The translations under genes were made by a program, and so were the position numbers. Below, piece after piece: positions 1 through 45,604 of a stretch of 45,604 nucleotides of DNA. This DNA comes from an uncultured Verrucomicrobiota bacterium (lineage in GTDB: Bacteria; Verrucomicrobiota; Verrucomicrobiia; Limisphaerales; UBA9464): the NCBI GenBank assembly GCA_903842505.1, contig CAIMMI010000307.1:1-45604 (forward strand), read 5' to 3'. Below the pieces are notes generated by a model. That model was given only the letters and a program-made list of their open reading frames with translations. It had not been told where the DNA came from and did no database searches. Position 1 is the first letter of the stretch; each line of letters begins with the position of its first letter.

Positions 1-211
1 CGCGGCTGCGGGAACCGTGTCGAGGGGCACATCGGAAGGGGGTTACATCGGAGGGGGGGAATACATCGGAGAATCGGAGGAGCGGAAGGGGGAGGGTTGG
101 AGGAATGACTGGGGCGGATTTGCAGTGGCGTGTCGCATATGCGACATGCGGATGTAAATCGAAGAGGGTGACGGGTGGGTAGGTGGGGGCAGTGGAGAAG
201 CGGAGGCTGGC
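1..211. other. Gene-free start of window with short direct repeats
   Basis: No convincing coding frame is seen here. The stretch holds several copies of a short motif, ACATCGGA followed by a G run, spaced about 20 bp apart near positions 28-75. A related motif (in the other orientation) lies at about 3570-3600. The 3' end of the SUI1-domain gene on the opposite strand begins at 212. Confidence 0.5.
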
Positions 212-550
212 TCAACCGCCGGCGAAGACGGGTTGGAAGCCGGCTTCCTCGAGGATGCGCTTGATGGCCTCGCGTTGGTCGCCCTGGATCTCGATCTGGC
301 CGTCCTTGACCGTGCCGCCGGTGCCGCACGTCTTCTGCATTTTCTTGGCGAGCGCTTCCTTTTCGGGGAGTCCGATGCCGACGAAGTTCTTCACGACGGT
401 GACGGTCTTCCCACCGCGACCCGCCTTGGATCGGATGATGTCGACCCGGCCGCGGTTGCGCTTGGGCGCGGGCGGTGGGGGAAGCCCGGGCTTGCCGGGT
501 GGGAGTCCCTCGCTGTTGAGCGCGGCGAACGGATTGTTGAACTCGTCCAT
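212..550 (-). CDS. SUI1-domain translation initiation factor-like protein (YciH family)
   Basis: The 112-residue product matches the SUI1/eIF1 family known in bacteria as YciH, thought to act on the small ribosomal subunit during initiation. A Pro/Lys-rich N-terminal stretch (about residues 15-35) is followed by the SUI1 fold from about residue 40. That part has the conserved GRGGKTVTVVKNF segment and the later TCGTGGTVKDGQIEIQGD segment. The frame stays open upstream to 667, but that extension reads through a dispersed GCCCCGAAGGGGC repeat. The start MDEFNNPF at 550 is therefore preferred. The gene stands alone, with no partner nearby. The family assignment is strong; the cellular role in bacteria is poorly established. 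Confidence 0.9.
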   Translation of the reverse strand: MDEFNNPFAALNSEGLPPGKPGLPPPPAPKRNRGRVDIIRSKAGRGGKTVTVVKNFVGIGLPEKEALAKKMQKTCGTGGTVKDGQIEIQGDQREAIKRILEEAGFQPVFAGG

Positions 551-615
551 GCGGGGGAAGGATGGCTTCGCCGGGGGGAGTTTCCAGTTCCCAGTTTTCG
601 ACGTTCCGTGCTCGT

Positions 616-700
616 GCCCCGAAGGGGCAACAGGTGAAAGCCCGGGGTGGAACCCCGGGGACCACACAGCGTGAGGTCCCCGTTCGCCCCGTTGGGGCTC
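616..700. repeat. Dispersed GCCCCGAAGGGGC / CCCGGGGTGGAACCCCGGG repeat
   Basis: The stretch contains two adjacent palindromes: GCCCCGAAGGGGC at 616-628 and a CCCGGGGTGGAACCCCGGGG hairpin at about 641-660. A CGCCCCGTTGGGGC palindrome follows. It reads as a compact mobile or REP-like intergenic element, not as coding sequence. It lies directly upstream of the SUI1-domain gene and is responsible for that gene's spurious open N-terminal extension. Confidence 0.6.
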
Positions 701-729
701 ACTCCACGTCGTCTGCTACCCAGCTTGCA

Positions 730-877
730 GTAGCCGACGACGTCAGGAGGCGGACGGGGATCCTGCCTCGTGACCTCGACAGCTACGGAACCAGCGGACG
801 ACCTGAGTAGGCTGACGGAAGCCCCGCCTCGTCACCTCGTCGGCTACGGAGGTAGCCGACGACGTCAGGAGGCGGAC
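730..877. repeat. Palindromic GTAGCCGACGACGTCAGGAG repeat cluster
   Basis: A 26-bp unit beginning GTAGCCGACGACGTC occurs identically at 730-755 and 852-877. An inverted, slightly diverged partner (CCGCCTCGTCACCTCGTCGGCTAC) sits at about 824-847, immediately before the second copy, so 824-877 can fold into a long hairpin. This is a REP-like palindromic element. The gene-free interval 551-969 consists almost entirely of this and neighbouring repeats. Confidence 0.75.
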
Positions 878-882
878 CCATC

Positions 883-918
883 CGGCCTTGAAACTTGAAA
901 CTTGGAACTCCGAACTCC
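883..918. repeat. Partial copy of the GAAACTTGAAACTTGG dispersed repeat
   Basis: The segment CCTTGAAACTTGAAACTTGG followed by AACTCCGAACTCC belongs to the same family as the longer copies near 5.0 and 21.1 kb. It overlaps a TTG-initiated extension of the serine acetyltransferase frame, which argues against a start at 895 for that gene. Confidence 0.7.
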
Positions 919-969
919 GGAACAACTGGCGATGTGACAACGGGCTGGGGGGCTGTGATAGTGGGGCCC

Positions 970-1887
970 GTGAATTTTCCGGTTACGGAGCTCACCGATG
1001 CGTTGTTGGTCAGCTATCGTCGGCATGGTGGAATCAACCATGTTGACGGGGCGAACCTGCCGTCGCGGGGCGTGGTGGTGGAGATTGCGAAGGACCTGTT
1101 GCGGTTGCTGTTCCCGGGGTTCTTCGATGACAAGGTCGTGCATTCGTCGGAGTTGAAGGCGGAGACGGCGCTGCTGATGGATTCGGTAGGCGGCCGGCTG
1201 GAGGACGAGGTCTGCAAGAGCCTGAGCTGTTTCCAGTGCCCGGATCCGGCGGTGGCGGATCCGCGGCGGGCGGCGTTCACCCTGACGACGAAGTTCCTCC
1301 GGCGGTTACCCGCGGTTCGGGAGTTGTTGCAGACGGACGTGGACGCGGCGTTCGAGGGGGATCCGGCGGCGCGGAGTCGGGAGGAGATCATCACGGCGTA
1401 CCCATTCATCGAGGCGATCGCGGTGCAGCGGTTGGCGCATGAGTTGCAGGAGGCGGGTGTGCCGCTGTTGCCACGCATGATGACCGAATGGGCGCACAGC
1501 CGGACGGGAATCGACATCCATCCGGGCGCGCGGATCGGGACGCACTTCTTCATCGACCACGGCACGGGGACGGTGATCGGGGAGACCTGCGTGATCGGGA
1601 ATCGGGTGAAGATCTTCCACGGTGTGACATTGGGCGCGACGAGCACGTCGGGCGGGCAGGCGTTGCGGGGCAAGAAGCGGCATCCGACGATCGAGGACAA
1701 CGTCACGATCTATTCGGGTGCGGTGATCCTGGGTGGGGAGACCGTGATCGGGGCGGGTTCGACGATCGGGGGGAATGTCTTCCTGTTGCAGAGCGTGCCG
1801 CCGGATTCGGTGGTGTTGAACGAAGAGATCAAGACGCGGGTGATGCCGAAGAAGAACCGGCTGGTCCCCATGGATTGGCAGATCTGA
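970..1887 (+). CDS. cysE: Serine O-acetyltransferase (EpsC-type CysE)
   Basis: Predicted to acetylate L-serine with acetyl-CoA to O-acetylserine, the first committed step of cysteine synthesis, in the cytoplasm. The product is about 305 residues. An N-terminal helical domain covers residues 1-165. The C-terminal left-handed beta-helix has hexapeptide repeats (GIDIHPGARIG, IDHGTGTVIGE, VIGNRVKIFHGVTLGA), and the histidines expected for catalysis (IDHGTG) are present. The frame is open back to a TTG at 895, but that part is the dispersed repeat. GTG at 970, or GTG at 961 with a G-rich tract upstream, is more believable; the exact start is unsure. A GNAT gene follows 14 bp downstream and is probably co-transcribed. 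No cysK lies in the window. Confidence 0.9.
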   Translation: MNFPVTELTDALLVSYRRHGGINHVDGANLPSRGVVVEIAKDLLRLLFPGFFDDKVVHSSELKAETALLMDSVGGRLEDEVCKSLSCFQCPDPAVADPRRAAFTLTTKFLRRLPAVRELLQTDVDAAFEGDPAARSREEIITAYPFIEAIAVQRLAHELQEAGVPLLPRMMTEWAHSRTGIDIHPGARIGTHFFIDHGTGTVIGETCVIGNRVKIFHGVTLGATSTSGGQALRGKKRHPTIEDNVTIYSGAVILGGETVIGAGSTIGGNVFLLQSVPPDSVVLNEEIKTRVMPKKNRLVPMDWQI

Positions 1888-1901
1888 GCGAAGGAACATT
1901 C

Positions 1902-2372
1902 ATGGAGGTGCCATTCCAGATCCGTCCTGCCCGGTTGCAGGACGCGGCGATCATTGCGGAATACAACCGTGCCCTGGCCCGGGAAACCGAGGGACGAGAC
2001 CTGGACCCGGATCGGATCGGGCCGGGGGTCGTGGCGGTTCTCGAGGATGCGACGAAGGGGCGTTACCTCGTGGCGGAACGGAACGGGAACGTGGTGGGGC
2101 AGTTGATGGTGACGTTCGAGTGGAGCGACTGGCGGAACGGGATGTTCTGGTGGATCCAGAGCGTGTACGTGGTTCCCGAGGAACGGGGCCGCGGGGTATT
2201 CGGTGCGTTGTATCGGGCGGTGGAATCCGAGGCGCGGGCGAACCCGGGGATTTGCGGCATCCGGCTCTACATGGAGCATCACAATGAGCGGGCGCGGGTG
2301 GCGTATTTGAAGTTGGGGATGAAGCAGGCCGGGTACGAGGTGTTCGAGACGGACTTCACGCGATCGGCGTGA
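1902..2372 (+). CDS. GNAT-family N-acetyltransferase
   Basis: The 156-residue product is a single GNAT domain. It has an N-terminal beta strand (FQIRPARLQDA), a central strand with WWIQSVYVVPEERGRGVFGAL, which carries the acetyl-CoA pyrophosphate-binding R-G-R-G motif at about residues 93-96, and the usual C-terminal E-N-like segment MEHHNERARVAYLKLGM. The substrate cannot be read from sequence. The ATG at 1902 has a GAAGGA ribosome-binding site just upstream, right after the cysE stop. Co-expression with cysE is likely, but a link to cysteine metabolism is only inferred from position. Confidence 0.9.
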   Translation: MEVPFQIRPARLQDAAIIAEYNRALARETEGRDLDPDRIGPGVVAVLEDATKGRYLVAERNGNVVGQLMVTFEWSDWRNGMFWWIQSVYVVPEERGRGVFGALYRAVESEARANPGICGIRLYMEHHNERARVAYLKLGMKQAGYEVFETDFTRSA

Positions 2373-2400
2373 GGTGGGAGGTGGGAGGTGGGAGGTGATC
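2373..2400. repeat. GTGGGAG short tandem repeat
   Basis: Three to four copies of GTGGGAG-type units follow the GNAT stop codon. They are simple tandem sequence with no coding or terminator structure. Confidence 0.6.
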
Positions 2401-2446
2401 CAACCCGGACCGATGGAAACTTCGGCGGGGGGAGTTGCCTCTCGAA

Positions 2447-3397
2447 TCACTGGATTGGGTCGAGTCGCCAAAAGCGTGCTTCTGCGGTGCGGATCGAGAC
2501 GGGCGCGGAGAACTCTCCACCGGTGCCCGTGACAATGCCGCCGTGGTCGGTCCAGGCCTTGAGGTCGGTGGACCACTGGAGTCGGTAGTTCTGGCCCGGG
2601 ACTGTCTGGAAATGGAGTTCGATGGCGGGGCTGACGGTGAGTCGATCGTCGATCTGGCGGAGGCGGGCGACCTCGGAGGAACTGAGGGGGCGGTCGAAGA
2701 TCAGCATTTCGTCGATGGCGCCCTGGAAGGCGTAGGGGTAGGCAGTCTGGCCGCCGACGAAGTAACCCACATTCATCCCGATCCCAAATTGGTGCTGGGC
2801 GGCCAGCCCTCCGGAGACGCGGAGGTAGGGAAGTTGGGTGGACTTCACCAGGATGCCGTCGTGATAGATCAAGCAGGTGCCAACGTTGGAACCTTCCGGG
2901 GCTTCGAAGGTGACTGCAACGTGGCTTCAGGTGCCGACGGAGAGAAGGGCGCCCGTAGTGACGGATCCCCAGTTCGGGGCGGCGGCTTCGTTCCACAGTT
3001 GGACCATGATCGTGCCCTGATAGATCGAAACGTGGCCCGATAGGCCAGCGTTGCCTTCCGAATAGAAATTGCCGGGGAATGCCGGGGACAGGTTGTCGGG
3101 GCGGACCCACGCGGCCCAGCTCCATGCCTTCCGGTTCTTGAGGAAGTCGGTGGTCTTGGAGCCGACGAACCCGCTGCCGGTGGCGAGGAGCGCCTCGCGG
3201 GGATTGCCGAAGCGGTCGGGCGCGAAGTTTGCCGTCCTGGCTTCGAGGCCGGGCGTGGCGCGGGCGGCGTTGTGGACGAAGCCGGCGAAGCGGAAGTCAG
3301 CGAGAAGGCCCGAGGGCAACTGGGCCTGAAGATCGACGGAAGCAACCACTGTTGCGAACAGGGCGGCGATGATCTGGTCGAGTCTACGGGACTTCAT
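2447..3397 (-). pseudogene. LamG-domain exported protein interrupted by one in-frame TGA
   Basis: Two segments in the same frame (3397-2927 and 2872-2447) together encode a 316-codon LamG/concanavalin A-like protein. It has a signal peptide (MKSRRLDQIIAALFATVV...LQAQ). The LamG jelly roll contains SWAAWVRPD, and a C-terminal segment typical of verrucomicrobial exported proteins contains GQNYRLQWSTDLKAW. At 2929-2927 the reading is SVGT-stop-SHVAVTF. LamG proteins normally have W-x-H-V-A-V-T here, so TGG has become TGA. No frameshift is involved. The gene is therefore a recent nonsense pseudogene, a read-through gene, or carries a sequencing error. LamG domains usually bind glycans or act as adhesive modules on the cell surface. 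Confidence 0.8.
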
Positions 3398-3469
3398 GCT
3401 GCGAAGAGTTCGACCTCTTGGGATTCAAACTTCAAGAGGCAAGGGGCGCGGAGCGGGGGAGGTTTTCCC

Positions 3470-3507
3470 GCAGGGGCGCAGGGGCGCAGGGGCGCAGGGG
3501 CGCAGAG
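3470..3507. repeat. 8-bp minisatellite CGCAGGGG
   Basis: About four to five head-to-tail copies of CGCAGGGG lie upstream of the LamG gene. The interval 3398-3693 contains this repeat, a fragment of the ACTTCAAG-type dispersed repeat at about 3420-3440 and, at about 3575-3615, short inverted ACATCGGA-like motifs. Confidence 0.75.
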
Positions 3508-3693
3508 GGCAACAAGGACGTCACCGCCCCAGAGGAAATTCCGCTTCTCCGCGCCTCTGATGTTGTCCCCTTCGATGTGGCTTCCTCCGATGTCCCCATC
3601 AGAACCGATGGGAATCGTCGGTGGGCTTGCGTATGGGGACAAGTTGGCGAGTGACCTCGGAAGGGTTGCGGGATAGAAGGAAGGCCATCCTCT

Positions 3694-4905
3694 ATGGCAA
3701 CGATTGCAGTACTGGGAACTTTCGACACGAAGGGCGATGAGCATGGTTACGTGGCATCGCTGATCCGGCAGCGCGGGCATCAGGTTTTGCTGGTGGACGT
3801 GGGCACACTGGAAGCGCCGCGGTTGGCGGCGGATGTGTCCCGGGAGGTGGTTGCCCAGGCGGCGGGCGCGGATCTGGCGGCGATCGTTGCCCGGCGGGAT
3901 CGCGGTGAGGCGGTCGCCGTCATGACGAAGGGTGCGCCCCTCGTGCTGGCTGGATTGCAGCGCGAGGGTCGGATCGATGGGCTGATTTCGCTGGGCGGCG
4001 GAGGTGGGACAGCGATCTGCACGTCGGCGATGCGGGCGCTTCCGGTGGGTTTCCCGAAATTGATGGTGTCGACACTCGCGAGCGGCAACACGGCGCCCTA
4101 CGTGGGCGTGAAGGACATCGTGATGATGCCGAGCGTGGTGGACGTGGCGGGGTTGAACCGGCTTTCGCGGAAACTGCTGGCGCAGGCGGCGGGGGCCATC
4201 TGCGGAATGGTCGAGGCGAAGGTGCCGTCGGGCGCGGAGGACAAGCCGGTGATCGTGGCGTCGCAGTTCGGGAACACGACGCCGTGCGTGACGCGGGCGC
4301 GTCAGTTGCTGGAGGAGGCTGGGTTCGAGGTCATGATCTTTGCGGCCACGGGCACGGGAGGTCGGACGTTGGAGTCGCTGGTGGAGTCGGGGATTGTGTC
4401 GGGGGTGCTGGACATCACGACGACGGAGTGGGCGGACGAGTTGGCGGGTGGCGTCCTGACGGCGGGGCCGACGCGGCTGGATGCGGCCTCGAAGGGGGGC
4501 GTACCGGCGATCGTGACGCCGGGTTGCCTGGACATGGTGAACTTCGGCGAACCCGCGTCGGTGCCCGCGCGGTATGCGGGTCGGCGGTTCTATCATCACA
4601 ATGCGCAAGTGACCTTGATGCGCACGAATCCGGAGGAATGCGCGGAGTTGGGGCGGATCCTGGCGGCGAAGTGCAATCAGTCGACGGGGCCGGTGACGGT
4701 GCTGTTTCCGTTGGGCGGGATCAGCGTCATCAGTGCGCCGGGGCAGCCATTCCACTGGCCGGAGGCGGATGCGGCGTTGTTTGGGGAGTGGCGGAAGCAT
4801 CTGCGGTCGGGCATCCGGGTCGTGGAGTATCCGGGCAACATCAATGATCCGGCCTTTGCGGAACTGTGCGTGCGGGAGTTGGTGGCGGCCATTGGGCGGA
4901 AGTGA
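3694..4905 (+). CDS. Tm-1-like ATP-binding domain protein (UPF0261)
   Basis: The 403-residue product matches the Tm-1-like/UPF0261 family over its whole length. The plant founder member, Tm-1, inhibits tobamovirus replication protein; the bacterial members have no settled function. Landmarks are the N-terminal LGTFDTKGDEHGYV, a glycine-rich ISLGGGGGTAICT loop at about residues 97-109, the STLASGNTAPYVGVKDI segment, and the C-terminal half with ATGTGGRTLESLV and MRTNPEE. A GAAGGAAGG ribosome-binding site precedes the ATG. It appears to be a single-gene unit. A role in aromatic or gallate-type metabolism has been suggested for relatives, but nothing nearby supports it here. Confidence 0.93.
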   Translation: MATIAVLGTFDTKGDEHGYVASLIRQRGHQVLLVDVGTLEAPRLAADVSREVVAQAAGADLAAIVARRDRGEAVAVMTKGAPLVLAGLQREGRIDGLISLGGGGGTAICTSAMRALPVGFPKLMVSTLASGNTAPYVGVKDIVMMPSVVDVAGLNRLSRKLLAQAAGAICGMVEAKVPSGAEDKPVIVASQFGNTTPCVTRARQLLEEAGFEVMIFAATGTGGRTLESLVESGIVSGVLDITTTEWADELAGGVLTAGPTRLDAASKGGVPAIVTPGCLDMVNFGEPASVPARYAGRRFYHHNAQVTLMRTNPEECAELGRILAAKCNQSTGPVTVLFPLGGISVISAPGQPFHWPEADAALFGEWRKHLRSGIRVVEYPGNINDPAFAELCVRELVAAIGRK

Positions 4906-4935
4906 GTGGGTGGGGCGCATCTGGACACAGCCCCC

Positions 4936-5086
4936 AGCGAAGGTTGGGGCGAGGGTCCTCACGAGCCGCGTCGGAGTCCCAAGTTTCAAGATTCAAGTTT
5001 CAAGGCCGGCTCCCGCTTCAAACTTGAAACTTCAAACTCCGAACTCTGGATCGGCTCGACGGAGTCTCGCCCCACCCGTTTCGGCA
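4936..5086 (-). repeat. ~150-bp dispersed repeat, copy A (inverted)
   Basis: Read on the minus strand, this segment runs GGTGGGGCGAGAC, CGTCGAGC, GAGTTCG, AAGTTTGAAG, then a 33-bp core starting CCTTGAAACTTGAATCTTG, and ends CTCGTGAGGAC. The same order and near-identical bases occur on the plus strand at 21096-21250. The 33-bp core is identical in both. No coding function is evident. It occupies most of the 236-bp gap between the Tm-1-like gene and the RodZ-like gene. Confidence 0.8.
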
Positions 5087-5141
5087 TCCGTTGTGAAGCC
5101 GGGATTGCTTCGGCGGGTGCGGAAGCGGTACCAAGGGGCCC

Positions 5142-5666
5142 ATGCCGAGTGTAGGGGAGCAATTGCGCCAGGGCCGTGAGAGTCGACAACTGAGCGTCTC
5201 GGAGGTGGCCAATTCGACGAACATCAAGTCGGACTATATCCGCGCGATGGAGGAGGGAGACTGGAGCGCATTCAGCGCGCCGGTTTACATCAAGGGGTTT
5301 GTACGGACCTACTCGACGCACCTGAAGCTCGACGTGGGATCGGTGGTGGAGCAATTGGAGGCCGAGTTGCGGGCGCATCCGGACCTCTCGGAGCCACCCT
5401 CCCTGACCGGCCGTCGACGAGGGGTGGTTGACTGGGTGATGCTCCAGTTTTCGCGGGTTCGGTGGGTGATTGTGTTCCCGGTGATGGTGGGCTTGGGCGT
5501 GATTGTCGCCGGTTACTTTGGGTTGAAGGTGTGGAAGCAGCAGCAGGGTAGTCCGGCTGCGTCGGGCACGCTGGGTAGCGGCTTGCAGCAACGCGGTCGA
5601 CCGGGTGTGCCGACGACGTTGCCCCTGCCCACGAATGCGCCGGTTCCAGTCCGGCAGGGGCGGTAA
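5142..5666 (+). CDS. RodZ-like HTH membrane protein
   Basis: The 174-residue protein has an N-terminal Cro/RodZ-type helix-turn-helix at residues 1-70 (GEQLRQGRESRQLSVSEVA, DYIRAMEEGDW, YIKGFVRTYS). A short linker follows, then one membrane segment at about residues 108-128 (WVIVFPVMVGLGVIVAGYF) and a short Pro/Thr-rich periplasmic tail. RodZ links MreB to the cell-wall elongation machinery. This protein lacks the longer beta-sandwich domain of classical RodZ, as many short relatives do. AAGGGG lies 4 bp before the ATG. The DegT aminotransferase follows on the same strand 63 bp downstream. Confidence 0.8.
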   Translation: MPSVGEQLRQGRESRQLSVSEVANSTNIKSDYIRAMEEGDWSAFSAPVYIKGFVRTYSTHLKLDVGSVVEQLEAELRAHPDLSEPPSLTGRRRGVVDWVMLQFSRVRWVIVFPVMVGLGVIVAGYFGLKVWKQQQGSPAASGTLGSGLQQRGRPGVPTTLPLPTNAPVPVRQGR

Positions 5667-5729
5667 GCGCGGCAGGACCTTGAAGATTTGCTTCGTCGGG
5701 CGGGGGCGACGGTTTACCACTGCGGGCCG

Positions 5730-6830
5730 ATGCAGGTTCCGTTCTTGAACCCGGGTGCGCAGACGCTGGCGCTGCGCGCGGAGTTGATCCAGGCACTGAC
5801 CGAAGTGCTGGATCGTGGACATTTCATCCTCGGCCCGCAGGTGGCGGCCCTGGAGCAGGAGATTGCTGCCTTTGTGGGGGCTGGGTTGGGCGTGGGGGTA
5901 AACTCCGGTTCGGATGCCTTGACGCTGGCCTTGCGTGCGCTGGACGTGGGTCCGGGTGATGAGGTGATCACCACCCCGTTCACGTACATCGCGCCGGCGG
6001 AATCCGTGATCCAGGTCGGCGCCAGGTTGGTGTTTGCGGACATTGATCCCCGGACGTTCACGCTGGATGTCGCCGACGTGGCCCGGCGGATCACCCCCCG
6101 AACGAAAGCGATCCTCCCCGTTCACCTGTTCGGGCAGGCGGCGAATCTGGATGCCCTGCTGCCCCTCGCCCGGGAACGCGGAATCCGGATCGTCGAAGAT
6201 TGCGCCCAGGCCATTGGCGCCACCTGGCGCGGACGAGGGCTCGGATCCATCGGCGACATTGGGTGCTTCAGTTTCTATCCGACCAAGAATCTCGGTGCCG
6301 ACGGGGATGGCGGGATGTGTGTGACGTCCGATGAAGGGCTTTCAAAGAAGCTGCGCATGCTCCGGGTGCACGGGATCGAGAAGCGCTATTTCCACGACCT
6401 GCACGGCTACAATTCGCGCCTCGATGAAATGCAGGCAGCGATCGTGCGGGTGAAGCTGCCGCACCTGAAGCGCTGGACGGAACGGCGAGGGGAAATCGCG
6501 GCGCGGTACTCGGCCGGGCTTGCCGGGTTGCCGGTGGAGCTTCCGGTCACATCCGAGGGCAATGCCCATTGCTGGCACGTGTACGCCTTGTTGAGTGATC
6601 GGCGCGACGCCTTGCAGGGGCACCTGGCGGCGAACGGGGTGCCGACGCTCATCTACTATCCGCAGCCGTTGCACCTCCAGAAGTGCTATGCGGATGTCGG
6701 CTGGAAGGTCGGGGACTATCCGGTGGCCGAGTCGGTATCGAGCCGCATCCTGCCCTTGCCGATGTACCCGGAGTTGAGCGATGCGCAGGTGGATCACGTC
6801 ATCGGGGTGATCCGCGGATTCCACGGATAG
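5730..6830 (+). CDS. DegT/DnrJ/EryC1/StrS-family sugar aminotransferase
   Basis: The 366-residue PLP enzyme is predicted to transaminate a nucleotide-linked keto-sugar. This usually feeds O-antigen, capsule or glycan synthesis. Landmarks are NSGSDAL (PLP phosphate binding, about residues 58-64), PFTYIAPAES, EDCAQAIGA (D157 and Q160 around the cofactor), and SFYPTKNLGADGDGG with the Schiff-base lysine at residue 186. The C-terminal domain has NSRLDEMQAAIV and HCWHVYALL. The frame extends upstream to 5688, but MQVPFLNPG at 5730 is the typical family start. No other nucleotide-sugar gene is adjacent, so the substrate is unknown. It converges on the DUF2959 gene with an 8-bp gap and no visible terminator. 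Confidence 0.93.
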   Translation: MQVPFLNPGAQTLALRAELIQALTEVLDRGHFILGPQVAALEQEIAAFVGAGLGVGVNSGSDALTLALRALDVGPGDEVITTPFTYIAPAESVIQVGARLVFADIDPRTFTLDVADVARRITPRTKAILPVHLFGQAANLDALLPLARERGIRIVEDCAQAIGATWRGRGLGSIGDIGCFSFYPTKNLGADGDGGMCVTSDEGLSKKLRMLRVHGIEKRYFHDLHGYNSRLDEMQAAIVRVKLPHLKRWTERRGEIAARYSAGLAGLPVELPVTSEGNAHCWHVYALLSDRRDALQGHLAANGVPTLIYYPQPLHLQKCYADVGWKVGDYPVAESVSSRILPLPMYPELSDAQVDHVIGVIRGFHG

Positions 6831-6838
6831 GGAACTGA

Positions 6839-7519
6839 CTACTGAAGCGTCTTGATGAATGCGTCGGCCTCGGAGATCGAGGCGTTCATCTGCTTCAGGA
6901 GATTGTCGATCTGGGTGGTGATCTGGCTGGCCTCGCCCTTGAGGGACGCGATGGCGGCGGCGTTGAGGTTGTGCTTGAGGAAAAGGACGTGCTCGGAGAG
7001 GGACTTGAGCACGGGTTCCATGGTGGCCTCGGCGTTGCGGAGGGCGGAGGCGAGCTGGGAATAGCGGGCGCGGGTTTCGGAGAGTTGGCGCCGGCTTTCG
7101 GAGGCGAAGGTGGGATTGGAGAACTGGCTGATCTCCTTTTCCCATTCGGTGAAGAGGTCGTTGGCGACCTGTTCCATGTCCCGGATGCGTTTGCGGACGT
7201 CGCCGGCCTGGGCGTTGCAGGAGTCGAGGTCGGACTTGAGCTTGCCGTACTTGGATTCGAGAGCGGAGCCCTGGGCGCCGTACATCTCCTTCATCCGGGT
7301 GAGGGCGTCCTTGAACTCGACCTGGGCCTCCTTCTGTTCGTCCCGGGCGTTGACGACGGCGCGCTTGAGGAGGTCGCGTTTCTCGACGCCGAACTTCTCC
7401 ATCGTGGCGTAGTAGACGGACTGGCAGCCGGAGAACGGGGCGAAAGCCGCGACGGCCAGCAGTGCGGCGAGGCTGGCGGCAAAGGACTGCTTGGCCGGAA
7501 TGCGGTTCGTGGAATGCAT
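6839..7519 (-). CDS. DUF2959-family lipoprotein
   Basis: The 226-residue product begins with a signal peptide ending in a lipobox-like FSGC, with the lipidated cysteine at about residue 32. The mature part is almost wholly helical and coiled-coil (YYATMEKFGVEKRDLLKRAV, then repeated heptad-like stretches to the C terminus). This is the pattern of the DUF2959 family, which has no known function. It is probably membrane-anchored in the periplasm. The squalene-hopene cyclase gene lies 13 bp upstream on the same strand, so the two may be co-transcribed; this is only positional evidence for a membrane-related role. Confidence 0.85.
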   Translation of the reverse strand: MHSTNRIPAKQSFAASLAALLAVAAFAPFSGCQSVYYATMEKFGVEKRDLLKRAVVNARDEQKEAQVEFKDALTRMKEMYGAQGSALESKYGKLKSDLDSCNAQAGDVRKRIRDMEQVANDLFTEWEKEISQFSNPTFASESRRQLSETRARYSQLASALRNAEATMEPVLKSLSEHVLFLKHNLNAAAIASLKGEASQITTQIDNLLKQMNASISEADAFIKTLQ

Positions 7520-7532
7520 GGGGGCGAGCGGG

Positions 7533-9515
7533 TCAGAGGATCTGGCCGGGCTTCTGGTTGCGGAGGAGCCGGCGATAGGTGGCGAGGGCGAGGAGCGGCC
7601 AGGCGTTCCGGTACATGTCGTACTTCAGATAGAACACCTTCGGGAAACCCGTGCCGGTGATCTCGTCCTCGGTCCAGGAGCCGTCGGCATTCTGGTTGCG
7701 GACGAGGTATTCGATGCCGCGTTCGATGGCCGGGTCCTGGGGGTTGCCCATGGCGCAAAGGCCCATGATGGCCCAGGCCGTCTGGGATGCGGTCGAGGGG
7801 CCGGTGCCCTTGTAGATGGGATCGTCGTAGGTGTTGCAGCGTTCGCCCCAACCGCCGTCCGGGAGTTGGACGGAGCGGAGCCAGTCGGCGCCGCGGGTGA
7901 TCCAGGTTTCGGACATGTTGATCCCGAGGGCCTGCAGGCCCCGGAGGACCTGCCACGTGCCGTAGATGTAATTGACGCCCCAACGGCCGTACCAGGAGCC
8001 GTCCTTCTCCTGCTGGGCCTTGAGGTAATCGAGGGCGCGGCGGATCTGCGGGTTGGAAACGGGGACGCCCTCATATCCGAGAAGTTCGAGGATGCGCGCG
8101 GTGATGTCGGCACACTCGGGATCGAGCATGGCGTTGTGGTCGGCGAAGGGAACCTTCTCGAGGATGCTCTTGGTGCAATCCTTGTCGAAGGCCGCCCAGC
8201 CGCCGTCGCGACACTGGAAGGCCATCATCCAGTTCATCCCGCGCTTGAAGGATTCGCTGGTGCGGTCGGGTTTGTCGGTAGGGATCTGCCGGAGGGCGAG
8301 GAGCACCATGGCGGTGTCGTCGACGTCCGGGTTCCACTGGTTGTTGTACTCGAAGACCCAGCCGGAGGGTTCGACATCGACGGGGTTCTTGTGGATCCAG
8401 TCGCCGCGGAAGCGGATCTCGCGATCCATGATCCAGTGGGCGGCCTTGACCATCTTGGGGTGGTCGGCGGGGACGCCGGATTCGCGGAGGCAGATGGCGA
8501 CGATGGCGGAGTCCCAGACGGGGGAGAAGCAGGGTTCGATGCGGACGGACTCGGGGGTCTCGTGCATCAGGCGCCGGACCTCCTTGTGGGCGCGGACGAC
8601 CTCGGGGTGGTCATCGGAGTAGCCGAGGGCCTTGAGGGCGATCAAGGCATTGAGCATGGCGGGGAAGATGGCGGCGAGGCCGTCGCTTCCCTCGAACCGT
8701 TCGAGCATCCATTCCTCGGCGCGCTTGAGGGCGCGGGTGCGGAAGGGGTGGAGACCGTGGCGGCTGAACCACTCGGCCAGCTTGTGGAGCCGGTCGAGCC
8801 AGAGGAACATGTTCCGCAGGCTGAAATCGAAATAGCGGGGGCGCAGCGTCTCATCGAGTTCCCACTTCCCGTTGGGATAGAGTTCGTCGAGGGAGACGGT
8901 GAGGACCTTGGTGGGACGGAAGTGGTTGATGATGGCGAGGGGGACGAGCATGGCGCGGGACCAGTTGCTCATCTCCCAGAAGTTCACGTGGAACCACTTT
9001 CCGATGAGGAGCACCTCACTGGGGATGGTAGGGACGTGGTTCCAGCCGACCAGGCCGATGAGGGCGAGGTAGAGCTTGGAGAAGGTGTTCATCCGGGGAA
9101 CGCCGCCGAGGGTGGTGGCGACCTCGCGGGCGCGGAGCATCCGGGGATCGGTGATGGGGACGCCGGCGAGCTTGAGGGCGAGGTAAGCCTTGATGGTGGC
9201 GTTCACCTCGGAGGGGCCATGCGGGTAGATGTTCCATCCGCCCTCGGGGAGTTGCTTCTCGAAGATGTGATGGATCGCCTTCTTTTCCCAGGCGGGGTCG
9301 ACCTTTCCCCACCAGTGGTAGAAGACGACCATGTCCGAGACGAGGGTGACGTCGACGAGGAGTTCGCCCACCCAGTAGCCTTCGGGGTGTTGTTCGGACA
9401 GGAGGTAGCTCTGGGAACGCGTGATCGCCTCGTCCAGGCCGGAAACGCCTGTCCGCGGGGATCCCGGGAGCACCTTATCTTCGATCGATGGCCCAGCGGC
9501 CGGTCGCAACGACAT
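7533..9515 (-). CDS. shc: Squalene-hopene cyclase
   Basis: Predicted to cyclise squalene to hopene and diplopterol, the parent hopanoids that order bacterial membranes; a monotopic membrane enzyme. The 660-residue product has the protonating D-x-D-D motif (NPDVDDTAMVLL, about residues 395-406). Several QW repeats are visible: KQLPEGGWNIY, FQCRDGGWAAFD, QQEKDGSWYGRWG, VQLPDGGWGE and RNQNADGSWTED. The length fits the family. The frame is open to 9677, but that extension runs into repeat DNA, and MSLRPAAGPSIEDK at 9515 is a natural start. No hpn genes flank it, so the other hopanoid genes must lie elsewhere. Confidence 0.96.
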   Translation of the reverse strand: MSLRPAAGPSIEDKVLPGSPRTGVSGLDEAITRSQSYLLSEQHPEGYWVGELLVDVTLVSDMVVFYHWWGKVDPAWEKKAIHHIFEKQLPEGGWNIYPHGPSEVNATIKAYLALKLAGVPITDPRMLRAREVATTLGGVPRMNTFSKLYLALIGLVGWNHVPTIPSEVLLIGKWFHVNFWEMSNWSRAMLVPLAIINHFRPTKVLTVSLDELYPNGKWELDETLRPRYFDFSLRNMFLWLDRLHKLAEWFSRHGLHPFRTRALKRAEEWMLERFEGSDGLAAIFPAMLNALIALKALGYSDDHPEVVRAHKEVRRLMHETPESVRIEPCFSPVWDSAIVAICLRESGVPADHPKMVKAAHWIMDREIRFRGDWIHKNPVDVEPSGWVFEYNNQWNPDVDDTAMVLLALRQIPTDKPDRTSESFKRGMNWMMAFQCRDGGWAAFDKDCTKSILEKVPFADHNAMLDPECADITARILELLGYEGVPVSNPQIRRALDYLKAQQEKDGSWYGRWGVNYIYGTWQVLRGLQALGINMSETWITRGADWLRSVQLPDGGWGERCNTYDDPIYKGTGPSTASQTAWAIMGLCAMGNPQDPAIERGIEYLVRNQNADGSWTEDEITGTGFPKVFYLKYDMYRNAWPLLALATYRRLLRNQKPGQIL

Positions 9516-9585
9516 GGCCGGCAGAATGGTGGCGGGACGCCGTCTGTAAAGGGTTTTGGCGGGTCCGAGGGAGTTGGCAAAAGGC

Positions 9586-9650
9586 GAGTTCCCAGTTTCC
9601 AGAAACCAGTCCCCAGTTCTGGAATCTGGAATCTGGCGACTGGGAACTAC
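9586..9650. repeat. CCAGTTTCCAG / GGAATCTGGAATCTGG dispersed repeat
   Basis: This low-complexity stretch contains TTCCCAGTTTCCAG, CCCCAGTTCTGGAATCTGG and CGACTGGGAACT. It resembles the TTTCCAGTTCCCAG stretch at about 580-597 and the segment near 14510, and is a sibling of the ACTTGAAACTT family. It lies between the divergent shc and pseudopilin genes. Confidence 0.65.
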
Positions 9651-9657
9651 CCCGTTC

Positions 9658-9721
9658 TGTAGGCCGCGTGCCCCCACGCGGCGGTTCCCGATCCACGCCG
9701 GGTGAGGGCACCCAGCCTACA
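9658..9721. repeat. 64-bp palindromic TGTAGGC...GCCTACA element
   Basis: The arm TGTAGGCCGCGTGCCCCCAC (continuing GCGG) at 9658-9681 pairs with CCGGGTGAGGGCACCCAGCC (continuing TACA) at 9698-9721, with few mismatches. The 16-bp loop is GCGGTTCCCGATCCAC-like. This is a REP-type palindrome in the shc/pseudopilin intergenic region. Confidence 0.75.
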
Positions 9722-9804
9722 ACGACTTCATCGGGCCCCGCCTCGTTGGCGACGGTTGCGGGGTTGCACGGAGGGGTTGATGTGGGGGAGGATGAGGGAA
9801 AGCC

Positions 9805-10518
9805 ATGAGGATCCGGACCAGACATCCGTGGGTGGGTGGATTCACGTTGATCGAGCTTTTGGTGGTGGTGGCGATCATCGCGATCCTGGCGGGCATGCTC
9901 CTACCGGCCTTGGCCAAGGCGAAGGCGTCGGCGCACCGGGCGAACTGCCTGAGCAACCTGCACAACGTGGGGATCGGCATGCAGCTGTACGCGGATGATT
10001 CGCAGGGGATGATTCCCCGGGGGAATTACACGCCGTGGTTCCTGGCGTACATGCCGTACATCCCGGACGGGGGTTCGCGGACGAACTTCAAGTCGGTCCG
10101 GTCCTTCTTCTGCCCGGCGTATCCGAACAAGAACCCGAAGCGGAAGCAGATCATCACCTACGTCATCAACGCGTGGAAGTTTGCCAGCGCGACGGATCCG
10201 ACGGGAACGGAGCAGACGTCGCCCTCGAAGCTGGACCGGTTCCTGAGGCCATCGGAGTCGGTGCATCTGGCGGACAACGAGGACGGGTCGTGGCGGCCGG
10301 TGATCACGGGCCTGCAGGATGCGGTGACGAACCTGAACGACGTGTGGAGTCCGAACCACCTCCCGTACGCGGCGAACGGCACCCGGTTGAATGGTGAGCG
10401 GCGGGTGGCGGCGCGCCGGCACGGGGCGGGAAGTGCGCTGTTGTTCATGGACGGGCACTCCGAGTGGATGCGGGCGGATCGGATCCGGACGGATCTTTGG
10501 CGCGAGGTGAAGCCGTGA
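9805..10518 (+). CDS. Type II secretion/pseudopilin-like protein with H-X9-DG motif
   Basis: The 237-residue protein has a class III prepilin leader. The sequence [20 protein letters not shown] gives peptidase cleavage after Gly12 and N-methylation of the following Phe, followed by a 20-residue hydrophobic helix. The [17 protein letters not shown] continuation and the C-terminal [12 protein letters not shown] segment (H, nine residues, DG) are typical of the large pseudopilin families of Verrucomicrobiota and Planctomycetota. The product is probably assembled in the inner membrane and exposed in the periplasm or outside. Function beyond a type II-like or pseudopilus context is unknown. AGGATGAGGG upstream of the ATG is a reasonable ribosome-binding region. 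Confidence 0.93.
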
Positions 10519-10536
10519 GGTACGGGATGGCCGGCC

Positions 10537-11340
10537 ATGAATGAACTGGGTGAACCGGGAGCGCCGGGGAAGGTTGTGACGGTTGTCGAGGCGAAGCCGG
10601 GCATCCGGGCGACTTTCCGTGAGGCGTTCAGTGCCTATCGGACGGCGAACCGACTGATCTGGGGTGGAGGATTGTGGCGGTACTGGGTGATTCCGGCGTT
10701 GCTGGCGGTGGCGTACCTGCCGTTGCTGGTGTTGGGGATTGCGTGGACTTCGGACTGGCTGGCCGGGCACATGAAGTGGTCGGGAGCCGAAGGGAGTTGG
10801 TCGTGGTGGTTGTGGCGGGTGATGTGGTGGGGCGTGTTGGGAGTGGTTGGGTGGCTGACTTACCGGAGCGTGGTGCTGTTGTTCCATGCGCCCTTCCTCG
10901 ATGCCATCTCGGAGAGGGTGGAGAAGGACCTGACGGGGCGGGACGAAGCTCCGGACGTGAAGTGGGTGTCGATGGCGTGGCGTTCGGTGCGGATGGCGGC
11001 GGTGATCGGTGGACTCTCGATGATCGTGGCGGTGCTGAACCTGGGGGTGACCTTGATCCCGGTGCTGGGTTGGATCGTTTCGATCGGGATTCTACTGCCG
11101 GTGCAGTTGTGGTTGGGCGGAGCACAGGCGCTGGATCCTTATCTGGGGCGGAACGGTGACGGAGCGAGGGCGAGCCTGCGACGCATGCGGCAGCGGCCGT
11201 TGCTGGTCCTGCTGTTGGGGGCTGGAGGGGCGTTGATCCTCCTCATTCCGGTGCTGGGCTGGTTCGTCGGGCCGACTTACGTGGTCGTGGCGGGGGTGGT
11301 GACCGGGGTCCGGATGACGTGGACGGGAAATGGGGGTTGA
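10537..11340 (+). CDS. EI24/CysZ-like multi-pass membrane protein
   Basis: The 267-residue protein has about four to five hydrophobic segments, at roughly residues 44-70, 90-115, 153-192 (a double segment) and 225-258. It shows the EI24 family layout, including LFHAPFLDAISERVEKDLTG and LDPYLGRNGDGARASLRRMR. CysZ, a sulfate uptake protein, is the best-known relative; whether this copy transports sulfate is unknown. It starts 18 bp after the pseudopilin stop and is followed closely by two DUF5009 genes on the same strand, so the four may form one transcription unit. Confidence 0.85.
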   Translation: MNELGEPGAPGKVVTVVEAKPGIRATFREAFSAYRTANRLIWGGGLWRYWVIPALLAVAYLPLLVLGIAWTSDWLAGHMKWSGAEGSWSWWLWRVMWWGVLGVVGWLTYRSVVLLFHAPFLDAISERVEKDLTGRDEAPDVKWVSMAWRSVRMAAVIGGLSMIVAVLNLGVTLIPVLGWIVSIGILLPVQLWLGGAQALDPYLGRNGDGARASLRRMRQRPLLVLLLGAGGALILLIPVLGWFVGPTYVVVAGVVTGVRMTWTGNGG

Positions 11341-11375
11341 TGCGCGGGGGCCGTGCATGCTGACTTGTGGGCGGC

Positions 11376-12509
11376 ATGGCTGAGACTACATCGGGCGGCA
11401 CGGGGCGGACGCGACTGACGTCGCTGGATGCGCTGCGTGGGTTCGACATGTTCTGGATCATGGGCGCGGATGCGCTCGGAGGGGTGGCGGCGGCGATGGT
11501 GAAGGACCGTGCCGAATGGGTGCGGCATCTGGCGGACCAGTTGGAGCATGTCGCGTGGGAGGGATTCCGGTTCTACGACCTGATCTTTCCGTTGTTCGTC
11601 TTCATCGCGGGAGTGTCGCTGATCCTGTCGCTGGGACGGTTGGAGCGGGAGAAGGGCAAGGATGAAGCCCTGATCCGGCTCGTGAAGCGGGCCTTCGTGC
11701 TCTATCTGCTCGGAGTCCTCTATTACGGCGGATGGTCCAAGGGTTGGGATCAGGTGCGCTGGATGGGGGTGTTGCAGCGGATTGCGATCAGTTATCTGGG
11801 GGCGGGGTTCTGCGTGATCTTTTTCAAGGCGCGGACGTGCGCGTTCATCACGGCGGGGTTGCTGGTTGGGTACTGGGCGTTGATCTGCTTCGTGCCGGTG
11901 CCGGAGTTTGGGGCAGGGAACTTTGCGGAAGGAAAGAACCTGGCGAACTGGATCGATTTCAAGTTCCTGCCGGGAAAGAAGTGGGACGGGACGCATGATC
12001 CCGAGGGGTTGCTCAGCAACCTGACGGCGGTGGCGACGTGCCTGCTGGGGACGTTTGCCGGGCGTTGGTTGGTGCGGACGGACAAGGCACCGGCGTCGAA
12101 GTCTGCGGGATTGGCGGTGGCGGGGGTGGTATTGCTGGCGCTGGGTTTTGTGTGGTCGTTCCAGTTCCCGATCATCAAGAAGATCTGGACGTCGTCGTAC
12201 GTGCTGGTCGCCGGGGGATGGAGTTGCCTGTTGCTGGCACTGTTCCATTGGGTGATCGACGTGCGGGGGTGGTCCGGGTGGTGCCGTCCGTTCGTGTGGG
12301 TGGGATTGAATCCGATTTCGGTCTACCTGGCGGCGAACCTGGTGAGCATGGACAATCTGGCCCGGCGCGTCGCGGGTGGGCCGATGGCGTCCGGGCTCAA
12401 CGGGTGGATGCCGCACCTGGGTGACATGGTGCTGGCGTTGGTGGGCATCGGTTGGTGCTTCCTGCTGGCGTGGTTTCTGAATCGTCGAAAGCTCTATATC
12501 AGGCTCTGA
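11376..12509 (+). CDS. DUF5009 / heparan-alpha-glucosaminide N-acetyltransferase-like membrane protein, copy 1
   Basis: The product is about 377 residues with roughly ten membrane helices. It is related to human HGSNAT and to the bacterial DUF5009/COG4299 family, proposed to move acetyl groups across the membrane onto sugars. Landmarks are SLDALRGFDMFWIMG, GFRFYDLIFPLFVFIAGVSL, QVRWMGVLQRIAISYLGAGF and DPEGLLSNLTAVATCLLG, followed by IKKIWTSSYVLVAGGWSCL. ATG at 11376 is chosen over a GTG nine bases upstream. The second copy starts 2 bp after this stop. The substrate is unknown. Confidence 0.92.
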   Translation: MAETTSGGTGRTRLTSLDALRGFDMFWIMGADALGGVAAAMVKDRAEWVRHLADQLEHVAWEGFRFYDLIFPLFVFIAGVSLILSLGRLEREKGKDEALIRLVKRAFVLYLLGVLYYGGWSKGWDQVRWMGVLQRIAISYLGAGFCVIFFKARTCAFITAGLLVGYWALICFVPVPEFGAGNFAEGKNLANWIDFKFLPGKKWDGTHDPEGLLSNLTAVATCLLGTFAGRWLVRTDKAPASKSAGLAVAGVVLLALGFVWSFQFPIIKKIWTSSYVLVAGGWSCLLLALFHWVIDVRGWSGWCRPFVWVGLNPISVYLAANLVSMDNLARRVAGGPMASGLNGWMPHLGDMVLALVGIGWCFLLAWFLNRRKLYIRL

Positions 12510-12511
12510 AC

Positions 12512-13759
12512 ATGGCTGCACCGGATCGATTGAAGGACGCCGATTACAACACGTTGTCCCAGGCACCGGACGGGAGTCGGCGTTTGATGTCGCTCGATGT
12601 CCTGCGTGGGTTCGACATGTTCTGGATCGTGGGCGGCGGCGCGATGGTGTCGGCGCTGGGCCAGGCTGCGGAGGGAACGTTGCTGGGCGCAATCCGGCAG
12701 CAATTGACCCACGTCGAGTGGGCGGGGTTCCGATTCTACGACATGATCTTCCCGCTGTTTGTATTGATCGCGGGGGTGTCATCGGTCTTTTCACTGGCCA
12801 AGGCGAAGGCGGCGGGCGGGGTTGGGACGGCGATGCAGCGGGTGCTGATGCGGGGTTTGCTGCTGTTCGTGCTCGGGGTTTTCTACAGCGGTGGGATCAA
12901 GGATGGATGGGAAGGCGTGCGATGGCTGGGGGTGTTGCAACGGATCGCCTTGAGCTACACGGGCGCCAGCCTGCTTTTCCTGCTTCTGCCGGTACGGGCG
13001 TTGGCGGCGGTATGGGTTGCGGTGCTGCTGGGTTACTGGGGGATCGTGGCGGGCTTGCCGGTGAAGGATATCCGGTTGGAACGGACGGCGATGCAGGCCT
13101 TGATGGAGACCACCGGCCAGACGAACGCGGTGGTCCTGTATCAATCGGTGACCAACACGATCACCGGTCGGGCCGAGCCCGGGTACAACTACGTGAACCA
13201 TTTCGATTTCCGGTTCCTGCCGGGACGGTTGTACGACGGATACTCGGATCCGGAGGGCATCCTGAGCACGATCCCGGCGGTGATGACCTGCCTGCTGGGA
13301 GTGTTTGCGGGGTTGTTCCTGCGGAAGGAGAACCTCCCCCCCGGTGGGAAGAGCCTGTATCTCGGGTTGGCGGGAGTCGTCCTGGTTCTGGCAGGAGTGG
13401 GTTGGGGAACGGTGTTCCCGGTGGTGAAGAAGCTGTGGACGTCGTCCTTCGTGCTGATGGCCGGCGGTTGGAGCCTGATCCTGCTGGCAGCCTTCCATCA
13501 GGTGGTCGACGTGTGGCGGATCCGATGGTGGTGTGCGCCGTTCCAATGGATTGGCATGAATGCGCTGACGATCTACATCGCGGCGAATCTCCTGGGGACG
13601 AACGGCGGTTGGCAGGGGATCGCAGCGCGCTTTGTGGGAGGGCCGGTTGCCGGGATGTTCGGGGCTTACGGGAAAGCCTTCGTCGCCGTGGCCGGGTTGG
13701 GTGTGATGCTGACGTTCGCCCGGTTCCTGTACCGCCGTGGGATTTTCCTGAGGCTTTGA
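12512..13759 (+). CDS. DUF5009 / HGSNAT-like membrane protein, copy 2
   Basis: This 415-residue paralogue of the preceding gene shows the same blocks in the same order: SLDVLRGFDMFWIVG, GFRFYDMIFPLFVLIAGVSS, GVRWLGVLQRIALSYTGASL, DPEGILSTIPAVMTCLLG and VKKLWTSSFVLMAGGWSLI. It is longer mainly through an insert of about 40 residues in the middle (roughly 190-235), containing TTGQTNAVVLYQSVTNTITG, between two membrane helices. This probably adds an extracytoplasmic loop. The two genes are clearly an old tandem duplication and are translationally coupled. They may work as a heteromeric pair or on different sugars. Confidence 0.92.
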   Translation: MAAPDRLKDADYNTLSQAPDGSRRLMSLDVLRGFDMFWIVGGGAMVSALGQAAEGTLLGAIRQQLTHVEWAGFRFYDMIFPLFVLIAGVSSVFSLAKAKAAGGVGTAMQRVLMRGLLLFVLGVFYSGGIKDGWEGVRWLGVLQRIALSYTGASLLFLLLPVRALAAVWVAVLLGYWGIVAGLPVKDIRLERTAMQALMETTGQTNAVVLYQSVTNTITGRAEPGYNYVNHFDFRFLPGRLYDGYSDPEGILSTIPAVMTCLLGVFAGLFLRKENLPPGGKSLYLGLAGVVLVLAGVGWGTVFPVVKKLWTSSFVLMAGGWSLILLAAFHQVVDVWRIRWWCAPFQWIGMNALTIYIAANLLGTNGGWQGIAARFVGGPVAGMFGAYGKAFVAVAGLGVMLTFARFLYRRGIFLRL

Positions 13760-13800
13760 GGGAAAGCGTGAGGGGCGACGACGAGCCGGAACCTTGGTCG

Positions 13801-14190
13801 TCAGCCCGCGTTGCCGAATAGGAATTCGACCTCAGGCCACCATGCCAAGCTGCGACGATCGTTGGTGAGGTGCTTCCAGCCGCGCTCTGCGACCTGTGCC
13901 CGAATGAAGAAATCCGGAAGAGGTAGACGCTGCTTACGAGGAGTCCTCGCGAACGCACGCCCTGCCCTTTCTGCATCAGCGCCTGTGACCTCGATGATCC
14001 GCATGCCGGCGAGATCTTCACCTATGGCTTCTGCGGTCCGACCGCCTGCAGCCAACTCGGCGATTGTGACAACGCTGACGGCAATCTCGTCCTGAACCAT
14101 CGCTTGTGACAGGGCTTCTGAGGCTGCCTGATGGTCACGATGGGTCGAGTCCAGCCACGCAACGATCGTGGATGTGTCGACCAGGATCAT
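13801..14190 (-). CDS. PIN-domain VapC-type toxin
   Basis: The 129-residue product is a PIN-domain ribonuclease of VapC type. The first acidic residue is in MILVDTSTIVAW (D5), the second in VVTIAELAAGGR, and the third and fourth are in LPLPDFFIRAQ and HLTNDRRSL. These form the metal-binding acidic cluster that cleaves RNA, commonly tRNA or rRNA. Its start overlaps the end of the upstream small gene by 4 bp, the usual antitoxin-toxin order. The C-terminal tail SLAWWPEVEFLFGNAG is normal for the family. Expression is presumably repressed by the antitoxin complex. Confidence 0.9.
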   Translation of the reverse strand: MILVDTSTIVAWLDSTHRDHQAASEALSQAMVQDEIAVSVVTIAELAAGGRTAEAIGEDLAGMRIIEVTGADAERAGRAFARTPRKQRLPLPDFFIRAQVAERGWKHLTNDRRSLAWWPEVEFLFGNAG

Positions 14191-14417
14191 GCTCCCCGGG
14201 TCGCCTTCATCAGTTCTTCACCCGACATGGGTCCCGACCAGGTTCCAGCGCGACGCCTCACGTGTGCTCGAGCCTCCTCGAGGCTCATGGCAGGCTGTAT
14301 CGGGCGAAGTGTCACCGACCCGTCGGGATGGCTTTGAGCGACGACCTCGGGTGCGCTGGGCAGGAAGCGCCCCAGGGAATATCGCCCTTTTCGGTCTCCT
14401 TTGAGAGTTGCTGTCAT
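14187..14417 (-). CDS. Putative antitoxin partner of the adjacent VapC
   Basis: The 76-residue protein is encoded directly before the PIN toxin with a 4-bp overlap, as in VapBC operons. Its N-terminal half (DRKGRYSLGRFL ... DGSVTLRPI) resembles a short AbrB/MazE-type swapped-hairpin DNA-binding segment. The C-terminal half (SLEEARAHVRRRAGTWSG) looks like the toxin-binding tail. The DNA-binding class is only a visual guess; the operon position is the stronger evidence for its role. Confidence 0.75.
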   Translation of the reverse strand: MTATLKGDRKGRYSLGRFLPSAPEVVAQSHPDGSVTLRPIQPAMSLEEARAHVRRRAGTWSGPMSGEELMKATRGA

Positions 14418-14504
14418 CTGGCGACGAAAGTCGGCGAGTCCGTGGTCGTCAAGCCGGCCTTGGGCCTTATCTAGCTAGACCGGGAGTCGAGGTCAGGATG
14501 CGGT

Positions 14505-14541
14505 GTTTCCAGATTCCAGGAACCGGAAACTAGGAACTTGC
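14505..14541. repeat. TTTCCAGATTCCAGGAACC dispersed repeat fragment
   Basis: The sequence TTTCCAGATTCCAGGAACCG, followed by GAAACTAGGAACTTG, belongs to the same low-complexity family as 9586-9650. It lies at the 3' end of queD; the gene's last codons (terminal PASS) overlap the repeat edge. Confidence 0.55.
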
Positions 14542-14895
14542 CGGCCCCTTGTAGACGCAGCGGGAGGTGCAGGTTTCGGCGATGGCGATCTCGGTGAGGA
14601 GGGGGAGGGCAGGCTTGAGGTGGGTCCAGATCCAGGAGGCGAGGGATTCGCTGGTGGGGTTCTCGAGGCCGGGGATGTCGTTGAGACAGTTGTGGTCGAG
14701 CAGATCGTAGAGCGGGCGGAAGGCGGCCTTGATGTCGGCGTAGTCCATCACCCAGCCGAGGTTGGGATCGACGGGTCCTTCGACGACGACTTCGACGATG
14801 AAGGAATGGCCGTGGAGTCGGCCGCACTTGTGTCCGACCGGAACCCGTGGGAGACGGTGGGCGGCTTCGATCTGGAAGGATTTGCGGAGTTGCAT
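14530..14895 (-). CDS. queD: 6-carboxytetrahydropterin synthase QueD / PTPS family
   Basis: The 121-residue product is a T-fold enzyme. QueD makes 6-carboxy-tetrahydropterin from dihydroneopterin triphosphate in queuosine/7-deazapurine synthesis; relatives make 6-pyruvoyl-tetrahydropterin. Zinc ligands are visible in IEAAHRLPR and in C-GRL-HGHSF, where the Cys is the catalytic residue of the C-x3-H-G-H motif. [12 protein letters not shown] and LDHNCLND also fit. The frame is open upstream, but [13 protein letters not shown] at 14895 is the family-typical start. It lies 20 bp after luxC on the same strand, and no other que genes are present. Its place in a LuxCE operon is unusual. Confidence 0.9.
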
Positions 14896-14915
14896 CAGCG
14901 GGGAGGGGTGGAGGT

Positions 14916-16334
14916 TCAGGCGGACTCGAGGTCGGTCCATTGCACGAGGTCGCCGAGGGCGGGTCGGCCGTCGTGTCGCCAGGCGAAGGGTGGTTCCTGC
15001 ATACGCCCGACGGGGCAGATGCGGGGGGCGCCCCAACGTGCGAGTTCGCGGGCGATCTCGGTCAGGCGGTGATCGACGGCAGCGACGGCGACGGTCGATA
15101 CGAGGTGTCGGACGGGTTCGGCGTATCGGAGGACGTCGGAAAGCTGGTGGACGGGCTTCACGTAGATGAAGCGGTTGAGGCAGGAGAACTCGAAGCGGGG
15201 ATCGGCATCGTAGACGACGGTCCAGGCAGTGGAGTCCGGGCTCTGCCAGATGCGGACACCGCCGGGCAAGTCGCGGAAGGCGGTTTCGACGAGGATCCGT
15301 TCGATGTTTTCGCCGGCGGCCTGGGCGCGGAGTTCGTAGACGGCGCGGCGGGAAGCGATGGCGGCGGCGTCAGCGATGGGAACCCCTCCGCGGGGATCCT
15401 CGAGTTCGCGTCGGGCGAGTTCGGCGGCGAGATGTTCGGCGACGCCTTCGGGAGAAAGGGCACCGTCGTCCTGGACGTAGACGACATGCGGGGAGAGGCA
15501 GCCGAGCTGATTCCAGGCGGTGACGTCGGTGGCGAGGTCGCGGATCAGGCGCTTGGCCGAATAGGTGGAGAGCAGGTCGGCGGTGAGGTAGGCGAAGCTG
15601 ACGCGGTGACCGTACCCGACGAATCGGGTGCGGAGCGGGACACGACGGCGGACGGATTCGAGCATTTCGTCGGAACCCGTGGCGGTCAGGCAGTCGAGTT
15701 CGGAGAAGAAGGCGTCGTCGAGCGGGTCGGAGCCGCGGGGCCATTCGGCGAGTTCGAGGCAGGAGCCGAGCTTGGGTTCGGTGGCGGCGAGGGAGTGGGC
15801 GAAGAGACGTGGGATGAGGGACGTTCCGGTGGCGCACTTGAGGAACTGCGCGGAGCGGAGCATGAGTCCGATGACGATCGATTGGAGGGCAGGGACGGGG
15901 AGGTTGCCGGCGGTGATGTGGCCGAGAAGGGAGGGGCCGCGTGCGAGGGCGGTGCGGCCGCCGCGGAGTTCGACGACCCCGGCGGAGAAGTCGTCGAGTC
16001 GCTTGGAGTCGCCGAGGTCCTGGGCGATGAGGCCTTCGAGGTTTTCGACGGTGAGTTGGCGCAGGAAGGAGTCGAGACCGCGGCCGAAGGTGGAGTGGGA
16101 GACGCCGAGGAGGGCGGGGCCCTCGGCGAGCGCGCGGGTGCGGAAACCGTTGCCGGGTTCGAACCACTGTTCGGCGCTGTAAGCGATGATCTCGGCGATC
16201 TGGCGGGTCCGGAGTCGGGCGAGCCAAAGATCGCGGTTGCGACGGACGGTGAGGCATGCCTCGCGGACCGTGTGCGGCGTGAGGATCAGGTCCGGGCCGA
16301 GGTCTGCGAGGAACAGGTTGGGGAGGGGATTCAT
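14916..16334 (-). CDS. luxC: LuxC-family acyl-CoA / fatty acyl reductase
   Basis: The 472-residue product belongs to the LuxC family (aldehyde-dehydrogenase superfamily). LuxC uses NADPH to reduce a fatty acyl group delivered as a thioester to the aldehyde. The nucleophilic cysteine lies in [16 protein letters not shown], at about residue 279 counting from the ATG at 16334. [18 protein letters not shown] fits the coenzyme-binding region. The start codon overlaps the luxE stop as ATGA, so the two are translationally coupled. No luciferase genes (luxAB) are seen, so the aldehyde is probably made for another purpose such as lipid or secondary metabolite synthesis. In-frame ATG at 16352 is an alternative start. 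Confidence 0.88.
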
Positions 16335-17464
16335 GCGGTCATGCGCGAGCATCCGCGCGGTTCGGCAAGGGCGACGCGGCCCAGCAGTTCAAATTGGTCT
16401 CCACGGCGGATGGCTTCGTCGGACGTCTGGATGGTGGCGACGGACCAGAGATTGGCGAGGTCGACGATGCGGACGATGCCCCGGGTTCCGTCCGCGACTT
16501 CGGCGCCGGTTTCGGGGGAGACGACGGAGACCCGGCACCAGTGGGGGAAGTGGAACACGGGTGGGCAGGGTGCGCCGGGCGAAAGCGGTTGAGCAACGCG
16601 GTCGTAGCCCTGGGAGCTGAGTTCGCTCATACCGTACTCGGTGACGATGCCGGTTGCCGGAAGACCGAGTCGGCGGGTGACTTCGGCGTGGAGTTGAGCG
16701 CGGGGCAGTTCGCGGGAACGCCCTTTGTATCCGCCCGTTTCCATGAGTCGGGATCCGGCGGCGAGGCGGTAGCGGATGTTGCCGGCTTCGAAGGCATCGA
16801 GGAGGTGGACGACGTTGAAGGCGGTTCCGAGCAAGACCACGGGCCGGTTGGCGCACATGGATCGACGGAGGGCGAAGAGCAGGCGGTCGAGGTCGAGTTC
16901 CCAGGTTCCGTCGTTGGCGATCCGGCCGGCGAAAACGGAATCCCGGGCTCCATGGGCGCGGTGGACAGCGCCGAGCATGTGGACGAGGGACGAGTGGGGG
17001 GCTTCTTCGGGGGTGGGCGTCAGCGACAGGAGGGCGGGTTTGTCGAGTGGACCGAGCAACTGGGCCTCGCAGAGGTCGTCGAGGTCCGCGAGCAGGTGAC
17101 GTTCGAAGCCGGCGAGTGCGGCGGTTTCGTAGAGGGCCAGCGAAGGGCCGTGATGAAAGTGTCGGCTGGGCCGCTGGGTCGTGGTGCCGCTCGAGCGGAA
17201 CTCATGCGTCCGTTCCGGAGCCGGGATGCTGGAGAAGACGATTTCCTTGAAGGCTTCGGTTGGAATCGCCGGGAAATCGCGCCAGGTCGGGGCGTCAGTC
17301 GGGGTGACTCCGCGTGAGCGACACCACGATTGATAGGCGGGGTTCGACGCGAACTGCGCGGCGAAGACGTCCTGGGCGAGGAGGTCGAAGCAGGCCGGTG
17401 AATCCGGGTTGCTCCGGATGAGATCGGCCACGCCTGTGGCAAGGGATGTGAAATCGTATTGCAT
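16331..17464 (-). CDS. luxE: LuxE-family acyl-protein synthetase
   Basis: The 377-residue adenylate-forming enzyme of the LuxE family activates a fatty acid with ATP, loads it on its own cysteine and passes it to LuxC. Visible are EFRSSGTTTQRPSRH (phosphate-binding loop), GGYKGRSRELPR, VTEYGMSELSSQGYD, and the C-terminal [10 protein letters not shown]. The Cys about five residues from the end matches the acyl-carrying cysteine of LuxE. The start at 17464 is a normal ATG. Together with luxC it would form a fatty-acid reductase complex. Candidate partners upstream on the same strand are an EboD-like cyclase and an aldose epimerase. Confidence 0.88.
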   Translation of the reverse strand: MQYDFTSLATGVADLIRSNPDSPACFDLLAQDVFAAQFASNPAYQSWCRSRGVTPTDAPTWRDFPAIPTEAFKEIVFSSIPAPERTHEFRSSGTTTQRPSRHFHHGPSLALYETAALAGFERHLLADLDDLCEAQLLGPLDKPALLSLTPTPEEAPHSSLVHMLGAVHRAHGARDSVFAGRIANDGTWELDLDRLLFALRRSMCANRPVVLLGTAFNVVHLLDAFEAGNIRYRLAAGSRLMETGGYKGRSRELPRAQLHAEVTRRLGLPATGIVTEYGMSELSSQGYDRVAQPLSPGAPCPPVFHFPHWCRVSVVSPETGAEVADGTRGIVRIVDLANLWSVATIQTSDEAIRRGDQFELLGRVALAEPRGCSRMTA

Positions 17465-17611
17465 GCGGTTTTTGGTGGAACCCGGGGGAGTTCCAGTCGG
17501 CTGGTTTTCCGCGACAGCCGGACGTCACCCTCGGTGGAAGGCGCCGAATCTTCAAGCCCGGCTTCCGCAGCGGAAGGGAGGGGCAGGCTGGGTTGGTGAG
17601 CGCGGATCCGC

Positions 17612-18811
17612 CTAGGCGTGGAGGACGAGGGTTTGTCGGGAGCGGGAGTGCCGGGCGCGGAGTTCGTGGATGGCCTGCACGACGAGGGGAAGGGTCATGT
17701 CGTGGACCTCGAAGCCATCGCCGATATCGCGGAGGAGGGTGATGGTGAGTTCGCCGCCCAGGTGCTCGCGGAACTCTTCGAGTCCGGCAACGACGAGGAG
17801 TTGGCCGTCGGCGTCCTGATGGAGGAGTTCGGTGGCGAAGAGTTCGAAGCCGAGACGTTCGAGGAGGAGGAGGATGCGTTCGGCTTGGGCGGGAGCGAGG
17901 TGGCCGCGGAGACGGGCGTAGAGGACGTCGAGGGCGATGCCGACGGCGACGGCTTCGCCGTGGCGGAGGCGGTACTCGGAGAGTTGTTCCAGCTTGTGGG
18001 CGGCCCAGTGGCCGAAGTCGAGGGGGCGGGCGCTGCCCATCTCGAAGGCGTCGCCGCTGGAGGCGATGTGGTTGAGGTGGAGTTCGGCGCTGCGCTGGAT
18101 CAGGTGCTTCATGGGCCCGGGTTCGAATCGGGCGAGGGCCTCGGCATTCTGGTCGAGCCAGGTGAAGAAGGCGGCGTCGCGGATGCACGCGACCTTGACG
18201 GCCTCGATGTAGCCCGCGCGTTTGTCGCGGTCGGAGAGCGTGGCGAGCAGGGTGAAGTCGTTGAGGACGGCGAAGGGCGGGGCGAACGTTCCGATGAAAT
18301 TCTTTTTTCCGAAGGCGTTGATGCCGTTTTTCACGCCGACGCCGGAATCGTCCTGGGCGAGGGTGGTGGTCGGGATGCGGATATGGCGGACGCCGCGATG
18401 GGCGGTGGCGGCGGCGAGGCCGACCATGTCGAGCAGGGCACCGCCACCGATGGCGACGACGTAGTTGTGTCGGTCGATGTGGTATCGGTCGATCTGGGCG
18501 TGGATCTCGGAGACGCGGAAGTAGGCGTTCTTGACGGCTTCCCCGCCGACGATGGTGATGGGCGTCGTGACGAGGTCGATGTCGGCGGCGTAGGCGGCAC
18601 AATAGCCCTGGATGGCGGGGAGGAGCGCGGGTTGGGCGACGGCGAGGGATTCGTCGACCACGAAGAGCACCTTGGCTCGGCGGCGCGCGTTCCCTTGGGC
18701 GGCAGAGGCGATGGTGTCGCGGAAAAGAGGATTGGAAGGGGCGAACAGGTTCTCCGTGAAGTGAACCTGGTGACGCCACTGGACCGTGATGGTGCGTTCA
18801 ATGACCGGCAT
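17612..18811 (-). CDS. 3-dehydroquinate synthase-family cyclase, EboD-like
   Basis: The 399-residue NAD-dependent, metal-dependent sugar-phosphate cyclase matches EboD. EboD is a member of the eboABCDEF operon of cyanobacteria, algae and other bacteria, and it resembles 3-dehydroquinate and valiolone synthases. Landmarks are AIGGGALLDMVGLAAA (NAD binding), RIPTTTLAQDDSGVGVKNG followed by INAFGKKNF, GYIEAVKV (metal-ligand Glu), DFGHWAAHKLEQ (His) and YRLRHGEAVAVG (His). The DSGVGVKNGINAFGKKNF block is more typical of EboD than of AroB. None of eboA, B, C, E or F is nearby, which is odd. The substrate is not known; a housekeeping AroB role is less likely but not excluded. Confidence 0.87.
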   Translation of the reverse strand: MPVIERTITVQWRHQVHFTENLFAPSNPLFRDTIASAAQGNARRRAKVLFVVDESLAVAQPALLPAIQGYCAAYAADIDLVTTPITIVGGEAVKNAYFRVSEIHAQIDRYHIDRHNYVVAIGGGALLDMVGLAAATAHRGVRHIRIPTTTLAQDDSGVGVKNGINAFGKKNFIGTFAPPFAVLNDFTLLATLSDRDKRAGYIEAVKVACIRDAAFFTWLDQNAEALARFEPGPMKHLIQRSAELHLNHIASSGDAFEMGSARPLDFGHWAAHKLEQLSEYRLRHGEAVAVGIALDVLYARLRGHLAPAQAERILLLLERLGFELFATELLHQDADGQLLVVAGLEEFREHLGGELTITLLRDIGDGFEVHDMTLPLVVQAIHELRARHSRSRQTLVLHA

Positions 18812-18843
18812 GGGGGATCTCGAAAGTTGGGGCTACGGACGAC

Positions 18844-19761
18844 TCATCGCGAGGCGATATTTGGTCCAATTCCGGCGTCCAGCCACCAACCGGCGGTCCA
18901 GGAGGAACCGGGGGCGAGCACGGTGACTTCGCCGGGTTCCGCGCGGCTGAACGAATTGGGCAGGGCGCTCCAGGGTTCGATGCAGAAGAACGGATCGCGC
19001 GGGGTTCGGGACCAGAGGGCCATGCGGTTGAAGCCGGGGGCCTCCTCCCAGTTGAGGGTGATGGCGAGGCCGTTGGCGGTGTTGACCAGTTGATACTCTT
19101 TCCGGGCGAAGTCGCCGAGTTGGAGGGTCGCGTTGTAGTCGCGGTCGAGCGGCAGGTCGGACGCGGGGAACGGTTCGGTGAAGTACTCTTCGGAACGGCC
19201 GACGGGATTGAAGCGGGTTGCGCGGGGGCAGCGCACGACGCATTCGGAGCGGTTGCCGGGGACGCGCAGGTAGGGGTGGATGCCCAGGCTGAACGGCATC
19301 GGCGAGTCCGACCGGTTGATCACCTCGTGGCGTGCGTGGAGGCGGCCGTTGCGGAGCGCGTAGGTCAGTCGGCAGCCGAAGTTCCAGGGGTAGACGGCGA
19401 GCGTGGCGTCGTCGTCCGACAACTCGACCGTGACGGAGGCGGCGGTCTGATCGATGACCTTCCAGGGCGTGCGGCGGGCGAATCCATGCTGCGGCAGCGG
19501 GAATCGCAGGCCGTTCCACTCGTAGTGGTGATCGGCGCCCGGGAGGTGGTTGAAACTGACGAGCGGGAAAAGGATCGGATTGCCGGACCACATCTCCCGG
19601 GGATAGCGCGCCTCGACTTCGGAGTCCTGATGGATCACCTCGATGAGGCCGCGGCCTTCGACCTGTCGGGCATACCGGGTGAGCCAGCCGCCGAGCGCCG
19701 GGCGTACCTCGGCGGTCGCGATTGGATCCGAGAGATGGATGGAGAGGTCGGCAGGATTCAT
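18844..19761 (-). CDS. Aldose 1-epimerase family protein (galactose mutarotase-like)
   Basis: The 305-residue beta-sandwich enzyme of the aldose 1-epimerase family interconverts anomers of sugars. Visible motifs are SGNPILFPLV, PQHGFARRTPWKV (conserved His of the HGFAR type), FSLGIHPYLRVPG (catalytic His) and FFCIEPWSALPN (catalytic Glu). The length and order fit the family's LacX/YeaD-like branch. Its start overlaps the stop of the SET-domain gene by 4 bp (ATGA), so the two are coupled. The EboD-like cyclase gene starts 32 bp downstream. The sugar substrate is not readable. Confidence 0.9.
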   Translation of the reverse strand: MNPADLSIHLSDPIATAEVRPALGGWLTRYARQVEGRGLIEVIHQDSEVEARYPREMWSGNPILFPLVSFNHLPGADHHYEWNGLRFPLPQHGFARRTPWKVIDQTAASVTVELSDDDATLAVYPWNFGCRLTYALRNGRLHARHEVINRSDSPMPFSLGIHPYLRVPGNRSECVVRCPRATRFNPVGRSEEYFTEPFPASDLPLDRDYNATLQLGDFARKEYQLVNTANGLAITLNWEEAPGFNRMALWSRTPRDPFFCIEPWSALPNSFSRAEPGEVTVLAPGSSWTAGWWLDAGIGPNIASR

Positions 19762-20165
19762 GACTTCTGGGGCGGGACCGGGCGGAGCTTCACGGCGGCT
19801 TCGGCATCGAAGGCGAAGTAGTCGCAGGTAAGCTCCTCGCCGGCCGCGACGGGGCGGAGGGTGACGGTGAGGCCTGGATCGGCGGCGCCCGGGAGCACGC
19901 CCGTATTGGGCGTGGCGGAGTGATTCATGAAGCAGGCGAGATCGCCGCTCAGGATCCAGTGGCCGTCGTCGCGTCGGACCCAGGCGAAGTGCCGGAGGTG
20001 CGCCTGGGCCTGCGCCGGAAGCCGCTCGAATTCGGACGGGCTGAAGGCACGATCGAAACCCTCCTCGAAACGCCAGAAGGGCGTTCCGGGAGGGAGTTCA
20101 ACCTGGGCGAGGGCCCCGTTGCCTTCGATGGCACTGGGACCGACGCGGACGGGAACGAGCAGCAT
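19758..20165 (-). CDS. SET-domain protein (putative protein lysine methyltransferase)
   Basis: The 135-residue compact SET domain starts IEGNGALAQVELPPGTPFWR. It has the cofactor- and substrate-binding FMNHSATPNT at about residues 78-87 and the closing GEELTCDYFAFD segment at about 110-121. Stand-alone bacterial SET proteins of this size are predicted to methylate lysine side chains with S-adenosylmethionine; the target is unknown. It ends in a 4-bp overlap with the aldose epimerase gene. The neighbours do not suggest a target protein. Confidence 0.88.
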   Translation of the reverse strand: MLLVPVRVGPSAIEGNGALAQVELPPGTPFWRFEEGFDRAFSPSEFERLPAQAQAHLRHFAWVRRDDGHWILSGDLACFMNHSATPNTGVLPGAADPGLTVTLRPVAAGEELTCDYFAFDAEAAVKLRPVPPQKS

Positions 20166-20207
20166 GGAATGTTTGGCGCCAACCCGGTGGCGGTTGGACG
20201 CGCTGCC

Positions 20208-21020
20208 TCAGCGGGTCGGCGAGTAGTCGGTGGCGGCGAGGAACACCGACTTCACTCCGCCGTTGACCGTCAGCGAACCGCCGGCGGCCTTCTCGCTGGC
20301 TTCGCGGGCGGCCTTCCATGCGGGGTCGGCTCCGAACGCGCTGAACGAAGCCTTGGCAGCGGCCTCGGAGGCATGGGTCACGAAGTACGTCAGGTTGACG
20401 TCGGCTTCCGGTTGGTCCGCCATGCGATGCAGGTAGAGCCAGTTGGAAACGCCGTGCTTGGCGAGCAGCTTGATCGTGTGGTCGCGGAAGCGGGCATCGA
20501 GGTTGGCGAGGCGTCCGGGAGGCGTGGTGTACGTTCGGAGTTCAAAGACGCCGCCCTTCGAGATGTTGCCCTTGCGGTGGGCGGGCGAGTAATCGGTCCG
20601 GATGAAGAACGGATTCTCGGCCTTGGTCACGAGGCCGCCGTTGGCCTCGGAGGCCTTCTGGGCGGCTTTCCATTCGGGATCGGAGATGAAGGCCTTCCAG
20701 CGGGCCTCACGCTCCTCGCGGCTCGGGTAGCGGAGCAGGAAGTGCAGGCGCTGGTCCGCGGTGTCCGTGGGCATCCAATAGCCGACGCTCTCGATGCCGT
20801 GTCGGACGAAGAGGCGGAGGGTGTGGTTGCGGAAGCGGTTGTGGAGCGCCTCGGCCTTACCGGGTGCGATCGAGTAGACGCGCATCTCGTAGACGGCCGG
20901 ATTGCTGCTGGCGCCGCCGCCTACGAGCGGGTCGCGCGAAGGTTGATAGGAGGCGCAACCGCCGAGCGCGAGCGCGCCCGCGGCGGTGGACGAGGAGACA
21001 AGGAATTGCCTGCGATTCAT
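20208..21020 (-). CDS. NIPSNAP-family protein, Tat-exported lipoprotein
   Basis: The 270-residue product begins MNRRQFLVSSS with a twin-arginine motif, then ALALGGCAS with a lipobox. It is probably a Tat-exported lipoprotein. Two NIPSNAP-type domains follow, the first starting YEMRVYSIAPGKAEAL (about residues 44-140) and the second FELRTYTTPPGRLANL (about 157-255). Each has the WVDSD-like His/Asp-rich core seen in this dimeric alpha-beta barrel fold. The function of NIPSNAP proteins in bacteria is not known. It is the first gene of the minus-strand run leading to luxEC-queD and starts 42 bp before the SET gene. Confidence 0.88.
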   Translation of the reverse strand: MNRRQFLVSSSTAAGALALGGCASYQPSRDPLVGGGASSNPAVYEMRVYSIAPGKAEALHNRFRNHTLRLFVRHGIESVGYWMPTDTADQRLHFLLRYPSREEREARWKAFISDPEWKAAQKASEANGGLVTKAENPFFIRTDYSPAHRKGNISKGGVFELRTYTTPPGRLANLDARFRDHTIKLLAKHGVSNWLYLHRMADQPEADVNLTYFVTHASEAAAKASFSAFGADPAWKAAREASEKAAGGSLTVNGGVKSVFLAATDYSPTR

Positions 21021-21095
21021 GGTTCGGAGCATTGGGTGCCACAGGTTGAGGCGCGGTCAAAGGGAAAGATGGGTCAAGCGGCCGACAGTGCGCAT

Positions 21096-21250
21096 CCCCA
21101 CATTGCCCCGAAGCCGGTGGGGCGAGACCGTCGAGCTGTTCCGGAGTTCGAAGTTTTCAGTTCCAAGTTTGAAGCCGGAGATACCTTGAAACTTGAATCT
21201 TGAAACTTGGGACTCCCGATCGGTTCGTGAGGACACTCGACCCACCGGTC
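21096..21250 (+). repeat. ~150-bp dispersed repeat, copy B
   Basis: On the plus strand this copy reads GAAGCCGGTGGGGCGAGAC, CGTCGAGC, GGAGTTCGAAG, CCAAGTTTGAAG, then the 33-bp core starting CCTTGAAACTTGAATCTTG, and ends TTCGTGAGGACACTCGACCC. It aligns along its full length with the minus strand of 4936-5086, with only small differences and short indels. It lies between the divergent NIPSNAP and FG-GAP genes. Confidence 0.8.
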
Positions 21251-21388
21251 GTGGCTGTGGGAATTACCCGGACGCGCCAAGAGCCCCGCGTCCTGACGTC
21301 CGCTGCCAAGATCTGAACGGTCGCCGCCCGATCGTGATCTGGGCTCGACCGGCCTGCGTTGGTTACGTCACCCTTTCGTTGCTCCCCT

Positions 21389-24300
21389 GTGAAGAATCTG
21401 GCGCAATACCATGGCCCTAGGGCTCTTACGTTCTTGCTGATGGTGGGATCGGCTATGGCTGCCGAGTTGCCCGGCATCCGTTCCACTCCCCTGCAGGTCG
21501 TCGGTGGATCGGCGGGGTTCAAGTTGCGTGCCGGGGCAGAGATCGGGATCGACTTCACCAATTCGCTTCGGTTCGCGCGGTTGTCCGCGGCCCAGAATCT
21601 GATGAACGGGACGGGGGTGGCGGCGGGTGACGTCGACGAAGACGGTCGGGTGGACCTCTTCTTCCTGCATCGCGAGGGAGCGAGCGCGATGTACCGCAAT
21701 GTGGGCGGAGGCAAGTTCACGAACATCACCGGGTCGGCGGGTGTGGCCCTGACGAACCTCACGGCGACCGGCGTGGTGATGGGGGACGTGAATGGCGACC
21801 GGCATCTGGACATTGTGGTGGCGAGCTTCGGTGGGCCGCATGCGGTGCTGGTCGGAGATGGCAAAGGGCATTTCCAGGACGTGACGGCAGCCTCGGGAAT
21901 TGCGTCGAAGACCGGGGCGACGTCGATGGCGCTTTCGGATCTCGATGGCGACGGGGACCTCGATCTGTACTTCTGCAATTTCGGCACGCATTCCCCGCTG
22001 CGGGATGGCGGCGAGTTGTCCGAGCGTCTGGTGAACGGGGTGCCCACGGTGACGGGGCGTTGGGCGAAGCGGGTGAAGATCATCGATGGACGCTATCTCG
22101 AGTTTGGGGAAACGGACGTCCTGTACTGGAACGACGGGAAGGGGAAGTTCACGCCGGCGGATTGGACAAAGACCTTCGTCGACGAGGTGGGGCAACCGCT
22201 GGCTGAGGTGCCACCGGACTTCGGGTTGGCGGTGCAGATCCGGGACGTCAATGGCGACGGCGCGCCGGATATCTACGTCTGCAATGATTTCCAGACGCCG
22301 GACCGGCTGTGGTTGGGCGATGGGAAGGGGCGGTTCCGGGCGACGCCGCGGTTCAGCCTGCGGAACATGAGCTACGCCAGCATGGGCGTGGATTTCGCGG
22401 ATGTGGACCGCGACGGGCACACCGACTTCGTGACGGTGGAGATGCTCAATCGGGATCCGATCCGGCACATCCGCAGTCTCCCGGCCCTGGATCCGCGCCT
22501 TCGGATTCCGGGTCTGGGACTGGACCGTGAGGATACGCCGCGGAACGGGTTCTATCGGAATCGCGGCGACAACACCTTTGAGGAGATCGCGTGCTTTGCG
22601 GGTATTGCGGCATCGGACTGGAGTTGGACGCCGCTGTTCCTGGACGTCGATCTGGATGGTTGGGAGGACCTGTTGATCTCGAACGGACTCCTGCATGACG
22701 TGAACGACAAGAACATCGGCGCAAAGGTGAAGAGCCGGCGCCGTTCGAACATGCGCGGCGACCGGGCGCTGCTGGCGGAGTATCCGCCGATCGATGCGCC
22801 GAAGTGCGCGTTCCGGAACCGGCGCGACCTGACGTTCGAGGACTCTGGCCAAGCGTGGGGCTTCGACTCGCGTCGTTCGGCCTATGGAATGATCACGGCA
22901 GACCTGGAAGGCGATGGTGACCTGGACGTGGTGCTCAGTTGCATCGATGGGCCGCCATTGATCTACATCAACCAGGGGGGCGCCCCGCGGGTCGCGGTCC
23001 GGTTGCGTGGACGGGACGGCAACCTGCAGGCCGTCGGGGCGAGGCTTGTCCTGCGGGGTGGTCCGGTGGTCCAGACGCAGGAGGTGATTGCCGGAGGCCA
23101 ATATCTCTCGGGGAGCGATCCGATGCGGGTGTTCGCGGCAGGGAAGGGGCCGATGAGCCTGGAGGTGACGTGGCGGAGCGGTCGTCGGACGGTGGTGGAA
23201 GGAGTGATGGCCAACCATCTCTACGAGGTCGATGAAGCGTTGGTGGCATCGGTGGAGGGGGTGGAGAACAAGCCGGCGGCGATCGTGGAATGGTTCGAGG
23301 ATGCGACCGTGAAACTGGGACACGCCCACGGCGAGGAGCCGTTCGATGACTTCTCCGAGCAGCCCTTGTTGCCGCGTCGGTTGAGCCAGATGGGGCCGGG
23401 GGTCGCGATCGGGGACGTGGATGCGGACGGACATGACGATGTCGTGGTGGGTGCGGGCCGGCCTGGCGAAGTGGCCGTGCTGCGGGGCGATGGCAAAGGG
23501 ACGTTCCAGCCCGCGCCGGATTGGTCGGTCGGGCCGTTGCCATCGGATGCGCTGGGCGTGCTGGTGCTGCCCTCCGAGAAGGGACCTTCGACCGTGTTGG
23601 CCTCCTTGGTTGGTTTTGAACCTGTCCGCGAAACCGGGCCGTTGGTGTTGGCGCGTCGTCGGGTTGGCGGTGCTGCGGAGGCGTGGGTGGAACTGGGCGC
23701 GGCTCAAGGCGTCGCGCCCGGGGATGCGGGTGTGGGCATGGCGGCGGCGGACGCGGATGGCGATGGTCGGGTTGACCTGTTTGTGGGGGGCGCGCACGGG
23801 GGGGCGTTGTGGGTTGCGGGAGAGGGGCGACCGGCGAAGGGACGGTCGATGGCTACGGGTGTGACGGGTGTGCCGGGAGGATTGGCGGTGACGTGGGCGG
23901 ACCTGAACGGAGATGGGTTTCCGGAGTTGGTCACGGCTGCGGAGTGGGGGCGTGTGGCGGTGACGGATGGGAGGACCGGGCAGGCGTCGGCGATCCGCGT
24001 GCCGGAGGTGACGGGTTGGTGGCGCAGCGTGAGCGCGGGTGATTTCGACGGCGACGGAGAGCTCGACCTGGTGGTGGGCAACTGGGGGCGCAATTCGGAG
24101 TGGGCGGTCTGGGGTGCGAATCGTCCGGCACTCCCGTTGGGAGACCTCGATGGCAATGGTTCGCCGGATTGGTTGGAGTCGCGCGTGGACTCGGCCGGCG
24201 CGTGGCGGCCGTGGCGGGATCGGGATGCGGTCCTTGCTGCGATTCCCGAGTTTGCTTCGAAGGAGGTTTCCCATGCGGCCTACGCGCGGGTCGATCTGCG

Positions 24301-24994
24301 GGAATGGGTGGGGAATCGGGCCAAGGCACATCGGGTGGATACCCTGGACAGCCTCGTGTTGATGAACCGCGGGGATCGGCTGGAACCGATGGCGTTGCCC
24401 GACGTGGCGCAGCGGTCGCCGGTGTCAGGCTTGGTGGTGGCGGATTTCGACGGCGACGGGGCGGAGGACCTCTTCCTGGCGCAGAACTGTTTTGTGGTGC
24501 GGCCGGACGAGACCCGGCAGGACGCGGGGCGTGGGCTGTTGCTGAAGGGCGATGGCCGGGGTGGATTTGTGGCCGTGGAGGGACATCATTCCGGCATCCG
24601 GTTGTACGGCGAGCAGCGCGGTGCGGCGACCGGTGACCTGAACGAGGACGGGCGATCGGACCTGGTCATCTCGCAGAACGGCGCGGCGACGGCTTGCTTC
24701 GTCAACCGCGGAGGTCGTCCGGGAGTGCGGGTGCGGGTTGCCGGGCCGCCGGGAAATCCTGGCGGGTGGGGTGGGACGGTGCGCCTGCGGTTTGGCTCGG
24801 GATGGGGACCAGCGCGCGCCCTGGTGGGCGGATCCGGTTACGCCTCCCAGGATTCACCCGTGCTGGTGCTGGCGACGCCGTCGGCGCCGACCGGGATCGA
24901 AGTGCGGTGGCCGGGTGGGAAGGTGACCACCGCCGACCTCAACGGCGAGGTCCGCGAGGTGACGGTGGCGGGCGATGGGGTGATGAAGCGGTGA
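21389..24994 (+). CDS. Large exported FG-GAP/ASPIC-UnbV (CRTAC1-like) protein
   Basis: The product is about 1,200 residues. With the GTG at 21389 it starts MKNLAQYHGPRALTFLL and gives a clean signal peptide cleaved near SAMAA. It has about 14 calcium-binding D-x-[DN]-x-DG blades, for example GDVDEDGRVDLFF, SDLDGDGDLDLYF, DVNGDGAPDIYV, GDFDGDGELDLVV and GDLNEDGRSDLVIS. These form beta-propellers. Two ASPIC/UnbV-like segments occur, one central (GARLVLRGGPVVQTQ ... WRSGRRTVVEG) and one at the C terminus (EVRWPGGKVTTAD). The layout suggests two CRTAC1-like units fused in tandem. Such proteins are secreted or surface-bound; the partner is unknown. A TTG at 21359 and ATG at 21440 are alternative starts. 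Confidence 0.9.
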   Translation: MKNLAQYHGPRALTFLLMVGSAMAAELPGIRSTPLQVVGGSAGFKLRAGAEIGIDFTNSLRFARLSAAQNLMNGTGVAAGDVDEDGRVDLFFLHREGASAMYRNVGGGKFTNITGSAGVALTNLTATGVVMGDVNGDRHLDIVVASFGGPHAVLVGDGKGHFQDVTAASGIASKTGATSMALSDLDGDGDLDLYFCNFGTHSPLRDGGELSERLVNGVPTVTGRWAKRVKIIDGRYLEFGETDVLYWNDGKGKFTPADWTKTFVDEVGQPLAEVPPDFGLAVQIRDVNGDGAPDIYVCNDFQTPDRLWLGDGKGRFRATPRFSLRNMSYASMGVDFADVDRDGHTDFVTVEMLNRDPIRHIRSLPALDPRLRIPGLGLDREDTPRNGFYRNRGDNTFEEIACFAGIAASDWSWTPLFLDVDLDGWEDLLISNGLLHDVNDKNIGAKVKSRRRSNMRGDRALLAEYPPIDAPKCAFRNRRDLTFEDSGQAWGFDSRRSAYGMITADLEGDGDLDVVLSCIDGPPLIYINQGGAPRVAVRLRGRDGNLQAVGARLVLRGGPVVQTQEVIAGGQYLSGSDPMRVFAAGKGPMSLEVTWRSGRRTVVEGVMANHLYEVDEALVASVEGVENKPAAIVEWFEDATVKLGHAHGEEPFDDFSEQPLLPRRLSQMGPGVAIGDVDADGHDDVVVGAGRPGEVAVLRGDGKGTFQPAPDWSVGPLPSDALGVLVLPSEKGPSTVLASLVGFEPVRETGPLVLARRRVGGAAEAWVELGAAQGVAPGDAGVGMAAADADGDGRVDLFVGGAHGGALWVAGEGRPAKGRSMATGVTGVPGGLAVTWADLNGDGFPELVTAAEWGRVAVTDGRTGQASAIRVPEVTGWWRSVSAGDFDGDGELDLVVGNWGRNSEWAVWGANRPALPLGDLDGNGSPDWLESRVDSAGAWRPWRDRDAVLAAIPEFASKEVSHAAYARVDLREWVGNRAKAHRVDTLDSLVLMNRGDRLEPMALPDVAQRSPVSGLVVADFDGDGAEDLFLAQNCFVVRPDETRQDAGRGLLLKGDGRGGFVAVEGHHSGIRLYGEQRGAATGDLNEDGRSDLVISQNGAATACFVNRGGRPGVRVRVAGPPGNPGGWGGTVRLRFGSGWGPARALVGGSGYASQDSPVLVLATPSAPTGIEVRWPGGKVTTADLNGEVREVTVAGDGVMKR

Positions 24995-25026
24995 GGGCGG
25001 CCTTCATCCGGGCCTAGAGGCGACCT

Positions 25027-25166
25027 ATCCGCAGATGGCGCAGATGGCGCAGATGCAAAGGCAGGCACCGCGGAATCGGGCCTCGCACTCGGGGCATCCC
25101 TTTGTGAGGTGCCGAGAGTTCAATCTGGATCCCGGCTCATCTGCGGAATCTGCGCCATCTGCGGAT
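25027..25166. repeat. 19-bp perfect inverted repeat flanking a 102-bp spacer
   Basis: ATCCGCAGATGGCGCAGAT at 25027-25045 is exactly mirrored by ATCTGCGCCATCTGCGGAT at 25148-25166. The left arm is extended by a further GGCGCAGATG unit. The element sits between the convergent FG-GAP and ABC-F genes. It could act as a structural barrier or terminator, or be a non-coding mobile repeat of the GCGCAGATG family. There is no T-tract. Confidence 0.75.
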
Positions 25167-25188
25167 GAAAGAACTCCCGCTTTCCGGT

Positions 25189-27147
25189 TCACTCCTTGCT
25201 GGCGGCTTCCAGTTCGGCGAGGCGGGTGGCCTCGGTTTCCCATTCGTGGGTCGTGTGGCCGATGTTTCGGACGATGTTCCGGATCTTCTCGGAGATGCCG
25301 GCGGCCTTGCCCGGGGAGCTGTAGGTTGCGGGGAGTTGGAGTTGGGCGGCGAGCGTGGCCTGCTCCTGTTCGAGCGCGGCGATGCGGGCTTCCAGGTCGG
25401 TGACGCGCCGCTTCTGGCCGGAGATCATCTTGCGGGCATCGGCGGCGGCCTGGCGCCGATCCTTCTGGTTCATGGGGACGGCCGAGGCAGCGGTGGGAGC
25501 CGGGGCCGCGGTCGGTGCGGAAGCGGTGGGGTTGGGGCGATTGGCCTGCTTCTGCCCCTCGCCGGCGCGGCCGTCGATGAGGAGGTGCGGGGCACGTCCG
25601 GCCTGGATCTGCTTCGGGGAGTGCGCGGGCGCACCGGCGGTGAGGGCGGAACGGGCCGAAGACGCCTTGGATTTCTCGAGGTAGTAATCGTAGTCGCCGG
25701 CGTAGGGCGTGATCCGACCCGAGTGGATGTGGAGCACCTTGGTTGCCAGGGCGCGGATGAAATAGACGTCGTGCGAGATGAAGATGAGCGTGCCCGTGTA
25801 CTCGGACAGCGCAGCGACGAGGGCGTCGATGGAGGCGATGTCGAGGTGGGTGGTCGGCTCGTCCATGAGGAGCAGGTTCGGCGGGTTGAGCAGGAGCTTC
25901 ACCAGCGCGAGGCGGGATTTTTCACCGCCGCTCAGGACCTGGACCTTCTTGAAGACGTCGTCGCCGTTGAAAAGGAAGCAACCGAGGAGCGTCCGGATGA
26001 AGAGTTCCGTGACGCGTGCCTCGGTGTCGAGGGCCTCGGCGAGGACCGTCCGCTCCATCTGGAGCATCTCGGTCCGGTACTGGGAATAGTAGCCCGGGTT
26101 GACGCGGAGGCCGAGGTCGCGTTCACCGGCGGTCGGTGTGAGCGCGCCGGCGAGGAGCTTGAGGAGCGTGGACTTGCCGGCGCCGTTGGGGCCGACGAGC
26201 ACGAGGCGTTCCCCTTTGACTGCCTCGAAGTCGAGATCCTGGTAGATGGGGCGTTCGCCATAGGCGAAGTCCACCTTCTTGAGCGTGACGACGCGGTGGC
26301 CGGACGATTCGGGTTGGGGGAAATTGAAGTCGACGGTGGCGGCGGCGGCCTCGGGGGCGCTGACCTTTTCCATCCGTTCGATCTGCTTGAGCTTGGCCTG
26401 GGCGCGGGTCGCGGTGGTGTTCTTGGCGCGGAACTTGTTCACGAAGTCCATCAGGCGATTGATCTCGCGCTGCTGGTTCTTGAAGGCGGCGAGCTGCTGC
26501 TCCTCCTGGGCCTCGCGTTGCTCGAGGAAGCTGTCGTAGTTGCCCTTGTACCGCCACATGCGGCTGTTCCGGAGTTCGAGGATTCCGGTGACCATCTGGT
26601 TCAGGAACTCGCGATCGTGGGAGATGACCACGATTCCGCCCGGGTAATTGCGGAGATAGCTCTGGAACCAGATCAACGTCTCGAGGTCGAGGTGGTTCGT
26701 CGGTTCGTCCAGCATCAGGAGGTCGGGCTCCTGAACGAGCAAACGGGCGAGGTGGGTGCGCATCACCCAGCCGCCGGAGAGTTCGCGGGCGGGCCGGTCA
26801 AAGTCCGTTTCCTTGAACGAGAGGCCCTTGAGGATGCGCTTGGCCTTCGCCACGGCCTTTCCGTCCATGTAGCTGTGCGCCTCGGTGCCGGTGGCGACCT
26901 CGAGGACGGTTTCCTCGCCGGCCGGAGCGGACTCCTGCGGCAGGAACCCGACGGTCGCTCCCCGCTGCCGGGTCACGAGGCCTTCATCGGGAGATTCCTG
27001 ATCGAGGAGGATCTTGAAGAGGGTGGACTTGCCCGCACCGTTTGGACCCACGAGGCCCAGACGATCGTTGCGGTTGATGGTGAGGCTGACGCCCTCGAAG
27101 AGGTTGCGTCCGCCATAGCCCTTGGCGATTTCGGTGAGAGTAAACAC
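25189..27147 (-). CDS. ABC-F family ATP-binding protein (Uup-like)
   Basis: The 652-residue soluble protein has two ABC ATPase domains and no membrane segment, the ABC-F pattern. These proteins act on the ribosome in translation, stress or antibiotic resistance. Domain 1 has LVGPNGAGKST, RELSGGWVMR and LMLDEPTNHLD. Domain 2 has LVGPNGAGKSTLLKLLAG, LSGGEKSRLALV and LLMDEPTTHLD. The inter-domain helical linker (about residues 240-300) is rich in Arg and Gln. A C-terminal coiled coil (about 565-652, with GQKRRVTDLEARIAALEQEQ) follows an Ala/Pro-rich stretch, as in Uup. Start at ATG 27147. Nothing adjacent indicates antibiotic resistance. Confidence 0.95.
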   Translation of the reverse strand: MFTLTEIAKGYGGRNLFEGVSLTINRNDRLGLVGPNGAGKSTLFKILLDQESPDEGLVTRQRGATVGFLPQESAPAGEETVLEVATGTEAHSYMDGKAVAKAKRILKGLSFKETDFDRPARELSGGWVMRTHLARLLVQEPDLLMLDEPTNHLDLETLIWFQSYLRNYPGGIVVISHDREFLNQMVTGILELRNSRMWRYKGNYDSFLEQREAQEEQQLAAFKNQQREINRLMDFVNKFRAKNTTATRAQAKLKQIERMEKVSAPEAAAATVDFNFPQPESSGHRVVTLKKVDFAYGERPIYQDLDFEAVKGERLVLVGPNGAGKSTLLKLLAGALTPTAGERDLGLRVNPGYYSQYRTEMLQMERTVLAEALDTEARVTELFIRTLLGCFLFNGDDVFKKVQVLSGGEKSRLALVKLLLNPPNLLLMDEPTTHLDIASIDALVAALSEYTGTLIFISHDVYFIRALATKVLHIHSGRITPYAGDYDYYLEKSKASSARSALTAGAPAHSPKQIQAGRAPHLLIDGRAGEGQKQANRPNPTASAPTAAPAPTAASAVPMNQKDRRQAAADARKMISGQKRRVTDLEARIAALEQEQATLAAQLQLPATYSSPGKAAGISEKIRNIVRNIGHTTHEWETEATRLAELEAASKE

Positions 27148-27224
27148 AGCGCGCCGCGAAAATTCGCGAGCGGGGACAGTCTAGGGTCCTGCGTTTGCTT
27201 TCAAGCGGGGTGAAGGGGGTGGGG

Positions 27225-27262
27225 GAGTTCAAGTTTCAAGGGCTCAGTTTGAAGAAACCTGA
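27225..27262. repeat. TTCAAGTTTCAAGGGCTCAG repeat fragment
   Basis: This short fragment of the ACTTGAAACTT family lies between the ABC-F gene and the second toxin-antitoxin pair. The whole interval 27148-27354 holds no other gene. Confidence 0.5.
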
Positions 27263-27354
27263 CCTTGAGGCCGGAGCCGCTGGTTGGAGCCTTTGTGCAG
27301 ATTCCATCGGGTTGACCTCTTGCCAATCATCACACTGGGTGAAAAAGTAAGAGG

Positions 27355-27597
27355 ATGAAGGATCGGTTGACGGTTACCATCGATTCCGAGCTGGCAGGGC
27401 AAGCCAAGCGTCTTGCACACACCCGGAACACCAGTGTCTCCGGCGTGGTCGAGGAATCGCTTCGAACCACCCTTCGGGCTCCAGCGCGTCCAGTCCGCCC
27501 GTTCGTCGAACGTTGGGCGGGCCGGCTTAAGGTCATTCCTGATGACCCACAAGACCAACGACTCACTGCGCTCAAGGCCAAGTATCGCCTGTCGTGA
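27355..27597 (+). CDS. Ribbon-helix-helix antitoxin (DUF6364-like)
   Basis: The 80-residue protein has a short N-terminal ribbon and two helices: RLTVTIDSELAGQAKRLAHT, then SVSGVVEESLRTTL. This is typical of RHH DNA-binding antitoxins. The basic, Pro-rich tail is likely to wrap the toxin. GAGG sits immediately before the ATG. Its last bases overlap the start of the PIN gene by 4 bp. The complex probably represses its own promoter; TTGACC at 27312 could be a -35 element, but a clear -10 is not seen. Confidence 0.85.
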   Translation: MKDRLTVTIDSELAGQAKRLAHTRNTSVSGVVEESLRTTLRAPARPVRPFVERWAGRLKVIPDDPQDQRLTALKAKYRLS

Positions 27598-27992
27598 AAG
27601 TGTTGTTTGATACCGACGTCCTGCTGGATGTCGCCCTGCGGCGCCCGGAGTTCTTTGCGGATTCTGCTAGGGTATTGTCGTGGGCCGAGGCCAATCCAGG
27701 AGATGCGGCAGTGGCTTGGCACACGCTGTCGAACCTCTTCTATCTGGTGGGCCCCGATGGTCGGGACTTCATTCGCGATTTGCTGGAGTTTGTTGAGGTC
27801 GCGCCCGTTGGCACTGAGGATATGCGCGCTGCCTTGGGATTCCCGATGAAAGATCTTGAGGACGCCATGCAGGCCTCCGCCGCCCTTGCTTTCGCAGCCC
27901 GCCACATCATTACCCGGAACCTGGTGGATTACCGCCAGTCCCCGGTACCCGCGATAAAGCCGGCCGGGTTTTTGCAACTGATCGGATCTTAG
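27594..27992 (+). CDS. PIN-domain VapC-type toxin, second locus
   Basis: The 132-residue PIN-domain protein starts at GTG 27594. Conserved acidic residues are visible in VLFDTDVLLDVAL (D6 and D8), the central AAVAWHTLSNLFYL region, and MKDLEDAMQASAAL plus ITRNLVDYRQS. It is a predicted ribonuclease toxin neutralised by the upstream RHH antitoxin. It differs from the 13.8-kb VapC in sequence and in antitoxin class, so the two loci are unrelated in origin, not a duplication. Confidence 0.88.
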   Translation: MKVLFDTDVLLDVALRRPEFFADSARVLSWAEANPGDAAVAWHTLSNLFYLVGPDGRDFIRDLLEFVEVAPVGTEDMRAALGFPMKDLEDAMQASAALAFAARHIITRNLVDYRQSPVPAIKPAGFLQLIGS

Positions 27993-28068
27993 CACCCAGA
28001 ACGAGAACTCCGAACTTCCCCAGATTCCACTCTGGCTTCGGAGCGGGATTCCCGGCAGTGAACGGCGC

Positions 28069-29163
28069 GTGAATGTGATCCAACGGGGCAAGGCCCGGGC
28101 CTATCGGACCGTGGACTTCGACGAGGCGGCGAATGCCGTACGGCTGATTGAGCAACGGTTGCTGCCACACCGGTTCGAGGTCGTTTCGACGCGCACGCAT
28201 GTCGAGACGGCGGCGGCGATCCGCGACATGGTGGTCCGAGGGGCGGGAGCCATCGGGGCCACGGCGGCGTTCGGGCTGGCGCAGGGGGCGCGCGAGTTCA
28301 AGGGGCGTGGCCTGGCGGCCTTCGAGAAGCACGTCGGGCGGGTGTTCGAACGTTTGAAGGAAGCCCGGCCCACCGCCGTGGATCCGGTCAACGCGATGGT
28401 GGAGATCCGGCGTCGCATGGAATCCGGCGGAACGATTGCCGAGCGGCAGGTCCTGGCCTTGGAAGCGGCGCGGGACTTTGCGGAAGAGGACGTCCGGCAT
28501 TGCCGGGAGATCGGGGAGCAGGGAGCACCGTTGATCCGGGAAGGGATGCGGGTGCTGACCCATTGCAACGCGGGTTGGTTGGCGTTCGTGGACATCGGGA
28601 CCGCGACGGCGCCGCTGTACGCGGCCCAGGCGGCGGGGAGGAAGTTCCACGTGTTTTGTGACGAGACGAGGCCGCGGTGTCAGGGCGCGTCCCTGACGGC
28701 CTGGGAGTTGCACCAGCAGGGCATCGCGCACTCGGTGATCGCGGACAATGCCGCGGGTCACCTGATGCAGCGGGGCGAGATCGACCTCGTGATTGTGGGA
28801 TCGGACCGGGTGTTGGGTCGCACGGGGGAGGTGGCCAACAAGATCGGGACGTATACCAAGGCGGTGCTGGCGAAGCGGCATCGGATCCCGTTCTACGTGG
28901 CGATCCCGCTGTCGACGATCGACTGGGACCTGACGGACGGGATGCAGATTCCGATCGAGGAACGTTCTCCGACGGAAGTGCTGGGCGCGTGGGGTGTCGA
29001 CGAGTCCGGGAAGCGGCGTCGGGTGCAGGTGGCCAATCCGGGCAGTGGTGCGCGGAACCCGGGGTTTGATGTGACGCCTCCGGAGTTGATCACCGGGATC
29101 ATCACGCCGGTGGGCATCCTCCCGCCGCGACAGCTCTGGAAGAACCGGGAGCGGTTGGTCTGA
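28069..29163 (+). CDS. mtnA: S-methyl-5-thioribose-1-phosphate isomerase
   Basis: The 364-residue enzyme converts methylthioribose 1-phosphate to methylthioribulose 1-phosphate in the methionine salvage pathway. Characteristic blocks are VVRGAGAIGATAAFG, LTHCNAGWLAFVDIGTATAP (catalytic Cys), FCDETRPRCQGASLTAWEL, ADNAAGHLMQRGEIDLVIVG, SDRV (catalytic Asp region) and GEVANKIGTYTKAVLAK. The family is homologous to eIF2B subunits. The usual CN-T-G sequence reads CNAG-W here. Start is GTG at 28069. No other mtn genes are nearby. An aminotransferase lies at 5.7 kb, but it is of the DegT type and unrelated to this pathway. Confidence 0.94.
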   Translation: MNVIQRGKARAYRTVDFDEAANAVRLIEQRLLPHRFEVVSTRTHVETAAAIRDMVVRGAGAIGATAAFGLAQGAREFKGRGLAAFEKHVGRVFERLKEARPTAVDPVNAMVEIRRRMESGGTIAERQVLALEAARDFAEEDVRHCREIGEQGAPLIREGMRVLTHCNAGWLAFVDIGTATAPLYAAQAAGRKFHVFCDETRPRCQGASLTAWELHQQGIAHSVIADNAAGHLMQRGEIDLVIVGSDRVLGRTGEVANKIGTYTKAVLAKRHRIPFYVAIPLSTIDWDLTDGMQIPIEERSPTEVLGAWGVDESGKRRRVQVANPGSGARNPGFDVTPPELITGIITPVGILPPRQLWKNRERLV

Positions 29164-29264
29164 GCGGTGAGGGTGCATCCCGACATGGCCCCCGGTTCAG
29201 GGGAAGAAGGTGTAATTCGGCGTTGCCACGGCGGCTGGGTCGGCAAAGATCGCGGCGTTCAATC

Positions 29265-29981
<717 letters not shown>

Positions 29982-30000
29982 TCGGGAACGGATTCGCAAA

Positions 30001-30035
30001 GGGGCGTCCAGCCGGAAGGCTGGACGCCCCTTTTT
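30001..30035 (+). terminator. Rho-independent terminator after the DUF1080 gene
   Basis: A perfect 13-bp GC-rich stem (GGGGCGTCCAGCC / GGCTGGACGCCCC) with a GGAA tetraloop is followed by TTTTT at 30031-30035. It ends transcription from the DUF1080 gene on the plus strand. Three A residues precede the stem, so it could also stop convergent transcription from the response-regulator gene, though less strongly. Confidence 0.95.
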
Positions 30036-30042
30036 GCTTCAT

Positions 30043-31479
30043 TCAGTTGGTCGCGGAATCGGAAGACTCGGCGGGTTCCTTGAGTCCGTGGAGGCGGAGT
30101 TTCTCGCGGAGGGTGACGCGGCTGATGCCGAGCCATCGGGCGGCGCGGGCCTGGTTGCCGGAGGCCCGTTCCATGGCCTGGGTGAAGAGTTCGAGTTCAA
30201 GTTGGTGGACGAGGTGATCGTAGGCGTCGGGGACTTCGCCGCGCTCCGCCTGATTCAGGGTTTCGGCGACGCGGGAGCGGAGGGAATCGTGGTCGGTGTC
30301 AGGCTTGGTGCCGCGGCGGAGCACCTCGCGGATGTCGATGTCCGCAATGGGAAATCCGTTGGTGAGGAGGAGCGCCTGCCGGATGACGTTCTCGAGTTCG
30401 CGGACATTTCCGGGCCAGGGGTGGGCGACGAGGGTCTCGACAGCGGAGGGTTGGAGGCCGTGTGGGCGGAAGCCGAGGGTGCTGGCATGTTTCTGCACGA
30501 AATGGGCGGCCAGGAGGGAAATGTCCTCGGTGCGCTCCCGGAGCGGGGGGAGCGTGAGCGTGATCTGGTTGAGTCGATAGTAGAGATCCTCGCGGAAGGT
30601 CCGGTTGGCGATGGCCTCCTCGAGGTGGACATGGGTGGCGGCGATGATGCGGACGTTGACGTCGATGGAATCGCGTCCGCCGATGCGTTGGAGGGATTTG
30701 TCCTGGAGGACGCGGAGGAGTTTGGCTTGGGTGGGGGCTCCCATCTCGCCGATCTCGTCGAGGAAGAGCGTGCCGTTGTGGGCTTGTTCGAATCGGCCAA
30801 GACGGCGTTCCACCGCCCCGGTGAAGGCCCCGCGCTCGTGGCCGAAGAGTTCGCTTTCGAGGAGCGTCTCGGGGATGGCAGCGCAATTGACGGCGACGAA
30901 CGGTCCGTGGGTGCGGTCGCTGTGGGCATAGATGGCGCGCGCGATCAGTTCCTTGCCGGTGCCGGTTTCGCCGCGGATGAGGACCGTGACGGGCTTGGCC
31001 GCGACGCGACCGATTTCCTTGTAGAGGGCCTGCATGGCGCGGCTCCGGCCAACCAGCGTGGTGGATGGGGTCGCTTCCGATCGGCCAGTGGAGTTGTCGG
31101 TCCGAAGTCGGCGGCTGGCGAGGGCGCGGGCTGTGGTAGCCAGGAGTTCCTCCATCTCGAACGGTTTGAGGAGGTAGTCAAAGGCCCCTTCCTTCATGGC
31201 TTCGATGGCGGTCTCGGTGGTGCCATGGGCCGTCATCAGGAGGATGGGGGTGTCGGGGTGGGCTCCGTGGATGCGACGGATGACGTCGATGCCGCCGAGG
31301 CCGGGGAGCCGGAGATCGGTGAGCACGAGGTCGAAGCTCCCGTTGTCGGCCTGTTGGCAGCCGTCGTCGCCGCGTCGGGCGCGATCAACGGAGTAGCCCT
31401 CGGCGGAAAGGACGGAGGCAAGCGCCGAGGCGAGGGAGGCGTCGTCCTCGATGAGGAGGATCCGGCTCTGGGGGTTCAT
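30043..31479 (-). CDS. NtrC-type sigma-54-dependent response regulator
   Basis: The 478-residue protein has three domains. A receiver covers residues 1-120, with acidic pair EDD at 11-13, phospho-acceptor D55 in LVLTDLRLPG, and K105 in LLKPF. The AAA+ sigma-54 activator domain covers about 150-390, with GETGTGKELIA (Walker A), ELFGHERGAFTGA carrying the GAFTGA loop that contacts sigma-54, and GTLFLDEIGEM (Walker B). A Fis-type helix-turn-helix lies at the C terminus (ARAARWLGISRVTLREKL). The longer upstream frame is rejected in favour of MNPQSRILLI at 31479, which overlaps the kinase stop by 4 bp. It forms a two-component pair with the kinase and is likely to act at sigma-54 promoters such as the one at 32990. 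Confidence 0.95.
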   Translation of the reverse strand: MNPQSRILLIEDDASLASALASVLSAEGYSVDRARRGDDGCQQADNGSFDLVLTDLRLPGLGGIDVIRRIHGAHPDTPILLMTAHGTTETAIEAMKEGAFDYLLKPFEMEELLATTARALASRRLRTDNSTGRSEATPSTTLVGRSRAMQALYKEIGRVAAKPVTVLIRGETGTGKELIARAIYAHSDRTHGPFVAVNCAAIPETLLESELFGHERGAFTGAVERRLGRFEQAHNGTLFLDEIGEMGAPTQAKLLRVLQDKSLQRIGGRDSIDVNVRIIAATHVHLEEAIANRTFREDLYYRLNQITLTLPPLRERTEDISLLAAHFVQKHASTLGFRPHGLQPSAVETLVAHPWPGNVRELENVIRQALLLTNGFPIADIDIREVLRRGTKPDTDHDSLRSRVAETLNQAERGEVPDAYDHLVHQLELELFTQAMERASGNQARAARWLGISRVTLREKLRLHGLKEPAESSDSATN

Positions 31480-32819
31480 GCGGAGGCGGGGAGGGCGATG
31501 GAGAAGCAGGTGCCGTCGGCTTTGGAGGACTGGTATTCGAGGGCGCCTCCGTGACGTTCGACGATGCGGGCGGCGATGGCGAGTCCAAGCCCGGTGCCGT
31601 CGGCCTTGGTGGTGAAAAACGGGTCGAAGAGGCGGTCGCGGGCTTCGTCGGCGATGCCGGGACCGTTGTCGATCACTTCGAGCACGTGGGCGGGCCGTAA
31701 GGTTCCGGCGAAGCGTCGCTCGGCGACTTGGCATCGGAGTCGGACCTGACCACCTGGGCCGGTAGCCTCGATGGCATTTCGGACCAGGTTGATGAGCACT
31801 TGCTTGATCTGGTTGGGGTCGATGTGGAGCGGGAGGTCCGGGCCGGGTTCCAGCGAGATGGCGAACGGTTGATCGGGTGAGCCGGATGCGAGGAGCTTCT
31901 GGACTTCGACCAGAAGGTCGCGGGAAGAGGTTCGCCTGCGGGTTGGGTCGGCCGGGCGGGCGAACTCGAGGAATTCGCGGACGATCCGCTCGAGGCGGTG
32001 GATCTCGGAGTGGATGATGGAGGCGTCCTCGGCGGCCGGGCTTCCCGGGCTCAGTCGCTTCTGCTGGGTAAACAGGCGGGCCTTGATGGCGGTCAGCGGA
32101 TTGCGGATTTCGTGTGCGACACCCGCGGCAAGGACGCCGAGAGCGGCGAGCTTCTCTTGCCGCTCCACGAGGTTGCGCGTTTCGACGAGTTGGAGCCGCA
32201 GGGGTTGGATCAGGTCGCGATAGACCAGGATCGCGAGGACCGCGGCGAGGAGGACGATGATGGCGAGGAGCATCGCGAGCAACCCGGTGAGGCGACCCAG
32301 GCGGTCGCGCGCATCTCCGGCGGTGGTCTGGAGCGCCTGTTCGCGCAGGCTGAGCAGGCGACGGGTATCGTGGGCCATGTCAGCAGCGAGGTCGCCGAGG
32401 GTGACGATTTTTGGGGCGACCACGTCGTGGCTGGCCCCGAGTTGGATCATCTCCCGAAGGCGGAGGGACTCCTGCCAGTAGCTGTCGAGGGTTCCCTGAA
32501 TCTCGCTGAGGATCTGAACCTCCGCGGGTCGCCGGATGGCCCGGCGCTGATCCTTCAGCCATTCGTCGAGTCGACTGCGGGCAGTCGCAAATTGAATCCA
32601 CTTGGAATCGTCCCGGGTGGCCTCGTAGCGGCGGAAGAGGGATCGCAGTTCGTGGAGGTCGGCGCTGAAGGTGTCACCGAGGCGGAAACTGGAGACTTCC
32701 TCGACGGAGAGTCGGCTGCCGAGTTGGTCAGCGGCAAGCCAGGCGGTCCAGCCTGTCCCTATCAGCAGGACGAGCGCCGCGATGATGGCGCTGGTGAAGA
32801 GGACGACCCGGCGTTGCAT
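31476..32819 (-). CDS. Sensor histidine kinase
   Basis: The 447-residue membrane kinase has an N-terminal membrane helix (about residues 7-31) and an extracytoplasmic helical sensor region (about 32-175). A second membrane helix follows at about 176-200. The HisKA domain has AAGVAHEIRNPL (phospho-acceptor H236), and the HATPase_c domain has LINLVRNAIEATG, EVIDNGPGIADEA, FFTTKADGTGLGLAIAA and GGALEYQS. It is the cognate partner of the response regulator it overlaps. The sensor domain has no recognisable ligand motif. Start at ATG 32819. The divergent region 32820-33183 is shared with a sigma-54 promoter pointing the other way. Confidence 0.95.
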   Translation of the reverse strand: MQRRVVLFTSAIIAALVLLIGTGWTAWLAADQLGSRLSVEEVSSFRLGDTFSADLHELRSLFRRYEATRDDSKWIQFATARSRLDEWLKDQRRAIRRPAEVQILSEIQGTLDSYWQESLRLREMIQLGASHDVVAPKIVTLGDLAADMAHDTRRLLSLREQALQTTAGDARDRLGRLTGLLAMLLAIIVLLAAVLAILVYRDLIQPLRLQLVETRNLVERQEKLAALGVLAAGVAHEIRNPLTAIKARLFTQQKRLSPGSPAAEDASIIHSEIHRLERIVREFLEFARPADPTRRRTSSRDLLVEVQKLLASGSPDQPFAISLEPGPDLPLHIDPNQIKQVLINLVRNAIEATGPGGQVRLRCQVAERRFAGTLRPAHVLEVIDNGPGIADEARDRLFDPFFTTKADGTGLGLAIAARIVERHGGALEYQSSKADGTCFSIALPASA

Positions 32820-32989
32820 GCGTGGAGGGGAGGTTGGACTGGAATGGGGCGTGAGCCAAGGGGTGAAGGGGAAAGCAGGTGGACAGGAAATGCACCGGGG
32901 TGGAAATCAACTGACCACCGATCCGTGGGTGAGGGGACCACGTGGATCGGAAACAGGCCTGAATGAGGGTTTTTTCGGGGTCCGGGCAG

Positions 32990-33006
32990 TTGGCACGCCG
33001 TTCGCA
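32990..33006 (+). promoter_or_regulatory. Sigma-54 (-24/-12) promoter
   Basis: TTGGCACGCCGTTCGCA matches the sigma-54 consensus TGGCAC-N5-TTGCW at all but one position. The GG and GC doublets are at the required spacing. Transcription would start near 33017 and run toward the receiver-only gene at 33184. It lies in the divergent region next to the NtrC-type activator and kinase, whose start is at 32819. Confidence 0.8.
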
Positions 33007-33018
33007 TACCGGAGCAGG

Positions 33019-33039
33019 CCGGATCGGACTCCGATCCGG
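33019..33039. promoter_or_regulatory. 21-bp near-perfect palindrome just downstream of the sigma-54 start site
   Basis: CCGGATCGGA at 33019-33028 is followed by a single C and the exact mirror TCCGATCCGG at 33030-33039. It lies within about 22 bp after the expected transcription start. It is either an operator for a dimeric regulator or a 5' RNA hairpin. The 364-bp interval 32820-33183 contains this and the sigma-54 promoter and no supported gene. Confidence 0.6.
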
Positions 33040-33183
33040 TGCGCAGCAGTGAGCGCCCGGTCATCCACCCTGGATGCCTGTCGCATTCGGGGAGGGGATA
33101 ACGACGAATGGTTGGTTCGTCATGAGGGTTAGCCCCCCGGGTCGCCGGGTTCCGCTGCTGCGCTGCGAATTTTCGGGGGCGGT

Positions 33184-33627
33184 ATGGAGGACAGGGGCAT
33201 GGACGCGAACTGCAGCGAGGGGAAGGCGGAGCGGATCCCAGGTCAGGCCCAGGAGGCTGGATCGGGGTGCCGACTCCTGCTGATCGACCCGGACCGGTCG
33301 GTTCGGGAGGCTTTGAGAGAGGCGTTCCAGTTGCATGGGTGTGAGGTTCGGGCGGTCTCGGACGAATCGGAGGTGGCGGCCGCGGGCGGTTTGGCGGGGT
33401 TTGACGCCGGCTTGGTGGACGTTGGGCGCGGAAATCCGTCCGAGTGGCGGGTGGTGGAGGAGTTGCGACGTGGGGGAGTTCGGCACCTGGCCGCGATGAG
33501 TGTTCGGGCGGGGATGGGGCAGAAGAAGGAGGCGGTGGGGCTTGAGGAGGTCTGGGAGAAGCCGTTGGTTTTGGACGAGGTTCTTTCCTGGCTGCAGCGG
33601 GCGAAGCGGGCACCGCTGCCCTCGTAG
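33184..33627 (+). CDS. Stand-alone receiver-domain (CheY-like) protein
   Basis: The 147-residue product is a single receiver domain from about residue 28 to 142 with no output domain. The acidic pocket is LLLIDPDRSV (D35 and D37, with Pro between). The phospho-acceptor is D79 in DAGLVDVG, Ser106 replaces the usual Thr, and the conserved Lys is K126 in WEKPLVLDEVL. These residues suggest it can still be phosphorylated. It lies under a sigma-54 promoter beside the NtrC/kinase pair, so it may take part in the same pathway as a phosphate sink or protein-binding switch. ATG 33184 or in-frame ATG 33199 could be the start. Confidence 0.8.
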   Translation: MEDRGMDANCSEGKAERIPGQAQEAGSGCRLLLIDPDRSVREALREAFQLHGCEVRAVSDESEVAAAGGLAGFDAGLVDVGRGNPSEWRVVEELRRGGVRHLAAMSVRAGMGQKKEAVGLEEVWEKPLVLDEVLSWLQRAKRAPLPS

Positions 33628-33657
33628 CCCGGGCACAGGCAGGGGTTTGAAGTTTTT

Positions 33658-33734
33658 GGCGCCGGTCATCCGGTGGCAGGTTACGCCGTCAGTCCCACCC
33701 AGGCGGGCCTGCGGGTGGTCGGCGCCTTTTTTTT
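33658..33734 (+). terminator. Intrinsic terminator after the receiver gene (branched stem plus eight T)
   Basis: GGCGCCG at 33658-33664 pairs with CGGCGCC at 33720-33726. A CCACCC/GGGTGG inner hairpin lies between the arms. The stem is followed directly by TTTTTTTT (33727-33734). It separates the receiver gene from the aconitase unit. The branched internal part (about 55 nt) is larger than needed for a plain terminator, so a leader-type regulatory RNA cannot be ruled out. Confidence 0.75.
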
Positions 33735-33765
33735 GGATGCGGCTCAATTGGCGGGTTCCGGTAGC

Positions 33766-33794
33766 TTGACGCTCCGGTTGGGGAATCGCAGATT
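33766..33794 (+). promoter_or_regulatory. Possible sigma-70 promoter for the aconitase unit
   Basis: TTGACG at 33766-33771 is five of six to the -35 consensus. Seventeen bases later CAGATT offers only a weak -10. It lies between the receiver terminator and acnA, at a sensible distance from the start codon at 33869. Confidence 0.35.
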
Positions 33795-33808
33795 CGGCCG
33801 CCGCAACC

Positions 33809-33835
33809 GTCTGGCCCTGGCCAGACATCATTTTT
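33809..33835 (+). other. Leader hairpin with T-tract before acnA
   Basis: GTCTGGCC and GGCCAGAC at 33809-33826 form a tight hairpin, followed by ATCATTTTT. It sits about 33 bp before the acnA start codon. If transcription begins at the upstream -35-like site, it would lie in the 5' leader and could act as an attenuator or merely slow polymerase. Confidence 0.45.
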
Positions 33836-33868
33836 GCATTTCAGCAGCACACGCAGACGCGCAACAGC

Positions 33869-36576
<2,708 letters not shown>

Positions 36577-36577
<1 letters not shown>

Positions 36578-37311
36578 TGGCCGATGCGGGCGGGCCCGAC
36601 GTGGCCCGTCCGGAATCTTTCGTGAAGACGATCGTTGTCACCGGAGTGACCCGGGGTCTGGGCCGGGCGATGCTGGAGGAATTCGACCGCCTGGGTCACC
36701 GGGTCATCGGATGCTCGCGATCGAAGAGTGCGATCGAGGCGCTGCGCCAGAGCTTTCCGGCGCCCCATTACCTTGATGCCGTGGATGTTTCGGATGACCA
36801 TCAGGTCCACTTCTGGGCGCGCCATGTCCTCGCAGAGTTCGACACGCCCGACATGATCGTGAACAACGCCGGCCTGATGAACACCATCGGTCCCGTGTGG
36901 TCGGTGTCGGCGGAGGACTTCCGGAAGGTCATGGCGACGAACGTCGACGGAATCGCGAACATGGCTCGGCATTTCCTGCCGGCCATGATCCGGCGCGGGT
37001 ACGGGGTGATGGTGAATTTCAGTTCGGGCTGGGGTCGGACGGCGGACGCCGGCGTGGCGCCCTACTGCGCCAGCAAGTGGGGGGTGGAAGGCCTGACTCA
37101 GGCGATGGCGCAGGAGGTTCCACCGGGCCTGTGCATCGCTGCGTTGAACCCCGGCATCATCAACACGGAGATGCTTCGCGGATGCTGGCCCGGATCCGCT
37201 CCAGGGGTGGATACCACGGCTCTCTGGGCCAAACGCGTCGTCCCTTGGTTGCTGGCCTTGAGCCCGCTCGAAAATGGCCAGTCGCTGACGGCACCGGGGG
37301 CTTCTTCGTGA
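36577..37311 (+). CDS. Short-chain dehydrogenase/reductase
   Basis: The 244-residue SDR is a cytoplasmic NAD(P)-dependent oxidoreductase. The cofactor motif is VVTGVTRGLGRAM (TGxxxGxG) at about residues 20-32, NNAG is at about 96-99, and the catalytic Ser and YxxxK are in MVNFSSGWGR and PYCASKWGVEG. It starts at ATG 36577, overlapping the acnA stop by one base. Its own stop overlaps the epimerase GTG start. The substrate is not identified. Confidence 0.92.
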
Positions 37312-38075
37312 GCTGCCTTCGCCTCGCCCACCCCGGTCCGGTGGTGGTGACAGGTTCCGCCGGTCGTTTGGGCCGGGCCGTGACGGCCCACCTCCTCGGG
37401 GAGGGCGTGCAGATCCGGGCCTTCGACCGGAATCCAACGCCGGGCGTGGATCCTCGAGGGGATTCAAGCCTGCTCGACAGCGCCGCCCTGGACCGGGTGA
37501 TGGCCGGCGCCGGGACCTTGATCCATCTGGCGGCGACCCCCCAGGACGAGGATTTCGACTCGGAACTGGTCCCGAACAACGTCCTGGGACTCGAGCGCGT
37601 GATGCGGTCCGCCGCCCGCGCCGGCGTGCGGCGCTGGATCCTCGCCAGCAGCATCCAGGTCAACCTCCGCCAGTCCCGCGAAGGTCCCTGGCCGATTCGG
37701 GTGACCGATCCGATCTCTCCCTTGCGTTGGTACGCGGCGACCAAGGTCCTGCTGGAATCGGCCGGCTATTCTCACGCCCGGGACCATGGGATCGAGGTCG
37801 TGGCGGTCCGTTTGGGTTGGTGCCCCCGGGATGCCGCACAGGTGCGGGAAATCGAGGAGGAAGCGATCGCACAGGATACGTTCCTGAGCCCGGGGGACGC
37901 CGGACGCTTCTTTGGGTCGGCCGTTTCGCAGGCGATGGATCCGGGATTCCGGGTTGTTTTCGCCACGAGTCGGCCAGTCCGGAACTGGGTATTTGACCCG
38001 GAACCCGCCCGGACACTGCTCGGATGGGAACCCTTGGACGTGTGGCCCTTGGGCGCGCTAGAGTGTCGGTCATGA
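37308..38075 (+). CDS. NAD-dependent epimerase/dehydratase family protein
   Basis: The 255-residue extended-SDR protein starts at GTG 37308, overlapping the previous stop by 4 bp (GTGA). VVVTGSAGRLGRAV is the TGxxGxxG nucleotide-binding loop, LIHLAATPQDED is the usual second motif, and LRWYAATKVLLE holds the catalytic Tyr and Lys. It resembles UronateDH/NAD-epimerase-like proteins in size. The substrate, possibly a sugar acid, is not certain. The frame is open far upstream, but that part reads antisense-like through the SDR gene and is rejected. Confidence 0.88.
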   Translation: MSCLRLAHPGPVVVTGSAGRLGRAVTAHLLGEGVQIRAFDRNPTPGVDPRGDSSLLDSAALDRVMAGAGTLIHLAATPQDEDFDSELVPNNVLGLERVMRSAARAGVRRWILASSIQVNLRQSREGPWPIRVTDPISPLRWYAATKVLLESAGYSHARDHGIEVVAVRLGWCPRDAAQVREIEEEAIAQDTFLSPGDAGRFFGSAVSQAMDPGFRVVFATSRPVRNWVFDPEPARTLLGWEPLDVWPLGALECRS

Positions 38076-38920
38076 AACGATGGTTGATCGCGGCGATGGC
38101 CGCGGTGCTGTCGGCCGTCGGCGTGTTTGCCGCGCCGACGAACACCCTGGAGTCCCTGGTAAAGCTTTGGCGAAGCGGCAAGGTCGATCAGGCACTGGAG
38201 GCGACGTCCACCGCGCTGAAAGAGGAGCCGAATAACGCGCGTCTGTTGAGCCTGAGGGCCCAGATGCGACTGATGACCGGCCAACGCGCCGGGGCGGAGC
38301 AGGACCTGACCGCGGCGATGGATCTGGAGCCGGAGTCCGCCTGGCTTCGTCAGGAGCGGGCGCAGGTTCGATTCCGGCTGGGGAAGGTGGAGGAGTCGGT
38401 GCAGGACTTCGACAAGGCGGTCGAACTCGCCCCCAGGCTCCTGCCGCAAAACTGGCAGCGCGGAATCGCACTCTACTACGTGGGGCGGTTCGCGGATGGA
38501 CGGAAGCAGTTCGAGGTGCATCAAGGCGTGAACCCGCAGGACGTGGAGAACGCGGCCTGGCACTTCCTTTGCACAGCCCGCGAGAAGGGCGTGACGAACG
38601 CCCGCAATGTCCTCATCCAGGTCGAACGCGACGGACGGGTCCCGATGAAGGAGATCCAGCAGTTGTTCGCCGGGAAGGCGACAACGCTCGACGTGCTGCA
38701 GGTGGCCGCGAAGGCGGACAATGAGGCCGATCGCAAGGAGCAACAGTTTTACGCGCATCTCTACCTGGGCCTGTATTTCGAGGCGACGGGCAGCCTGAAG
38801 GAACGGGATGACCATATCCGGGAGGCAGCAAAGCTGGCCGATCCGGACAACTACATGGGCGCCGTCGCGCGCGTTCACGCCCAGCGCCTCAAACTGACTT
38901 TCACACCGACCAAACCATGA
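38072..38920 (+). CDS. TPR-repeat exported protein
   Basis: The 282-residue product starts at ATG 38072 in a 4-bp overlap with the epimerase stop. It has a signal peptide (MKRWLIAAMAAVLSAVGVFA) and then about four tetratricopeptide repeats from residue 27. These include LVKLWRSGKVDQALEATSTAL, LRAQMRLMTGQRAGAEQDL and QVRFRLGKVEESVQDFDKAV. A C-terminal helical part has YAHLYLGLYFEATGSLKERD. It is a protein-protein interaction scaffold in the periplasm. The function is unknown, and there is no obvious link to aconitase apart from the operon. Confidence 0.88.
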   Translation: MKRWLIAAMAAVLSAVGVFAAPTNTLESLVKLWRSGKVDQALEATSTALKEEPNNARLLSLRAQMRLMTGQRAGAEQDLTAAMDLEPESAWLRQERAQVRFRLGKVEESVQDFDKAVELAPRLLPQNWQRGIALYYVGRFADGRKQFEVHQGVNPQDVENAAWHFLCTAREKGVTNARNVLIQVERDGRVPMKEIQQLFAGKATTLDVLQVAAKADNEADRKEQQFYAHLYLGLYFEATGSLKERDDHIREAAKLADPDNYMGAVARVHAQRLKLTFTPTKP

Positions 38921-40509
38921 GTTCTTCCAAACCCGGCGGCAAACAGCCCTTCTGGGCAGCCGCCATCCAGGATCGTCGTCGTCCGTCCCGTCCCGCCCCC
39001 GCCGAGGAGCGGTCTCCGCGCCGGCCCCGTCGTTCCGCTTCCGCTACTCCGCCCCCGGGCGCTGGCGCCGGCGACGCTCCCGAAGGAGCGCCTTCCGAGT
39101 TGCCCGCATCGACCCTTTACACCCCGGCGCGTCCCGCTCCCGGCCGTCCCGTGCGACGGACCTTCCGCGCGGGAGTCGAAACCACCCGACCGGCAGGCAC
39201 GGGCGAAGGCGTCCCCGCTGCAGTCCGTCCGCCCGTCCGCCCGGGTGCTTCAGGTCGACCCGGCGCCCCGGTCAAGCCCGCGGATCCCGCCGTCGTGGCC
39301 CAGGCACGCGAACGCCGCGAATCGAAGCGGACTCCCGCCTCGTGGGCTGCGCGGATCGTGGCCCGATCCAGTGCAGAGGTGCCTGCGGACCGGGAATTGC
39401 GCGCGACGCTGAAGTCGATCGACCTGCTGAAGCCCGATGATGCGCGATGGATCAGTCGCGCGGTGTTCTCTTATTTCCGGTGGCATGAGTGGCTGGATCA
39501 GGGACGTGCGCTGGAGAAGCGCCTGGACCAGGCCATGGGCTTTGCCGACACCTATTCGCGGCATCCGCACGCGGTCAAGGATGAGGCCTTGCGGATGGGC
39601 GCTGTCCCCGAGTGGATCGGCACGGTGATGGACGTGCCGATCGGTTGGCTGCGCGCCCTGCAGCGGGAACCCCGGCTCTGGCTGCGCGGTCGCCCCGGCA
39701 CCGCACCCCGGTTGAGCCTGACGCTCGGCGGGACGCCGGATGCCATCCCCGGCGTGCTGCCGGATTCGCTCGAGTACAAGGGGTCCCGGGATCTGTTCAG
39801 GACCGGAGCCTTTCACCGGGGCGAATTCGAGATCCAGGACGTGGCCTCCCAGGCCGTCGGTCACTGCTGCGCGCCCGGATCCAGTGGCGCACCCGAGAAG
39901 TGGTGGGACGTCTGCGCCGGCGAAGGCGGCAAGACCCTCCATCTGTCCGATCTTCTCGCCGGGAAGGGCGAGGTGCTGGCCACCGACCGCGCGAAGTGGC
40001 GTCTGGATCGGTTGCAGCAACGCAGTTCCCGCGCGAAGTCGCAGGGCATCCGCTGGTCGCTCTGGGACGAGGGTCGTCCCGTGCCGGCCGCCGGTGGCTT
40101 CGACGGCGTGCTGCTCGATGCCCCCTGCAGCGGCGTCGGCACCTGGGGTCGCAATCCGCATGCCCGATGGACGACGACTCCCAAGGACGTCGAGGAACTG
40201 GCCGAATGCCAGAAGCGCCTCCTGGAAAGCGCCTGCAAGGGCGTGAAGCCGGGCGGCAAGCTGATCTACGCGGTCTGCACGCTCACCCGCCCGGAAACCA
40301 CCGAGGTCGTTGCCGCGTTCAGTGCCAAACACCCGGAGTTCGAACCCTGCGTGATCCCCCACCCGTTCGATCCCGCCGCTGCCCCGTCCGCAGAGCGGAT
40401 GTTCTGGCCCCAGGACACCGGCGGAAACGGCATGTTCGTCGCCGGTTGGCGGCGGAAGGAGATCTCCGCTTCGAAGCCTCAGGCTCCGACACCAGCGGTC
40501 GCGTCCTGA
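38917..40509 (+). CDS. RsmB/NOP-family RNA cytosine-C5 methyltransferase with long disordered N terminus
   Basis: The product is 530 residues. Residues 1-150 are Pro/Arg/Ala-rich and probably disordered. A helical NusB-like part follows at about 150-250, then the SAM-dependent methyltransferase core from about 300. The core has WWDVCAGEGGKTLHLSDLL (SAM loop), DRLQQRSSRA, LLDAPCSGVGTWGRNP (catalytic Cys) and YAVCTLTRPE (second Cys). This is the two-cysteine m5C methyltransferase arrangement of RsmB, which modifies 16S rRNA. The ATG overlaps the TPR stop (ATGA). It is the last gene of the five-gene run; no terminator is visible before the 170-bp repeats. Confidence 0.9.
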   Translation: MSSSKPGGKQPFWAAAIQDRRRPSRPAPAEERSPRRPRRSASATPPPGAGAGDAPEGAPSELPASTLYTPARPAPGRPVRRTFRAGVETTRPAGTGEGVPAAVRPPVRPGASGRPGAPVKPADPAVVAQARERRESKRTPASWAARIVARSSAEVPADRELRATLKSIDLLKPDDARWISRAVFSYFRWHEWLDQGRALEKRLDQAMGFADTYSRHPHAVKDEALRMGAVPEWIGTVMDVPIGWLRALQREPRLWLRGRPGTAPRLSLTLGGTPDAIPGVLPDSLEYKGSRDLFRTGAFHRGEFEIQDVASQAVGHCCAPGSSGAPEKWWDVCAGEGGKTLHLSDLLAGKGEVLATDRAKWRLDRLQQRSSRAKSQGIRWSLWDEGRPVPAAGGFDGVLLDAPCSGVGTWGRNPHARWTTTPKDVEELAECQKRLLESACKGVKPGGKLIYAVCTLTRPETTEVVAAFSAKHPEFEPCVIPHPFDPAAAPSAERMFWPQDTGGNGMFVAGWRRKEISASKPQAPTPAVAS

Positions 40510-40516
40510 TCCCGGC

Positions 40517-40894
40517 TGAGGCCAAGGGAATGGGCGGGGCGGGGGAGTGGTTCACGCGGAGACGCGGAGACGCGGAGAGGGCGTTTGATGGGGGGAGCGC
40601 GTGATGTCTGGATTGGCGCGAGGGAAGTCCCCGGGTTAACCGGAAACCACCAAGCCCAAGTCCTCGGCGATCTCCGCGGCTCCGCGTGAGGCCAAGGGAA
40701 TGGGCGGGGCAGGGGAATGGTTCACGCGGAGGCGCGGAGACGCGGAGAGGGCGTTTGATGGGGGGAGCGCGTGATGTCTGGAATGGCGCGCGGGAAGTCC
40801 CCGGGTTAACCCGAAACCACCAAGCCCAGGACCTCGGCGATCTCCGCGGTTCCGCGTGAGGCCAAGGGAATGGGCGGGCGGGGGAGTGGTTCAC
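40517..40894. repeat. 170-bp tandem repeat (two full copies plus partial)
   Basis: The unit begins TGAGGCCAAGGGAATGGGCG and recurs at 40517, 40687 and 40857, a period of exactly 170 bp. The first two copies differ at about nine positions; the third stops after about 38 bp. Each full unit has a CGCGGAGACGCGGAGACGCGG run near its left end and TCTCCGCGGCTCCGCG (or the TTCCGCG variant) at its right end, so it can fold on itself. The 397-bp gap between the RsmB gene and intI is nothing but these repeats. Confidence 0.9.
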
Positions 40895-40906
40895 CCCTCA
40901 GCGGAC

Positions 40907-42547
40907 TCAATCCGTCAGCACCCGATAGGTTCCCTCCTCCACGATCTCCCCACGTCGTCCGGACCCGGGCGTTTGCCGAACCACCGCCTCTTCCTCCGGC
41001 GCTGCGTCGGACGCCGGTTCGGACGGGCTTTCCGGGGCGACCTCATACTTCACCACGTCGTCCCGCAGTTCTCCGGTGTCATCCAGCGGGCTCATCACCC
41101 CGATGCCGGGCCTCCGCATCACGTGGGTATAGATCTGGGTCGTCTCCACGCTGTTGTGCCCCAGCAGTTCCTGCACGGATCTCAGGTCCGTTCCCCGTTC
41201 CAGCAGGTGGGTCGCAAAACTGTGACGCAGGGTGTGGCAGGCGACCTTCTTCTCGATCCGGGCCAGGCCCGCCGCCGTCTTCACCGCCCGCTGCACCGCC
41301 GTCTCATGCGCATGATGCCGACGCTGGATTCCCGTCCGAGGATCCACCGCCAACCGCTTCGCTGGGAATACCCACATCCAGGCCCACTCCTTGCCGGCCT
41401 CTGGATACTTCCGGTCCAGGGCGTCCGGCATCCAGACCCCGGGCAACCCCACCGCCCGATCCGACTCCCACAGCACCCGCACCCGCGCCAGATGCGTCCG
41501 CAACGGTTCCCGCAGGGCCGAGGGGAGCATGACGACCCGATCCTTGTCGCCCTTGCCCTCGCGGACCACGATCTGTCCCCGATCGAAATCGAGGTCTTTC
41601 ACCCGGAGTCGGAGCCCCTCCATCAGGCGCAACCCGGTCCCGTACAGGACGCGCGAAATCAGGCCCAACGTGCCCTCCATGACATCCAGCAGGCGTTGGA
41701 CCTCGTTGCGGCTCAGTACCACCGGCAGCCGTTGCGGCCTTCGGGCCCGGACCACCTCCTTCAAATCTCCCAAGGGCCGCTCCAGGACCGTGCCGTACAG
41801 GAACAACAGCGCGCTCAAAGCCTGGTTCTGCGTGCTCGCCGACACGTTCCGCGCCACCGCCAGATACTCCAGGTACTCCCGAACCTCTTCCTCCGACAAC
41901 GCCGCCGGGTCCGCCCCCTCATGAAAACTCAGGAAACGCCGGATCCAGTCGCGGTAACTCTCCTCCGTCCTCAGCGCATAACGCCGCAACCGCATGCACG
42001 CCTGAAACCGCGGCAGCCACGGCTCCAGCACCTCCGCACCCTCCACCGCGGACTGCCCGGCGGTCATGGATCGGTCGGATCGGTCGGATCGGTCGGATCC
42101 GACTGATCCGACTGATCCATCCCTCACTTCCTCAGCGCCCCGCGCCTCCACCCCCGGCCCCGTCGTCTTCAGCCGGAATGCCGCACGCAACTGCCCGCGT
42201 TCATCCTCCTCCAGGTGCCAGTTCTGGATCCCTCGCACGAACACCGCCAGCGCCTGCCGGATCTGATCCCGTTGCCACACCCCGATCGGCGGGTCCTGCA
42301 CGTCCAGGTCCGACAGGAAATGCTCCACCAACACCTCCACCGGCCCTTCCTGCGGATGCCGCCGGACGAACTTCAGGAAGCGCTGCACATGGATGCTCCA
42401 CCAGTGCAGCTTCTCGGCCGGAAGCGGTACCCGCTGCGTCTCCCACAGCCGCCTCAGCCACGCCGGATCCGACCCCATACCCTCGCCAGACGCCTTGCCG
42501 CCACCCGATGCACCGCCGCCTGCTTGTCCCGTTGAAGCCCGTTCCAC
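40907..42547 (-). CDS. intI: Integron integrase (IntI-type tyrosine recombinase)
   Basis: The 546-residue tyrosine recombinase has the IntI-specific insert between the catalytic motifs: [20 protein letters not shown] and [12 protein letters not shown]. It also has [39 protein letters not shown] and GIGVMSPLD. Catalytic residues are the Arg of [12 protein letters not shown], the H-x-x-R of HTLRH and the final Tyr of QIYTH. Two N-terminal parts (about 25-135 and 170-260) are SAM-like core-binding domains joined by a Gly/Ser/Val/Asp/Arg repeat linker. A C-terminal extension of about 60 residues, acidic, is unusual. GTG 42547 or ATG 42478 may be the start. It reads away from attI and the cassette, as integron integrases do. 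Confidence 0.95.
42066..42121. repeat. Palindromic 9-bp repeat inserted inside intI
   Basis: Three tandem ATCGGTCGG units run into two inverted ATCCGACTG units. Together they form a long palindrome inside the intI coding frame. In the protein this appears as a Gly-Ser-Val / Asp-Arg-Ser repeat linker (about 17 residues) between the two N-terminal domains. All units are multiples of three bases, so the frame is kept. Confidence 0.85.
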
Positions 42548-42589
42548 AAACCCATATTTCGCAGCCTATACAGCCAATGCAAATTCGTT

Positions 42590-42618
42590 TTGACAGACCC
42601 ACCCAACTACGCTGCCAT
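42590..42618 (+). promoter_or_regulatory. Candidate cassette promoter (Pc-like) in the attI region
   Basis: A perfect TTGACA at 42590-42595 is followed 17 bp later by TGCCAT (42613-42618), a weak -10. It points toward the cassette and would start transcription about 10 bp before the attI crossover. In mobile integrons a promoter at this position drives cassette genes. Confidence 0.5.
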
Positions 42619-42642
42619 TCGTCAGTCTAAACAACGTTAGCC
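42619..42642 (+). other. attI insertion site of the integron
   Basis: The sequence TCTAAACAACGTTAGCC ends in GTTAGCC at 42636-42642. The AAACAA(A/C)GTT context is typical of attI crossover sites. Recombination would cut between G42636 and T42637. It lies about 90 bp from the intI start and on the opposite side of the cassette from attC. Confidence 0.8.
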
Positions 42643-43104
42643 CTGCTACGCCACATGAAATTCGTCACCTCCACACTTCTCATTTCATGCCTTCTGATTG
42701 TTGACGGTTGCGGTCGTGAGCAGGCGGCTCAGGTTTCCTCGGCAGAGCAGTTGGAGAACTTGGTTGGTCGTCGCGTTGAGTTGGTTGGTGTCGTTTCCAA
42801 CACAACCGCACCGCAGATTCTTGGGGTGGATTTATGGGGCATGGAGAAGCTTGCAGGCCAGAGCGTGCGCGTTTCTGGTGTTCTTCAGCGTACCGTCATC
42901 ACCATGAGTGGGGATCACGGCCGAGCCATTGATTCTGGACAGGACGGTTTTGCGCTGCCCCTCTTCCGAGGTGCTGGGACATATTATAGATTACAGGAGG
43001 CGAGTTATGTTGCACAGAGGTAGGGCTAACCACCTCAGCGGAATAGATCGGGCGGATGAAGGCGTGGATCACGATTGAGTGGTCACGCCCGATTTATTTC
43101 GCGG
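42637..43104 (+). mobile_element. Single integron gene cassette (468 bp)
   Basis: The cassette runs from TTAGCC after the attI crossover to the G of the attC R' box (GTTGGAC at 43104). In its excised circular form the R' box would read GTTAGCC, the exact complement of the R'' box GGCTAAC at 43024-43030. The single gene (42655-43023) occupies nearly all of it, as is normal for cassettes. Its codon use and base composition look less GC-rich than the flanking genes. Confidence 0.9.
42655..43023 (+). CDS. Cassette-encoded lipoprotein of unknown function
   Basis: The 122-residue product starts MKFVTSTLLISCLLIVDGCG, a lipoprotein signal with the lipidated Cys in IVDGC at about residue 19. The mature part has two similar strands, GRRVELVGVVSNTT and GQSVRVSGVLQRTVI. 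This resembles an OB-fold-like or small beta-barrel domain. It ends LQEASYVAQR. I recognise no known resistance or metabolic family. The ATG is 18 bp after the attI crossover, and the stop is directly against the attC R'' box, so the gene has no room for its own promoter. Expression depends on a promoter near attI. Confidence 0.85.
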   Translation: MKFVTSTLLISCLLIVDGCGREQAAQVSSAEQLENLVGRRVELVGVVSNTTAPQILGVDLWGMEKLAGQSVRVSGVLQRTVITMSGDHGRAIDSGQDGFALPLFRGAGTYYRLQEASYVAQR

Positions 43105-43110
43105 TTGGAC
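43024..43110 (+). repeat. attC recombination site of the cassette (87 bp)
   Basis: The R'' box is GGCTAAC (43024-43030) and the R' box is GTTGGAC (43104-43110, fitting GTTRRRY). Between them GCGGAATAGATCGGGCG (43038-43054) pairs with CGCCCGATTTATTTCGC (43086-43102) at 15 of 17 positions. This gives the imperfect stem required for folding the bottom strand. An alternative inner pairing of GGCGTG with CACGCC is possible. These features are those of an integron attC. Confidence 0.88.
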
Positions 43111-43392
43111 GGAGCCGCGGGGGAGTTCCGGGGCTATAGGAAAACTACGTCAACCTGACCGACCGGAGGATGGGGCGCACGGAGGCACGGGCGGTTGGGA
43201 CTGTAGTTCGGTCCGGGACTGAGGGGTGGAAGTGGACGAACTGTGCGGATGGACTGTGGTTGTGGGCCTGGAGTTCGGGCTCCGTCGGGGTTTTCCTCCG
43301 ATGAGGGCGTGGACCTTGCCCGGGCGTCGTTCGCATGCGATGCGGACGGCACCGTCCTCCGTGGCAGGCAGTGGGCAGGGCGTGGCATCGGT
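43111..43392. other. Gene-free stretch between attC and IS91-type transposase
   Basis: GC-rich, with no supported gene and no second attC. It includes a GGAG-TTCGG-GCTCC hairpin near 43271. In IS91-type elements the ori end lies downstream of the transposase, so it should fall inside this stretch. I could not identify its exact boundary. Confidence 0.4.
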
Positions 43393-44652
43393 TCATGAGG
43401 TGTCGCCGATGGCCGGCGGTTCTCCGAGTTGGATCCGGGCCCGGCGAGCGCCCTCGGCCAATGGAGTGAATCTTCCCTGCGCATCCAGACGCCCGATGCA
43501 TTGAAGTTCTGCGGCTCCGCACCGTGGACAGGCTATGTCCTCTTCGACGTGACGGACTGGGTGGGGCTCCACCGGTGCGATGGCAACGTGCCAGCGCGAG
43601 TCCTTCAGCGCCTCGCGCGCCAGCGGCAGCATCCGTTTGCGGCGGTTGTTCCCGAGCAGGCCGTAGTGACGGATCTTGGTGAAGCCCTCGGGCAGGACAT
43701 GGAGGGAGAGGCGATGGAGGAACTCAACGCCCGACAGGGTCATCGTCTTGAGCGTGGATCCGTCGCGATAGTCTTTGTAACGGAAGCTGACCGTCCGGTC
43801 GGTCATGGATGTGATCCGGCTGTTGGCGATGGCGACGCGGTGGGTGTAGCGGCCGAGATACTCCAGGACGGATTCCGGTCCGGTGACGGATCCTTTCCCG
43901 AACACGATCCAGTTGCGGGATCGAAGGGTGGCGATCATCGCCCGCCAGGCGGGATCTCCCTTCCAGCCTGCCAAGGTTCCTTCGAAGGTCAGCTTGCCGT
44001 GGTGCCGGAGTTGTTGAAGTCCGTCGATGAACTTGCCGGCGAACATCGCGGCGACCGCCTTTACCGGGAAGAGGTAGCGCGACTGGGCGGGACCGACCCA
44101 ACGGTGGGATCCGTCCGGGGCGGTCTGAAGTCCCCCGCCTGTGACCAGGCAGTGAACATGGGGATGGTCCATGAGGTTCTGTCCCCAGGTGTGGAGCAAG
44201 GCGGTGACGCCCAGTTCGACACCGAGTCGTTCGCGTCCGAACTGGAGCAGCGTGGCAGAGGCGGCGTCGAAGAGGAGGCGGTAGAGCAGAGCCTGATTCT
44301 GGAGAACCAGCGGACGGAGGATGGACGGAAGCGTGAAGACCCAGTGGTAGTATCGCACCGGCAGGAGCGACTCGCGCTGGGCCTCCAGCCATTGCTCCCG
44401 ACGTTGCCCCTGGCAATCCGGGCAATGGCGATCCCCGCATCCGAGGGGACGCCAGTGCGAGGAACGGCAGAGGGCGCACTGCCACAGCGACCACCCGACG
44501 CGGCCGGTGTGGCAGTGACTGAGCTGATCCAGGACGTGGAGGGTGTGCGGGGACTGGGGATACAGACCGGTAAACTCCGGGAGGAAGCGTCGAAGGACGG
44601 CTCCCACGGAGGGCCGGTCGGCAACCGGAGCCCCGCAACGGGGCGCCCCCAT
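43393..44652 (-). CDS. IS91-family (Y1/HUH) transposase
   Basis: The 419-residue transposase of the IS91 group moves DNA by rolling-circle transposition. The N-terminal zinc-binding part has CALCRSSHWRPLGCGDRHC followed by PDCQG. The HUH motif lies in MDHPHVHCLVTGG, and the single catalytic tyrosine is in VLEYLGRYTHRVAIAN. A C-terminal region with the HYGLLGNNRRKRMLPLAR block follows, and a final CPRCGAAEL zinc finger. It shares one base with the end of the upstream tyrosine recombinase gene, so the two are co-translated. No terminal inverted repeats are expected for this family. Confidence 0.95.
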   Translation of the reverse strand: MGAPRCGAPVADRPSVGAVLRRFLPEFTGLYPQSPHTLHVLDQLSHCHTGRVGWSLWQCALCRSSHWRPLGCGDRHCPDCQGQRREQWLEAQRESLLPVRYYHWVFTLPSILRPLVLQNQALLYRLLFDAASATLLQFGRERLGVELGVTALLHTWGQNLMDHPHVHCLVTGGGLQTAPDGSHRWVGPAQSRYLFPVKAVAAMFAGKFIDGLQQLRHHGKLTFEGTLAGWKGDPAWRAMIATLRSRNWIVFGKGSVTGPESVLEYLGRYTHRVAIANSRITSMTDRTVSFRYKDYRDGSTLKTMTLSGVEFLHRLSLHVLPEGFTKIRHYGLLGNNRRKRMLPLAREALKDSRWHVAIAPVEPHPVRHVEEDIACPRCGAAELQCIGRLDAQGRFTPLAEGARRARIQLGEPPAIGDTS

Positions 44653-45527
44653 CAGCGTCTGGGATGGAGATCGGTGCGGATCAGCCCGAGAGGACTCTTG
44701 ACCTGCCCCATGCGCTCCTGGCGGACATGGAGATAGTTGGCGGTGGTGGAAAGGTAGGCGTGGCCGAGGAACTTCTGGACGAGGGTGATCTCGACGCCGT
44801 TCTCGATGAGATGAGTGGCGAAGCTATGGCGCAACCCATGGATGCCGCACTTGGCCGGGAGTTGGGCGCGCTTGCGGGCCCGGTAGTAGATGTTCTGAGC
44901 CGTGCCCTTGCAGATGGGGTCCTGATCGGGCCCCTGGGAGAAGAGCCATTGGGCAGGGCGATGGACGCGGTACCAGGCGCGCAACTCCCGGAGGAGGTTG
45001 TCGCTGAGCGGAACGAGGCGCTCGCGACCTCCCTTGGCATGGGAGACGCGGAGTTGGAAGCGCTTGGAGTCGATGTCGGCGATACGGACGTGGACGGCTT
45101 CGGAGAGGCGGAGACCGCAGCCATAGACGGTCATGAGGAAGGCGCGAGCGAGAGGATCGCCGTCGGTGCCGATGGTGAGGAGGCGCTCGACCTCGTCGGG
45201 GCTGAAGACGCGTGGAAGCTGGAGAGGGCGCCGCGGGGTCCGGATGCCTGAGAAGAGGACGGCGACGTCCTGATGGAGGAAGAGTCCGTAGAAGGCCCTG
45301 AGGGACTTGATGGCGAGGGTGACGGAGCAGTCGGAGAGCTTGCGCTCCTGAATGAGGTGGAGTACGAACGAACTAATCTCGGGGCGACCGAGGGCATCGG
45401 GAGACGCCTTGTGGAAGCGGGCCAGATCCGCGACCCAATGGATATAGGTCTGGACGGTGCGCTCGGAGAGCTGGCGCAAGGTGAGGTGATCGATGAATTT
45501 TTGCCGTAGTGGCGTAATGGTTTTCAT
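44652..45527 (-). CDS. Tyrosine recombinase associated with IS91-type transposase
   Basis: The 291-residue phage-integrase-type recombinase has a core-binding domain (residues 5-90, TVQTYIHWVADLARFH) and a catalytic domain. The catalytic Arg is in GCGLRLSEAVHVRI, the H-x-x-R in [13 protein letters not shown], and the Tyr in TTANYLHVRQ. The IntI-specific insert is absent, so it is not an integron integrase. IS91-type transposases in many phyla carry such a partner directly upstream. Starts at ATG 45527, with a perfect hairpin a few bases away. Confidence 0.93.
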   Translation of the reverse strand: MKTITPLRQKFIDHLTLRQLSERTVQTYIHWVADLARFHKASPDALGRPEISSFVLHLIQERKLSDCSVTLAIKSLRAFYGLFLHQDVAVLFSGIRTPRRPLQLPRVFSPDEVERLLTIGTDGDPLARAFLMTVYGCGLRLSEAVHVRIADIDSKRFQLRVSHAKGGRERLVPLSDNLLRELRAWYRVHRPAQWLFSQGPDQDPICKGTAQNIYYRARKRAQLPAKCGIHGLRHSFATHLIENGVEITLVQKFLGHAYLSTTANYLHVRQERMGQVKSPLGLIRTDLHPRR

Positions 45528-45530
45528 TCA

Positions 45531-45550
45531 CCCGGAGCGTGTGCTCCGGG
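45531..45550. repeat. Perfect hairpin upstream of the IS91-type recombinase
   Basis: CCCGGAGC-GTGT-GCTCCGGG is an 8-bp stem with a 4-nt loop. A second hairpin, CGAAGCC / GGCTTCG, follows at about 45574-45598. They precede the recombinase gene and could be part of the element's ter end or a regulatory stem. Confidence 0.6.
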
Positions 45551-45604
45551 AGGCCCATGTCGTCCACTGCGGCGAAGCCCCCCCGCGCAGCGGCTTCGTT
45601 CAAC

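Follow-up and report, generated by a model that had tools for sequence, protein, structure and literature searches.

An integron integrase beside an IS91-family element, and dispersed attI modules, in a freshwater Verrucomicrobia genome

Introduction

Integrons are taught as systems of one integrase, one attI and one expressed array head, with cassettes being inserted at attI by the single-strand attC route. The locus described here, in which an integron integrase gene is followed by an attI and by what looked like a single cassette with its attC, lies in one whole contig (C307; 45,604 nt, referred to as the window) of a freshwater Verrucomicrobia MAG. In an earlier annotation, made without database searches and referred to as the sequence-only reading, the locus was described as a single-cassette chromosomal integron.

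Materials and Methods

The source MAG comprises 5.2 Mb in 362 contigs and has a contamination of 2.5%. DNA from cassette 1 onward was compared with a set of 50 genomes of the same family. The covariance model for attC was trained exclusively on sites from further genomes of the family, with the source genome being left out. Strict RYYYAAC/GTTRRRY scans miss the site in the window; chained matching of R'' and R' was used instead. A search against Rfam returned chance matches only.

Table 1. Positions of the integron and transposon features in the window (a vertical bar marks the crossover)
Feature	Position	Strand	Basis
Integron integrase gene intI (546 aa; core at about residues 178-490, N-terminal extension of 175 aa)	40907..42547	-	TIGR02249; IntI4 (2a3v)
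Pc-attI module (about 80 bp)	42557..42636	+	Nine places in four genomes, same boundary
Putative cassette promoter Pc: TTGACA (42590-42595), 17 nt, TGCCAT (42613-42618)	42590..42618	+	
attI simple site CAGTCTAAACAACG|TT	42623..42638	+	Crossover 42636|42637; conserved among copies
Cassette 1 up to the R'' box	42637..43030	+	Start GTTAGCC complementary to R'' GGCTAAC at 7/7 positions
Cassette 1 ORF (122 aa; lipoprotein-like signal peptide)	42655..43023	+	
R'' box GGCTAAC, sole attC part remaining on the window side of the transposon	43024..43030	+	
IS91-family element (2574 bp; transposase and tyrosine recombinase)	43031..45604	-	Ends common to relatives
Terminal hairpin of the element (attC stem of the sequence-only reading)	43038..43102	.	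Comparison of element ends
IS91-family transposase (419 aa)	43393..44652	-	NF033538, 373 bits (cut-off 125); Y2_Tnp, Zn_Tnp_IS91
Tyrosine recombinase of the element (291 aa)	44652..45527	-	PF00589; TIGR02249, 178 bits

Results

The integrase encoded at this locus (Table 1) scored 444 bits against TIGR02249 (NCBIfam integrase_gron; cut-off: 265 bits), and the solved integron integrase IntI4 (2a3v) could be aligned with its full core, including the integron-specific insert (E = 5.7e-88). It was the only IntI above the cut-off in a profile search of the source genome. The codon composition of its N-terminal extension is normal, and none of the further integrase loci examined in the family was found to contain a relative of this extension. 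Inside the intI frame a tandem repeat of GGATCGGTC units (42066-42121) encodes the linker between the extension and the IntI core, and directly downstream of intI (40500-40890) the sequence contains direct repeats, each about 170 bp long and almost identical (..ggccaagggaatgggcggggc..gttcacgcggag..).

An attI with a crossover at G|TT adjoins intI. The sequence shared by the attI copies of the genome, which are described below, ends at GTT (base 42638), and the cassette start behind it differs from copy to copy. This comparison confirms the attI and the crossover as placed in the sequence-only reading (AAACAACG|TTAGCC), which was equally right about the complementarity between the 5' end of the cassette and the R'' box (7/7 positions). 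Its assignment of the gene to a chromosomal integron agrees with the TIGR02249 score and with the IntI4 alignment across the insert, and the IntI-specific domain, on which the assignment depended, is present in the profile search. No family above the cut-off was found for the ORF of cassette 1. The -35 and -10 hexamers of the putative promoter follow the pattern TTGANN-N17-NGCNAT, the 17-nt spacing being kept in 9/9 copies of the module. In most copies an imperfect inverted repeat (CGCAGCCTA ... TA(G/C)GCTGC; 42560-42620 in the window) spans this putative promoter and possibly represents an operator or accessory binding sites of IntI.

Downstream of cassette 1 the sequence-only reading had proposed an attC at 43024-43110. 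Only its R'' box (43024-43030) turned out to be genuine. The proposed stem and R' box form part of one end of an IS91-family element, which sits directly behind R'' and with its right end (...GTTCAAC) extends exactly to the contig end. The transposase of the element is of the IS91 type with a zinc-binding N-terminus (NF033538, PF04986, PF14319), and the score of its tyrosine recombinase remains below the cut-off for integron integrases (178 vs 265 bits, TIGR02249). Among the 50 family genomes, matches to this region begin at about position 43031, pass the stem as well as the supposed R' box and run into the IS91 transposase gene, with one match (G045:C116) extending from the proposed attC into the transposase gene without a break (78% over 1.3 kb). 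The same element end of about 120 bp was found in G041, G038, G043, G026, G015, G016 and others, and 17 aligned left ends, including the one from the window, share one start base (..AA|CACC..AGCGGAATAGATCGGGCG, the bar here marking the element start). The proposed R' box GTTGGAC (43104-43110) thus falls within the element; as a start of cassette 2 it was rejected for this reason. The number of paired positions in the stem (15/17; 43038-43054 with 43086-43102) was counted correctly, and the stem folds better than shuffled sequences (z = -2.8 and -3.2), but it is not the stem of an attC. The covariance model yielded no match at 43024-43110, even with filters switched off, and detected sites on two other contigs of the genome, C128 (46.8, 39.1 and 36.0 bits) and C251 (35.8, 33.2 and 30.2 bits). 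A covariance match at 43024-43110 was the check that the sequence-only reading had named for its attC, and the proposed site does not pass it. The two ends of the element were also considered as inverted repeats and rejected, as they match no better than shuffled sequences. The stretch 43031-45604 is thus an IS91-family element, with defined ends and a terminal hairpin seen in its sequence, inserted precisely after R'' of cassette 1 and splitting its attC.

Over its final 141 bases the window is identical to an end of C251, and this sequence has no other copy in the genome. Such an exact overlap is what k-mer assembly would leave at the boundary of a repeat. On C251 the rest of an attC (ATGGCGGTCCAGCG...GACCTTGGCGTTAGCC) follows immediately after the element end. 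Rejoined with R'' from the window it forms an attC of 101 nt. In the fold of its bottom strand (z = -4.3) the R stem pairs perfectly over 7 bp, the spacers stay unpaired and bases bulge out, much as in an intact attC of C128. R'' and R' match across the join of both contigs, but cassette 2 happens to begin with identical letters. The join is likely and is based on this single 141-bp overlap, located at the end of a repeat, and the rest of the attC of cassette 1 is probably found beyond the transposon on C251. Further cassettes on this contig are oriented like the array of the window. The array hence probably goes on across the overlap, and the single-cassette integron that had been proposed is therefore not supported. 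Cassettes ending in attC were identified by the independent model on C251 and C128. One cassette on C251 (L044; about 18200-18700, minus strand), judged by eye, encodes a HicB/HicA-like toxin-antitoxin pair.

Nearly all of the 17 aligned left ends of the element have an R''-like box with a terminal AAC in front of them. Regarding the right ends, seven of 13 abut or overlap an attC detected by the model, six of them with an R'' overlap of exactly 7 nt and the seventh at an attC with a weak match that begins just inside; at least four of the 13 are located away from any recognisable attC. Genomes of the source genus contain about 1-18 attC matches each. As element ends recur in many related genomes and mostly at R'' boxes of attC, these elements look like an attC-targeting IS91 group, and it appears possible that their actual target is folded attC DNA. 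One attC array (G041:C169; L159) contains two shortened IS91-like copies (about 1.2 and 1.4 kb between the ends), which are probably non-autonomous.

The 82 nt that begin next to the intI start and lead up to the crossover are found twice more in the source genome, namely at C128:14890-14971 (90%) and at C110:20451-20532 (82%), on contigs that the sequence-only reading could not see. In all three copies 31 nt are identical, and the identity ends at GTT, followed by three different cassettes. Three attI modules are thus present alongside one IntI above the cut-off. Further copies were found in three Verrucomicrobia MAGs with the same attI type, with one copy each in G038 (UBA6176) and G049 (UWPOB_VERRUCO1) and four copies, one of them divergent, in G042 (D8_MAG_00040), which results in nine copies in four genomes. 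When 84,980 species genomes, with the source genome left out, were scanned for the pattern, the module was found in none beyond these three. Only the copy in the window adjoins intI. Upstream of the intI-less copies no remnant of intI could be found over 2.5 kb (for G049 about 80 bp of sequence are available), and no IntI was found in G042 and G049, although both contain attI modules. Pairwise homology between the copies stops 78-80 nt before the crossover, except for one recent pair in G042, and the flanking genes differ from one site to the next.

The SNF2-SWIM genes next to the C128 module have conserved counterparts in G038 and G044 without any attI or array following them there, and the platform on C128 was therefore either gained in the source genome or lost in these two. 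The SNF2 gene on C128 is 88% identical (aa) to that of G038, and a gene on C110 is 89% identical (aa) to that of G042, both being genomes of the same genus. The module on C128 is followed by three cassettes, the starts of which are exact complements of their R'' boxes. With three attC and no intI on the contig, this array corresponds to a CALIN (two or more attC, intI not nearby). An overlap search with the contig ends of C110, C128 and C333 revealed only a 141-bp end common to C128 and C343; the C128 array (L041; 17043-17183) runs into this end, which contains the start of a transposase-like ORF. On C110 (L042; 19831-19970) the first cassette after attI encodes a barstar-like start (..YYGRNMDAWNDCM..) and is cut by the contig end.

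Several cassettes have close copies elsewhere. Cassette 1 of C128 is 93.6% identical to cassette 3 of the same contig and 95.6% identical to a cassette on C251, and cassette 2 of C128 matches, with 94.4% identity along 519 bp, the first cassette next to the G038 integrase, beside which an attI of another type is located. Such near-identical cassettes across arrays and genomes indicate that cassettes move between platforms and species. A second type of attI module (..GGCGGTCTAAACAACG|TT) is repeated in ten genomes of the sister genus g8, with up to three copies per genome and sometimes two copies on one contig, and has a putative promoter of the TTGAGA-17 nt-RNYTAG type. On several g8 contigs attC sites follow the module in the same orientation. 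No IntI was found on the g8 contigs examined and none above the cut-off in those genomes, which are incomplete MAGs. Tandem modules, two or more in the same orientation and 1-3 kb apart, were observed on G028:C100 (L198), G023:C190 (L218) and G035:C22 (L227).

Discussion

With a probability of roughly 0.8, the window contains the integrase end of a chromosomal integron in which the attC of cassette 1 is split by an IS91-family element, with the array going on in C251 and with intI-less Pc-attI copies elsewhere in the genome that IntI may serve in trans. IntI, being transcribed leftward, would recombine the attC of circular cassettes into attI, and the predicted Pc inside the attI module would transcribe the newest cassettes of an array that would extend beyond the IS91 element. 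As the source genome has three conserved Pc-attI modules with arrays and with shared cassettes, the simplest and favoured reading is that one integrase serves dispersed platforms, so that the single IntI would act in trans on C307, C128 and C110. Against this reading speak G042, G049 and genus g8, which have attI modules and in which no IntI was found, so that modules and a detected integrase do not always go together.

As the main alternative, the intI-less copies might be relics of duplicated complete integrons that lost intI, with no service in trans. This would fit with G042 and genus g8 possessing modules and no detected IntI, and integrase loss with attC arrays remaining is documented for Treponema (PMC3607928) and Xanthomonas (PMC12444791). 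However, the homology breaks off at -78 to -80, and the 2.5 kb upstream contain no trace of intI, so that a precise deletion of intI would have been needed each time. The attI core and the promoter spacing are, moreover, still conserved, and close cassette copies are shared among arrays of the same genome, which makes relics rather unlikely.

A separate question is whether the IS91-family elements are located in integrons merely by chance. Elements of this family prefer short tetranucleotide targets, and a usual preference for AAC/GAAC would agree with the few copies outside recognisable attC. Yet the proportion of right ends at model-detected attC (7/13, with six exact 7-nt R'' overlaps), given only about 1-18 attC per genome, is not what chance would produce, and such an explanation is improbable. 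MAG chimerism, with C128, C110 or C251 stemming from other strains and the genome having only one attI, could be suspected from the number of contigs and the contamination, but it is very improbable considering the 88-89% identity (aa) of C128 and C110 genes to same-genus genomes, the same GC, the four copies in G042 alone and the two or three copies in several g8 genomes. Unless the element ends should themselves be cassettes, a single-cassette integron with its attC at 43024-43110 can practically be dismissed, since, despite the 7/7 complement, the 15/17 stem and a fold that beats shuffles, the stem and R' recur in many genomes as an IS91 element end continuous with the transposase gene, the spacers measure 7 and 1 nt without bulged bases or a covariance match, and the array goes on in C251.

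With its IntI-specific domain, its divergent intI, an attI simple site like CTAAACAACG|TT and complementary R boxes, the integron with dispersed modules favoured here resembles a sedentary chromosomal integron. Unlike in such integrons, the attI module occurs three times in one genome, with two copies lacking intI, whereas the usual statement is that each integron has one attI (PMC3607928). The C128 array resembles a CALIN in having three attC and no intI nearby; CALINs are, however, defined without reference to attI, and this array is headed by a conserved Pc-attI module. In one published survey only attI of the known classes 1-3 were looked for (PMC7923331). An attI sequence away from intI is also found in the delta-attI gene cassettes of mobile integrons, in which a truncated or complete attI replaces attC within one array (PMC12901181). 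In contrast to these cassettes, the Pc-attI modules of the source genome are complete and head arrays at unrelated chromosomal sites.

The IS91-family elements have counterparts in other mobile elements with a fixed insertion position in attC. Group IIC-attC introns, for example, target attC. IS1111-attC insertion sequences such as ISKpn4 and ISPst6 also insert at attC (PMC11187229). Unlike in both of these, the machinery consists of an IS91-family transposase, and not of a DEDD transposase of the IS110/IS1111 type, together with a linked tyrosine recombinase, and insertion takes place after the AAC of R''. A search of openly accessible journal papers revealed no report of an attC-targeting IS91 group and none of repeated attI modules. 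With an IS91-family group of this kind, the elements specific to attC would include one more type, the terminal hairpin of which, as in the window, is easily taken for an attC.

Two things were unexpected in this genome, namely the dispersal of attI modules and an IS91 group seated at attC, with the repeated Pc-attI module being the least expected result. For the family as a whole, a broader picture can be drawn only tentatively, at somewhat less than even odds: Pc-attI modules may be dispersed and possibly mobile units, one integrase (with none chromosomally linked in sister genera) may fill several arrays, each with its own promoter, and the IS91/tyrosine-recombinase group may specialise in attC. 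If several Pc-attI modules per genome are indeed in use, new cassettes would have several first positions for their expression, and the docking platform would have been separated from the integrase in evolution. Arrays without intI (CALINs) may then be working platforms and not debris.
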